Origin: Verrucomicrobiales bacterium
GTDB taxonomy: Bacteria > Verrucomicrobiota > Verrucomicrobiia > Verrucomicrobiales > DEV007
Reading direction: 5' to 3'
DNA length: 43,238 nucleotides
NCBI GenBank assembly: GCA_002726915.1
Contig: PBSY01000026.1
Coordinates: forward strand, 1-43,238
The position numbers were made by a program, and so were the translations under genes. This document shows positions 1-43,238 of the stretch, piece after piece; the stretch's first letter is position 1; each line of letters begins with the position of its first letter. Under the pieces are notes generated by a model that saw nothing but the letters and a program-made list of their open reading frames with translations, did no database searches and was not told the origin of the DNA.

Positions 1-227
1 AGGTTGGGAACGTCGGCATGATTGACGATGTCGACATTGACGCTGCCTCCATCAGTTCGGCCGCAGCAGATGTTGAGATCCCATTTCTTTCGTCGATTAT
101 GGATGATCGCGCCCCTGACGCGATAGCTGAAGAAATTTAGAGCAGGTAAGAGGATGAGCGATGCCGCGAGGGCGATGAGAATTGTCGGGAGTATGAGAAC
201 AGGCGAAGCTGCAGGGTTTTGGGACAC
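1..227 (-). CDS. Membrane-anchored SAM methyltransferase-like protein (partial, N-terminus only)
   Basis: The reading frame is open from a GTG at 227 to the window edge, so only about 75 residues are visible. An upstream in-frame TGA at about 249-251 limits the start; an ATG at 229 is in another frame and soon hits a stop. Residues 10-33 form one hydrophobic helix (LILPTILIALAASLILLP) suited to a membrane anchor. About residue 53 onward reads LNICCGRTDGGSVNVDIV, which resembles motif I of class I SAM-dependent methyltransferases (usually LNxGCG) followed by the acidic ribose-binding strand (VDIV). The gene lies 52 bp downstream of the antiporter on the same strand and is probably cotranscribed. 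The substrate cannot be guessed from this fragment. The methyltransferase call is moderately secure; the GTG start is an inference. Confidence 0.55.
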   Translation of the reverse strand, partial: MSQNPAASPVLILPTILIALAASLILLPALNFFSYRVRGAIIHNRRKKWDLNICCGRTDGGSVNVDIVNHADVPN

Positions 228-279
228 ATGCCTGACTAGGGCTCGGCTTCAACCGGGGCTCTCTGACATTTTCGACAGG

Positions 280-1959
280 CTAGTTATCGGGCTTGGCCGC
301 AAGGATCTCGCTGGTGGCCTCCTTGAGCTTGCTACCCGTATGATGTTCCTCGTCGACGGTAATGGTAGCCCCGGCGCGTTCGAGATCTTCGACAAAGCTG
401 TGATAGCGCGCTCTTACGATGATAGCTGTTCGATCACTCAGAGTTCGGACAGATTCGACGATACGAATGGAAGTGCGGTGATCGGGAATAGTGATCACCA
501 CGGCTCTGGCCCGTGAGAGTCCGTGGTGAAGAAGGAAATCGAGATTGGAAGCATCTCCGAGGGCGGCTTTTAAGCCTATCGATCTTGCCAAGTCCACGTT
601 GTTTGCGCGTATATCAATAACGAGACAATCGATATTGTCGTGAGCTTGAATCTCTTCGGCGACTTTCTGTCCAGAAGGCCCAAATCCTACAATGATGACC
701 AGATTTCTTTTTTCCGGGGATGCCATTTGGGTTAATGTGTTGTCGGCGGCTGTTTTGGGCTGAGTGAGGCGGTGAATTCTGTATCCCAGAGGCGCAGCTA
801 ACTTCACGAGCATCGGCGTGGCGAAGAGGGTAAGGAGAGTGGACGAGACGATAAGCTGGGTGATCTCCTCAGATACCAGCCCGCCTTGGTAGGCAATGCC
901 TCCAATGACAATGCCGAACTCACCTACCTGTGAGAGGACAATCCCGCTAGCGACAGCGTGTCTGAGGGGAAGCCGAAAGAGCAACGCAATGAGTGTGATG
1001 ATTAAGCCTTTACCCAGCAATATTGCCAGCGTGGCTGTTAGAACGAGGAGGGGGTTCTGAGCGATCCATACAGGATCTCCAAGCATACCAACCGAGGCAA
1101 AAAACAGGGTGATAAAGATGATTTTTAATCCACCGATATCCGAGCGAATTTGGGTGGCGAAGGGCGATTCCGCTAGCATCATACCGGCGAGGAAGGCTCC
1201 CAAGGCCGGCGATAAATCAAGTGCGTGAGCCGATACAGCGGAGCCAATAGCAAGAACGATAGCCAACAGGACGAGAAGTTCCCGATCGCGAGCGAGGCTC
1301 ATCTGTCTCATCATCCCGGGAAGAACAAAGCGAGAGAGAATTAGAAAGGAGATCACGAGTGCGAGGATGAGGCCACAGGCTTTTGCCAGCCCAATACCGA
1401 CCTGAGTCATGCCGCCATCTTCGGCCAGCATTGTTACGAAGATTACTAGGGGGACTACGGCGACATCTTGAAGCAACAGTATACCGAGAGAGGTGCGTCC
1501 GTGAACGGAATCCAATTCGGCTCGTTCGGTCAAGAGGCGGAGTACGCAGGCCGTAGAAGAGAGCGCCACGGTCGCTCCAACGGCAAGAGACGATTTGATT
1601 TCCAAGCCGATGACAAGACAGACCAGCGCTGCCAACCCGAGTGTTAGGCTGACTTGCAACATTCCACCAATTCCCGCTACCCGACCCAGTTTAAGTAATC
1701 GCCGAGCAGAGAACTCAAGGCCGATGGCGAAGAGTAAGAGCGAGACGCCAAGTTCGGCGATGAGAGGGACCCCCGAGTCGCCGCTGATCACGTTGAATAC
1801 GCCGGGCCCAAGAAGCATTCCCGCGAGAAGGTAGCCCACAATCGCGGACTGGCGAAAGCGCTCAAAGATCATCCCCAAGACCAGAGCAGCACCCAGTAGC
1901 ACTAGCAGCTGGAAGAGAACTTCCCAGACTTCGGAGTGTTCGGTGGCAGCTAGAACCAT
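280..1959 (-). CDS. CPA2-family cation/proton antiporter with RCK (TrkA-N) domain, KefB/YbaL-like
   Basis: This 559-residue inner membrane protein should exchange K+ or Na+ for protons. Residues 12-395 are a run of about 12 hydrophobic helices of the Na/H exchanger fold. Family sites include the LGPG loop (50-53), the AIGLEFS segment (78-84), and the LLLQDVAVVP helix (161-170), whose QD is typical of CPA2 carriers. A soluble RCK_N domain starts near 418 with the dinucleotide-binding loop VGFGPSGQ (424-431) and runs to about 540. There is no TrkA_C domain, and no glutathione-specific KefF partner nearby, so ligand control by NAD(H) is more likely than glutathione gating. It starts at an ATG in a 127-bp gap after the XDH-like gene and precedes the methyltransferase fragment. 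Ion specificity is not determinable from sequence. Confidence 0.9.
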   Translation of the reverse strand: MVLAATEHSEVWEVLFQLLVLLGAALVLGMIFERFRQSAIVGYLLAGMLLGPGVFNVISGDSGVPLIAELGVSLLLFAIGLEFSARRLLKLGRVAGIGGMLQVSLTLGLAALVCLVIGLEIKSSLAVGATVALSSTACVLRLLTERAELDSVHGRTSLGILLLQDVAVVPLVIFVTMLAEDGGMTQVGIGLAKACGLILALVISFLILSRFVLPGMMRQMSLARDRELLVLLAIVLAIGSAVSAHALDLSPALGAFLAGMMLAESPFATQIRSDIGGLKIIFITLFFASVGMLGDPVWIAQNPLLVLTATLAILLGKGLIITLIALLFRLPLRHAVASGIVLSQVGEFGIVIGGIAYQGGLVSEEITQLIVSSTLLTLFATPMLVKLAAPLGYRIHRLTQPKTAADNTLTQMASPEKRNLVIIVGFGPSGQKVAEEIQAHDNIDCLVIDIRANNVDLARSIGLKAALGDASNLDFLLHHGLSRARAVVITIPDHRTSIRIVESVRTLSDRTAIIVRARYHSFVEDLERAGATITVDEEHHTGSKLKEATSEILAAKPDN

Positions 1960-2086
1960 CTTAGATCAAGAGAGCACCGACGGTGCCGCTTCGCAACTCT
2001 CGCCGTTGCCAAGCATCGAGTATTCGGGAATCAAGAATATAGAAGCAGTAGGGTGGCAGCTTTGCTCGGGCTGCGTAACTCGGTCA

Positions 2087-4489
2087 CTAATTTGCATCCT
2101 TTTTGTCCTGTTTCTTGCTGATCTCTTTCAGCAGGGTCAAGATTTGGGGGGGAGTGGCTGGGAGAGGTAGATCAATGTTGAGATTGGTATTGAAGCCAAT
2201 TGAACGAAGGGCCTCTAAAAGCGCCTCGCGCACGGAACCTGCCAGAAGGACCGGCGCCTCGCCGCACGGGTCTCCCGGCGCGGTCTTAGGTGAGCCGCGT
2301 GGTCGCAGTCGATCTGTCACGATCTGGAATGGAGCATCAGCGAATCCAGGGATTCTCTCCTCGATGGGACAAAGATCCGCATGCTCGTTTTCGGGGTCGG
2401 TTGCGATCTCGGACAACATCCAACCAGAACCAAGCGTGAAGGCTCGCATTAACTGGGCAAAATCGCGGTCTCCTTGGTTGGCTGACGGTGAGCCTTCGTG
2501 GGCAATGTCGACACGGAGAATCTGTATCTCCCCGGTGAAAGCATCCAATTGGATTTCAGCAACAGCTGTGGCGTAGGTGAATGAGGTGAATGGCCACCCG
2601 GCTCCAAGTTCTGGATCCCACCAAAGATTCGGGGTGCGATGGTATCCATTTTCAATCAAACTGACGCGTTTGCGCAGCGCTCCTTCGATGACTTCCTTAA
2701 AATGCAGCGGGGCGTTCCCCGTGGAATCCGTTCTGACTGCACCGCGTGAAAAGCGAATTGCCTCCATTTCGATCTCGGTCTGGCCGCGAGCAGCGAACAT
2801 CTGAAAGGCGACCTCTCTAAGCCGCTTCGTTAGTCGACCACAAGCATCTTCTAGTGCACGCAGGATAAGCCCGGAAGCATCTGTTCCAATAATGGACGTT
2901 GCGCGAGGCAGGGAGTCAAAGTCATTGAGAATGACCCGTATCGCTTCCTCCTCAACCCCCAACAAGTTAGCGGCTTCTTCTCTGATCTGTGCGTCGAGGC
3001 CATCATTAGTATTAACTAATCCAACCCTAACAATGACAGAACCATCAGCTAGAATTTGGACTATGGCAGCGGCAGCGTTGCGATCAGACCTCGGGTCGCC
3101 AATGCCGAATTTGATGGGTAGTGCAGCAATGCCACGTTTGTAGCAAGAGTTCTTCGTGTTCCACTCGGTGACTGCTTTGGCGCGCTCTCTAAATTTGCTC
3201 CGGTCCAAGGCTTTGTTCCATACTCGTGAAATAGCTTCCGTATCGACAGGCTGGCCGTAAGGGGTGGTTTTTAATTGACTGCCTTCCGTGTAGAAGTTCT
3301 TTTCCCGAATCTCGCGACTGGAAAGGTTGGTTGCCTCGGCGACGCGTTGGATCACGTCTTCGGTAGCCCATGTTCCCTGTGCCGCACCCTCTGCTGGAAG
3401 AGATGAGGAAACAGTACGATTTGTTTGGCAGAGCTTCGCACTGATTGAGAGGTTCGGAAAATCATAGACAGAATCTGCATGCAGCAGGGCCCGATCCACC
3501 GCGTTCTCAGAGTTTGCCGCATACCAACCACCTTCGAGAGTAAGATCCATCTTGACGCCGTTGATCGTCCCGTCTTTTTCGAAGCCGACTTCATATTGCG
3601 CCTTGGTGCGATGTCGGGTTCCTCCGGCGAGTGGCGAGTGTGGGGAGGTGACATGAAGTGTTACCGAACTCCCGCAGCGTTTTACGGCGTGAGCGGCGAG
3701 AGATGCGAGCCTAACAGGTTCGGTTTCAAGAGAACCAATTGGGCCAGGCAGGTCGACCGGTTCGATATGAATGTTAGACTCGGGCACATCAGTGGTTTTA
3801 GCGACGGCGGAGCGTACTGCTGTTGGCAAAAGGCAACTGGCATGAATGGTAAAACCTATGCCATCTAGCAGTGGTTTTACGGTAATTTTCGTGCCTCCTT
3901 CGAGACAAGTCCGTTGCGGGGCAATCGAGAGCGAGCCACGCAGATTTTTTGCTGACTGATTGATTGCCTTAGATGCATCGCCACGTTCGCAGGTTTTTGT
4001 TTCCCCATGAAAGCTACTCATTGTGATAGCATGATCGAGCGTGAGTATTCCGGGAGTGACGTGATAATCGATTTCGATCAGTGACGCCGCCCTTTGACAG
4101 GTAGCGAGGTCGATTGCCACAATGACAGCGACAGGTTGCCCGCGGAAATGCACTTCATCTTCGGCGAGGAGCGGTTCGCTTGAGTATTCCGCTCCAAGTG
4201 CGTTTTGGAACGGGGGGAGATCAGAAGCAAAGAGGATGCAAGAGACCCCTCCAAGTGCTCTGGCCGCTTCTGCGCTTTTTCGAGCGATGGAGGCGGAGGC
4301 GTGGGGGCTTTCAACAACAATAGCAGATAGATTGCGGGCCTTAGACTGCCAAGTTAGGGCTGGAGGCATTTCGGCATCGATTAATTCTTGGCGACGCCTT
4401 CGAAGCCTTTCTCCAAAGGTTTCGGACTCACCCGTAGATTTGTTCTCCGGCAGCCGAAATTGGATTGTTTTGTCGTCGGATCCACTCAT
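2087..4489 (-). CDS. Xanthine-dehydrogenase-like molybdopterin subunit with degenerate active-site motifs
   Basis: The protein is 800 residues from the ATG at 4489; a longer frame begins with a TTG at 4564 inside the upstream gene and is less likely. Order follows the XDH large subunit: a/b hammerhead at about 50-150, then molybdopterin-binding domains to about 765. Recognisable segments are RHRTKAQYEVGFEKDG (292-307), FTYATAVAEIQLDAFTGE (637-654) and GEAP (743-746), which holds the equivalent of the catalytic Glu. Other hallmarks are altered. The usual GGGFGGKE is GPIGSLET (249-256), the FRGFGGPQG arginine loop is SSLPAEGAAQG (362-372), and MGQG is TNDG (494-497). The 26-bp gap to the FAD-subunit-like gene implies an operon. 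It may bind a different cofactor, act as a pseudoenzyme, or be a diverged hydroxylase; xanthine activity should not be assumed. Confidence 0.75.
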   Translation of the reverse strand: MSGSDDKTIQFRLPENKSTGESETFGERLRRRRQELIDAEMPPALTWQSKARNLSAIVVESPHASASIARKSAEAARALGGVSCILFASDLPPFQNALGAEYSSEPLLAEDEVHFRGQPVAVIVAIDLATCQRAASLIEIDYHVTPGILTLDHAITMSSFHGETKTCERGDASKAINQSAKNLRGSLSIAPQRTCLEGGTKITVKPLLDGIGFTIHASCLLPTAVRSAVAKTTDVPESNIHIEPVDLPGPIGSLETEPVRLASLAAHAVKRCGSSVTLHVTSPHSPLAGGTRHRTKAQYEVGFEKDGTINGVKMDLTLEGGWYAANSENAVDRALLHADSVYDFPNLSISAKLCQTNRTVSSSLPAEGAAQGTWATEDVIQRVAEATNLSSREIREKNFYTEGSQLKTTPYGQPVDTEAISRVWNKALDRSKFRERAKAVTEWNTKNSCYKRGIAALPIKFGIGDPRSDRNAAAAIVQILADGSVIVRVGLVNTNDGLDAQIREEAANLLGVEEEAIRVILNDFDSLPRATSIIGTDASGLILRALEDACGRLTKRLREVAFQMFAARGQTEIEMEAIRFSRGAVRTDSTGNAPLHFKEVIEGALRKRVSLIENGYHRTPNLWWDPELGAGWPFTSFTYATAVAEIQLDAFTGEIQILRVDIAHEGSPSANQGDRDFAQLMRAFTLGSGWMLSEIATDPENEHADLCPIEERIPGFADAPFQIVTDRLRPRGSPKTAPGDPCGEAPVLLAGSVREALLEALRSIGFNTNLNIDLPLPATPPQILTLLKEISKKQDKKDAN

Positions 4490-4514
4490 TATCAGGGCGT
4501 TGGCGTGTAAGAGC

Positions 4515-6101
4515 CTAATCAGATCTCTCTTCAAAAAAGGGCTGGTCGAGTTTTGCGAAATCAACGGTAGCCGTGAGAGTCTCAGGCCGAATATTCTCTG
4601 GAGTGGGGTGGTGAAAAAGAAATTTCTGGAATAGTGTTACTACCAGTTGTTTGCGGTAGTCAGCTTCAGCAATTTCGTTCCTGTGATCGGTCACTTTTAC
4701 GGTGTCAACCAGAATGGGAAGCATCTCGAAAACTGTTTTCTCACCCCATTGCTTGCCGGTAAGAAACTGTTCGGCTTCGCGTGCTCGAACGGGGTGCTGG
4801 TTGATTCCGGAGTAAGCGATCCAGGCCTTGGTGACTTCCTTCCCTCTAAGTTCTACGGCAAAGCCGCCGGTTACGTAGGGTTGGCAGAGTGTTCGCCTTG
4901 GCGCTACCGTGTAGGTGTTGCAGAGGCGAGCGGTAACCCCACGATCGGATAACGAGGGCTCGCTGTATCGTGGGATGATGATGCTCTTGATAACCTCATT
5001 AGGATTCAGGATTGTACCTCCTCCATCAGTGTAGAAGTTGGAAATCGGGGCGTCGCGTTCGCCCTCTTCCGATAGGAGGATAACTCGGGCCTGCAGCGCC
5101 ATGAGCAGTGGGGTTAGCTGCCCGGCCTCCCACGCTGTGGCGAGGTAGCCACCGAGACTTGCCCGGTTGCGAATCGCCCTCGAACCAAAGCGGCACATGA
5201 CTTTACTGAATGCCTGACACTCACTTCCCATCTCTTCAGCGATTTCTGTGAGAGGCACCGCAGCACCAATCTCCCAAGAGCCTTCTGTGATGATAATGTC
5301 GTTGAGTTCTTTCACGCCTTCGAGCGAGATTAGGTTACCCCATGATACCTTTCCGCTTTGTTGGGCGAGTTCTGTTCCGCCAGCGACGAATTGGGCGTCC
5401 GGATATTCCCTCTTCAACTTAAGCAGTTCGACCAAGTTGCCAGGTTGATGAAATCGACGCTTGGAGTCATCGACGTAGGAGAGGGAAGCCCGCGGCTTAA
5501 TCTTGAATAAGTTTTTGGTGAACCGGTCTTCAAAGATGTCTTTGTTTCCTGGCCCCTCGGTGCTCCTGTCTTCCAATTCCGTGAATTTGTTGTCATATTC
5601 ATCGCGAAGTTGTGCGCCGGAGGCAAATACCTGCGCTGCGACCTCTCGTATTGCTGGAATGTTCGCACTGCGAGTAACGATGGCATCGAATTGATCGTTC
5701 GACTGGACGTGCCGCTGCAGATCGGGCCTGTAATATCCTTCGAACATGAGAGCGACGATAGCATCGCCTCGAGCTTGCCCGCATTCGAGATGCCTGTTTT
5801 GCAGAGCGAGGTTCACAGGGTGATCAGGTTCTGCATTTCGAATCCCCTCCGGAGTCCAAACTTGCCGCCCCTCAAGCATAGGTAGCATGAGTAATTGAGC
5901 ATCGACGGCCCGAAAACGCTGACGATCTCCTTCGAGATCTCCCAGAACCACTAAGTGGCCGCCACGCCATGAAGCATCGGTCGCAAAATGAGCGAAGCAA
6001 GGGTCCAACTCCGAGAGAAAACCGGCGAGCGTGCGATGGGTATTTTCCCTCTCCACTCGGCAGTCTTCTCCATCAAGTTCAAACGTAAAACTGCTCTGCA
6101 T
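4515..6101 (-). CDS. Xanthine-dehydrogenase-like FAD/ferredoxin subunit lacking most [2Fe-2S] cysteines
   Basis: The protein has 528 residues, close to the usual small XDH subunit. The N-terminal 165 residues align in layout with the two [2Fe-2S] domains (LPMLEGRQVWTPEGIR at 73-88 matches the LPTLDG...T.E.LR segment). They contain only three cysteines (14, 35, 107) where eight cluster ligands are expected, and the CxxGxCGxC loop is gone. The FAD domain from about 214 is better kept: FVAGGTEL (238-245), IGAAVPLTEI (278-287), and RFGSRAIRNRASLGGYL (304-320), where the usual LGGN is LGGY. The CO-dehydrogenase flavin C-terminal domain follows. No Shine-Dalgarno is visible; the start codon abuts a 12-bp palindrome. 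It is cotranscribed with the molybdopterin-like subunit. A flavoprotein without Fe-S clusters is the simplest reading. Confidence 0.75.
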   Translation of the reverse strand: MQSSFTFELDGEDCRVERENTHRTLAGFLSELDPCFAHFATDASWRGGHLVVLGDLEGDRQRFRAVDAQLLMLPMLEGRQVWTPEGIRNAEPDHPVNLALQNRHLECGQARGDAIVALMFEGYYRPDLQRHVQSNDQFDAIVTRSANIPAIREVAAQVFASGAQLRDEYDNKFTELEDRSTEGPGNKDIFEDRFTKNLFKIKPRASLSYVDDSKRRFHQPGNLVELLKLKREYPDAQFVAGGTELAQQSGKVSWGNLISLEGVKELNDIIITEGSWEIGAAVPLTEIAEEMGSECQAFSKVMCRFGSRAIRNRASLGGYLATAWEAGQLTPLLMALQARVILLSEEGERDAPISNFYTDGGGTILNPNEVIKSIIIPRYSEPSLSDRGVTARLCNTYTVAPRRTLCQPYVTGGFAVELRGKEVTKAWIAYSGINQHPVRAREAEQFLTGKQWGEKTVFEMLPILVDTVKVTDHRNEIAEADYRKQLVVTLFQKFLFHHPTPENIRPETLTATVDFAKLDQPFFEERSD

Positions 6102-6163
6102 GAATTAATTCAGTGAGCGGAGGAGTTGATCAAGGGGGTCTTAAAAGAGCGACCCTTAACTCC
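6101..6163 (-). promoter_or_regulatory. Palindrome and imperfect stem-loop at the start of the XDH-like operon
   Basis: TGAATTAATTCA at 6101-6112 is a perfect 12-bp palindrome that touches the start codon of the FAD-subunit-like gene. Just upstream (6122-6163) is an imperfect inverted repeat: GGAGTT/AACTCC outer arms (6122-6127 and 6158-6163), an AAGG/CCTT middle and a GTC/GAC inner pair, with a 4-base bulge. There is no T-tract, so this is not a standard terminator. It could be an operator or an RNA hairpin that controls translation of the pair or separates it from the lipoate-ligase-like gene. Function is inferred from position only. Confidence 0.35.
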
Positions 6164-6220
6164 GCCGAAATTTCCTATTACCACAAAATGGAGGATGTCA
6201 CACAACAAAATTGACGTGGC

Positions 6221-6934
6221 TCAGACTTCTTCGAGATCAGGCCAGCGATTCCATTCACTGGTAGCAAAGCGCTTGCACCTCCAGTATTGTGACTCTTCGA
6301 TCAACTGCTCAATTTCTCCTTGATGAAGAGGTTCAATGGTATCCGCCAGAGAAAGGAGGAAGTCTTGAATCCACGCGGAGTGAGGTCGGCGCAGAGCAGC
6401 GGGTAGGCGAATGCTTCCTTGATGCATGACTAATCCCGAAGAACGTCGCTGAGCGCCTCCACCAAGTTTGGCTCCCGTTTCTGAGTCAATAAGATCCCAT
6501 GTGACTGGCGTATTGAAGCAGGGCCCAGTAGATAGCGGCATGGGAGAAGACTCGAGTTTGACTCCGACGCCTGCCTCGAGCAGGGCGTCAGCCAGAGCCG
6601 TATGCACCCATCGATATCGTTCCTCCCCTCGTTGTTGTGAGATGGCGCTGTTGGGAGGTATGACAAGAGCAAATGTGGCATCTTCCCCGTGCTCAACTAA
6701 GCCGCCTCCCGTGAAACGGCGAATTGGAAAAGGCTCCAATCCCTCAGTTCCAGAGAACTGGTGAAAGTATCCGACAGTTGTTGCAGGTTGGTTCCAATGA
6801 TAAAATCGAACCGTAGCGACCCGCGATTTTCGAGCCATTTCAAAGGTGGCCTGGTCCAGTGACATTTGCTCCTGTGCTGACCGAAATTCGGTGTCTAACC
6901 AGAAGCGGATGGCAGGAAGTTTCAATTCTGTCAC
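6221..6934 (-). CDS. Lipoate-protein ligase A family (BPL/LplA/LipB fold)
   Basis: A 237-residue cytosolic protein of the biotin/lipoate ligase fold, which attaches lipoate or octanoate to E2 or GcvH lysines or transfers the acyl group between them. Visible motifs are RRFTGGGLV (72-80), matching the RRxxGGG substrate loop, PCFNTPVTWDLI (138-149), GAKLGGGAQRR (154-164) with the expected catalytic lysine at 156, and MHQGSI (170-175). It is shorter than E. coli LplA (about 338) and lacks the C-terminal domain, so it resembles LipM/LplA-N proteins that need a separate activating domain or work as amidotransferases. It is the first gene of the minus-strand block, divergent from the tRNA, and 119 bp from the XDH-like genes. 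A functional link to them is not shown. Confidence 0.8.
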   Translation of the reverse strand: MTELKLPAIRFWLDTEFRSAQEQMSLDQATFEMARKSRVATVRFYHWNQPATTVGYFHQFSGTEGLEPFPIRRFTGGGLVEHGEDATFALVIPPNSAISQQRGEERYRWVHTALADALLEAGVGVKLESSPMPLSTGPCFNTPVTWDLIDSETGAKLGGGAQRRSSGLVMHQGSIRLPAALRRPHSAWIQDFLLSLADTIEPLHQGEIEQLIEESQYWRCKRFATSEWNRWPDLEEV

Positions 6935-7042
6935 TGTCGATGTTTTGATGCCTGAATTCTCTCAGTTAAACTTTGGAACGGCAAATAAAAGCGTTTGTCA
7001 TCGAAAGTTTTCGGTGTTTCTTTGCGCCCCGATTTTTTAGCT

Positions 7043-7126
7043 GCTCACGTGGCGGAATTGGTAGACGCGCTAGATTCAGGTTCTAGTGGGGTTAAACCCG
7101 TGGAGGTTCGATTCCTCTCGTGAGCA
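7043..7126 (+). tRNA. tRNA-Leu(CAG)
   Basis: The 84-nt sequence folds as a class II tRNA. The acceptor stem is GCTCACG/CGTGAGC (7043-7049 with 7119-7125) with discriminator A at 7126. The anticodon stem CTAGA/TCTAG encloses the loop TTCAGGT, giving anticodon CAG for leucine CUG codons. A long variable arm (GGGGTTAAACCC) and the T loop TTCGATT follow. CCA is not encoded. The GTG at 7120 that could begin the next gene lies within the acceptor stem and is not a plausible start. Confidence 0.97.
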
Positions 7127-7161
7127 CTTCTCATTTTTCGCGCACGAGGGCGCGGCATCAG

Positions 7162-7860
7162 ATGGCCTCCGAGTCACAAGACCAGAACCCGTTGTTTGTC
7201 CATCGAGCCTTCTCTTCGATCGCGGAGCGATATGTTCTTGCGAATCATGTGCTCAGCTTCGGGATTGATATAATTTGGCGTAAGAAGGTATCGCGATTCG
7301 TGGCGGAAACATGTCCCGATGTGGTGCTTGATGTTGCGACAGGGAGTGGAGATCTGGCAGCCGAAGTTCAAAAAGGTTCACCGGAGGCTCGTGTCATTGG
7401 CGCTGACTTCTGTGCGCCAATGTTAGCCGAAGCCCGGAAAAGGGGCTTGGAAAATTTAATTGTTGCTGACGGTCTCGCGCTTCCATTGCCGGATGATTCG
7501 GTCGATGCTCTCACGATCGGCTATGGCCTGAGGAATATATCGAACTGGGCTGCGGCAATCACCGAGTTCTCGAGAGTCTTGAAACCTGGCGGCTTGCTAG
7601 TTGTTCTTGATTTTTCGCTACCGACCAGCCCAATGCTGAATCGACCTTATCGATTTTACCTTCATCGGATTCTGCCTGTTCTCGCGGGGTGGTTGACAGG
7701 TAATCGAGAAGCCTATGCCTATCTTGGGGAATCAATTGAGCGGTTTCCCTCAGGGAAAGCGATGCAGGATTTGATTATCGGTAATGGATTTGATTCTGCC
7801 GACTGGTATCCTCAATTTGGAGGTATCAGCAGCGTTTATGCTGGAAAAAAAAGCAAATAG
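7162..7860 (+). CDS. menG: Demethylmenaquinone/2-polyprenyl-benzoquinol methyltransferase (MenG/UbiE)
   Basis: A 232-residue class I SAM methyltransferase that carries out the final C-methylation in menaquinone (or ubiquinone) synthesis. The SAM-binding motif LDVATGSGDLA sits near residue 55, an acidic GADF strand follows, and the family signature GYGLRNISNW is near 120. The late motif RVLKPGGLLVVLDFS is followed by the typical YRFYLHRILPVLAG and ESIERFPSG segments. The ATG at 7162 is chosen because the longer frame begins inside the tRNA; GAGGG at 7146-7150 is a weak ribosome site 11 bases upstream. No ubiquinone genes are seen, so menaquinone is the likelier product. It may be cotranscribed with the tRNA-Leu just upstream. 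Confidence 0.93.
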   Translation: MASESQDQNPLFVHRAFSSIAERYVLANHVLSFGIDIIWRKKVSRFVAETCPDVVLDVATGSGDLAAEVQKGSPEARVIGADFCAPMLAEARKRGLENLIVADGLALPLPDDSVDALTIGYGLRNISNWAAAITEFSRVLKPGGLLVVLDFSLPTSPMLNRPYRFYLHRILPVLAGWLTGNREAYAYLGESIERFPSGKAMQDLIIGNGFDSADWYPQFGGISSVYAGKKSK

Positions 7861-8192
7861 GTGTTTCGGGGTTGGAGGCAAAAAATATTTCGGAAATATA
7901 AAGGAAGCGATTTTGGAGTAGAGTCGCCTCAATGAGGTCAAAATTTCCAGAATTATAAGATTTTAGGGTGGCTTATAGAATTAATTAGTATGGTGACTCG
8001 GCGAAAAAGGATTCGAACCAATGTCACGTCCCACTCTTGAGTGACAAAAAGAGTTAGAAATCAGTTAAAAATCCTGAGTTTTGGATTTACAACCTCCCTA
8101 GATGCTGTCATTCCATTACGGTTTATACTGTTTAGGAAGATGTCGTCTGGTGAAAACCTGACCATCAGCGTTATCTACCCCCGATAATTATA
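7861..8192. other. Gene-free leader between menG and the large adhesin gene
   Basis: These 332 AT-rich bases hold no convincing ORF, strong terminator or Shine-Dalgarno. CACTC-TT-GAGTG at 8032-8043 is a short hairpin. Between 7991 and 8025 the minus strand reads like a degenerate tRNA 3' end, with GGTTCGAATCC and a terminal CACCA, but no matching acceptor 5' arm was found. TATACT at 8124-8129 is a possible -10 without a good -35. The TATAAT at 8189-8194 overlaps the adhesin ATG and cannot be its promoter. Confidence 0.4.
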
Positions 8193-11100
8193 ATGAAGCC
8201 AATCGCACCCACTCTTCGCAGAAGCCTTAAAACCAAGGCTCTGATTCTGGCGGCCCTTCTACCTGGGCTCTCCACTTTTCCCGTGCCCCTCAAGGCCAAT
8301 CCTGTTGGTCCAAATGTGGTAGCCGGCGGCGCTAATTTCCAGGGGCTTGGGACGGCCAACCTGAATATTAATCAGAGCAGTCAGACGGCAATTATTAACT
8401 GGCAAGGTTTTTCAATTTCGCCGGGAGAGGTGACGACATTTAACCAACCGGGAGCAAACTCGGTGGCACTGAATCGGGTTGTGAGTGGTGATCCATCTGC
8501 TATTTACGGAACACTGAACGCCAACGGTTCTATTCTGGTGGTCAACCCAAACGGGATCGTAGTAGGGCCTAACGGTGTTGTCGATGTCGCAGGGATGTTG
8601 GCAATGTCGACTCTTAACGTCGACGACGGTGATTTCCTCAATGGTGGTTCCAATCGCTTTCAGGGAAGCGCAGGGACCGGCATCGAAAACTACGGAGCGG
8701 TCAGCAGTTCCAGCGGTGATGTGGTTTTTCTGGGTAACTTCCTTCAGAATGCTGGATCAGTAAGCGCACCGGATGGTACGGTGGCCTTTGGGTCCGGTGG
8801 CGACATACTGGTGGAGCAGGGCATCTCAGGGGCAAGTATTTCGGTTCAAGGCGCTGCTCCTGGTGGTGCAGTGGGCATCAGTAATTCGGGCGCAGTCGAT
8901 GCGGTGGCAGTGGAATTTGAAACGACTGGTAATGCCTACGGCCTTGCTATTCAAAATACGGGGATCGTTCGTGCGACAGGCGCTAGCGTTCGCGGTGGTC
9001 GCGTCATGTTGAGCGCTGGTGGCCAGGGGGCCATCATGAACACCGGCACGATCAGTGCGCGTAATCAGAACGGAAGTGGTGGACAGATTGATGTCTATGG
9101 AGGGTCCGTCCTTCTGGAGGCTGGTGCTCTCGATGCCGCCGGCATCAATGGTCAAGTGGGTGGTGATGTTAGGGTAAATGCCAACAACGTTGTCGTTGGT
9201 GATGAAGCCAATGTCGACGTGAGTGGCTCGGTCGGGGGAACTGCATCTCTTATTGCAGCCTCAGCAGCCGCGATTTCAGGGACGGTTAATGCTTCCGGAT
9301 CCGTCGGTAACGGAGGGGCGGTTGATGTGACTGGTGCCGGCGTTTCTGTCGATTCAACCTCAACGATCAACGCATCCGGCAAATTGGACGGCGGCGACGT
9401 AAGAATCGGAGGCGGCTTTCAAGGGAATGACGCTGGACTCGCGAACTCCGGCGTGACTGAGTTTTCCCAGGGTGCACTCGTCATTGCTGACGGCGAAGTA
9501 GGCAGCGCGGGCTCCGTCGTTGTCTGGTCGGATGGCGATACAACCTTCAACGGAGAGATTCGTGCCGAGGCTTATGGAGTCGGCAACGGAGGATTCGTGG
9601 AGGTTTCCGGGCGACGCAATCTCAAATTTGACGGTCTCGTTTCCACGCTCTCGGCCAGCGGAAGCTCTGGAACGCTACTGCTGGACCCGAGCGATGTCAC
9701 GATTGGATCAGACGTTGGTAAGAATGCTCTCCTGAACGCACTAGCCAATGGTAATGTCGTGATTCACACCAGTTCCGATGAAGCAGAGTCCGGGAATATC
9801 ATTGTCCAAAACGGTGGCGGTGACCTCTTCTATAACTCGGCAAACCACCTGAGCCTCTTTGCTCACGGCAACGTGATTGTTGACGATAATATCCAGAACG
9901 ATGGGGCAGGTAACATTAACATTTTTGCCGGCTGGGACGGCACTGGAGCTGACAGCTTTGCCTACGATCCCACCAATCCGACCGGATTAGGAGGAGAAAC
10001 GGACGGCGAGATCTCATTTACCATCCTGACTGACTCTGCCAACTTTGGCGATTATGGCAACGAAGGTGGTTCGGTTTTGCTCAATTCAGGGGCGTTTGGT
10101 GAGGTGGCTGTTGGGTCTGCTGGCGGCGAGACCAATGTGTTTGGCAGCGTGCTTCTTGCCAGCGCTGGCAATGGAGCAGACGAATTCACCCAGGTTGGTT
10201 ATTTCCGATTTAACGGAGCCAATACAGCGACCGGTGACATCAATGTGCGCGCCAAGTCTTTGATTAGTCTGACAGGCACAGGCGCGGCAGATGCCCACGT
10301 CATGATTGGTCACGGTGGAAGTAACAATGCCAATCAAGCCAATCGCATCGGCGACACGATCAAAGTGGATGGAGCTAATATTTCTGTTATCTCTGAGTCC
10401 GGTGGCATTTTGATGCGTGGTGGAGGTAACCGTAGTTTCAACCAGATTGGTCATGGCGGCATGGAGAGCTTTGGCGACCTATCCGGTGATGTGACCGTTG
10501 AGAGCCTGTTTTTGGATATGTTGGGCAGTTCTTCTGCGGCGAACCAAGAGTTCGCCGGAGTTCGTGTCGGTCACGGTGGCGTTCTTGAGATGATCGGAAC
10601 GTTCAGTGGTGATATTTCGGTGTTAGTTGACAATTACGTTCGAGGCGCTTCTGGACTCGAAAGCATCGGTGGTGGTGGCAGCTTTACAAACCCGGCCGGT
10701 AGCGAGGGTGACATCGTCCAAATTGGCCACGGCGGATATCGCAGTGGTGTTGTGGGCGCCTTCGAACACAACTGGACTAACAACGCAAATCTAGATCTCA
10801 ACGTTGGTTCACTCACGACTGTCTACAACGCTAGCGGAAACGCGACGGTTGCTGGAGGGGGCGTGACTCGCGACTTGAACGGCTCCGAGGATGGTCGCGC
10901 GGTTGCTTCGGATTTGGCTGGCCATTCCGGAGCAATTCACGTGGAAGCTCGCGTGGGTGACGTCACTCTCACGCCTGGAATTCGAGGTCGAGGCTTTGCT
11001 CAAATTGGGCATGGCGGGTATAACGCTCACGGTAACCACAGCGTAGCGATGGTCAGTGATGGAGCCCAGACGACTGCGACTTTACAGGATGGTATCACCG

Positions 11101-14015
11101 TTATCGCGGGAACCAGTATCAGCATGGAGCGTGGCACGCACCCTACAGCTATTGGAGTGGCGGATCGTAGCTACGGTCAAATCGGTCTTGGCGGCTGGGG
11201 AGCAGCGGGACGATACAGCGGTGACATTAACGTCACCGCAGGGACTTTCTTCGTCATGGAGGCTGGCGAAGGTGAGGAGGCCTACCGTCAAGTTGGGCAT
11301 GGAGGGGCTAACCAGGTTAGGACTAATCGACCTAATTTCGCGCAGAACTCAAGCGCCCTTTCGCCCGATAACGGCCATGCCACTCTTTCGGGTGACATCT
11401 CAATCACCGCTGGCGAAAATATCGAAGCCTACGCTGGCAGCCGCGATGCCCGATCCTACGCGATGATCGGCCACGGTGGCTACAACCGCACTGCCGATTA
11501 CCGCCTTGATAATACAGTGGTAGCGGAAACCGAATGGGGACACCATGGCAACATTGATTTGGATGCTGGTGGAAGCGTCATCGTTAAGGCAAAACCTCGC
11601 GACGGCGCTGTCCGCGCCACGTTTCCAAACAACCAGAACTGGGCCCGTATTGGGCATGGTGGCTACGAGTCCAAGGGTGACCACTGGGGAGACGTTACGA
11701 TAAGTGCCCTGGAGGGTGATGTGATTGCGCACGCTGGTTTGGGTGGCTATGAGGAATACAATGTCAACGCTCATAACTACAACGGCGCCCAGACCGGGGC
11801 ACAGAACTTTGTCCAAATTGGTCACGGCGGCCTACTTACCGGGCTCTTCCGAGTGGGAGACACTCGCACCAACAACGGGAGTAGGCGTTTCCTTGATAAC
11901 GGTAACCGCGGCCAGAACGGTATCGGGAACGTTGCTAACACGAGCTCCGACATTACGATCACGGCCGGAGGGAATTTTGAACTATTTGCCGTCCAGGAAA
12001 TCGGGGATCTCGCTTTCTTCCAGACGACTCAAAATGAGAATACTCTCTCTGCTGCCAATACAACCGTGGTTCGTGATCCAAACGTAAGGGCGCAGCAGAA
12101 CTGGGCTCACGTGGGCCATGGCGGTCTCGGCGACGCAAACGCAAGTCGCACGATTAATCGCACCGCAACGACCGTCGGTGACATTTCGATCACGACTGGA
12201 GGCACTGTGCAAGTTGAAGGTAGTCAACTCCCCCAAATTGATGTGGTCACTTTGGAAGGGAGCAACGGTGAAATCTCTTCGAAGGATGCGGCCCCAACTG
12301 GCGTCGACTACCTAGAGCAGAACTGGGCCCAGATTGGACATGGTGGTCACAATTACGAGACCGGTTATACCGGTGATGTTTTCGTTAATGCAGGTGGGGA
12401 TGTTGATATTCAGGGTGGACTCGCTGAGTTCGACTGGGCGAGGGTCGGTCATGGAGGGTTTCAAGCCGGGGTGAATATCAATGGCTCCAGTGCGACCGTG
12501 CCTTTCAGTGGATCGGTGACTGTGCTTTCGGGAGGCAATCTCAGTTTGATGGGTGGTTTTGGTAATAACATCGAGGCCAACCCGGCCGACCAGCAGTTCC
12601 AGTGGGCTCAGATTGGCCACGGTGCCTTGGGTCGGGATGCTAATATCACCGGCAATATTACCGTTGCTGCCTCCAATGACCTCCGAGTCGAGAGTGGTTT
12701 CGGTGACGGCAGCAGTCTGTTAGTGGGCGAACGGGGCCTCGCTGCCAATATTTCTTTTGGAGGTTACACTGGCGCGAAGGCGGGTGAAAATGCCGCTATG
12801 AGAGACGCTTACGCTCATATCGGACATGGTGGCATGGGACAGGGCGGTGGCCTCAATGGCGTTAATGGAGCAACCAACGGAAATTTCACGGGCGACATTG
12901 ATGTCACGGCTGGAAATGACATCTTCCTAAAGGATAACAGCTCTATGCTGATTGGACCTCTCGATACGTCCGCTCGCAACTGGGCCAAGATTGGTCACGG
13001 TGACACGAATAGCCGTGAGCGTAACGCCTCAGCCTTAGCGACTCGAAGTAAAAGTGGGGGCATCTGGAATGGCGATATTTACGTGAAGGCCGGGCGAGAT
13101 ATCACAAGCATCGGCGGGGCGATTGGTCACGCTGATCCCACGAATAATGATGGAGTGACCAACAACCTTGATGGGATCACACGTTCTTTGAACGGGGAGA
13201 CCTTCATTGCAGTTGGGCGAGCCACTGCTGAAGCAGGGGCTGGTGTTCTCACCCTTGCAGAAAATCCTGACGCCGAGGGAGATCCCAGGAATAGAGCGGT
13301 TGGCCGCATCACTTCCTCTTTCCTCGGTCTGGGTTCGGGTCAGACGCGCATCTATACCACCAATGCAGACGGGAATCAGATAAGTGAAGGGAGTTCTATC
13401 AACGGGTCTGCTTACACTCGCACTCCGGCACCCGGTAGCGGACGGAACGACGAAAACCTAGGAACTGAATTCGTTATGGCTACTGGCGCGTTTGGTGAGC
13501 CGACCGGGTTATTTACTCCTCAGGGAGACTACCCCTCCAATAGTTTTGGCGCTTACAATTTGTATTTCTTTGATCCCGCCAATCCACCAATTCCCCCGGA
13601 GCCACCAGTACCGCCGACTTTTCTCACTCCAACTGAGCAGCTTTTCTTCAATAACCTGTTGAACTTAGGCGTTGCCGGAGAGCGTGATCAGGATGGTGAG
13701 CGCTACGTTTACTACACCGATGCCTACGGCAGTCTCTACATTGTTGGCGTCGGATTGGAGGAAGTCATCTACGAAGATAGCGAGCGTTATTACTACACTT
13801 TCGCTGAGGACGCTCTCGACGCTATGGTTGGTAATAATCCTTTCAGCTTGGAGGTTATTGAGCGCGAAGAGGCAGAAGAGTTGCTTCGAAGAAAGCGCGC
13901 CGCTTCGCCTTCCTTCGGCGGAGTCACTGTTTACACTTACCATCCTGACACAAATCGCTACTCCAGTCTGCGAGTCTTTGGCGTTCCTCAGGCAACCGTT
14001 GGTATCATCGATTAG
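8193..14015 (+). CDS. Filamentous-haemagglutinin-type secreted protein with GHGG repeats
   Basis: A 1940-residue exported protein. Residues 1-36 are a long signal sequence (basic N-region, then ALILAALLPGLSTFPV, cleavage after LKA). Residues 37-180 are the Haemagg_act/TPS domain typical of two-partner secretion: SSQTAIINWQGFSI, FNQPGANSVALNRV and VVNPNGIVVGPNG. Residues 180-500 are Gly/Ala/Asn/Ser-rich beta-helix sequence. From 705 to 1648 a motif (N)WAxI/V-G-H-G-G occurs 17 times (residues 705, 752, 792, 844, 938, 997, 1034, 1092, 1153, 1209, 1307, 1381, 1418, 1474, 1543, 1600, 1644), usually followed by (S/T)GDIxV. A proline-rich linker near 1797 leads to a tyrosine-rich C-terminal domain. 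No TpsB/FhaC pore gene is in the window. It probably forms a surface beta-helical fibre; the ligand is unknown. Confidence 0.9.
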   Translation: MKPIAPTLRRSLKTKALILAALLPGLSTFPVPLKANPVGPNVVAGGANFQGLGTANLNINQSSQTAIINWQGFSISPGEVTTFNQPGANSVALNRVVSGDPSAIYGTLNANGSILVVNPNGIVVGPNGVVDVAGMLAMSTLNVDDGDFLNGGSNRFQGSAGTGIENYGAVSSSSGDVVFLGNFLQNAGSVSAPDGTVAFGSGGDILVEQGISGASISVQGAAPGGAVGISNSGAVDAVAVEFETTGNAYGLAIQNTGIVRATGASVRGGRVMLSAGGQGAIMNTGTISARNQNGSGGQIDVYGGSVLLEAGALDAAGINGQVGGDVRVNANNVVVGDEANVDVSGSVGGTASLIAASAAAISGTVNASGSVGNGGAVDVTGAGVSVDSTSTINASGKLDGGDVRIGGGFQGNDAGLANSGVTEFSQGALVIADGEVGSAGSVVVWSDGDTTFNGEIRAEAYGVGNGGFVEVSGRRNLKFDGLVSTLSASGSSGTLLLDPSDVTIGSDVGKNALLNALANGNVVIHTSSDEAESGNIIVQNGGGDLFYNSANHLSLFAHGNVIVDDNIQNDGAGNINIFAGWDGTGADSFAYDPTNPTGLGGETDGEISFTILTDSANFGDYGNEGGSVLLNSGAFGEVAVGSAGGETNVFGSVLLASAGNGADEFTQVGYFRFNGANTATGDINVRAKSLISLTGTGAADAHVMIGHGGSNNANQANRIGDTIKVDGANISVISESGGILMRGGGNRSFNQIGHGGMESFGDLSGDVTVESLFLDMLGSSSAANQEFAGVRVGHGGVLEMIGTFSGDISVLVDNYVRGASGLESIGGGGSFTNPAGSEGDIVQIGHGGYRSGVVGAFEHNWTNNANLDLNVGSLTTVYNASGNATVAGGGVTRDLNGSEDGRAVASDLAGHSGAIHVEARVGDVTLTPGIRGRGFAQIGHGGYNAHGNHSVAMVSDGAQTTATLQDGITVIAGTSISMERGTHPTAIGVADRSYGQIGLGGWGAAGRYSGDINVTAGTFFVMEAGEGEEAYRQVGHGGANQVRTNRPNFAQNSSALSPDNGHATLSGDISITAGENIEAYAGSRDARSYAMIGHGGYNRTADYRLDNTVVAETEWGHHGNIDLDAGGSVIVKAKPRDGAVRATFPNNQNWARIGHGGYESKGDHWGDVTISALEGDVIAHAGLGGYEEYNVNAHNYNGAQTGAQNFVQIGHGGLLTGLFRVGDTRTNNGSRRFLDNGNRGQNGIGNVANTSSDITITAGGNFELFAVQEIGDLAFFQTTQNENTLSAANTTVVRDPNVRAQQNWAHVGHGGLGDANASRTINRTATTVGDISITTGGTVQVEGSQLPQIDVVTLEGSNGEISSKDAAPTGVDYLEQNWAQIGHGGHNYETGYTGDVFVNAGGDVDIQGGLAEFDWARVGHGGFQAGVNINGSSATVPFSGSVTVLSGGNLSLMGGFGNNIEANPADQQFQWAQIGHGALGRDANITGNITVAASNDLRVESGFGDGSSLLVGERGLAANISFGGYTGAKAGENAAMRDAYAHIGHGGMGQGGGLNGVNGATNGNFTGDIDVTAGNDIFLKDNSSMLIGPLDTSARNWAKIGHGDTNSRERNASALATRSKSGGIWNGDIYVKAGRDITSIGGAIGHADPTNNDGVTNNLDGITRSLNGETFIAVGRATAEAGAGVLTLAENPDAEGDPRNRAVGRITSSFLGLGSGQTRIYTTNADGNQISEGSSINGSAYTRTPAPGSGRNDENLGTEFVMATGAFGEPTGLFTPQGDYPSNSFGAYNLYFFDPANPPIPPEPPVPPTFLTPTEQLFFNNLLNLGVAGERDQDGERYVYYTDAYGSLYIVGVGLEEVIYEDSERYYYTFAEDALDAMVGNNPFSLEVIEREEAEELLRRKRAASPSFGGVTVYTYHPDTNRYSSLRVFGVPQATVGIID
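10305..13136 (+). repeat. Intragenic GHGG repeat array in the adhesin gene
   Basis: Seventeen copies of a codon block for I/V-G-H-G-G or a close variant lie in one frame, at 10305, 10446, 10566, 10722, 11004, 11181, 11292, 11466, 11649, 11817, 12111, 12333, 12444, 12612, 12819, 12990 and 13122. Spacing varies from 37 to 98 codons. The synonymous codons differ between copies (GGTCACGGT, GGTCATGGC, GGGCATGGA and others), so this is an old, selected protein repeat rather than a recent DNA duplication. Three copies depart from the motif: IGLGG, IGHGD and IGHAD. Confidence 0.9.
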
Positions 14016-14084
14016 TCCGAAGGATTCCAGTGCACTAGTAATATAGGATTTAAATCTCAAACATTCGATTTCTGATCAAACGAT

Positions 14085-14546
14085 ATGGAACAATTAATTC
14101 GTAGCTTTTCCCGCGGTACGCTTTTTGCGGCAACGGTCCTAGTGGCGGGTATGATCGTGGGCAGTCCCACTAATGGCGCCTGCACTGATCATCTTGACAC
14201 GAGCATTCTAGCTCCTTTGCCGGACCTCAGAACTCCGGATCAGGTGGGCTGGATCGAGCGGTTGAGGAATCGTCGCTTGGTCCAGACGAAAATTCGCGCC
14301 GCGAAAGTCGAGGCACGTCTAAAAGCGATTGAGCAAAAGGGCCGCGCAACGGTGAATCGCCCCGCGCAAGACCCATCGACTGCCGCTGCCGTGGTGGAGT
14401 CTCAAGCAGGTTCTTCACCTGCAATCACAGGTGCGGCACCTCAAACTATCGATGGCAAAGCTCTTAAACCGTTCAACCGAGGATCAAAGTTTTACCAGGA
14501 CGGATTCCTTGTTTTTCGGGGCAAAGCTGGCCTGCGAGGCCGTTAA
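14085..14546 (+). CDS. Small secreted protein of unknown function downstream of the adhesin
   Basis: The 153-residue product is not recognised. Residues 1-32 form a signal peptide (FSRGTLFAATVLVAGMIVG, cleavage after NGA). The mature part has a basic, probably helical stretch (about 58-88, rich in R/K/A/E), then a Pro/Ala/Ser/Thr-rich linker (about 92-125), and ends with a glycine-arginine tail. A single cysteine follows the likely cleavage site, but the preceding residues do not form a good lipobox. It lies 69 bp after the adhesin on the same strand and ahead of the only strong terminator there, so the two probably share a transcript. It may be a periplasmic or cell-wall helper of the adhesin; that is inference from position alone. 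Confidence 0.7.
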   Translation: MEQLIRSFSRGTLFAATVLVAGMIVGSPTNGACTDHLDTSILAPLPDLRTPDQVGWIERLRNRRLVQTKIRAAKVEARLKAIEQKGRATVNRPAQDPSTAAAVVESQAGSSPAITGAAPQTIDGKALKPFNRGSKFYQDGFLVFRGKAGLRGR

Positions 14547-14568
14547 TTCTCTTTAAGGAAAATCTTTG

Positions 14569-14602
14569 AAAAGCCGACGCCTCTGTGAGGGTCGGCTTTT
14601 TT
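14569..14602 (+). terminator. Rho-independent terminator after the adhesin operon
   Basis: AAAAGCCGAC (14569-14578) pairs perfectly with GTCGGCTTTT (14591-14600), giving a 10-bp stem with a 12-base loop and a run of six T residues at the end. It sits 23 bp after the small secreted protein and ends the plus-strand unit. Confidence 0.92.
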
Positions 14603-14603
14603 G

Positions 14604-14638
14604 TGGCCAGCTCGGTTCTGGCCAGCTCGGTTCTGGCC
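14604..14638. repeat. 15-bp tandem duplication
   Basis: The unit TGGCCAGCTCGGTTC occurs twice head to tail (14604-14618, 14619-14633), followed by a partial third copy (TGGCC). It follows the terminator, lies in a gene-free stretch (14603-14797), and has no evident role. Confidence 0.8.
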
Positions 14639-14797
14639 GGCCGCGCGCGAAGTCTCTTAAGATGCCGCCTTAGCAGCTATTTCTAGATCTGACAGGGGCC
14701 CACTGGAGCGCGAGTAATACCAATGGCTCTAACGAGTCCTTTAAAAGAAGAAAGCGGCGGAGACATCCCATTGTAATGAGAGCGCTGATCTATTAAT

Positions 14798-14826
14798 AAA
14801 AAAGACTCTCCCTTTCGGAAGAGTCT
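14798..14826 (-). terminator. Rho-independent terminator of the HTH-receiver regulator
   Basis: Read on the minus strand, AGACTCTTCC pairs with GGGAGAGTCT around a GAAA tetraloop and is followed by six T residues (14798-14803 on the plus strand). It starts about 42 bp past the regulator's stop codon. The stem has one T-G wobble. Confidence 0.88.
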
Positions 14827-14868
14827 CTCTTAAATCTTAATGTTTGAACAAATTGGGTAATCGTAAAA

Positions 14869-15429
14869 TCAACCAGCCTCGGTGCCTTTATGCCCGAGGA
14901 TTTTCACGGTGCGATTGAGTTGGTCGTATTCAATCGGCTTCTTGATCACGGTGACAGGACCGCTCGCGAGAATCTTGGTCAGGATCTCACTGTCAGGGTA
15001 GCCGGTAATGATCACGATCGGAAGGTCTGGATTGAGGTCTTTCAATTTTTCGTAAAGTTCATCTCCAGGTATGTCGGGAAGTTTGAGGTCGAGAAACACG
15101 AGATCGAAACGCTGCTTTTCAGCATAGCTGAGTGCCTCTGCACCTGTCCCAACAACAATTCGTCCGAAGCCGGCTTTTTTGAGAAACTGCTTGAACAGGG
15201 TCTGCAGGGCTGGGTCGTCGTCGACAACGAGCACTGTGGGCTGACCGCCTTCGTCCGTCTTGAGAATGTCTCGGTCCAGCAGGCTGCGCTTTATTCGCCA
15301 GCGGCCACCTATTTGGATCGCTGGAAGTTGGCCGCGCTGGACAAGGTAGTAAACTGTTGGGAGAGGAATGCGCAGATACGCTGCGGTTTCCTTAACAGTC
15401 ATGAGTTCGGGTGGTTCTTCGTCTGCCAT
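14869..15429 (-). CDS. Response regulator: N-terminal excisionase-type HTH plus receiver domain
   Basis: The protein is 186 residues from the ATG at 15429; the longer frame adds a hydrophobic leader unlikely for a regulator. Residues 9-57 are a MerR/excisionase-like HTH_17 domain (LMTVKETAAYLRIPLPTVYY, then the GGRWRIKRSLLDRDI wing). Residues 64-180 are a CheY-like receiver with the acidic pocket D70-D72, phospho-acceptor D114 (FLDLKLPD), T142 (IITGYP) and K164 (KKP). All phosphorylation residues are present. The domain order is the reverse of most DNA-binding response regulators. No histidine kinase is adjacent, so it is an orphan in this window. It ends in a good terminator and is divergent from uppP; the target genes are unknown. 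Confidence 0.88.
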   Translation of the reverse strand: MADEEPPELMTVKETAAYLRIPLPTVYYLVQRGQLPAIQIGGRWRIKRSLLDRDILKTDEGGQPTVLVVDDDPALQTLFKQFLKKAGFGRIVVGTGAEALSYAEKQRFDLVFLDLKLPDIPGDELYEKLKDLNPDLPIVIITGYPDSEILTKILASGPVTVIKKPIEYDQLNRTVKILGHKGTEAG

Positions 15430-15634
15430 AGTCTTCAGTCGAGTTTCGTGTTTGGTGCCGGAAGTTGCTGCTCTAGATCCTTGTGTAAGGAAGATAAAAA
15501 CCACAATTCCAGTATATAGCGGCACCGGATCTAATAATTGTGGCCAGTTTCAGTATGATGACAAGTGATAAATGAGAAATAGTTTCAATTTTGAGAGTCT
15601 TTGGTGAGAGTTTGCAGGAATAAAGGAGTTAGAA

Positions 15635-15715
15635 ATGACCATAAACACGCGAAAGCATGAAATTTCCCGTAGTGCTCCGCCTCGCCGTAAGTGGCACAAT
15701 CTCAATGATGGTTAA
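15635..15715 (+). CDS. Possible 26-residue basic peptide
   Basis: A short frame with an unusually good ribosome site for this window: AAAGGAG at 15622-15628, six bases from the ATG. The product begins MTINTRKHEISRSA and ends PPRRKWHNLNDG; it has seven Arg/Lys residues and no hydrophobic segment. It lies in the 396-bp gap between the divergent HTH-receiver regulator and uppP. It might be a small protein or a leader peptide for uppP (stop codon 110 bp upstream of it). The frame is too short to judge by codon use, so the call rests on the ribosome site. Confidence 0.4.
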   Translation: MTINTRKHEISRSAPPRRKWHNLNDG

Positions 15716-15762
15716 GAATTTTTACAAGTGCCTGGGGTAGTGCAGAGTCTCACAAATAGTGT

Positions 15763-15783
15763 GTTTTGATAGCCTATCAAAAC
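15763..15783. promoter_or_regulatory. Perfect 10-1-10 inverted repeat upstream of uppP
   Basis: GTTTTGATAG, one C, then CTATCAAAAC. This 21-bp exact palindrome lies 42 bp before the uppP start. A dimeric transcription factor could bind it; as RNA the one-base spacer would leave only a tight hairpin. TATATT at 15802-15807 may be the -10 of the uppP promoter, which would place the palindrome over or just above the -35 region. No second copy was noticed in the window. Confidence 0.5.
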
Positions 15784-15825
15784 CGCAGGAATGATCTCTG
15801 GTATATTCATCGTTGTGGACTATAA

Positions 15826-16635
15826 ATGCGCATGAGTCTTCTTGAAGCCATGATCTTGGGGCTGATTCAAGGGCTGACTGAGTTCCTTCCGGTTTCTTCC
15901 TCAGGGCACCTAGTATTGTCCCAGAATCTGCTTGGGGTATCAGATCAGGGTGTGACCTTCGAGGTGATGGTCCATTTTGGGACGCTCCTCTCCGTGGTAA
16001 TCTATTTTTGGAGAACTCTCTGGAACATGCTGTTAAGCATTCTGCCTCCGTTTCGTGAGGAACTCGCCCGCGAGCGCAAAATGATAGTCCTGCTCGTTCT
16101 GGCGAGCATACCTGCCGCCATCGTGGGGTTTTCTCCGTTGAAAGGCGTATTTGAGGGGACTTACGAGAGTCCCTCGGTTGTGGGACTGCTGCTCATGGTC
16201 ACCGGTGGGATTCTCTTTCTTCCGCGGTTGATCACCAAACGACAGAAAGAGAGGGGTGATGTGGGCTTTAAGTCGGCTCTCATGATGGGAATCGGCCAAG
16301 CGTTCGCTATTTTACCCGGGGTTTCGCGATCCGGGTCGAGCATCGTTTCTGGTATGCTTGCGGGGGCCAAATCCTCGGCAGCCGCTGAATTTTCTTTCCT
16401 TATGGCAATTCCGGCAATTGCCGCCGCAGCCTTCCTTGAATTGGACCATTTGCCTAGGGAAAAAGACCTTTTGACCAATTATATGGCCGGGGCGGGAGTC
16501 GCTTTTGGATCGGGCCTAATTGCCATTTACACCGTTTTAGCCTCGATCCGAAGAGGAAAATTTGAGTATTTCGGCATCTACTGCCTTATTGCCGGAGCCA
16601 GCGCTTTTCTGTATTTTCAGTTTATCGCTACCTAA
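15826..16635 (+). CDS. uppP: Undecaprenyl-diphosphatase (BacA/UppP)
   Basis: A 269-residue membrane enzyme that removes a phosphate from undecaprenyl diphosphate to recycle the lipid carrier for peptidoglycan and other envelope polymers. Residues 13-29 contain the first motif (QGLTEFLPVSSSGHL, with Q15, E19 and H28), and 164-171 the second (PGVSRSGS). About eight hydrophobic helices cover the sequence, and the length matches the family. The start may be the ATG at 15826 or 15832; neither has a clear ribosome site. It stands between a divergent regulator and an M23 peptidase on the same strand, consistent with envelope maintenance. Confidence 0.97.
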   Translation: MRMSLLEAMILGLIQGLTEFLPVSSSGHLVLSQNLLGVSDQGVTFEVMVHFGTLLSVVIYFWRTLWNMLLSILPPFREELARERKMIVLLVLASIPAAIVGFSPLKGVFEGTYESPSVVGLLLMVTGGILFLPRLITKRQKERGDVGFKSALMMGIGQAFAILPGVSRSGSSIVSGMLAGAKSSAAAEFSFLMAIPAIAAAAFLELDHLPREKDLLTNYMAGAGVAFGSGLIAIYTVLASIRRGKFEYFGIYCLIAGASAFLYFQFIAT

Positions 16636-16695
16636 TTTACCCCGTGTTGAACCGTCTCAGAATGCGTTAAACCAATTTGGTGTCTTTTTACGATC

Positions 16696-17520
16696 GTGTT
16701 TACCAATAATACATCGTCGCGACTTCTCGCTTTTGTTTGTTTCGCTTGCTCATGCCTGCTGGTAGAGAGAGGCACGGGTATTGTTCATGCGCAGTCCTAT
16801 ACTTCGGCCCGGTTGGCGGATGGCTTTGATTACCCCGTCGGGAAACCGGACGCTGACGGTTATTACGTTTACCGAGGGTTCACGCAAAACGGTCACCTAG
16901 GAGAGGACTGGAACGGAGACGGGGGAGGAAATAGTGATGAGGGTGACCCAATCTACTCTATCGCTAATGGGATAGTCGTTTTCTCAGAGGATTATAAGGC
17001 AGGGTGGGGCAATGTGGTGATCATCCGTCATGCCTACCGAGGAAAATCTGGACAGATCGAATTTGTCGACTCGCTCTATGGGCACCTGAAGGTGCGATCT
17101 GTCCAATTGGGGCAGCAGGTTTACCGTGGCCAGGTGGTGGGCACCATGGGACGTGGACCCTATCGTATGTATACCGCTCATCTGCACTTTGAGATTCGGA
17201 AGGATCTTCGTGTGGGGATGCACCGTGACTTTTATCCAAAAACCTACACCACCTACCATAGCCCCCGGACTTTCATTGAAGCACACCGTCGTCTCAGATT
17301 CGAGAACCGTCTCATGCGTGTGCCGATTAATACCTTCCTTAAGAGCAATCCGAATAAGGTATTCACGGATGTAATCGAGGTGCCGGAGATGATGGTGGGT
17401 TCGACGGTCCGCCCTGAAGTGCCAGAAGAATTGGTCGAAGTCATCGAGGCCGAGGCCGATGTAACAGCGGCTACCCCCGAAAAGACAAAGTCCTTCTTCG
17501 AAAAGCTGTTCGGCAACTAG
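16696..17520 (+). CDS. M23 family (LytM-like) zinc peptidase, secreted
   Basis: A 274-residue protein starting at GTG. Residues 9-33 are a signal peptide (LLAFVCFACSCLLVERG, cleavage after HAQ). The peptidase domain covers about 60-180 and keeps all zinc and catalytic positions: HxxxD at H67-D71 (GHLGEDWN), H130 in LYGHL, and HLH at 162-164. It is therefore expected to cut peptidoglycan cross-links in the periplasm rather than be an inactive EnvC-type activator. The 100-residue tail after the domain is charged and glutamate-rich at the end. No coiled coil or LysM domain is present. It lies 60 bp after uppP and may share its transcript. Its TAG stop overlaps the sulfatase stop from the other strand in one CTAG. 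Confidence 0.92.
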   Translation: MFTNNTSSRLLAFVCFACSCLLVERGTGIVHAQSYTSARLADGFDYPVGKPDADGYYVYRGFTQNGHLGEDWNGDGGGNSDEGDPIYSIANGIVVFSEDYKAGWGNVVIIRHAYRGKSGQIEFVDSLYGHLKVRSVQLGQQVYRGQVVGTMGRGPYRMYTAHLHFEIRKDLRVGMHRDFYPKTYTTYHSPRTFIEAHRRLRFENRLMRVPINTFLKSNPNKVFTDVIEVPEMMVGSTVRPEVPEELVEVIEAEADVTAATPEKTKSFFEKLFGN

Positions 17521-18890
17521 GGAGCGACAGCAGACTCTCGCATGACGGCCACCCCGTCGAGGGCAGCCTGTTTCATCTTTTCAAAGAGTTCCGGCTTCTG
17601 TTCCTTAAGATTTTTTTTCTCGTTTGGATCGTTAGCTAAGTTAAAGAGAAACTCACCGTCTTGTGGGCTGTTGAGGTATTTCATATCCCCAGCGCGATAA
17701 GCAAGCCACGATTTTCGGCCGAGTTCTGCGTGGCTTCCGGTTTGCCAGAGAAATTCGCGTGTCACAGTGGCTTCGCTCATCCCGTTCAAGTAGGGAATAA
17801 AACTAAGTCCGTCTAGTGGCCAGTTGTTGGGTAGCGTGATGTCTGCCAGTTGGCAAAACCCTGGAAACAGATCGAGAGAGGTGAGAACTGCGCTTGATTC
17901 CTGCCCTCCTTTGATGCCTGCCGGCCAGCGCATCAGGCAGGGAACGCGCAACCCTCCTTCAAAGAGCGTCGCCTTGTCGCCACGCAAGGGAAGGTTGCTG
18001 CCACCGTAGGTTGGATCACCGCCATGGTCTGTGAGGAAGATGACCAGTGTATTTTCTTTAAGCTTATGTTCTTCGAGGCAGTCAAGGACCCGCCCGATCC
18101 CGTCATCGAGACTCACAGTCATGGCGGCAAATTCGCGGCGAATCTTGTCTTCTATAAAATCAACCCGCTTGAGTTCTGCTGCTTGCGGTTGCATCAGGTT
18201 TACCGGAGCCTCATCAGAGGGGCTGTAACCTTTTCCGAAATGAGGGGCGTTATAGGCTAGGTAGAGGAAAAACGGCTCTGTCCTCTTATGATTGCGTCTA
18301 CTGATGAACGCGATCGCTTCCTCTGTAATGAGTTCGGTCGCATAGCCGTTCTCACTGACAACTTCCGACTGATGATACCAGTCAGGGATGATCCCATAGG
18401 TCATGGTGAAGAAGTCGATGCACCCGCCCGTGTGTCCGATGAAAGTGTTGAAGCCGCGGTGATGAGGAAGCATCGATTCATCGCCATGGCCGAGGTGCCA
18501 TTTTCCAATCAGTGCTGTATCATAGGCTCCCTTGTCCCTGAGGACTTCAGCAATGGTGGTTTCGTGGGATTTAATGCTATATCCTTTGTGTTCGTCACTC
18601 ATGAACATGAGAGCGCTCAGTAACTGGTCTTGAGAACGAATTGGATTACGCCCCGTCAGTAACCCGAATCTTGAGGGAGTGCAGATCGATGATGCGGAGT
18701 AGAAATTCCTGAATTGGATGCCCTCGGCTCCAATTCGATCAATATTTGGAGTCGGGATCTCGGAGCCGTAACATCCGACATCATTGATGCCTTGATCATC
18801 GGTAAAGATCAGTAAGATATTTGGACGCTCGGCGCCGGAGGTAATTACGGTGAAGCCTAGCAGGAACAGGAAAATTCTCGGAAATAACAT
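17517..18890 (-). CDS. Secreted formylglycine-dependent sulfatase
   Basis: The protein is 457 residues from the ATG at 18890, which gives a clean signal peptide (residues 1-20, FPRIFLFLLGFTVITSGA). A GTG 33 bases upstream would add a less plausible leader. The alkaline-phosphatase-superfamily core begins RPNILLIFTDDQG, with metal ligands D31 and D32. C70-T-P-S-R is the C-x-P-x-R signature, where the cysteine becomes formylglycine, followed by LLTGR. FLTDHGGD supplies further metal ligands. The substrate is likely a sulfated polysaccharide or glycan; the subfamily is not assignable by eye. No formylglycine-generating enzyme, other glycosidase or transporter is next to it, so it is not part of a visible utilisation locus. 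Confidence 0.93.
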   Translation of the reverse strand: MLFPRIFLFLLGFTVITSGAERPNILLIFTDDQGINDVGCYGSEIPTPNIDRIGAEGIQFRNFYSASSICTPSRFGLLTGRNPIRSQDQLLSALMFMSDEHKGYSIKSHETTIAEVLRDKGAYDTALIGKWHLGHGDESMLPHHRGFNTFIGHTGGCIDFFTMTYGIIPDWYHQSEVVSENGYATELITEEAIAFISRRNHKRTEPFFLYLAYNAPHFGKGYSPSDEAPVNLMQPQAAELKRVDFIEDKIRREFAAMTVSLDDGIGRVLDCLEEHKLKENTLVIFLTDHGGDPTYGGSNLPLRGDKATLFEGGLRVPCLMRWPAGIKGGQESSAVLTSLDLFPGFCQLADITLPNNWPLDGLSFIPYLNGMSEATVTREFLWQTGSHAELGRKSWLAYRAGDMKYLNSPQDGEFLFNLANDPNEKKNLKEQKPELFEKMKQAALDGVAVMRESAVAP

Positions 18891-18999
18891 GAATAGAATT
18901 AGTAACAGATATGTTTCTGTCACAAATCACTGATCCCCGATACGAAAAACAGTCGCCTGTGTGCGTAGGGCCAGGCTTGATTAGGCGTTGGCAGAAGAG

Positions 19000-20574
19000 T
19001 CAGTTGCTTCGCTTCTTGGCGAGAAAATACTCCACTGAGTCGACGAGAGCCCGCCAGCTAGCCTCGATGATGTTGTAGCTGACACCAACTGTTCCCCATT
19101 GTCCCTGTCCGTCGCTGCTAAGGATGAGGACACGTGTCTTCGCGCCAGTGCCCATATGGCTGTCGATGATGCGAACCTTATAGTCTTCAAGCTCCATCTC
19201 ATCGATCTCCGGATAGGTGGGGCGCAGGGCTTTGCGGAGGGCACCGTCGAGAGCATTTACGGGACCGTCTCCTTCAGCGACCCGATACTCTTCGCTGCCG
19301 TTGACGCCGAGTTTAACTGTCGCGGAACAAGTTTGGTAATCCTGTTCACCGTCACGGCGAAATGTGCAGTGGTATTCCTTTAGCTCAAAGAAGGGCTTGT
19401 AGGTGTCGAGGTGATGTCGAATGAGCAGCTCGAAGGATGCTTCAGCAGCCTCAAATTCATAGCCTTGTTCTTCTTTTTTCTTCAGATCCTCAAGAATCGC
19501 AATGGCTTCAGGACTACCCTTGTCGATCGGCAAGCCCAGTTCCTCAGCTTTCATGAGTACATTGGACTGCCCAGAGAGTTCTGAAACGAGAATCCGCTGG
19601 CGGTTGCCGACGGTCTTGGGTTCAATGTGCTCAAAGCTGTGAGCCACTTTTTGAACGGCGTTAACGTGCATGCCACCCTTGTGGGCGAAAGCAGTCGAGC
19701 CGACGTAGGGTGCCCGAATATTGTGAGCGCAATTGGCAAGATCATCAACAAAATGGGCGAGGTGAGTCAGCTGCCCGACATCTTCGATGACAGGGCGACC
19801 CATCTTGAGCTGCAGGTTCGGGATGACCGTGGTGAGATTACAATTGCCCACTCGTTCTCCGTAGCCGTTGACAGTACCCTGTATTTGAGTCGCGCCGGCG
19901 CGAACGGAAGCGAGTGCATTAGCGACCGCGACGCCAGTATCATCGTGAGTGTGAATCCCTACCGGTATTCCGACCTCTTTCATCACCACTTCCGTGATTT
20001 TGGCCACTTCATGAGGCATGGTGCCTCCGTTCGTGTCGCAGAGAATGACCCAGTCAGCGCCTCCTTCTTTGGCCGCCAAAAGTGTAGCTAGCGCATGTTC
20101 AGAAGAGTCTTTGTAGCCATCAAAGAAATGCTCAGCGTCATAGATGACTTCGCGCCCGTTTTCTTTAAGAAAGCGCGTTGTATCGCGAATCATCGCCTGA
20201 TTCTCCTCCTCGGTAGTGCTGAGAACTTCGTTGACATGAAGGCGCCAGCTCTTGCCAAAGAAGGTGATCGCTGGTGTTTTTGCCTCAAGGAGCAACTGAA
20301 CCTGTGGATCGTCCTCTACCGCGATGTTTTTGCGGCGGGTGCTTCCGAAGGCAGCGATTTTGGCGTTTTTCCAATCGAGATCAGCGGCCTTTTCGAAAAA
20401 AGAGACGTCCTTTGGATTTGAACCGGGCCAGCCACCCTCAATGTAATGCATCCCGAAGTCATCGAGTTCCTGGGCGATCCTAATTTTATCTAGGGAGCTG
20501 AAATTCACACCTTCGCCCTGAGTACCGTCACGCAGGGTGGTGTCGTAGAGTTTCACTTCGGGATGGTCGCTCAT
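19000..20574 (-). CDS. cimA: (R)-citramalate synthase
   Basis: A 524-residue enzyme that condenses pyruvate and acetyl-CoA to citramalate, the first step of the threonine-independent isoleucine route. The HMGL-like TIM barrel occupies about 1-280, with the substrate signature YDTTLRDGTQGEGVNF, GGWPGSNPKD, and the metal-binding HTHDDTGVAVANA. The second signature VNGYGERVGNCNL follows. Residues 390-510 form the LeuA-type regulatory dimer domain. The long form and GGWPGSNPKD favour citramalate synthase over isopropylmalate or homocitrate synthase. The ATG at 20574 is chosen over a TTG four codons upstream. It is 262 bp downstream of obgE on the same strand. No leader peptide rich in isoleucine was found. 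Confidence 0.93.
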   Translation of the reverse strand: MSDHPEVKLYDTTLRDGTQGEGVNFSSLDKIRIAQELDDFGMHYIEGGWPGSNPKDVSFFEKAADLDWKNAKIAAFGSTRRKNIAVEDDPQVQLLLEAKTPAITFFGKSWRLHVNEVLSTTEEENQAMIRDTTRFLKENGREVIYDAEHFFDGYKDSSEHALATLLAAKEGGADWVILCDTNGGTMPHEVAKITEVVMKEVGIPVGIHTHDDTGVAVANALASVRAGATQIQGTVNGYGERVGNCNLTTVIPNLQLKMGRPVIEDVGQLTHLAHFVDDLANCAHNIRAPYVGSTAFAHKGGMHVNAVQKVAHSFEHIEPKTVGNRQRILVSELSGQSNVLMKAEELGLPIDKGSPEAIAILEDLKKKEEQGYEFEAAEASFELLIRHHLDTYKPFFELKEYHCTFRRDGEQDYQTCSATVKLGVNGSEEYRVAEGDGPVNALDGALRKALRPTYPEIDEMELEDYKVRIIDSHMGTGAKTRVLILSSDGQGQWGTVGVSYNIIEASWRALVDSVEYFLAKKRSN

Positions 20575-20835
20575 GATGAATTTCAAAAGGGTAAAGGCAG
20601 AGGATCAACGGGTTCAATGAGGGGAACAAGTCGCGGAATTGGGGTGATCCCGATTCGGTTGTCTCTTAGCAGCTAAGAGGAGTGGATTAGACCGATTCGC
20701 AATCACGAGGCGTGTTCAGCCAATAATGATTGCGATAATAATAGTGGAGATGAAACCGTAGCCTTCCGTTCCCATGCCAGTATGAAATTAATGCAAGCTG
20801 CTACGAACGCAACGCCTTATTCCCTTCTGGCTGGC
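20575..20835. other. Gap between obgE and cimA with an inverted repeat
   Basis: No ORF of note. CTCTTAG-CAG-CTAAGAG at 20663-20679 is a perfect 7-bp inverted repeat with a 3-base loop, flanked by two direct copies of CCGATTCG about 40 bp apart. It lies about 90 bp before cimA and could be an operator or an RNA hairpin. It has no T-tract on the minus strand, so it is not a typical terminator of obgE. Confidence 0.4.
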
Positions 20836-22122
20836 TTAGACGGGACGCTTACCTGCGAGCTCGCAGAGGCGCTTCTTTAATGCGTCGAGACCGTCTCCGT
20901 TCTCAGCAGAAATAGGAAAGACCTCTTGCTTGGGGAATCGGGTTTTAAGGGCTTCAAGGTAAAGGCTCGACTCTTCGAGATCGATCTTGTTGGGGACGAT
21001 CAACCACGGGCGCTCACCCAGTTCTTCGTCATAGAGACAAAGCTCTTTGCGAAGAATTTGGATATCTGAGATGGGATCGCGCTGGTCGACTGCGGCGGTG
21101 TCGACGACAAATAAGAATATCGAGCATCGACTGATGTGGCGCAGGAAATCGTGACCCAGCCCGACGTTGGCATGGGCACCTTCAATCAGTCCCGGAATAT
21201 CAGCAACCGTGGCACGGTAGAAACCCGGAAAATCAACCACTCCAACCATCGGCTTCAGAGTGGTAAACGGGTAGGCTGCCACTTTTGGCGTGGCATTTGA
21301 AAGTGTAGTGAGCAAGGTCGACTTGCCTGCATTAGGAAAACCAACGAGGCCGACGTCAGCGATCTGCCTAAGCTCGAGGTAAAACCAGTCTTCCTCTCCT
21401 TTCTCGCCCATGGTGAACTCAATAGGAGCTTGGTTGGTATCGGTTCGGAAGTTCCAATTGCCCTTGCCGCCGATTCCTCCGCTGCAGAGATTGAAGGTCT
21501 GACCGATTTCAGTGAGGTCAGCTATCAATTCGCCGTAGGGGTGTGATTCTTCTGCCGGAAGCTCGAAATCCTCGGCGTCTTCGCCATCGACAAAGAATTC
21601 GCTGCTGCCTTCCTCTTCGGCGTGCTCGTTGGCGACTTTTTCGGTAGCTTCGGCCTCCTCTGTTCGAGCGGAATCCTTATCGTCTGTTTCCTCCTCCTCT
21701 TTAGGCATGGTTCTATCCATGACCACCATTTGCCCTTCCTCATCTTCGATGAACTCTCCCGCCCAATCAGCTGCAGAGAGGTCGGGTTCTTCGAATTCAT
21801 CGTTTTCCTTCTTGAGGTGATGGGGCTCTGATCGGTAGACGATTGTTCCTGGTGGAACCTTCAAGACAAGATTCTTTCCAGACTTACCCGTCTTTCGCTG
21901 ACCCTGCCCATGCATGCCGCGCTCGGCTTTCTGGTTTGGGCGGTAGAAGAACGCTTTCAGGTTATCTGTGTGATGATCGACCTGAAGGATCACATCGCCA
22001 CCCCGACCGCCATCACCGCCGTCCGGACCACCTTTTGGCTCAAATTTTTCGCGACGAAAGCTGGAGCAGCCGTGGCCGCCGTCTCCAGCCTTCGCAAAAA
22101 TCTTTATATGGTCAACAAACAT
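20836..22122 (-). CDS. obgE: Obg-family GTPase (ribosome assembly) with large acidic insertion
   Basis: The protein has 428 residues from the ATG at 22122, which matches the family start MFVDHIKIFAKAGDGGHG; the longer frame is rejected. The Obg domain runs from 1 to about 253 and contains the glycine-rich GGPDGGDGGRGGDV (31-44) and GGIGGKGNWNF (215-225) blocks. It is split by about 100 extra residues (97-197) rich in Glu and Asp, between PPGTIVY and GELIADLTEIGQ, which are normally almost adjacent. The GTPase domain follows: G1 GFPNAGKS (261-268), G2 YPFTTLKP, G3 DIPG (308-311), G4 NKID (378-381), G5 SAEN. The C-terminal OCT domain is missing. It acts in 50S assembly and stress control in the cytoplasm. 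The gene is followed by cimA. Confidence 0.95.
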   Translation of the reverse strand: MFVDHIKIFAKAGDGGHGCSSFRREKFEPKGGPDGGDGGRGGDVILQVDHHTDNLKAFFYRPNQKAERGMHGQGQRKTGKSGKNLVLKVPPGTIVYRSEPHHLKKENDEFEEPDLSAADWAGEFIEDEEGQMVVMDRTMPKEEEETDDKDSARTEEAEATEKVANEHAEEEGSSEFFVDGEDAEDFELPAEESHPYGELIADLTEIGQTFNLCSGGIGGKGNWNFRTDTNQAPIEFTMGEKGEEDWFYLELRQIADVGLVGFPNAGKSTLLTTLSNATPKVAAYPFTTLKPMVGVVDFPGFYRATVADIPGLIEGAHANVGLGHDFLRHISRCSIFLFVVDTAAVDQRDPISDIQILRKELCLYDEELGERPWLIVPNKIDLEESSLYLEALKTRFPKQEVFPISAENGDGLDALKKRLCELAGKRPV

Positions 22123-22191
22123 GGAAGCAACGTGATGGAAAGAAAAGGTCAAGAACTGTCGATAGCTTGCCGACCCTGAGCCGCAATCCAT

Positions 22192-22721
22192 AGCACGGAA
22201 ATGCAGTGATTGAAAACCAGATGAATGTGGGGGCCTCTATTTTAACCAGTTTTTCACGAGTTATTCACAGACTTGTTCTTCAAGTTATTCACACTAGAGG
22301 CGTTCAATGTGAACAATCTTAAGCGTCTCTCATCGGGCCAATGTAACTAGACACAAAAGCCCTAATGCTTTAATTTTGAATGACTTGGGATGACTATAAA
22401 GTCTCTTTATTCGCGTAAAAGAAAATTCAAAACGTTGATGGTCAATGGGTTATGTAGAATAGGGTAGTGTTAGTTGCTAAGTGAAAATTAGGTCTACGTT
22501 TTGAGCAATAATTGTATCTCTTGTGGCAATGAAAGTTCATCGATTGGGTCAACCAGCGGGAGTTTTTCACAGGTTCTCTATCTGAATCGGGATTACTTCG
22601 AGTTATTCACAGGATTATTCACAGAGTCTTTAATCGTGTAAAAAGTGGCATTACATCCCGTCAGGTATTTTGTAATTGCCTGTGTGAGGCCAGTGAGAGA
22701 ATATTGGGAAATAGTTCATTG
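22192..22721. other. DnaA-box cluster: candidate replication origin or DnaA-binding locus
   Basis: This 530-bp gene-free region between divergent obgE and the AI-2E permease has four exact TTATTCACA sequences, all on the plus strand: 22261-22269, 22285-22293, 22603-22611 and 22615-22623. All fit the DnaA consensus TTATNCACA. Near matches are TTTTTCACG (22251-22259), TTTTTCACA (22563-22571) and TTGTTCACA on the minus strand (22308-22316). The 14-mer CGAGTTATTCACAG occurs at both ends (22257 and 22599). Between the two pairs lie about 300 bases, largely AT-rich, that could serve as an unwinding region. By chance fewer than 0.01 exact boxes would be expected in this length. dnaA and dnaN are not nearby. 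Confidence 0.65.
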
Positions 22722-24131
22722 ATGGAATCGACTGAGACTGAAACTGCCAAAAAGCCGAAGATGGAGTATCCGTCTCGATTTCAAAGGCGGACCCTTTGGA
22801 GCGCGATCACGGCTTCTTCTATCGTCGTTATCGGCGCCGTTGTTTTGGGCTTCATTTTGCTTATTGGCATGGTCCTCGGATATCTGCAGCCGGTTCTCGT
22901 ACCACTGGCTTTGGCCGGAATTGTTGCCTATCTGCTTCAGCCGATTGTGGATTGGCTTCGGAAGCGTGGCTGGCCGGATCGGCGAGCGATGATGGTCGTC
23001 TTTGTTGGCTTTCTTACGTTGATTGCCGGGTTGATGGTGATGGTGGTTGTCCCAGCCTTCGGGCAAGCGAGTGAGGTCCTCGAAAATTCCGATCAGATAC
23101 GGGAGGACGTCGTTGGTCTGCTGAAAAAAGGAGCCAGTTCGGCCGAGCCCTACGTGAGTGCCGGTATCACGAAGGAGTATTACGACAAGGGGATCGATTG
23201 GATTGGTAACGAAGGGCCGGCGGTGGCTTCAAAGATCGGCCAATGGTTGTGGAGTCGCCTAAGTGGTGCGTTTGGATTTTTTGGCTATCTCCTCGGGCTT
23301 CTCCTCGTCCCGATCTACCTCTTTTATTTCCTGAAAGAGGGCCGTAAGATTTCCCAAACTTGGGCTGACTATGTCCCGCTTCGCGCTTCACACTTTAAAG
23401 ACGAAGTGGTGGGAACCCTGACCGAAATCAACGGCTACCTGATTTCGTTTTTCCGTGGACAGATGGTGGTCAGCCTTATCGATGGTGCCTTAATTGCTAT
23501 CGCTCTATCGCTGCTGGGAGTGCCGTATGCACTTCTCATAGGTGCTTTCCTTGCGATCCTTGGGTTGATTCCCTACATCGGGAATCTTCTCGTCATGATT
23601 CCCGCAATCATTATCGCGATTGCCCACTTTGGGGCCACTGAAGTTGGAACTGTAGTCGGTAATGATCCGCCCGAAGTTGGAAAGGTGGCCAAGGTCGAAT
23701 TTGTTGACAGTGACGGCGAGACTCGGGTTAGGGCGAAGGTCGTCAGTGAAGTGTTGGATGACGGCGGGAGAGCAGAGATTCGCGTGAACGCCTGGAATTG
23801 GCTGCCCAATGTGTGGGCTTATCCCCTCATTGTGCTCGCTATTTTTGTCATTCTTCAGCAGATCAACGGACTTGTCACGGCTCCGAGAATTGTCGGCGAT
23901 TCAGTGGGGCTACACCCCCTGACGGTGATCTTTTCGGTCCTGTTCTGGTCGCTGCTTCTCGGTGGATTGCTAGGGGCACTGCTCGCCGTCCCACTTACAG
24001 CCTCAGTGAAGGTGCTATTTGTGCGTTACATTTGGGAGAAGCGCCTTGAGCCTGTTGTTGAAAAGCGTCTTGCTACTGAAGACAACGAGGATTTTGGTGA
24101 CAATGAGCGGGAAGAACCGTCGCTTGCGTAA
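22722..24131 (+). CDS. AI-2E family transporter (PerM-like) with inserted soluble domain
   Basis: The protein has 469 residues from the ATG at 22722; a TTG 18 bases upstream is possible. Residues 30-110 hold helices 1-3 and 190-460 the rest, a total of eight as in the AI-2E/UPF0118 family, with a periplasmic stretch between. The family block LAILGLIPYIGNLLVMIPA is at about 278-296. An unusual insertion of roughly 60 hydrophilic residues (about 303-362; GKVAKVEFVDSDGE, then RAEIRVNAWNW) splits the last helices and looks like a small beta domain. The C-terminus is acidic. Substrates of this family are varied and mostly unproven (autoinducer export, Na/H exchange). It is the first gene to the right of the DnaA-box region, followed by moxR after 50 bp. 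Confidence 0.85.
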   Translation: MESTETETAKKPKMEYPSRFQRRTLWSAITASSIVVIGAVVLGFILLIGMVLGYLQPVLVPLALAGIVAYLLQPIVDWLRKRGWPDRRAMMVVFVGFLTLIAGLMVMVVVPAFGQASEVLENSDQIREDVVGLLKKGASSAEPYVSAGITKEYYDKGIDWIGNEGPAVASKIGQWLWSRLSGAFGFFGYLLGLLLVPIYLFYFLKEGRKISQTWADYVPLRASHFKDEVVGTLTEINGYLISFFRGQMVVSLIDGALIAIALSLLGVPYALLIGAFLAILGLIPYIGNLLVMIPAIIIAIAHFGATEVGTVVGNDPPEVGKVAKVEFVDSDGETRVRAKVVSEVLDDGGRAEIRVNAWNWLPNVWAYPLIVLAIFVILQQINGLVTAPRIVGDSVGLHPLTVIFSVLFWSLLLGGLLGALLAVPLTASVKVLFVRYIWEKRLEPVVEKRLATEDNEDFGDNEREEPSLA

Positions 24132-24181
24132 GTTGGGGGCTTGCACGGGAGCAAATCTGCTTCATCCTATCGCCTAGCCTG

Positions 24182-25174
24182 ATGCACACTGTCGACACCA
24201 ATAAACTCGCCGAAGAAATCAATCGCCACGGAACCTGGGTGGGGGCCGTAAAGTCCGAAATGGGCAAGGTAGTCGTGGGGCAGAATCAATTGGTTGATCG
24301 CCTACTCATTGGATTACTTACCAACGGTCACGTTCTCCTTGAAGGGGTTCCCGGGTTGGCGAAGACGCTCACAGTAAATTCGCTGGCGGGGTCGTTGGCA
24401 GCTGAATTTCAGCGGATTCAATTCACACCTGACCTGTTACCTGCCGACTTACTAGGGACTTTGATCTTCAACCCGCAGAAGAACGAGTTTTCTCCCAAAC
24501 TTGGGCCAGTCTTCTCGAACCTAATTCTGGCCGACGAGATAAACCGCGCCCCTGCCAAAGTGCAGAGCGCACTGCTTGAAGCCATGCAGGAGCGCCAGGT
24601 GACGATTGGAGACACCACTTACAAACTGCCAGATCCCTTCCTCGTCCTAGCAACTCAGAACCCGATCGATCAGGAAGGTACCTACCAGCTCCCGGAAGCG
24701 CAGCTTGATCGCTTTCTCGTCAAGGTGCTCGTCGACTATCCAACATTGGATGAGGAGCGGGCTATCCTCGATCGCATGGCCACTTCATCAGCGAAAACAA
24801 CGACAAATGCGGTCGTGGAGCCGCAGACGGTCATCGCGAGTCGCAAGCTAGTGGACTACATCTATGTCGATGATGGGGTGAAGGACTATATCGTCAGCTT
24901 GATCCGCGCGACCCGCCAACCCGGCGAAGTTGACCCAGCACTTGGGCCGTTGGTGCGGGCGGGCGCCTCACCTCGAGGCACGATTAATCTGACTCTTGCG
25001 GCCAAGGCAGCCGCCTTTCTCCAAGGCCGAGGTTATGTCGTACCGCAGGACGTCAAGGACCTTGCGCACGATGTTCTGCGGCATCGAATCCTTCTAAGCT
25101 ACGAGGCGGAGGCTGAGGAAATTTCGAGTGAAGAAATCATTGGTGCGATTCTCGATCGCATTCCAGTACCATAG
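24182..25174 (+). CDS. MoxR family AAA+ ATPase
   Basis: A 330-residue cytosolic AAA+ chaperone. Walker A is GVPGLAKT at about 57-64, Walker B is LILADEINRAP at about 113-123, followed by the family block VQSALLEAMQERQVT. Sensor 1 is ATQNP with the typical DQEGTYQLPEAQLDRFL, and the lid domain includes GASPRGT. MoxR proteins usually work beside a DUF58 protein and von Willebrand A proteins to insert metals or mature exported complexes. None of these follows here; the next gene encodes a leucine-rich-repeat membrane protein on the same strand after 85 bp. The start is the ATG at 24182. Confidence 0.93.
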   Translation: MHTVDTNKLAEEINRHGTWVGAVKSEMGKVVVGQNQLVDRLLIGLLTNGHVLLEGVPGLAKTLTVNSLAGSLAAEFQRIQFTPDLLPADLLGTLIFNPQKNEFSPKLGPVFSNLILADEINRAPAKVQSALLEAMQERQVTIGDTTYKLPDPFLVLATQNPIDQEGTYQLPEAQLDRFLVKVLVDYPTLDEERAILDRMATSSAKTTTNAVVEPQTVIASRKLVDYIYVDDGVKDYIVSLIRATRQPGEVDPALGPLVRAGASPRGTINLTLAAKAAAFLQGRGYVVPQDVKDLAHDVLRHRILLSYEAEAEEISSEEIIGAILDRIPVP

Positions 25175-25259
25175 CCGCGTATCATCAGAATCTACCTTGG
25201 CGGAATCCATTGGGCTGGGGTATGCTTTGTGGCTGCTCGGCGCAGTTTTTCCCTCAGTT

Positions 25260-26474
25260 ATGAATAGTGCGACTCGTTATCTGGTAATCGCGGCGGCTAC
25301 GATCATTGCAGTCGTGGTCTTGGTGTTGTGGGAACGAGCAGATCGCGAAGCCGCTCTGGAGGAACTAAGAACTCAGTTCAACGCGCAGGTGGTGAAAAGG
25401 GATAATGAGTTTTTCATTGGCTGCGATGGTGAAGCGCTCGTTGATCTGGTCGAGTTCGCCTCTCTTGTCAAACGGGTGGGGGAGCCAACAGTTATTGATT
25501 TAACGGGTGCTCCCAATCTTCAATCGCTCGATGGATTTGAGAGGCTCACTTCAGTTGTTTCGTTAGTTGTTATTGACTGCCCCAATTTGGAGTCTGTTGA
25601 CGGAGTGTCCGGTCATCCTAATCTCGCGGAACTTATCGTGATGGATGCGGCTAAGTTGGAGGATGCTTCTCCGATACGCAGCTTGCCTTCGCTCGTCACG
25701 CTTGATCTCACCGGGTCAATCTCTCTAGAGAAATTTGATCTGGGAGGGCTGTCTGCTCTGGAGAATCTGTATTTGAGTCGCTGCCGCAAGCTGACGAGCC
25801 TCGATGTCTCCTCGCTGCCATTGCTAAAGCAGTTGTTCCTTGATGGGGCCTCTCGGGTTCAATCGGTAGCAGGTTTGGAGCAACTGGATCAGTTGACGGA
25901 TCTTGATGTCAGCAATGCCAGTTCACTGGTTGGTCTGGAAGGCGTTTCCGGACTTTCTAGTTTGATAGTTCTCGATATTCGTAACGTTGAAGTCCCGAAT
26001 TTCTCCGAGATCGGACAGCTTTCGGCCCTGAGAGTTTTGCGGATGGGAGGGCAGGACTCAATTACTTCAATTGAGTTTTTGTCAGGATTATCCAGCCTAA
26101 AAGAAATTCATCTGGAAGCGTGTCTAAATTTTAGTTCTATCAAGGGTATTCCTTCTTCCGTGTCTCAGTATGCTGGTTTCACCCATTGTCCCAAATTGGA
26201 AACCCTATCGGGTATAGAAGTCTGCGAAGGGTTAGAGCAACTCGATGTGACGGGGTGTCGGAATCTCAAAGAGATCAAGCAAGTTTCACAGCTTACGAGC
26301 CTCGTTCAGTTCAGCCTGGTTAAGTGCCGTCAGGTAATCGATATCGCTCCTGTTGCTGACCTCGCCGAGCTTACTGTCGTGATGCTGGGTGGCTCCGGGA
26401 TCCTTCCTGATTCGATTGAAGATATCGAGATGGCAAATCCCGAGATCATCTTTGACTTTGCGGTGGGTGAATAG
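25260..26474 (+). CDS. Membrane-anchored leucine-rich-repeat protein
   Basis: The product is 404 residues from the ATG at 25260. The open frame reaches back to 25128, overlapping moxR, but the ATG puts a clean hydrophobic anchor at residues 7-24 (YLVIAAATIIAVVVLVLW). The rest is about 14 irregular leucine-rich repeats of 20-24 residues with the pattern LxxLxLxxCxxLxSLxGLxxL, for example LENLYLSRCRKLTSLDVSSL. Cysteine in the CPNL/CRKL positions recalls the cysteine-containing or BspA-like classes. There is no enzyme domain. It probably faces the periplasm and binds protein or glycan. It follows moxR on the same strand, and MoxR could help its assembly; that link is inference. Confidence 0.8.
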   Translation: MNSATRYLVIAAATIIAVVVLVLWERADREAALEELRTQFNAQVVKRDNEFFIGCDGEALVDLVEFASLVKRVGEPTVIDLTGAPNLQSLDGFERLTSVVSLVVIDCPNLESVDGVSGHPNLAELIVMDAAKLEDASPIRSLPSLVTLDLTGSISLEKFDLGGLSALENLYLSRCRKLTSLDVSSLPLLKQLFLDGASRVQSVAGLEQLDQLTDLDVSNASSLVGLEGVSGLSSLIVLDIRNVEVPNFSEIGQLSALRVLRMGGQDSITSIEFLSGLSSLKEIHLEACLNFSSIKGIPSSVSQYAGFTHCPKLETLSGIEVCEGLEQLDVTGCRNLKEIKQVSQLTSLVQFSLVKCRQVIDIAPVADLAELTVVMLGGSGILPDSIEDIEMANPEIIFDFAVGE

Positions 26475-26546
26475 TCCGAGGGCATGCTGGCCGCGATTCC
26501 CTTCTTCGGTGCCGCTGAAGAATTTATCTGACCGAAAAAGCAAACA

Positions 26547-26569
26547 GGGTTAGGTCTCGGACCTAACCC
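26547..26569 (-). terminator. Stem-loop between convergent genes
   Basis: GGGTTAGGTC (26547-26556) and GACCTAACCC (26560-26569) form a perfect 10-bp stem with a 3-base loop. Read on the minus strand it is followed by TGTTTGCTTTTT, a broken T-tract. This suits termination of the outer membrane protein gene that ends at 26617. It may also stop transcripts from the LRR gene, although no T-tract exists on that side. Confidence 0.6.
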
Positions 26570-26616
26570 CGCTTAGGAATTAGAGGTGGGATGAGTTTCG
26601 TGATATGGGGACCGCC

Positions 26617-27684
26617 TTAAAAAGCTTTCTGCCAGCCGACAATGACCATCCAGTCCATTCCGAGTCGGGGGCCATTGAGATCCTGATAGATCGGTGTTCC
26701 CGCTTCGATAGCGAGTCGGTGACCTTTGAAAAAACCGTTTTGACAATGGTAGTTCAACCCGGCGAAAACGTCGATTCGTTCCCCAGCCTGATTGTTGGGA
26801 TCAGAGGTGGGAACCGGTCCCATAATCATAGGGTCGCGCCCTTCAATATCTCCCCAGATATTGGCGCTGAGACGAAGTGAGGTGCTAATGGCGTCGGAGA
26901 GACGAAAGGCACCCCAAATGTCGGCTCCGACTTCGTCGCCGAGGCTGTATCCGGCTCCGTTGTCATTGATTCGGATGGTGCTGCGTAATTGAGCACCCCA
27001 TGAGAGATTCCCGCCTTGTCCGAGCCAGGTGATACCGGGCTTGAAGTCCCAAGTTCCTGAACCGAGTTGCATTGGGTAAGGGAGACGAATTGTTCCGGCG
27101 GCAGGCGGAACAAAACCGGTCTCTTCAATAGAGCCGGTTGGGGCGCTCATTATCAGGTTGAGGTGGGCGCGGGTGTTGCCCTTTTCGAACAAGCCGACAA
27201 GGCCGCCAAACTTAAAGTCTCCGATGCCGTTTGTGGCGGTGCTGAAAGTGGTACCGTTGGCGACGATGTGATCCATTTGCTTGTCAATCACTGGGATCAT
27301 CGCCATGAGGGTTAGCCTGTTAGTTGGGGCATACATGGTGCCAAACATATGCATCTGAGTCTGCATGTTCGTCGGCATGATCTGGAAGGGACCTGAACCT
27401 TGCATACTGAGCTGGGAGCTAGCGGATACTTTGTTGCTACCAACGTAGTTTGGGCGCATGTCCATGTACATGAAGCGATGGGACAACATGATTTCACCGG
27501 TATGGTGCGTATGGTCTCCCATGACGCCGATGGGGGCGTGACTATCGACGCGGTTGGCGTCCCATGGGATGGTTGAACCATGCGGTTCGCTGACAATTTC
27601 TTTTGGCACGGTGGAGTCGGCCTGAAGAGTGGCAAAAAGGGCGGTAAACAGGGTGATGACGAGAGTAAATTGGAGTGATTTCAT
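26617..27684 (-). CDS. Outer membrane beta-barrel protein, MetA-type 'transporter' family, His/Met-rich
   Basis: A 355-residue exported protein. Residues 1-22 are a signal peptide (LQFTLVITLFTALFATLQA). The mature N-terminus has the family block PIGVMGDHTHHTGEIMLSHRF (starting near 50) followed by MYMDMRPNY. Methionine- and histidine-rich strands continue (MQTQMHMFGTMYAP). Alternating hydrophobic strands and a terminal aromatic (WQKAF) indicate an outer membrane beta-barrel. It resembles the family annotated as MetA-pathway phenol degradation; members often occur with copper or other metal genes, and the Met/His content fits that. Its substrate is unknown. A 9-bp tandem repeat lies directly against the start codon and no Shine-Dalgarno is visible. 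A small CxxC membrane protein precedes it. Confidence 0.8.
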   Translation of the reverse strand: MKSLQFTLVITLFTALFATLQADSTVPKEIVSEPHGSTIPWDANRVDSHAPIGVMGDHTHHTGEIMLSHRFMYMDMRPNYVGSNKVSASSQLSMQGSGPFQIMPTNMQTQMHMFGTMYAPTNRLTLMAMIPVIDKQMDHIVANGTTFSTATNGIGDFKFGGLVGLFEKGNTRAHLNLIMSAPTGSIEETGFVPPAAGTIRLPYPMQLGSGTWDFKPGITWLGQGGNLSWGAQLRSTIRINDNGAGYSLGDEVGADIWGAFRLSDAISTSLRLSANIWGDIEGRDPMIMGPVPTSDPNNQAGERIDVFAGLNYHCQNGFFKGHRLAIEAGTPIYQDLNGPRLGMDWMVIVGWQKAF

Positions 27685-27732
27685 TGGTTGAATTGGTTGA
27701 ATTGGTTGAATTGGTTGAATTGGTTGAATTGG
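27684..27732. repeat. 9-bp tandem repeat adjoining the outer membrane protein start codon
   Basis: TTGGTTGAA is repeated five times plus a 4-base partial copy, without a mismatch. The first base of the array is the last base of the CAT (ATG) start codon of the minus-strand gene, so the untranslated leader next to the start is made entirely of TTCAACCAA units. An in-frame stop at 27736-27738 bounds the reading frame upstream. Slippage would alter leader length by 9 bases per unit. Confidence 0.97.
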
Positions 27733-27854
27733 AAATCAGACTGGGTTGGATTGAGCCCAGAATCTTTCCGTCAAAATTCATAAAACAGAAAGATGCTCAA
27801 GATCCGAGAGGATCTGAGTGAGTGGCCACTAGAAAGGTGGCGGGACCTTGACCG

Positions 27855-28262
27855 TCAGGCCCGTGGAGGGTGATCAATGCCCTCCGGCGTAACCTTTGCC
27901 GGAGTCAGATTGGAATCCTCGATGAGAAAAAGGGGGGCGCCTGGGTGAGAAAACCGAAGGGAGTCGCTGCCGATGGGCGCTAAGACTTGAAACTTGGTCA
28001 GCAAATTGAGGTTTTTTTCTTCCTCAGAAGTACGTTCGTTCTCCAGTGCTACGCAGTGATCGCAGGGAGTGCTGGCCGAAATCGTCTGTATGATTCGTTC
28101 AACCAATCCCGCAGCACGATCACCCTCTGAGACCATCTTAACCCACGTCACAGACTGCATGGCGCTCCATTGAATGTCCGTGAGTAAGACGGCTGCAAAG
28201 AGTGCTAGAGTTGTGGCAATTCTTTTCAAAACAGGTAGCTTTTTAAGCGATAACACGTCCAT
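27855..28262 (-). CDS. Small exported or membrane protein with CDHC motif
   Basis: The protein has 135 residues from the ATG at 28262; a GTG at 28307 would add 15 residues. A hydrophobic helix at about 14-27 (TTLALFAAVLLTDI) is a signal or anchor. The region after it holds VERIIQTISASTPCDHCVALE, with a CxxC pair (CDHC) at about 67-70 that could bind metal or form a disulfide. The C-terminal half has no recognised domain. It resembles small CxxC proteins of the DUF2946 kind, though the match is weak. It lies 170 bp upstream of the His/Met-rich outer membrane protein on the same strand and may act with it in metal handling. That role is an inference. Confidence 0.6.
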   Translation of the reverse strand: MDVLSLKKLPVLKRIATTLALFAAVLLTDIQWSAMQSVTWVKMVSEGDRAAGLVERIIQTISASTPCDHCVALENERTSEEEKNLNLLTKFQVLAPIGSDSLRFSHPGAPLFLIEDSNLTPAKVTPEGIDHPPRA

Positions 28263-28343
28263 TGCAAGCTGGATTCGGTGCAATCTAAAGACAAATGGTT
28301 TTGACACCGAGCTTCATCCTGCTGAATTGGAAGGGTTGCTGCT

Positions 28344-29111
28344 ATGAATACAAAAGTTGCGTTAGTCACAGGATCCAGCAAAGGGGTCGGCCGGGGAATA
28401 GCCTACGGTTTTGCTGATGCTGGTTGGGATGTCGCTGTCAATTACTACTCGGATAAGGCCGGTGCGGAGGAGACTCAATCCGTGATTGAGTCGAAGGGTT
28501 GCCGTTGTCTTACTGTAAAAGGGGATGTGGGGGCGAAGTCAGAAGTCGAGGCGATGATTTCTGACGTTGCTGCAGAATTGGGGAGTCTGGATTGCATGGT
28601 GAGTAATGCTGGGCGGCAGACGTTTGCTTCAGTGCTTGAACTATCCGAAGAAGATTGGGACAAGACCATCAGAACGAACTTGAAGGGGAGTTTTCTATGC
28701 ACTCAAATTGCAGGACGGGTTATGAAGGAACAGGGGAGGGGCGGTGCAATCATCAACATTGGATCAGGCGCGAATAAGCAACCGTTTCTCAACCTTGTTG
28801 ATTACTGTGCTTCCAAGGGTGGTTTGGAACAACTGACCCGGGTGAGTGCTTGTGAGCTCGGTCAGTATGGAATTCGGGTTAATTGCGTTGCCCCAGGAGC
28901 GATCGAGATTGAACGAACACGCGATGAATCTCCTGACTACGCAGGAACTTGGTCACCGTTGACGCCGGCGGGGCGAATCGGGAAACCGCAAGATATTGCG
29001 AATATGGTGGTTCACCTCGCCAGTGATTCAGCGGAGTTTATCACTGGCCAAACCGTCTACGTCGATGGCGGTCTCTGGACGAAAGCCCAGTGGCCCTACG
29101 AGGCAAAATAA
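28344..29111 (+). CDS. Short-chain dehydrogenase/reductase (SDR), FabG-like
   Basis: A 255-residue cytosolic NAD(P)-dependent oxidoreductase. The Rossmann loop TGSSKGVGRGIAYG is at residues 9-22, NAG at about 89-91, the catalytic Ser in INIGSG near 139, and the catalytic YCASK near 154-158. The C-terminus YVDGGLW is typical of classical SDRs. Sequence features fit 3-oxoacyl-ACP reductase or glucose-1-dehydrogenase-type enzymes; the substrate cannot be told apart by eye. It stands alone between minus-strand genes. A good ribosome site (GGAAGGG) precedes the ATG by about 10 bases. Confidence 0.92.
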   Translation: MNTKVALVTGSSKGVGRGIAYGFADAGWDVAVNYYSDKAGAEETQSVIESKGCRCLTVKGDVGAKSEVEAMISDVAAELGSLDCMVSNAGRQTFASVLELSEEDWDKTIRTNLKGSFLCTQIAGRVMKEQGRGGAIINIGSGANKQPFLNLVDYCASKGGLEQLTRVSACELGQYGIRVNCVAPGAIEIERTRDESPDYAGTWSPLTPAGRIGKPQDIANMVVHLASDSAEFITGQTVYVDGGLWTKAQWPYEAK

Positions 29112-29124
29112 GGAGAAAAGAAAG

Positions 29125-31221
29125 TCAATCTTCCCAGTCAATGACACCGAACAAATTGCTGTAGTCGTCTGTCCAGATTAGATCCTTCGGCAGTGCGTCA
29201 TACCAGTAAGACGAGTAACCATCCTGCTCAAGTGCGTTATGGAAGCTATTGTCTTTGCTCAGCAGGATCCAATCGGAATAGTAGAGCATGTGCTGCTCGT
29301 AATTCGGGTCAAACTCAACCCGTGTCGCCTTCCAACCTGTCTGGTTAGCAAGATTGTGAACGAGATCGCTGAGATTAAGGTGGAGATTACTGACGTGAAC
29401 GGCGATAACGCCTTTCTCTTTTAGATGTTTGTCGTAGAGCTCAAGAGCTTCGACCGTTAGCAGGTGAATGGGAATGGAATCACCGCTGAAAGCGTCGATC
29501 AAGAGAATGTCGAATTCCTGAGAGCCGCCATCTCTCCATTCATTCTCCATGGAAATTCTTGCGTCACCGAGCACAACTGCTTCGTCACCTTGACAATCTG
29601 AAAGATAAGAGAAGTGCTCTCTCGCGAGATCTTCGACCTGCGGATTAATCTCGTAGAAACGGATACGGTCCTCTGGACGCATGTAGGCGGAAATGGTTCC
29701 GATGCCGAGACCGACCACGCCAACGTGCATTGGTTTAGGCTGAACTCGCGATGAATACGATGAGAAAAAGGCACCGACACCACTTCTTTCAGAATAGTAG
29801 GTGGGTGCTATTTTGCTCAGTTCTTCATCGATGTATTGGCGACCATGAGAAATGCGTCCGTGGTAGAGAGCCCGGAAGTAGTCACTGCTGTATTGATCGA
29901 CGTCATAAACACGAAGAACTCCATAGAATCCGCGAGCGGAGTCTCTTGAGCCTAGTTTAGTTTCCTTGATGTGGGCGTTCAGTCCCCATAGCAGAGCGGC
30001 GATAAGTCCTGTCCAACCGATGCTTCCGGTTATGAAGATTCGCGAAGTTCGCTTCTCCTTGAGTTGGTAGATCAACTGGAAGGAAATTAGAAAGGCGAGA
30101 AAAACGAGTGATAAATGTAATTCCCAGTAGCCGTCGAAGATGAGTGGGGAAATAAGGCTGACAAAGATACCTCCAAGGGCTCCACCTAGTGAAATTGCGA
30201 GGTAGAATGCTGTCAGGTTCCGCGCCGGAGGCTTGATCCGCACGACTTCGCCGTGGCAGACGAGACAGCCAAAGAAGATCGCACCCATATAGATGGTGAT
30301 CTGCCAGCCGATGTGCATTTCTTCCCATGCGAATTGCTGTTTGATTAGGTAGACCACTGCGCCAACCGCAGCAATCGTCAGTGGAATAGCTGCCCACCGC
30401 TTATACCAGCGAGAGTGATCGAAGGTGATGACAAAGGTCAGTAAATAAAGTGCGAGCGGTAAGACCCAGAGAAACGGAACCACAGCGACGTCCTGGCACA
30501 TTTGATTCGTTAGCGATAACAGCAGCATGGAACCGCAGGCAGCAAAGGCGATCCAGAGGATACAGTCGAGTATTCGAAAGGGACGTTCCTCGCCCTGATC
30601 GGCAGGAATTTCGGATGGAGTGGTCGTCTTAGCTTTTTTAAAAAAAGTGATTCCACAAGCGATAGCACCAATGCCGTAGACAGCGAACGCGACAGACCAA
30701 AGCATGGTTTGGTGCGTTACGCCCATGAGCGGTTCAAATACGAAGGGGTAGGTGAGCAGACCCAATATGGAGCCGACGTTGGAAATTGCGTAGAGGCGAT
30801 AGGGGGACTTCCCAGGATAAATCTCAGCGAACCAATGCTGAAGCAGAGGCCCCGAAGCGGATAGGAGTAGGTAGGGGAAACCCACAGTAAGAGAGAGTAG
30901 TTTCAGGATACCACCAACTGGGTTCTCGCTGACGCTATCGGGGCGAAGGGCGTCATCCGGCGTGATCGGTATAAAATAGAGAGAGAGAGCCAGAAGCCCA
31001 AGGTGGATCCCTACTTGAAGCGCACGCTTCTCACGAAGAAGAGTGACGAGACCGTGGGCATAGGCATAGCCACCGAGCAGGCCACACTGAAAGAAGAGAA
31101 GGCAGGTCGTCCAGACGGCGGGGCTGCCGCCATACCAAGGAAGAATGTAGCGGGCGATAACTGGTTGAACCTGGAAAAGAAGAAATGCGCTCAGGAAAAT
31201 TACGGCGGCGAAGATCGGCAT
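29125..31221 (-). CDS. Fused polytopic membrane protein / spermidine-synthase-like domain
   Basis: A 698-residue protein. Residues 1-430 comprise about 12 hydrophobic helices, starting with the typical FLSAFLLFQVQPVIARYILP. The soluble part from about 440 carries a Rossmann methyltransferase/aminopropyltransferase fold: VVGLGIGTISAYM near 497-510, FYEINPQV (acidic residue binding the cosubstrate), LGDAR, then LLIDAFSGDSIP with the second acidic motif. This architecture is the fused MFS/spermidine synthase family common in bacteria, for which polyamine synthesis is not proven. The domain has DAFSGD where true synthases have the catalytic DxxDP loop, so amine transfer is doubtful. It is encoded convergently with the SDR gene, 13 bp apart. 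Confidence 0.85.
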   Translation of the reverse strand: MPIFAAVIFLSAFLLFQVQPVIARYILPWYGGSPAVWTTCLLFFQCGLLGGYAYAHGLVTLLREKRALQVGIHLGLLALSLYFIPITPDDALRPDSVSENPVGGILKLLSLTVGFPYLLLSASGPLLQHWFAEIYPGKSPYRLYAISNVGSILGLLTYPFVFEPLMGVTHQTMLWSVAFAVYGIGAIACGITFFKKAKTTTPSEIPADQGEERPFRILDCILWIAFAACGSMLLLSLTNQMCQDVAVVPFLWVLPLALYLLTFVITFDHSRWYKRWAAIPLTIAAVGAVVYLIKQQFAWEEMHIGWQITIYMGAIFFGCLVCHGEVVRIKPPARNLTAFYLAISLGGALGGIFVSLISPLIFDGYWELHLSLVFLAFLISFQLIYQLKEKRTSRIFITGSIGWTGLIAALLWGLNAHIKETKLGSRDSARGFYGVLRVYDVDQYSSDYFRALYHGRISHGRQYIDEELSKIAPTYYSERSGVGAFFSSYSSRVQPKPMHVGVVGLGIGTISAYMRPEDRIRFYEINPQVEDLAREHFSYLSDCQGDEAVVLGDARISMENEWRDGGSQEFDILLIDAFSGDSIPIHLLTVEALELYDKHLKEKGVIAVHVSNLHLNLSDLVHNLANQTGWKATRVEFDPNYEQHMLYYSDWILLSKDNSFHNALEQDGYSSYWYDALPKDLIWTDDYSNLFGVIDWED

Positions 31222-31274
31222 GTCTTTTAAACCGTCAGAGTGCGAAATGGTTGTGTAGAATTAGTCGGGTTAAA

Positions 31275-31628
31275 TCAGCGCCCGCGATCACGTGTGAGCA
31301 TGATCTCGTTACCCTCAGTATCAACGCACATGGCAAGGTGCGGAGGCTTCCCATCTTCTGGCTCTGGTTCGCGGGGACACTGGCCACCGGCAGCGCGAAC
31401 GGCGGCAGCTCCCTCCACCACATCAGCGACCTGAAGTGTTATTCCTGTCCACGTTTTCTTGCTTTCACCGCCACCATGAATCGCGATAAGTCCGCCAGCG
31501 ATATCGAGTTCGGTAATGTGTGGATTCTGGCGAACGAGGGTTGCTCCAAAGACAGATTGGTAGAAGTTGGCAGCTCGTTCCGAGTCCGCAGCCCAGATGG
31601 TGTATTTGATTTTCTCGACGTTGAGCAT
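31275..31628 (-). CDS. VOC (glyoxalase/bleomycin resistance) family protein
   Basis: The protein is 117 residues from the ATG at 31628; a longer frame would overlap the divergent hrpA start. It has the beta-alpha-beta-beta-beta pairs of the vicinal oxygen chelate fold, with YTIWAADSERAANFYQSVFG typical of the first half and HLAMCVDTEGNEIMLTR of the second. Possible metal ligands are E42 in TELDIAGG and E109 in the GNEIML segment. The substrate is unknown. It lies 53 bp upstream of the spermidine-synthase-like gene on the same strand. Confidence 0.85.
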   Translation of the reverse strand: MLNVEKIKYTIWAADSERAANFYQSVFGATLVRQNPHITELDIAGGLIAIHGGGESKKTWTGITLQVADVVEGAAAVRAAGGQCPREPEPEDGKPPHLAMCVDTEGNEIMLTRDRGR

Positions 31629-31698
31629 GGTATCGAGACAGTTATACGATTCGAAGGCGGCATCGTAAACGAATTTGAAACTCAATTCTCCCGATGGC

Positions 31699-34600
31699 AT
31701 GGCTGTGGGAGCTGAATTGTCCGTGAAAATCTCATTTCCAGATGCTTTGCCGGTTTCGCGCCGGCGAGATGATATTCGTGAAGCTCTGACAAAGCATCAG
31801 GTCGTGATCGTGTGCGGTGATACGGGTTCGGGAAAAACGACCCAGTTGCCCAAAATTGCCCTGGAGATGGGGCGTGGTGTTAACGGGAAGCGGATCGGCT
31901 GCACCCAGCCGAGAAGAATTGCGGCGACATCTGTAGCTCGCCGAGTGGCGGAGGAATTGGAAGTGCCGCTGGGAAAAGAGGTGGGATACCAGATTCGCTT
32001 TGAGGATCGTACTGAGCGTAACAGCACTGCCGTGAAATTTATGACCGACGGGGTTCTTCTAGCCGAGAGCAGGCATGATCGCGATTTACGGCAGTATGAT
32101 ACCCTGATTATTGACGAGGCGCACGAGCGGTCGCTCAACATTGACTTCATTCTCGGCTATCTGTACCGAACCTTGAAGAGGCGAAAAGATCTCAAGATCG
32201 TCATTTCATCGGCGACTCTGGATGCCGGATCGTTTTCTAAGTTCTTTGGAGATGCTCCAGTGATCGAGGTGGAAGGCCGGACCTTTCCCGTTGAAGACGA
32301 ATACCAGAACCCGTTGCATGATCGAGAACGACTGTCGGAGCAGGTGGCGCGAGCGGTGGAGGAACTGGGGCAACGAGATCGGCTTGGAGATACGCTCGTC
32401 TTTCTTCCTGGGGAGCGGGAGATCCGCGACGCCGCCGACCTCCTTGAGGGACGAAAGTATGCTGACACGCTGGTTCTGCCTCTTTTTGCAAGGCAGGCAG
32501 GCAAGGAGCAGCAGGCCGTGTTCCAGCCCATGGAGATGAGACGGCGCCTCATTCTGGCAACCAATGTGGCTGAGACGTCACTAACCATTCCCGGTATCCG
32601 CTTTGTGGTCGATTCCGGAATCGCACGCGTCAGTCGTCATGATTCGGGTTCCGGCATTCAGCGGCTCCAGATCGAACCAATTTCAAAGGCCAGTGCTCGG
32701 CAGCGTCGGGGGCGCTGCGGACGAATCAGTGAAGGCGTTTGCGTCAGGTTATACTCGGAGGAGGATTTCAATGAACGAGAAGAATTTACGGATCCGGAGA
32801 TTCTACGATCCAACCTTACTGGGGTGGTGCTGCAGATGGAGCATCTTGGCCTCGGAGATCCGTTGGAGTTTCCTTTTGTCGATCCGCCGCAGCCGAAGCG
32901 AGTCGCTCAGGCATACCGGGTGCTGGATGAAATCGGGGCGATCCAAAAGCATGGAAGTCAATTTCAACTTACCAAAACGGGACAGTCACTTGCCCGGCTT
33001 CCCGTGGACCCACGGGTGGGGCGTATCCTTGTTGCTGCCAAGGAAGAGAATTGCCTTGAAGAAGGCCTTATTGTGGCAAGTGCGCTGACGGTACAGGATC
33101 CCAAGGAGCGCCCCAAGGAGAAGCAAGAAGCTGCTGACAGTGCTCACGGGCAGTTCAAGGATAAGCGGTCTGATTTTACGAGCTGGTTAAGGTGGTGGTT
33201 TGCGATACATGAAGCTCGCAAAAAGTCGAACAACGAGTTGAGGCGCTTTTGTCAAAAGAACTTTCTCAACTTTCGACGAGTCCAAGAATGGATGAATCTG
33301 CATCGGGAGTTGCGGGACTGTCTTCGTGAAATGAAATGGAGACTGCCCGCGGCGAAGAGGGTATTAGCCGATCCTGAGGACACTTATTCTGAGGCGTTGC
33401 ATCGAGCCGTTCTTGCGGCGATTCCCTCCCAAATCGGGATAAAGAATGGCCAAAAGCCAGGTTACAAGGGTGCGAGGAACTCAGAGTTTTATCTTTTTCC
33501 CGGCTCTGGGGTATTCAAGACCTCTCCGTCATGGACGATGGCGTTCGAGATAGTGGAGACAGCCAAACTTTATGCGCGGAACGCGGCGATATTTGACCCG
33601 GGCTGGGTGGAGCAGGTAGCACCGCATCTTTGTCGCTACAGATATAGCAATCCTCAGTGGGATCCAGACCAAGGTGCCGTTTACGGGCAGGAACGGGTCA
33701 TCGCGTTTGGACTTCCGGTGGTTGATAAACGACCGGTCCACTACGGGCGAATTGATCGAAAGGTGGCTCGTGAGGTATTCTTGTTAGAAGCCCTCGTTAA
33801 TGGCAACACACGGGCGCCGATCCCAGCTTTGGCCCGCAATCGAGAAACCATCGCGGCGGCGGAAAGGCTTGAACACAAGATGCGTCGGCATGGAGGATTG
33901 GTTCATCCGGAAGCAATCGTGTCGTTTTACGAAGAGCGGCTTCCCGAAGCGATTTGCACCCAAAAAGACTTTGCGCAGTGGGTGGCTGGCGAGAATCCCG
34001 GGGTCATCGATTTTACCCTAGACGATTGCCTGCTCCCACAAGTGGAGCCGCTACGCGTTGAGCACTACCCTGACTCCATTCTCTCTGTCGATGGTGCAAC
34101 GGAGTTAAGTCTATACTATCTCCACAATCCCTCGGAAGAAGCTGACGGGATGACGCTTGAAGTTCCGTTAGTAGAGCTGCCCCATTTACCGGCGTGGTTT
34201 GGAGAGTGGCTTGTCACTGGTTGGCTCGATGAAAAGGTGGCCTCGCTGTTGCGCTGCCTGCGGAAAGAGACGCGCACACTGTTGCCTGCCAATCGCGAAG
34301 TCTTGGAGGGTTTTGTGGGGTCGTGGGAGGGCTACGAGCCTCACTGTGGTCTCTTGGAAGCGCTCGTAGATTTCTTCAGGGAAAACTACAGGGTCGAGAT
34401 TACGGTGGAAGCTTTCGACCTTAAGCGCCTGCCCAGTTACCTGCAGATGCGGTATGCGATTGTCGACGATCAGGAAAAAGTGATCGCAGCGGGGCGCGAT
34501 CTCTCTGAATTGCAGGAGCGCCTCTCGGGGCAGCTGAGGGATCGCTTTAAGAAGGTCTCGCAAGGCAGGTTTGAACGCGATGGCATCAGAGCATGGAATT

Positions 34601-35544
34601 TTGGTGATCTTCCGTCAGAGGTGGAACTCGATCGCCATACAAAGGGATTTCCTCGCCTGTTTGACGACGGATCGGGGGCCGTGGCGATGAAGCTTTGGCC
34701 CAGTGCTGTCTGTGCGGGTTTTCAGCATCGGCTGGGAGCAGCGAAGTTGTTTCGTTTAGAAAAAGAAACACCGGTGAATGGATTGGAGAGCGTCATTTTT
34801 GGTGGAAAGGAAGCGTCGCCGGTTCCTCAGCCGAGCCAGCCCAAACCTCAGGTGGCGCCATCAAGCGGATTTGGCTCGCTTGCTGCGGCATTTGGCGAAA
34901 CGAGTAAGGCGCCATCGCGAAAGACGGCTCCGAACCCTTCCCCTAAGTCCAAGAGTTCAGATCTCCAGTATCTCGCTTCAGGTGAAAGCTGGCTGCTCTC
35001 AAATATCGGTCCTGATCCGTCTCGCAATAAAGAGGATCTCTTGAGGCGGGCCCTTAATGATCTCATCGGTGAGCCGCTGGAAGTACACGAATGGAACGAA
35101 GCACAAAGGCGGACCGAAGCTCAACTCTTTGAGCGCTTGTCGAATCTCTGTGGAACGGTCAGAAGGATTCTCAGGGTCGTTGAAACGATCAACGGGTTAC
35201 TGGAGAATTCTGAACCTGGATATGAAGAGTCTTTGGCGGATGCTCGGGAACACTTCAACAGCCTTCTCGCTCCGGGGTGGCTGTTGACCGGAAGTTTGGT
35301 GGGAAAGTTGGTCCACTGGCAGGGTTTGGAACTGCGACTGACTCGAATGTTAGGATCCGCTCCAATCAAGGACCTCCAAAAACTTGAGCGATATCAAGAA
35401 AAGGCTGCCGTAATCTGGAAGGAGGAGGGCATCTGTGAATGCGGGCAATGTCCGGAAGCGGTGGCTCGCGAAAAATGGTTAGAGGAAGACTGGGCGTTAC
35501 GGCTCCACACGTTTGCTCCCGAAATAAAAGCGCGGCTGAAGTAG
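31699..35544 (+). CDS. hrpA: ATP-dependent RNA helicase HrpA (DEAH box)
   Basis: The protein is 1281 residues from the ATG at 31699; the frame also opens at a TTG at 31675. Walker A is GDTGSGKTT (40-48), the DEAH box IIDEAHERS (137-145), and motif III SATLD. The helicase C domain includes TNVAETSLTIPGI and QRRGRCGR. HA2, OB-fold and the C-terminal DUF3418 region follow, in the order and at the length of E. coli HrpA (about 1300). HrpA resolves stalled or collided ribosomes and processes mRNA. A linker of Pro/Ser/Lys near 1040-1090 is probably disordered. It is divergent from the VOC gene, and its end lies 8 bp from the convergent engB. Confidence 0.95.
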   Translation: MAVGAELSVKISFPDALPVSRRRDDIREALTKHQVVIVCGDTGSGKTTQLPKIALEMGRGVNGKRIGCTQPRRIAATSVARRVAEELEVPLGKEVGYQIRFEDRTERNSTAVKFMTDGVLLAESRHDRDLRQYDTLIIDEAHERSLNIDFILGYLYRTLKRRKDLKIVISSATLDAGSFSKFFGDAPVIEVEGRTFPVEDEYQNPLHDRERLSEQVARAVEELGQRDRLGDTLVFLPGEREIRDAADLLEGRKYADTLVLPLFARQAGKEQQAVFQPMEMRRRLILATNVAETSLTIPGIRFVVDSGIARVSRHDSGSGIQRLQIEPISKASARQRRGRCGRISEGVCVRLYSEEDFNEREEFTDPEILRSNLTGVVLQMEHLGLGDPLEFPFVDPPQPKRVAQAYRVLDEIGAIQKHGSQFQLTKTGQSLARLPVDPRVGRILVAAKEENCLEEGLIVASALTVQDPKERPKEKQEAADSAHGQFKDKRSDFTSWLRWWFAIHEARKKSNNELRRFCQKNFLNFRRVQEWMNLHRELRDCLREMKWRLPAAKRVLADPEDTYSEALHRAVLAAIPSQIGIKNGQKPGYKGARNSEFYLFPGSGVFKTSPSWTMAFEIVETAKLYARNAAIFDPGWVEQVAPHLCRYRYSNPQWDPDQGAVYGQERVIAFGLPVVDKRPVHYGRIDRKVAREVFLLEALVNGNTRAPIPALARNRETIAAAERLEHKMRRHGGLVHPEAIVSFYEERLPEAICTQKDFAQWVAGENPGVIDFTLDDCLLPQVEPLRVEHYPDSILSVDGATELSLYYLHNPSEEADGMTLEVPLVELPHLPAWFGEWLVTGWLDEKVASLLRCLRKETRTLLPANREVLEGFVGSWEGYEPHCGLLEALVDFFRENYRVEITVEAFDLKRLPSYLQMRYAIVDDQEKVIAAGRDLSELQERLSGQLRDRFKKVSQGRFERDGIRAWNFGDLPSEVELDRHTKGFPRLFDDGSGAVAMKLWPSAVCAGFQHRLGAAKLFRLEKETPVNGLESVIFGGKEASPVPQPSQPKPQVAPSSGFGSLAAAFGETSKAPSRKTAPNPSPKSKSSDLQYLASGESWLLSNIGPDPSRNKEDLLRRALNDLIGEPLEVHEWNEAQRRTEAQLFERLSNLCGTVRRILRVVETINGLLENSEPGYEESLADAREHFNSLLAPGWLLTGSLVGKLVHWQGLELRLTRMLGSAPIKDLQKLERYQEKAAVIWKEEGICECGQCPEAVAREKWLEEDWALRLHTFAPEIKARLK

Positions 35545-35552
35545 CCGACAAC

Positions 35553-36143
35553 CTAATCTATCATTGTTCCGATAGCACGAAGGAGTTCAGGGCGTCCGTC
35601 ATTGTTCTTCGATGATGTGATGAAAGAGGGAGGCTCTCCATCGACATATTCGGTGAGCGCCTCGAGGAACAGGTCGCGGTTGGTCTTGATTCGGCCCGGT
35701 TTATTCTTGTCAGACTTGGTGAAGACAAGAGAGAAGGGGATTTCGCACTCGACCAGCCACGTCACAAAGTCGACATCGATCTTTTGGGGCTCGTGTCGGC
35801 AATCGATGAGCACGAAGACGTGTGTCAGATTATCGCGGTGTTCGAGGTAGTCAGCCACGAAATCATTGAACCGGTTTCTTTCCGCTTTGGGAGCCTTGGC
35901 GTAGCCATAGCCTGGCAGATCGACGAGGCACCAGCTCTCATTGACGACAAAAAAATTGATGAGCCGCGTGTGGCCGGGCTTCTGTGAAACCCGGGCGAGT
36001 GCCTTTTTGTTGCACAGCATATTAAGCAGTGACGACTTGCCCACATTGGAGCGTCCGATGAAAGCAAACTCCGGCATCTCGGTCTGAGGGCTGTCGCGGT
36101 AGTCAGCGGCGCTAGTGGCAAAGCGTGCGGAACTAATCTTCAT
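35553..36143 (-). CDS. engB: Ribosome biogenesis GTPase EngB (YihA/YsxC)
   Basis: A 196-residue GTPase acting in large-subunit assembly. G1 is GRSNVGKSS (about 30-38), G3 DLPGYGYAKA (about 74-83), G4 TKSDK near 142, with the family's HTRLINFF. The ATG at 36143 matches the usual MKI start; it overlaps the end of rsgA by 11 bp. Upstream in-frame starts at 36158 (ATG) or 36161 (TTG) would deepen the overlap. The overlap suggests coupled translation with rsgA, also a ribosome-assembly GTPase. Confidence 0.95.
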   Translation of the reverse strand: MKISSARFATSAADYRDSPQTEMPEFAFIGRSNVGKSSLLNMLCNKKALARVSQKPGHTRLINFFVVNESWCLVDLPGYGYAKAPKAERNRFNDFVADYLEHRDNLTHVFVLIDCRHEPQKIDVDFVTWLVECEIPFSLVFTKSDKNKPGRIKTNRDLFLEALTEYVDGEPPSFITSSKNNDGRPELLRAIGTMID

Positions 36144-37260
36144 GGGTAAAAAACTCATCAACTTTGGGCTTCAGTTCTCGCTCGTGGTCGATACGGTCAG
36201 CCAGATTGCGAGCTTTGATTCGGTGATCGCGTTTGTTGCGGCGTTCCACCGTCATCCTCCGTTTCTTGAGACGCTTCTTGAGGTGCTCGATTTCTTCTTC
36301 GAGCTTTAGGTAGCCCTCATAGCGGTCGCAGGAAAGTTCTCCGTTTTCAACCGCCGCACGGATGGCACAACCTTTGTCAGAGCCGTGTTTGCAGTCATGA
36401 AACTGGCATTGAGCAGCGAGCTTTTCGATGTCGGCGAAACGCTCGCGGAGTGTGGTTTCGTCCGTCCACATTTGAACTTCGCGAATCCCGGGGTTGTCGA
36501 TGAGGATGCCACCCTGATCAAGGACAATAAGCTCTCGTGCGGTGGTTGTATGGCGTCCCTTTCCGGTGACTTCGTTAACCTCGCCCTTGTCCTGCCATTC
36601 TTCTCCGAGCAGAGCGTTGATAAGCGACGACTTTCCGACCCCGCTCGATCCAACGAAGGTGATAGAGACTCCCGTTTTTAGATGGGATTCAATCGCAGAG
36701 ACATTTTGGCCATCTGCCGCACTGGTAATGAGGACTTCCGCCTCAGGAGCAATTTCACGAATGGCGGTAGCCGCTTTTTCGTTCTGCTCGGAGGGAAATA
36801 AATCCGACTTGTTGACCATGACAACCGCTTGTGCCCGACTCCTGCCGATCAGCGTGAAGTAGCGTTCCATTCGACGAATATTGAAATCCGTATCGGCATC
36901 GGTGACAACGCAGACGATATCGACATTAGATGCTATGACCTGTTCTTCGGAGCTTTTTCCAGGTGTTTTGCGTGAAAAGCAGGTTTGTCTGGAAAGTCGC
37001 GAACGGATGACGGTATCAAGATCGCCCGTGCCGATTTCAAGCGCGACCCAGTCGCCGACTGCGGGCAACTCTGCGTCGCATTCGGCTTCGTGATACACTT
37101 TGCCGCTCATGATCACCTCGTATTCCTCACCGCCTTCAAGCAGGGCACCGTAGGTGATCTTGTTGTCACGAATGAGGCGCGCCGGTTTCCACCCCTTTTT
37201 GGCAAAAGGGGCGAACTCCCGCTCAAAGGCGTCATTCCATCCTAACTCGGTGAGAGTCAT
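36133..37260 (-). CDS. rsgA: Small ribosomal subunit biogenesis GTPase RsgA (YjeQ)
   Basis: The protein has 375 residues from the ATG at 37260; a longer frame adds 12. It has an N-terminal OB-fold, then a circularly permuted GTPase domain in the order G4 (VNKSD), G5, G1 (GSSGVGKSS), G2 (HTTT), G3 (DNPG). This order is the family hallmark. A zinc site CQFHDCKHGSDKGC follows near residue 290. The C-terminal 70 residues are a highly charged helix with many Lys, Arg and Glu (EEEIEHLKKRLKKRR), longer than in E. coli and probably contacting 16S rRNA. It releases RbfA and checks the 30S decoding centre. It overlaps engB. Confidence 0.95.
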   Translation of the reverse strand: MTLTELGWNDAFEREFAPFAKKGWKPARLIRDNKITYGALLEGGEEYEVIMSGKVYHEAECDAELPAVGDWVALEIGTGDLDTVIRSRLSRQTCFSRKTPGKSSEEQVIASNVDIVCVVTDADTDFNIRRMERYFTLIGRSRAQAVVMVNKSDLFPSEQNEKAATAIREIAPEAEVLITSAADGQNVSAIESHLKTGVSITFVGSSGVGKSSLINALLGEEWQDKGEVNEVTGKGRHTTTARELIVLDQGGILIDNPGIREVQMWTDETTLRERFADIEKLAAQCQFHDCKHGSDKGCAIRAAVENGELSCDRYEGYLKLEEEIEHLKKRLKKRRMTVERRNKRDHRIKARNLADRIDHERELKPKVDEFFTHED

Positions 37261-37359
37261 CAGATGAAACTGTATCGGAGCCTGACGAACCTTCACCCGA
37301 AAAGTTAAAAGAATGAGTCGCCGATGCTAAGCGGAGTAGTACCAGGCACGGACGCAGGT

Positions 37360-37424
37360 ATGACAAACACAAGGGTGGAATGAGTCTAGACAAAGACTCC
37401 ACCCGTGGCATTTATGTCCCATGA
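37360..37424 (+). other. Two mini-ORFs stacked by ATGA overlaps ahead of a small gene
   Basis: ATG at 37360 reads MTNTRVE and stops at TGA 37381-37383. That stop overlaps ATG 37380 in the form ATGA. The second mini-ORF reads MSLDKDSTRGIYVP, stops at TGA 37422-37424, and overlaps ATG 37421 of the following 84-codon ORF in the same way. AAGGGTGG (37371-37378) is a weak ribosome site for the second. The arrangement would support translational coupling, but both frames are very short and may arise by chance. Confidence 0.3.
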
Positions 37425-37675
37425 CGGAATCGGAACAGAAGCAACAATTGTCAGAGATAGTCGCGAAGGCGTGGCCCAAGGAGAGATTGGAAAAATTGGG
37501 GCCGACGCAGAAGAAACTTCTGGCGGGGATGTTCGATACGGAGAAGAACGAACTGACGCTTCCCGTAGTAGCGGGGCTACTGGAGGAGGTCGAAGAATAC
37601 TTCCCAGAGGAAATGATACACTCGTCGAAACACTTAGAGCCGCTGATTCGAATCGGCTCAGAGTCCTTGGCATAA
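37421..37675 (+). CDS. Hypothetical acidic 84-residue protein
   Basis: A soluble, charged product with no hydrophobic helix. It begins MTESEQKQQLSEIVAKAWPK and has EKNELTLPVVAGLLEEVEEYFPEE in its centre, consistent with a small helical protein. No domain is recognised. It lies in a different frame from the N-terminal extension of the TspO ORF, and its amino-acid composition looks more like a real protein than that extension (which is Ser/Gly/Arg-rich). There is no Shine-Dalgarno, but its start is overlapped by the stop of a 14-codon ORF. It precedes tspO by 101-128 bp. Confidence 0.5.
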   Translation: MTESEQKQQLSEIVAKAWPKERLEKLGPTQKKLLAGMFDTEKNELTLPVVAGLLEEVEEYFPEEMIHSSKHLEPLIRIGSESLA

Positions 37676-37703
37676 GCGAGGAGCAGCGTCAAAAGGTTCT
37701 ACA

Positions 37704-37727
37704 GGCATCGGCATCGGCATCGGCATC
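37704..37727. repeat. GGCATC hexanucleotide repeat, four copies
   Basis: Four perfect tandem copies of GGCATC occur between the 84-residue ORF and tspO. In the frame that leads into tspO they read (Ala-Ser)n. They lie 47-50 bp before the first probable TspO start, within the presumed leader. Variation in copy number would keep the reading frame. Confidence 0.9.
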
Positions 37728-37776
37728 GGGCGTATCCTTCTCAGTCATCGAAAACGCCGAGGAACGTATCGCGGAT

Positions 37777-38277
37777 ATGTTCTCGCCATTTTTAGCTTTT
37801 AGCATGAAATTTTGGGTAAAGATTTTGATCTGCGTGCCGTTGATCGTCCTTCTGGGTGGTCTCGGAGCCGTGGTGACGACGCCGGCGATCAAGGGGTGGT
37901 ACTCGACTCTCGAGAAACCCCCAGGCGTACCTCCGAATGCAGTCTTTGGGCCCGTTTGGACCGCGCTCTATTCGATGATGGGCATTTCGCTGGCTCTTAT
38001 CTGGCACCGGGTAGAGCCGGGAGTCCAAAAGAAGTGGGCGTTGGGCTTATTCCTGGGTCAGCTGATTTTAAACCTAGCTTGGTCGCCTGTATTTTTCGGG
38101 CTCCATTGGATGGGAGTCGCTTTGATCATTATTTCGGCGCTGCTGCTCCTGCTGCCTTACGCTATCATCAAGATACGCAGCGCCGATAAGTTGGCGGGCC
38201 GCCTGCTGATTCCCTACGCCATCTGGGTTGGCTATGCCACTTACCTCAATGCGGGCTACTGGTGGCTAAATCGTTAG
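37777..38277 (+). CDS. tspO: TspO/MBR family membrane protein
   Basis: The protein is 166 residues from the ATG at 37777, or 157 from the ATG at 37804. The frame stays open back to 37405, but that extension is low-complexity and overlaps another ORF. Five hydrophobic helices are visible. Family marks are GWYSTLEKPPGVPPNAVFGPVWTAL, NLAWSPVFFGLHWMG and YLNAGYWWLN, including the tryptophans lining the ligand cavity. TspO binds porphyrins and other tetrapyrroles or sterol-like lipids in the membrane and affects stress responses. It ends about 290 bp before rlmI. Confidence 0.93.
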   Translation: MFSPFLAFSMKFWVKILICVPLIVLLGGLGAVVTTPAIKGWYSTLEKPPGVPPNAVFGPVWTALYSMMGISLALIWHRVEPGVQKKWALGLFLGQLILNLAWSPVFFGLHWMGVALIIISALLLLLPYAIIKIRSADKLAGRLLIPYAIWVGYATYLNAGYWWLNR

Positions 38278-38531
38278 GCCAGATCTAGGGCACCGCCCTC
38301 GCAGAGCGCCTCTGTTCCAAAGGTTTGGAGATGGTCCCCCATGGACTGAGGCAGGCCGTCATCCAGAGGCGTTTGAAGGCGATGCTTAACATTACCAAAT
38401 CAATTTCGCCGCGCGCTGAAAAGGTTCATGGTATGCGATTTGCCCGAATTGATGGCTATTTCGGATGTCAGCACAACAAAATGGTCATTTCGCGTTAGAT
38501 TTTTTATCGGTCGGGCACTCAGGGCGAGGCT

Positions 38532-38560
38532 TTGACGTGACTGACAAGTTGAGCGACAAT
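38532..38560 (+). promoter_or_regulatory. Possible sigma70 promoter giving a leaderless rlmI transcript
   Basis: TTGACG (38532-38537) and GACAAT (38555-38560) are separated by 17 bases. Transcription would begin close to the ATG at 38567, so the message would lack a leader. This supports that ATG over the upstream one at 38465. The -10 is only four of six to consensus, so the site is tentative. Confidence 0.35.
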
Positions 38561-38566
38561 CGCGCT

Positions 38567-39736
38567 ATGCCCGGTCTCGTTATCAAGCCCAGATCCCGTA
38601 TTTTTCATGGCCACGACTGGGTTTATGCCAGTGAGGTGCAGAAAGCCTTCGGCGACCCCCAACCGGGGGATGTGGTTTCGTTGAAAGATTTCAAAGATCG
38701 CCCGCTCGGGACTGCTATCTACAATCCATCTTCGCAGATTGTGGCTCGTCGCATCTCGAGGCGAAAGCAGGAACTCGATGCTTCCTTTTTTCAACGTCGT
38801 TTGGAGCGTGCACTGCAGTTGCGCGAAGGGATGGGATTCGAAGAACTCATTTACCGCCTTGTCTGGAGCGAAGCGGACGGAATGCCTGGAGTGGTGATTG
38901 ATCGATATGGGGATCACTTCGTTCTGCAAACCTTGACGCTGGCTATGGATCAGCGGAAAGCTCTTCTTGTAGAGGCATTGACAGCAGTCTTCGGCGAAAT
39001 CGTCGTTATCGAGCGCAACGATTCTGCGGTTCGGAAGGCTGAGGGGCTTGCGGTCGAGACCGGGGTTCTCTTGGGAACTTGGAGCGGCCCTTTCGAGATC
39101 GTGGTAAATGGAATCTGCCAGAAGATTGATCTATTGGAGGGTCAGAAGACTGGTATCTATCTGGACCAACTCGACAGCTATGCGGCAGTGGGCCAGTTGT
39201 CAAAAGACAGAACGGTATTGGATTGCTTTTGCAATCAGGGGGGCTTTGCACTTCATGCTGCCAAAGGAGGGGCTAAGTCTGTGGTCGCAGTCGATATCAG
39301 TGCAGGAGCCGTCGAAGCAACCCATGCCAACGCGGCAAGGAATGGACTGTCGGTCGAGGCTGTCGAAGCCAATGTTTTTGATTTCCTGAAAGAGGCCGAA
39401 ATGGCGGAGAAAAAATTCGATCTGATCGTTCTGGATCCGCCTTCATTCACAAAAAATCGAAAAGGAGTTACCGGGGCGATGAGGGGATACAAGGAAATCC
39501 ACCTCAGAGCGTTGAAATTGCTCAATCAGAAAGGCGTTCTATCCACTTATTGTTGCAGTCACCATGTAAGTGAAAAGGAATTTTTCGATGTGATTTGTGA
39601 CGCTTCGGTCGACGCAAAGCGAACCCTTCGAGTGATCAAGAGTCATACTCAGAGGAGGGATCATCCCGTCATTGCGACTTTGCCTGAAACCCGATACCTG
39701 AAAGGGTTTACTTTTGAAACGGTGGGTGGGTTTTAA
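38567..39736 (+). CDS. rlmI: Class I SAM-dependent rRNA methyltransferase, RlmI/RlmK-like
   Basis: The protein is 389 residues from the ATG at 38567, which gives the family N-terminus MPGLVIKPRSRIFHGHDWVY; the frame opens at 38465. A PUA domain spans about 1-75 for RNA binding, then a central EEHD-like region, and a Rossmann methyltransferase from about 190. Motif I is VLDCFCNQGGFALHA (about 223-237), with VVAVDIS as the acidic strand, and VLDPPSFTKN as the catalytic motif IV. A CCSHH motif is near 360. RlmI makes 5-methylcytosine in 23S rRNA; the exact base here is not determinable. It stands at the end of a run of ribosome-related genes. Confidence 0.88.
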   Translation: MPGLVIKPRSRIFHGHDWVYASEVQKAFGDPQPGDVVSLKDFKDRPLGTAIYNPSSQIVARRISRRKQELDASFFQRRLERALQLREGMGFEELIYRLVWSEADGMPGVVIDRYGDHFVLQTLTLAMDQRKALLVEALTAVFGEIVVIERNDSAVRKAEGLAVETGVLLGTWSGPFEIVVNGICQKIDLLEGQKTGIYLDQLDSYAAVGQLSKDRTVLDCFCNQGGFALHAAKGGAKSVVAVDISAGAVEATHANAARNGLSVEAVEANVFDFLKEAEMAEKKFDLIVLDPPSFTKNRKGVTGAMRGYKEIHLRALKLLNQKGVLSTYCCSHHVSEKEFFDVICDASVDAKRTLRVIKSHTQRRDHPVIATLPETRYLKGFTFETVGGF

Positions 39737-39763
39737 TCTTGGCTACTCGACACGCTTCGACGA

Positions 39764-39916
39764 TTGCTAATTTTCATTCTCTGCATCTTCGCCCCGGTCG
39801 CCGGTTTGGAATGCTTAATGCGTGCCAAAGAAGACGCCTTCGCCTCACTTGCTGATAAGTCTTTGCTGAGGAAGCGTTTTTTCCAGCGTGTGATTCGGAT
39901 TGCTAAGAAGCGATAA
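39764..39916 (+). CDS. Possible 50-residue membrane peptide
   Basis: This short frame begins at TTG and ends TAA 18 bp before the rhodanese gene. It has a hydrophobic N-terminus (LLIFILCIFAPVAGLE) like a signal or anchor and a basic tail (RKRFFQRVIRIAKKR). The frame continues without a stop from the rlmI stop codon. No ribosome site is seen. YidD-type or similar small basic membrane proteins have this layout, but no family motif is recognised. It is tentative. Confidence 0.3.
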   Translation: MLIFILCIFAPVAGLECLMRAKEDAFASLADKSLLRKRFFQRVIRIAKKR

Positions 39917-39934
39917 GATTGGCAGATTCTCATT

Positions 39935-40360
39935 ATGAGATACTGGGCTATCGTTATAGTTGCAATTTTCGGAGTCATTGGCTGTGAAAAGAAACAAGGA
40001 AATAATAGTTCTGTTGAGGTGGTGCCGGCGGCCGAGACTGAGGCGGTAATGGTAGAACCGAGGGAATTGGCTCACTTACTGAAGGAAAAACCCGAACTAG
40101 TGGTTATTGATATTCGAACGCCAGCAGAGTTTGCTGGGGGCCACATCAAAGGAGCGGTCAATATCGACTTCCAGAGAGAAGGTTTTGCTGAAGCGATTGC
40201 CACGCTTAATGCTGGTGTTCCCACGGTCTTTCATTGCCGCAGCGGTGGCCGTAGTGGGCAGGCTCAATCACTTTTCGAGTCATTGCCTTTTACTGAACTT
40301 TATCACTTTGCAGCAGGGAGTAACGGTTGGAGTGCGGCCGGGTATCCGATAAATCAATAG
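39935..40360 (+). CDS. Rhodanese-domain lipoprotein
   Basis: A 141-residue protein. Residues 1-16 are a lipoprotein signal with lipobox VIGC, placing C17 as the lipid-modified residue. Asp or Glu at +2 would retain it in the inner membrane; here the residue is Glu (CEKK), which leaves the outer membrane possible. Residues 41-138 form a single rhodanese domain with the marks VVIDIRTPAEFAGGHIKGA and the active-site loop HCRSGGRS containing C101. It therefore may transfer sulfur or act as a thiol reductase on the periplasmic face. There is no associated sulfur gene cluster. It is convergent with the DUF2288 gene, 21 bp apart. Confidence 0.9.
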   Translation: MRYWAIVIVAIFGVIGCEKKQGNNSSVEVVPAAETEAVMVEPRELAHLLKEKPELVVIDIRTPAEFAGGHIKGAVNIDFQREGFAEAIATLNAGVPTVFHCRSGGRSGQAQSLFESLPFTELYHFAAGSNGWSAAGYPINQ

Positions 40361-40381
40361 GACGGCTTGCGAACTAACGAA

Positions 40382-40750
40382 TCATTTGGATTGAATCGGC
40401 TGAATCAAAACAAACGGTGAGACGACAAGAGCTTTGAACTTTGTCTGGCTCTCTTCCCAATAAGAAGCGTGAGGTGCAGAGGGAGTGATGATATCGCCCG
40501 CTGAGCGCCAGAGCGAAACCTTATCGGTATCGTCATTGGAGAGGGCTTCGCCGACTTCGGTGATTGAAAGCGACAGATCTACGAAGATAAGTGCTTCGTT
40601 TTTGTAGTGTGGTTTGAGGTAGCTCCACTCAACGATCCCAGTGTATTTTTCAAGCTTCTCTAGAGATGTGGTTTGATCATCTCCCAAAACGCCATAGAGC
40701 ATCGGATCACTGTTCGATGGCGAATGAATATCGGGGGATGGCTCTGACAT
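40382..40750 (-). CDS. DUF2288 family protein
   Basis: A 122-residue soluble protein of unknown function. The middle (about 18-118) matches the DUF2288 pattern: W-x-x-L-x-P-H-Y near 42-49, ALIFVDLSLSITEVGEAL, then a DDxDKVxLWxxAG block, W-x-x-x-x-x-K-F-K-A, and a terminal VVSPFVLIQP. The N-terminal 16 residues are Ser/Pro-rich and probably disordered. It starts 14 bp after the stop of the large membrane protein gene on the same strand, so the two are probably cotranscribed. Confidence 0.8.
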   Translation of the reverse strand: MSEPSPDIHSPSNSDPMLYGVLGDDQTTSLEKLEKYTGIVEWSYLKPHYKNEALIFVDLSLSITEVGEALSNDDTDKVSLWRSAGDIITPSAPHASYWEESQTKFKALVVSPFVLIQPIQSK

Positions 40751-40764
40751 AATTCGAAGGATTA

Positions 40765-42939
40765 CTATTCCTCGCGAAGTTCAATAAGGAGTTGCTTGAA
40801 AGTCTCAACTTTATCTTCGGGGGGCAGAGAAGGATTCATTAATGACGGAGCTACCTTAATGCCATCACCTAACATTGAACGGGCGATGTCTGCGGTTTGA
40901 GAGGGAATTCCGCCTACCTTCTGGTAGTTCTCGAGAAAGAATCCTAAGGATTCTTCCCACGAGGGAAGGTTGGGGGCTACTTGGGGCTTTAGCCCTGACG
41001 ATGATAGGTAGCCTCCTAACACCCCATAGTTGTAGTGGGCGAGAATATCTTTGTTTCCTGTCAAGAGGGCTGCCTGGGCATAGGTAAAAGCTTCAGTATC
41101 TGATTTCTCGTTCCATTTCTGCACGGTGAGTTGCAGGTAGGTTTTCAGGAGTATTCCGTTACTCCTAAAGAAAGCTCCTTCTTCTTGAATATTGAGATAA
41201 GACGCGGCAGATTCAAAATCGCGACTGTTGTAGGCGTAAAGGCCTTCGAGAACCCGCTTGGAATCGCGAACGGCTCTCTCCTCAGGAAAGTTGTTTTTCG
41301 CCCCGCGATAGATCCGGTTCGCATTTTCCCAGTCATTGATATTGATCGCGAACGTGAGGACGTGGAGCGCCCTCCCGGAGATGCGGATGTTTTCTATTTC
41401 CTCGCCACCGAGAGAACCGGTATTTTCGAAGTCGAGATCTTTTCTCCCAAAAACGACAGCCCGTGCTCCATAAAAGAGAGGTTTCCAATCGGTCGACTTT
41501 TGGAACCAGTCGACAGCTTCGCGGTGCAGGAAACCAATGCACCAAACATCGCAGTTCATTTTGCTTACAAACTGCTGTGTCCCGTTGCCCTTAAGGGCGT
41601 TGTAGTATTCTGCATACCAAGTCTTGAACGGGAAATATCTGGGATCGATCATGTGTTTTTGATCGGGGTAGAGCGTCCATAACAGGTAGGCTCCCGAGTC
41701 GTAGTCATTACCAAGCTTGAACCCGGAAAGATTGTCACGAATGTAGTGGGCCTCTTCGACCGGATTGGTCATCGACATCCCGTAGCCGAACCAGCGGTTG
41801 AGAACAGGTTGACTCGTTTTCTCGCGGAGGATTGTGATCGAGACGAAAGCACTAATCAGTAATGGAGCGGCGAGATAGCTCAGCTTCAGTTTTCCGGTGG
41901 GTGACCTTAGCGATGCGGAGGCGAAGGAAAGTGTGTAGACGCTCGTGAACGCCAAAGTGACGCCCCAGAAGTATGTGGTGCGAAGCATGTAGCAATAGAG
42001 AAAGCCGAAGAATAAGTTAGTGAGCACAAAGACCCAATTGATCGACTGACGCCTGAAAACCGAGATTAAGAGTATGGCGAGAAAAGAGGCCCCAAGGAAA
42101 AAGAATTCAGGCAGGTGCAGTAGTTTGCCCTGACTCGAAAACGCGGTTTGGTAATCTGAAATTGTCTTCAGTTCCTCTACGCTTGATCCCAGTAAGGTTT
42201 CGCCTAGCTGCCTTGGATAATCAGCGCCGTATGGAGTGATGAATAGGGCTGCCGCTGAAAGAATCGAGCCAATAAAAAGGTGTCGGCGGGTGCCAATGGG
42301 AAGCCTTTGACTTCGGCTGAAGAGAGAATTCATCACCTCTCCGAGCCACATTAATGAAACGAAAATGGCTCCAAATATGACACCCCCGTGGCTGTTCGCC
42401 CAGATAAGCATGATCAGGGGGAAGAAGTAGGGTAACTTAGAAGCCTTGCTAGGAGACAGTCTTACTCGATACCAAAGGTAGTTCAGAGCAATCATGCCGA
42501 TGAACGAAAAGATTTCAGGTTTGAGAGTGGCACCGGAATGGTTGGCCATTGCCATTCCTGTCAACCAGAGGGCCCAAACGAGCGGATTGCGCAGCAGTTT
42601 CTCCCGTCGTGCGATATCAAGAAAGGTCGCGAGGAACAATAAAGCCGAAGAGTATTTGAATGCGAAGAGTAGCGCTGCTCCTCCGATAGAATGGAGAAAA
42701 AAGAGGAAAATCTGCGCTAGCCAGCAGCAATAGATGATCCCGCCATCGGTCGGAGTCCAAGTAAAGGCGCCATGGTCCGCAATGAGAGTTGCATTATCGA
42801 TCGCATATTTGCCGTAAGCCATCTGCCACCAGATATCCCCGTCTTTGATCGGAGAAGTGCATAGAACCGCTATATAAACGACGCAGAGGCTCAACAAGCC
42901 CCACAAAATTCCCGTCGGAAGTTTCGATTCGGAAGTCAT
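40765..42939 (-). CDS. Large polytopic membrane protein with C-terminal TPR-like region
   Basis: A 724-residue protein not assigned to a named family. Residues 10-385 comprise about 10 hydrophobic helices, with an acidic loop after helix 1 (SPIKDGDIWWQMAYGKYAI) that resembles the DxWWH-type first loop of GT-C glycosyltransferases and oligosaccharyl ligases. The soluble region 400-530 has AHYIRDN and a GNDYDSGAYLLW segment. The last 170 residues are helical repeats (YNSRDFESAASYLN, AQAALLTGNKDILAHYNYG) like tetratricopeptide units. A role in envelope glycan or lipid-linked sugar transfer is plausible, especially as a WecE-like sugar aminotransferase lies divergent next door. It precedes the DUF2288 gene. 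Confidence 0.65.
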   Translation of the reverse strand: MTSESKLPTGILWGLLSLCVVYIAVLCTSPIKDGDIWWQMAYGKYAIDNATLIADHGAFTWTPTDGGIIYCCWLAQIFLFFLHSIGGAALLFAFKYSSALLFLATFLDIARREKLLRNPLVWALWLTGMAMANHSGATLKPEIFSFIGMIALNYLWYRVRLSPSKASKLPYFFPLIMLIWANSHGGVIFGAIFVSLMWLGEVMNSLFSRSQRLPIGTRRHLFIGSILSAAALFITPYGADYPRQLGETLLGSSVEELKTISDYQTAFSSQGKLLHLPEFFFLGASFLAILLISVFRRQSINWVFVLTNLFFGFLYCYMLRTTYFWGVTLAFTSVYTLSFASASLRSPTGKLKLSYLAAPLLISAFVSITILREKTSQPVLNRWFGYGMSMTNPVEEAHYIRDNLSGFKLGNDYDSGAYLLWTLYPDQKHMIDPRYFPFKTWYAEYYNALKGNGTQQFVSKMNCDVWCIGFLHREAVDWFQKSTDWKPLFYGARAVVFGRKDLDFENTGSLGGEEIENIRISGRALHVLTFAININDWENANRIYRGAKNNFPEERAVRDSKRVLEGLYAYNSRDFESAASYLNIQEEGAFFRSNGILLKTYLQLTVQKWNEKSDTEAFTYAQAALLTGNKDILAHYNYGVLGGYLSSSGLKPQVAPNLPSWEESLGFFLENYQKVGGIPSQTADIARSMLGDGIKVAPSLMNPSLPPEDKVETFKQLLIELREE

Positions 42940-43114
42940 GGGGTGATAAAACAGTGAGCTTTCAGGTGGCGATGCAGAGTGGTGGATCTTGACTTACTCA
43001 AGCGAAAGATCAAGCAGTTCATTTGACGTTGCAATCAACAATACAGGTCGTTATTAGCAAAGGATCGAGATTTTTACTGGAGACATGTCATGTTAGAATT
43101 CACCTTCTCATAGT

Positions 43115-43238
43115 ATGTCGGCCGTCCGAATCCCTTTTAATAAGCAAGTCGAACTGCCCGGAAATCTTGATTTGATTTCCGAGGCGGTGAAGAGCGGGCA
43201 GTGCGCTGGAAACGGGCCGTTTGGGAAAAGATGTGAAA
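43115..43238 (+). CDS. WecE-like sugar aminotransferase (partial, N-terminus only)
   Basis: Only 41 residues are visible before the window ends. The start reads MSAVRIPFNKQVELPGN and continues with DLISEAVKSGQCAGNGPFGKRCE. The IPFNK N-terminus and the AxxxGxxxGxGPFxxxCE pattern match dTDP-4-amino-4,6-dideoxygalactose transaminase (RffA/WecE) in the DegT/DnrJ/EryC1 family of PLP enzymes. They transaminate nucleotide 4-keto-sugars for surface polysaccharides. It is divergent from the large membrane protein across a 175-bp gap in which no clear promoter or gene was found. The lysine that binds PLP is outside the window. Confidence 0.8.
   Translation, partial: MSAVRIPFNKQVELPGNLDLISEAVKSGQCAGNGPFGKRCE

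Follow-up and report, generated by a model that had tools for sequence, protein, structure and literature searches.

The gap between obgE and a divergently transcribed permease gene in a member of the Verrucomicrobiales holds a compact group of DnaA boxes, and this raises the question of whether the gap is the chromosomal origin, oriC, lying away from dnaA as a sequence-only reading had proposed, or a site of another kind. We examined the locus in a stretch of 43,238 nt (hereafter, the window) from a Verrucomicrobiales bacterium (GCA_002726915.1, contig PBSY01000026.1, positions 1–43,238, forward strand), in its own genome (G000; 3.53 Mb in 102 contigs) and in related genomes, among them those of its genus, g1; the closest related contig encodes an ObgE of 92% identity. 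The gene for the Obg GTPase, obgE (20836..22122, minus strand; PF01018, PF01926), has a start codon backed by the conserved motif ATGTTYGTYGA, and its neighbor, which encodes a PerM-like permease of the AI-2E transporter family, occupies 22722..24131 on the plus strand (PF01594). As had been described, three genes on each side are all directed away from the gap, and dnaA is not near the cluster but on another contig, C86. The gene-free gap also exists, although its length, counted between the obgE ATG at 22122 (minus) and the permease ATG at 22722 (plus), is nearer 599 bp than the 530 bp first claimed. Elsewhere in the window (~27685–27735, minus strand), the open frame ahead of the gene whose product begins MKSLQ has the short tandem repeat FPIQPIQPIQPIQPIQP immediately before the start.

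Four exact copies of the box TTATTCACA, all on the plus strand, form an obgE-proximal pair (22261..22269 and 22285..22293) and a permease-proximal pair (22603..22611 and 22615..22623, 12 bp apart). These positions match the single orientation and the in-pair spacings of 15 and 3 bp reported earlier, and the 14-mer said to be common to both ends of the cluster, CGAGTTATTCACAG, was read at each. Two near boxes with one mismatch each lie at 22308..22316 (minus strand; TTGTTCACA) and 22563..22571 (plus strand; TTTTTCACA), and the spacer between the pairs (22294..22602) is indeed A+T-rich, with 38.8% G+C against 52.1% for the window. The boxes are also, as claimed, beyond chance: at the observed genome rate of exact sites, the probability of at least four boxes in 373 bp is ~7 × 10−13 per position and ~2 × 10−6 genome-wide. 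Outside the cluster no further match to TTATNCACA was found in the 43-kb window. The genome as a whole contains 19 exact TTATTCACA sites, compared with 8 for a reversed control pattern, and same-facing box pairs within 30 bp of each other occur in it at the obgE locus only.

A cluster of DnaA boxes (four exact and two with one mismatch), an A+T-rich spacer and divergent flanking genes all speak for an origin in this gap, as does the dnaA neighborhood, which was rejected as the origin, no strict box occurring within 1.5 kb of dnaA. A dense DnaA-box cluster with divergent genes is nevertheless insufficient in itself to call oriC, and GC skew points the other way. A skew minimum had been expected at 22.2–22.7 kb, but no sign change was found in the window or across the corresponding gap in G004 (250 kb), G008 (300 kb) and G012 (119 kb). 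Window skew has positive values to the left (0.066) and to the right (0.105) of the gap; the strand-averaged third-position skew climbs across it from ~0.03 to 0.19, which would favor an origin, while keeping its sign. Across obgE, all 13 stretches of G004:C65 and all six of G012:C4 have negative skew, and 14 of the 15 stretches of G008:C36 have positive skew, the exception being the last one, far from obgE. On G025:C50, where obgE lies in the first of five stretches, all are negative, the last two near zero. The obgE locus does not mark a replichore boundary.

The gap after rnc is a better candidate and the likely oriC of the genus. On G012:C3 the skew switches at 68 kb, within 1 kb and inside the 200-bp gap after rnc, and this gap or its edges carry TTATTCACA, TTATTGACA, TTATTCACG and TTGTTCACA; further out, the skew returns to weakly negative values in two short stretches (140 and 160 kb). 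The rnc gap of the window's own genome (C38:174.5–174.7 kb) is organized in the same way and shows a small local skew switch, with 1.5 kb covered on its right, and in both genomes dnaA is on a different contig from the rnc gap. In both, the gap separates convergent genes, rnc and a glycosyltransferase-9 gene (L281, G012:C3, positions 4232–4455; L282, G000:C38, ~174.5–174.7 kb). All seven fully listed genomes (G000, G004, G008, G012, G020, G025 and G030) have an exact TTATTCACA no more than 200 bp from the 3′ end of rnc. A core motif, TTATTCAC-N3-TATAATAA, was found with at most one mismatch at 12 places in 11 of 56 genomes, while its reversed control gave none; rnc was located in 14 g1 genomes, in 10 of which the core stands 150–177 bp past the rnc match, and the eleventh core genome, G026, is outside that set. 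G007 has a second copy 4.1 kb further on.

This candidate has its own gaps, which lend some weight to an origin at obgE: the core is absent at this threshold from 45 of the 56 genomes, including 22 of the 33 of the genus, and from four of the 14 genomes with rnc located (G004, G016, G029 and G030 gave no match), and G025 shows no skew switch at rnc, which lies at 113 kb, its skew changing at 145 kb instead. Against an origin at obgE, the skew sign is constant across the gap in the window and in three relatives, whereas the rnc candidate comes with a sharp switch in G012 and a small one in G000; the rnc-type core (TTATTCACN3TATAATAA, at most one mismatch) was found at obgE in none of the 56 genomes; and the genome's own parS, although a weak guide to the origin, lies on C38 together with rnc, none having been found on the window contig. 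Because of the uniform skew sign and the rnc candidate on C38 of the same genome, we reject the obgE gap as oriC, a reading that we now regard as highly improbable; the densest exact cluster of G000 is probably not its origin.

Origin candidates elsewhere in the order bear on the box itself. In the complete genome G042, skew passes from negative to positive values in the interval 1.14–1.28 Mb, and in 4-kb steps the switch falls between 1236 and 1240 kb, with one earlier positive step at 1228 kb. TTATTCACA boxes stand in this region beside ribD, with parS 2 kb away, and the locus is likely the oriC of this genome, which belongs to another family of the order. There the boxes (L033:1480–1588; G042:C1, ~1.238 Mb) lie next to ribD and to what by eye is a hexapeptide-type gene, more than 1.2 Mb from dnaA. 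G039 switches at ~498 kb; two TTATTCACA copies lie there (497351 and 497859), and its parS is ~9 kb away, at 488 kb. The presence of TTATTCACA at both skew switches argues that the order uses it as an origin box. A run of four TTATTCACA copies with a 10-bp period occurs in a family of the order other than that of the window (L056, G036:C99:127133–127171).

As a direct origin marker parS works in G042 and G039 and was set aside for g1. It shares a contig with rnc in six g1 genomes (G000:C38:57009; G012:C3:316263; G025:C16:14542; G029:C138:69664–72610; also G004:C81 and G008:C40) at distances of 14–248 kb, 117 kb in the window's own genome, and given this spread it is a weak guide. Skew is uniform around parS in G000, G004, G012 and G025, and in G007 and G008 it goes from positive to near zero or negative there, the wrong direction for an origin.

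We then have to account for a cluster that is kept in place. Conservation was scored in 29 genus-level loci, comprising 26 of the 33 g1 genomes and three loci (L169, L186 and L189) included on ObgE similarity alone; G002, G003, G009, G013, G018 (also L165, 115 bp upstream), G019 and G027 were excluded for short or missing upstream sequence. The sequence-only reading had counted loss of the boxes in close relatives against itself, and the opposite was found: TTATNCACA occurs within 900 bp before obgE in 26 of the 29 loci, the others (L161, L163 and L166) having none in that interval while keeping obgE. The 700 bp before obgE of the 29 loci (20.3 kb) contain 77 copies of TTATNCACA, compared with 4 in the surrounding 368 kb of these loci, and 200 first-order Markov resamples gave a mean of 0.39 boxes and at most 4. 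When the upstream regions of the 26 box-bearing loci are aligned, a choice of rows that favors conservation of the box block, the sole block before the start codon at the 85% level is TGTGAATAAC(T)..GTGAA.AA. This conservation supports the alternative that the earlier reading had itself mentioned, a DnaA-titration or DnaA-regulated promoter locus. Among more distant loci, none of 19 has TTATNCACA within 900 bp of obgE, a planctomycete locus (L188) being left unscored, so the cluster looks gained in the genus and not left over. The absence from distant loci, the uniform skew and the missing rnc-type core together make it hardly credible that the gap is a relic or back-up origin, that is, a former oriC at low activity, even though two box groups flank an A+T-rich stretch as such a site might have them.

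The box block stands upstream of a less conserved, promoter-like block (TTTTC..GTGCTAT), whose alignment columns are mostly at the 70% level in the 26 upstream regions; in the window the putative promoter, TTTTCA..N..GTGCTATGG, occupies 22188..22216 on the minus strand. Across the 29 loci, 67 boxes lie on the permease strand and 10 on the other, counts in which related genomes are not independent events, and the main offsets among box-like sites are 11–12, 24 and 35 bp. The obgE distance of the box at 22285..22293 is reproduced within 3 bp in L152, L153 and L154, and the site of the near box at 22308..22316 holds an exact TTATTCACA in L153 and L154. Among the seven fully listed genomes, the obgE gap has four exact boxes in G000, G012 and G025, two in G004, G008 and G020, and one in G030. 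A permease match upstream of obgE was obtained by tblastn in 23 of the 29 loci, some of the rest having short upstream sequence, and in 11 of these 23 a box lies 108–127 bp before the first aligned permease residue. Where no permease match occurs within 4 kb (L159 and L160), boxes remain at obgE; where the obgE–permease gap is only 133 and ≤180 bp (L161 and L166), both box sets are absent. In L151 (G029:C40), dnaA is ~6 kb from obgE, and the obgE–permease gap, only 133 bp long, is without boxes.

A second group of boxes recurs within a coding sequence, that of a DUF2851 gene (PF11013), where a box pair 21–24 bp apart is followed 262–274 bp on by an inverted box (L038:1501–1792; L040, L044, L048, L052 and L053; G000:C5:56697–56965). 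The third box is present in nine of ten genomes, G012 being the exception and G004, G020 and G030 being scored by position only, and it is encoded TTA TTC ACA in all six loci read. The product of codon frequencies for this choice is 0.001–0.005 in five genomes, so that selection probably acts on the DNA here. In G000 the gene is decayed, with stops, and exact boxes persist at C5:56697 and 56957. The box pair was considered as the real oriC and discarded, with no skew switch there in G007 or G024; in G008 and G025 the skew goes from negative to near zero or positive near these boxes, a change that does not last, and on G000:C5 skew covers only ~3 kb past them, which makes no test of an origin. 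In G025 (L137–L142, C16:80–195 kb) the change falls at 145 kb, at the DUF2851 boxes, before the skew turns negative again. We report this cluster as a second DnaA-box station.

We think it probable that the conserved extra-oriC cluster makes obgE responsive to DnaA and also titrates DnaA. DnaA is the likely ligand since the origin candidates of the order carry the same 9-mer, and the boxes are identical to those candidate boxes and to the DnaA-box consensus. The genome's own DnaA has the C-terminal DNA-binding domain (PF08299), with the signature DHGTV where that of E. coli is DHTTV, and its exact box preference is for this reason assumed. DnaA would bind same-facing neighboring boxes at multiples of ~12 bp and could there start a short directed oligomer, one group of boxes being upstream of the putative obgE promoter and the other upstream of the divergent permease. 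Bound DnaA would most likely tie transcription of obgE, and perhaps of the permease gene, to the level or nucleotide state of DnaA, whichever way the effect runs, and the cluster would keep some DnaA away from oriC as a side effect. We prefer control of obgE because the boxes stay at obgE where no permease was found within 4 kb and are missing from the short gaps. As at DnaA-regulated promoters, the boxes lie upstream of a promoter, here one inferred from partial conservation, and are conserved with the gene. Against this reading, three of the 29 loci keep obgE without boxes, and in G008 and G030 exact boxes are more numerous at the DUF2851 locus than in the obgE gap. The varying distance among species between the boxes and the promoter-like block would ill suit an activator that acts at a fixed phase.

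Titration becomes the main effect in the chief rival explanation, a DnaA sink or a site altering the DnaA state that would time initiation through titration or nucleotide turnover and be incidental to obgE. The obgE gap is the densest exact cluster in G000, G012 and G025 (four boxes in ~300–370 bp), and the DUF2851 cluster, conserved inside a gene, needs no promoter. G016, which has no boxes at obgE, carries two 12-bp box pairs 293 bp apart adjoining a radC-like gene, named by eye (L047, G016:C11:6744–7057); this is either a moved cluster or the origin of that species, and it fits a position-free sink better than control of obgE. We nonetheless hold a sink to be rather unlikely, given that the box block directly precedes the promoter-like block and is retained at obgE in loci with no permease found nearby, and that one or two boxes, all that some genomes retain at obgE, would make a weak sink. 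The position of the sites next to the upstream regions of two genes and their strong strand bias would suit a different regulator that prefers TTATTCACA and controls obgE and the permease gene. This we find improbable, as TTATTCACA equals the consensus DnaA box and is found again at the candidate origins of the genus, G042 and G039.

Several known systems resemble the obgE cluster in part. DnaA-box clusters (DBCs) also occur outside the origin in Bacillus subtilis, where removal of all six is described in one review as leading to early initiation, a sign of sensitivity to free DnaA; the same review also states that they play no significant role in initiation (PMC5295017). Like a DBC, the obgE cluster comprises several boxes outside oriC that exceed chance expectation and are conserved, but here a single cluster is tied to one gene across a genus, with strong strand bias. 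The E. coli sites datA, DARS1 and DARS2 are likewise sets of DnaA boxes away from the origin, each at a fixed place on the chromosome; they act with IHF or Fis and alter the nucleotide state of DnaA (PMC5295017). Promoters described as DnaA-regulated in another review, those of E. coli dnaA and nrdAB and of Caulobacter gcrA, ftsZ and podJ, similarly have boxes upstream of a growth- or cell-cycle-linked gene, and the boxes upstream of E. coli ftsZ, later shown not to act, call for caution (PMC8203912). The main text of that review of DnaA as a transcription factor contains no mention of obg or cgtA. Among the matches listed for Verrucomicrobia or Akkermansia origins and for obg with DnaA boxes, no title or opening of an abstract concerned the obgE locus; further sources cover DnaA binding in B. 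subtilis (PMC4447404), BUS and DnaA-trios (PMC8287927) and Obg (PMC10123104). The candidate origins beside ribD in G042 and beside rnc in g1 share the box TTATTCACA with the obgE gap, but those of G042 and G012 lie at a skew switch and 11 g1 genomes carry the core, and the gap has neither.

The cluster at obgE is a real, conserved feature outside oriC, and the likely origins are placed away from dnaA, beside rnc in the genus and beside ribD in a second family (G042). The comparison makes a case for a wiring of DnaA to obgE, a gene with long-standing ties to both growth and replication, and it makes that link testable. An E. coli cgtA mutant is said, in the title of a 2006 paper, to have reduced DnaA. 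We tentatively suggest, as a possibility less likely than control of obgE itself, a closed loop in which DnaA would control obgE through the same-facing boxes and Obg would support DnaA abundance. If so, ribosome maturation and origin firing would be coupled through the loop, and the obgE and DUF2851 clusters may be two stations in a single DnaA network that spans the genus.
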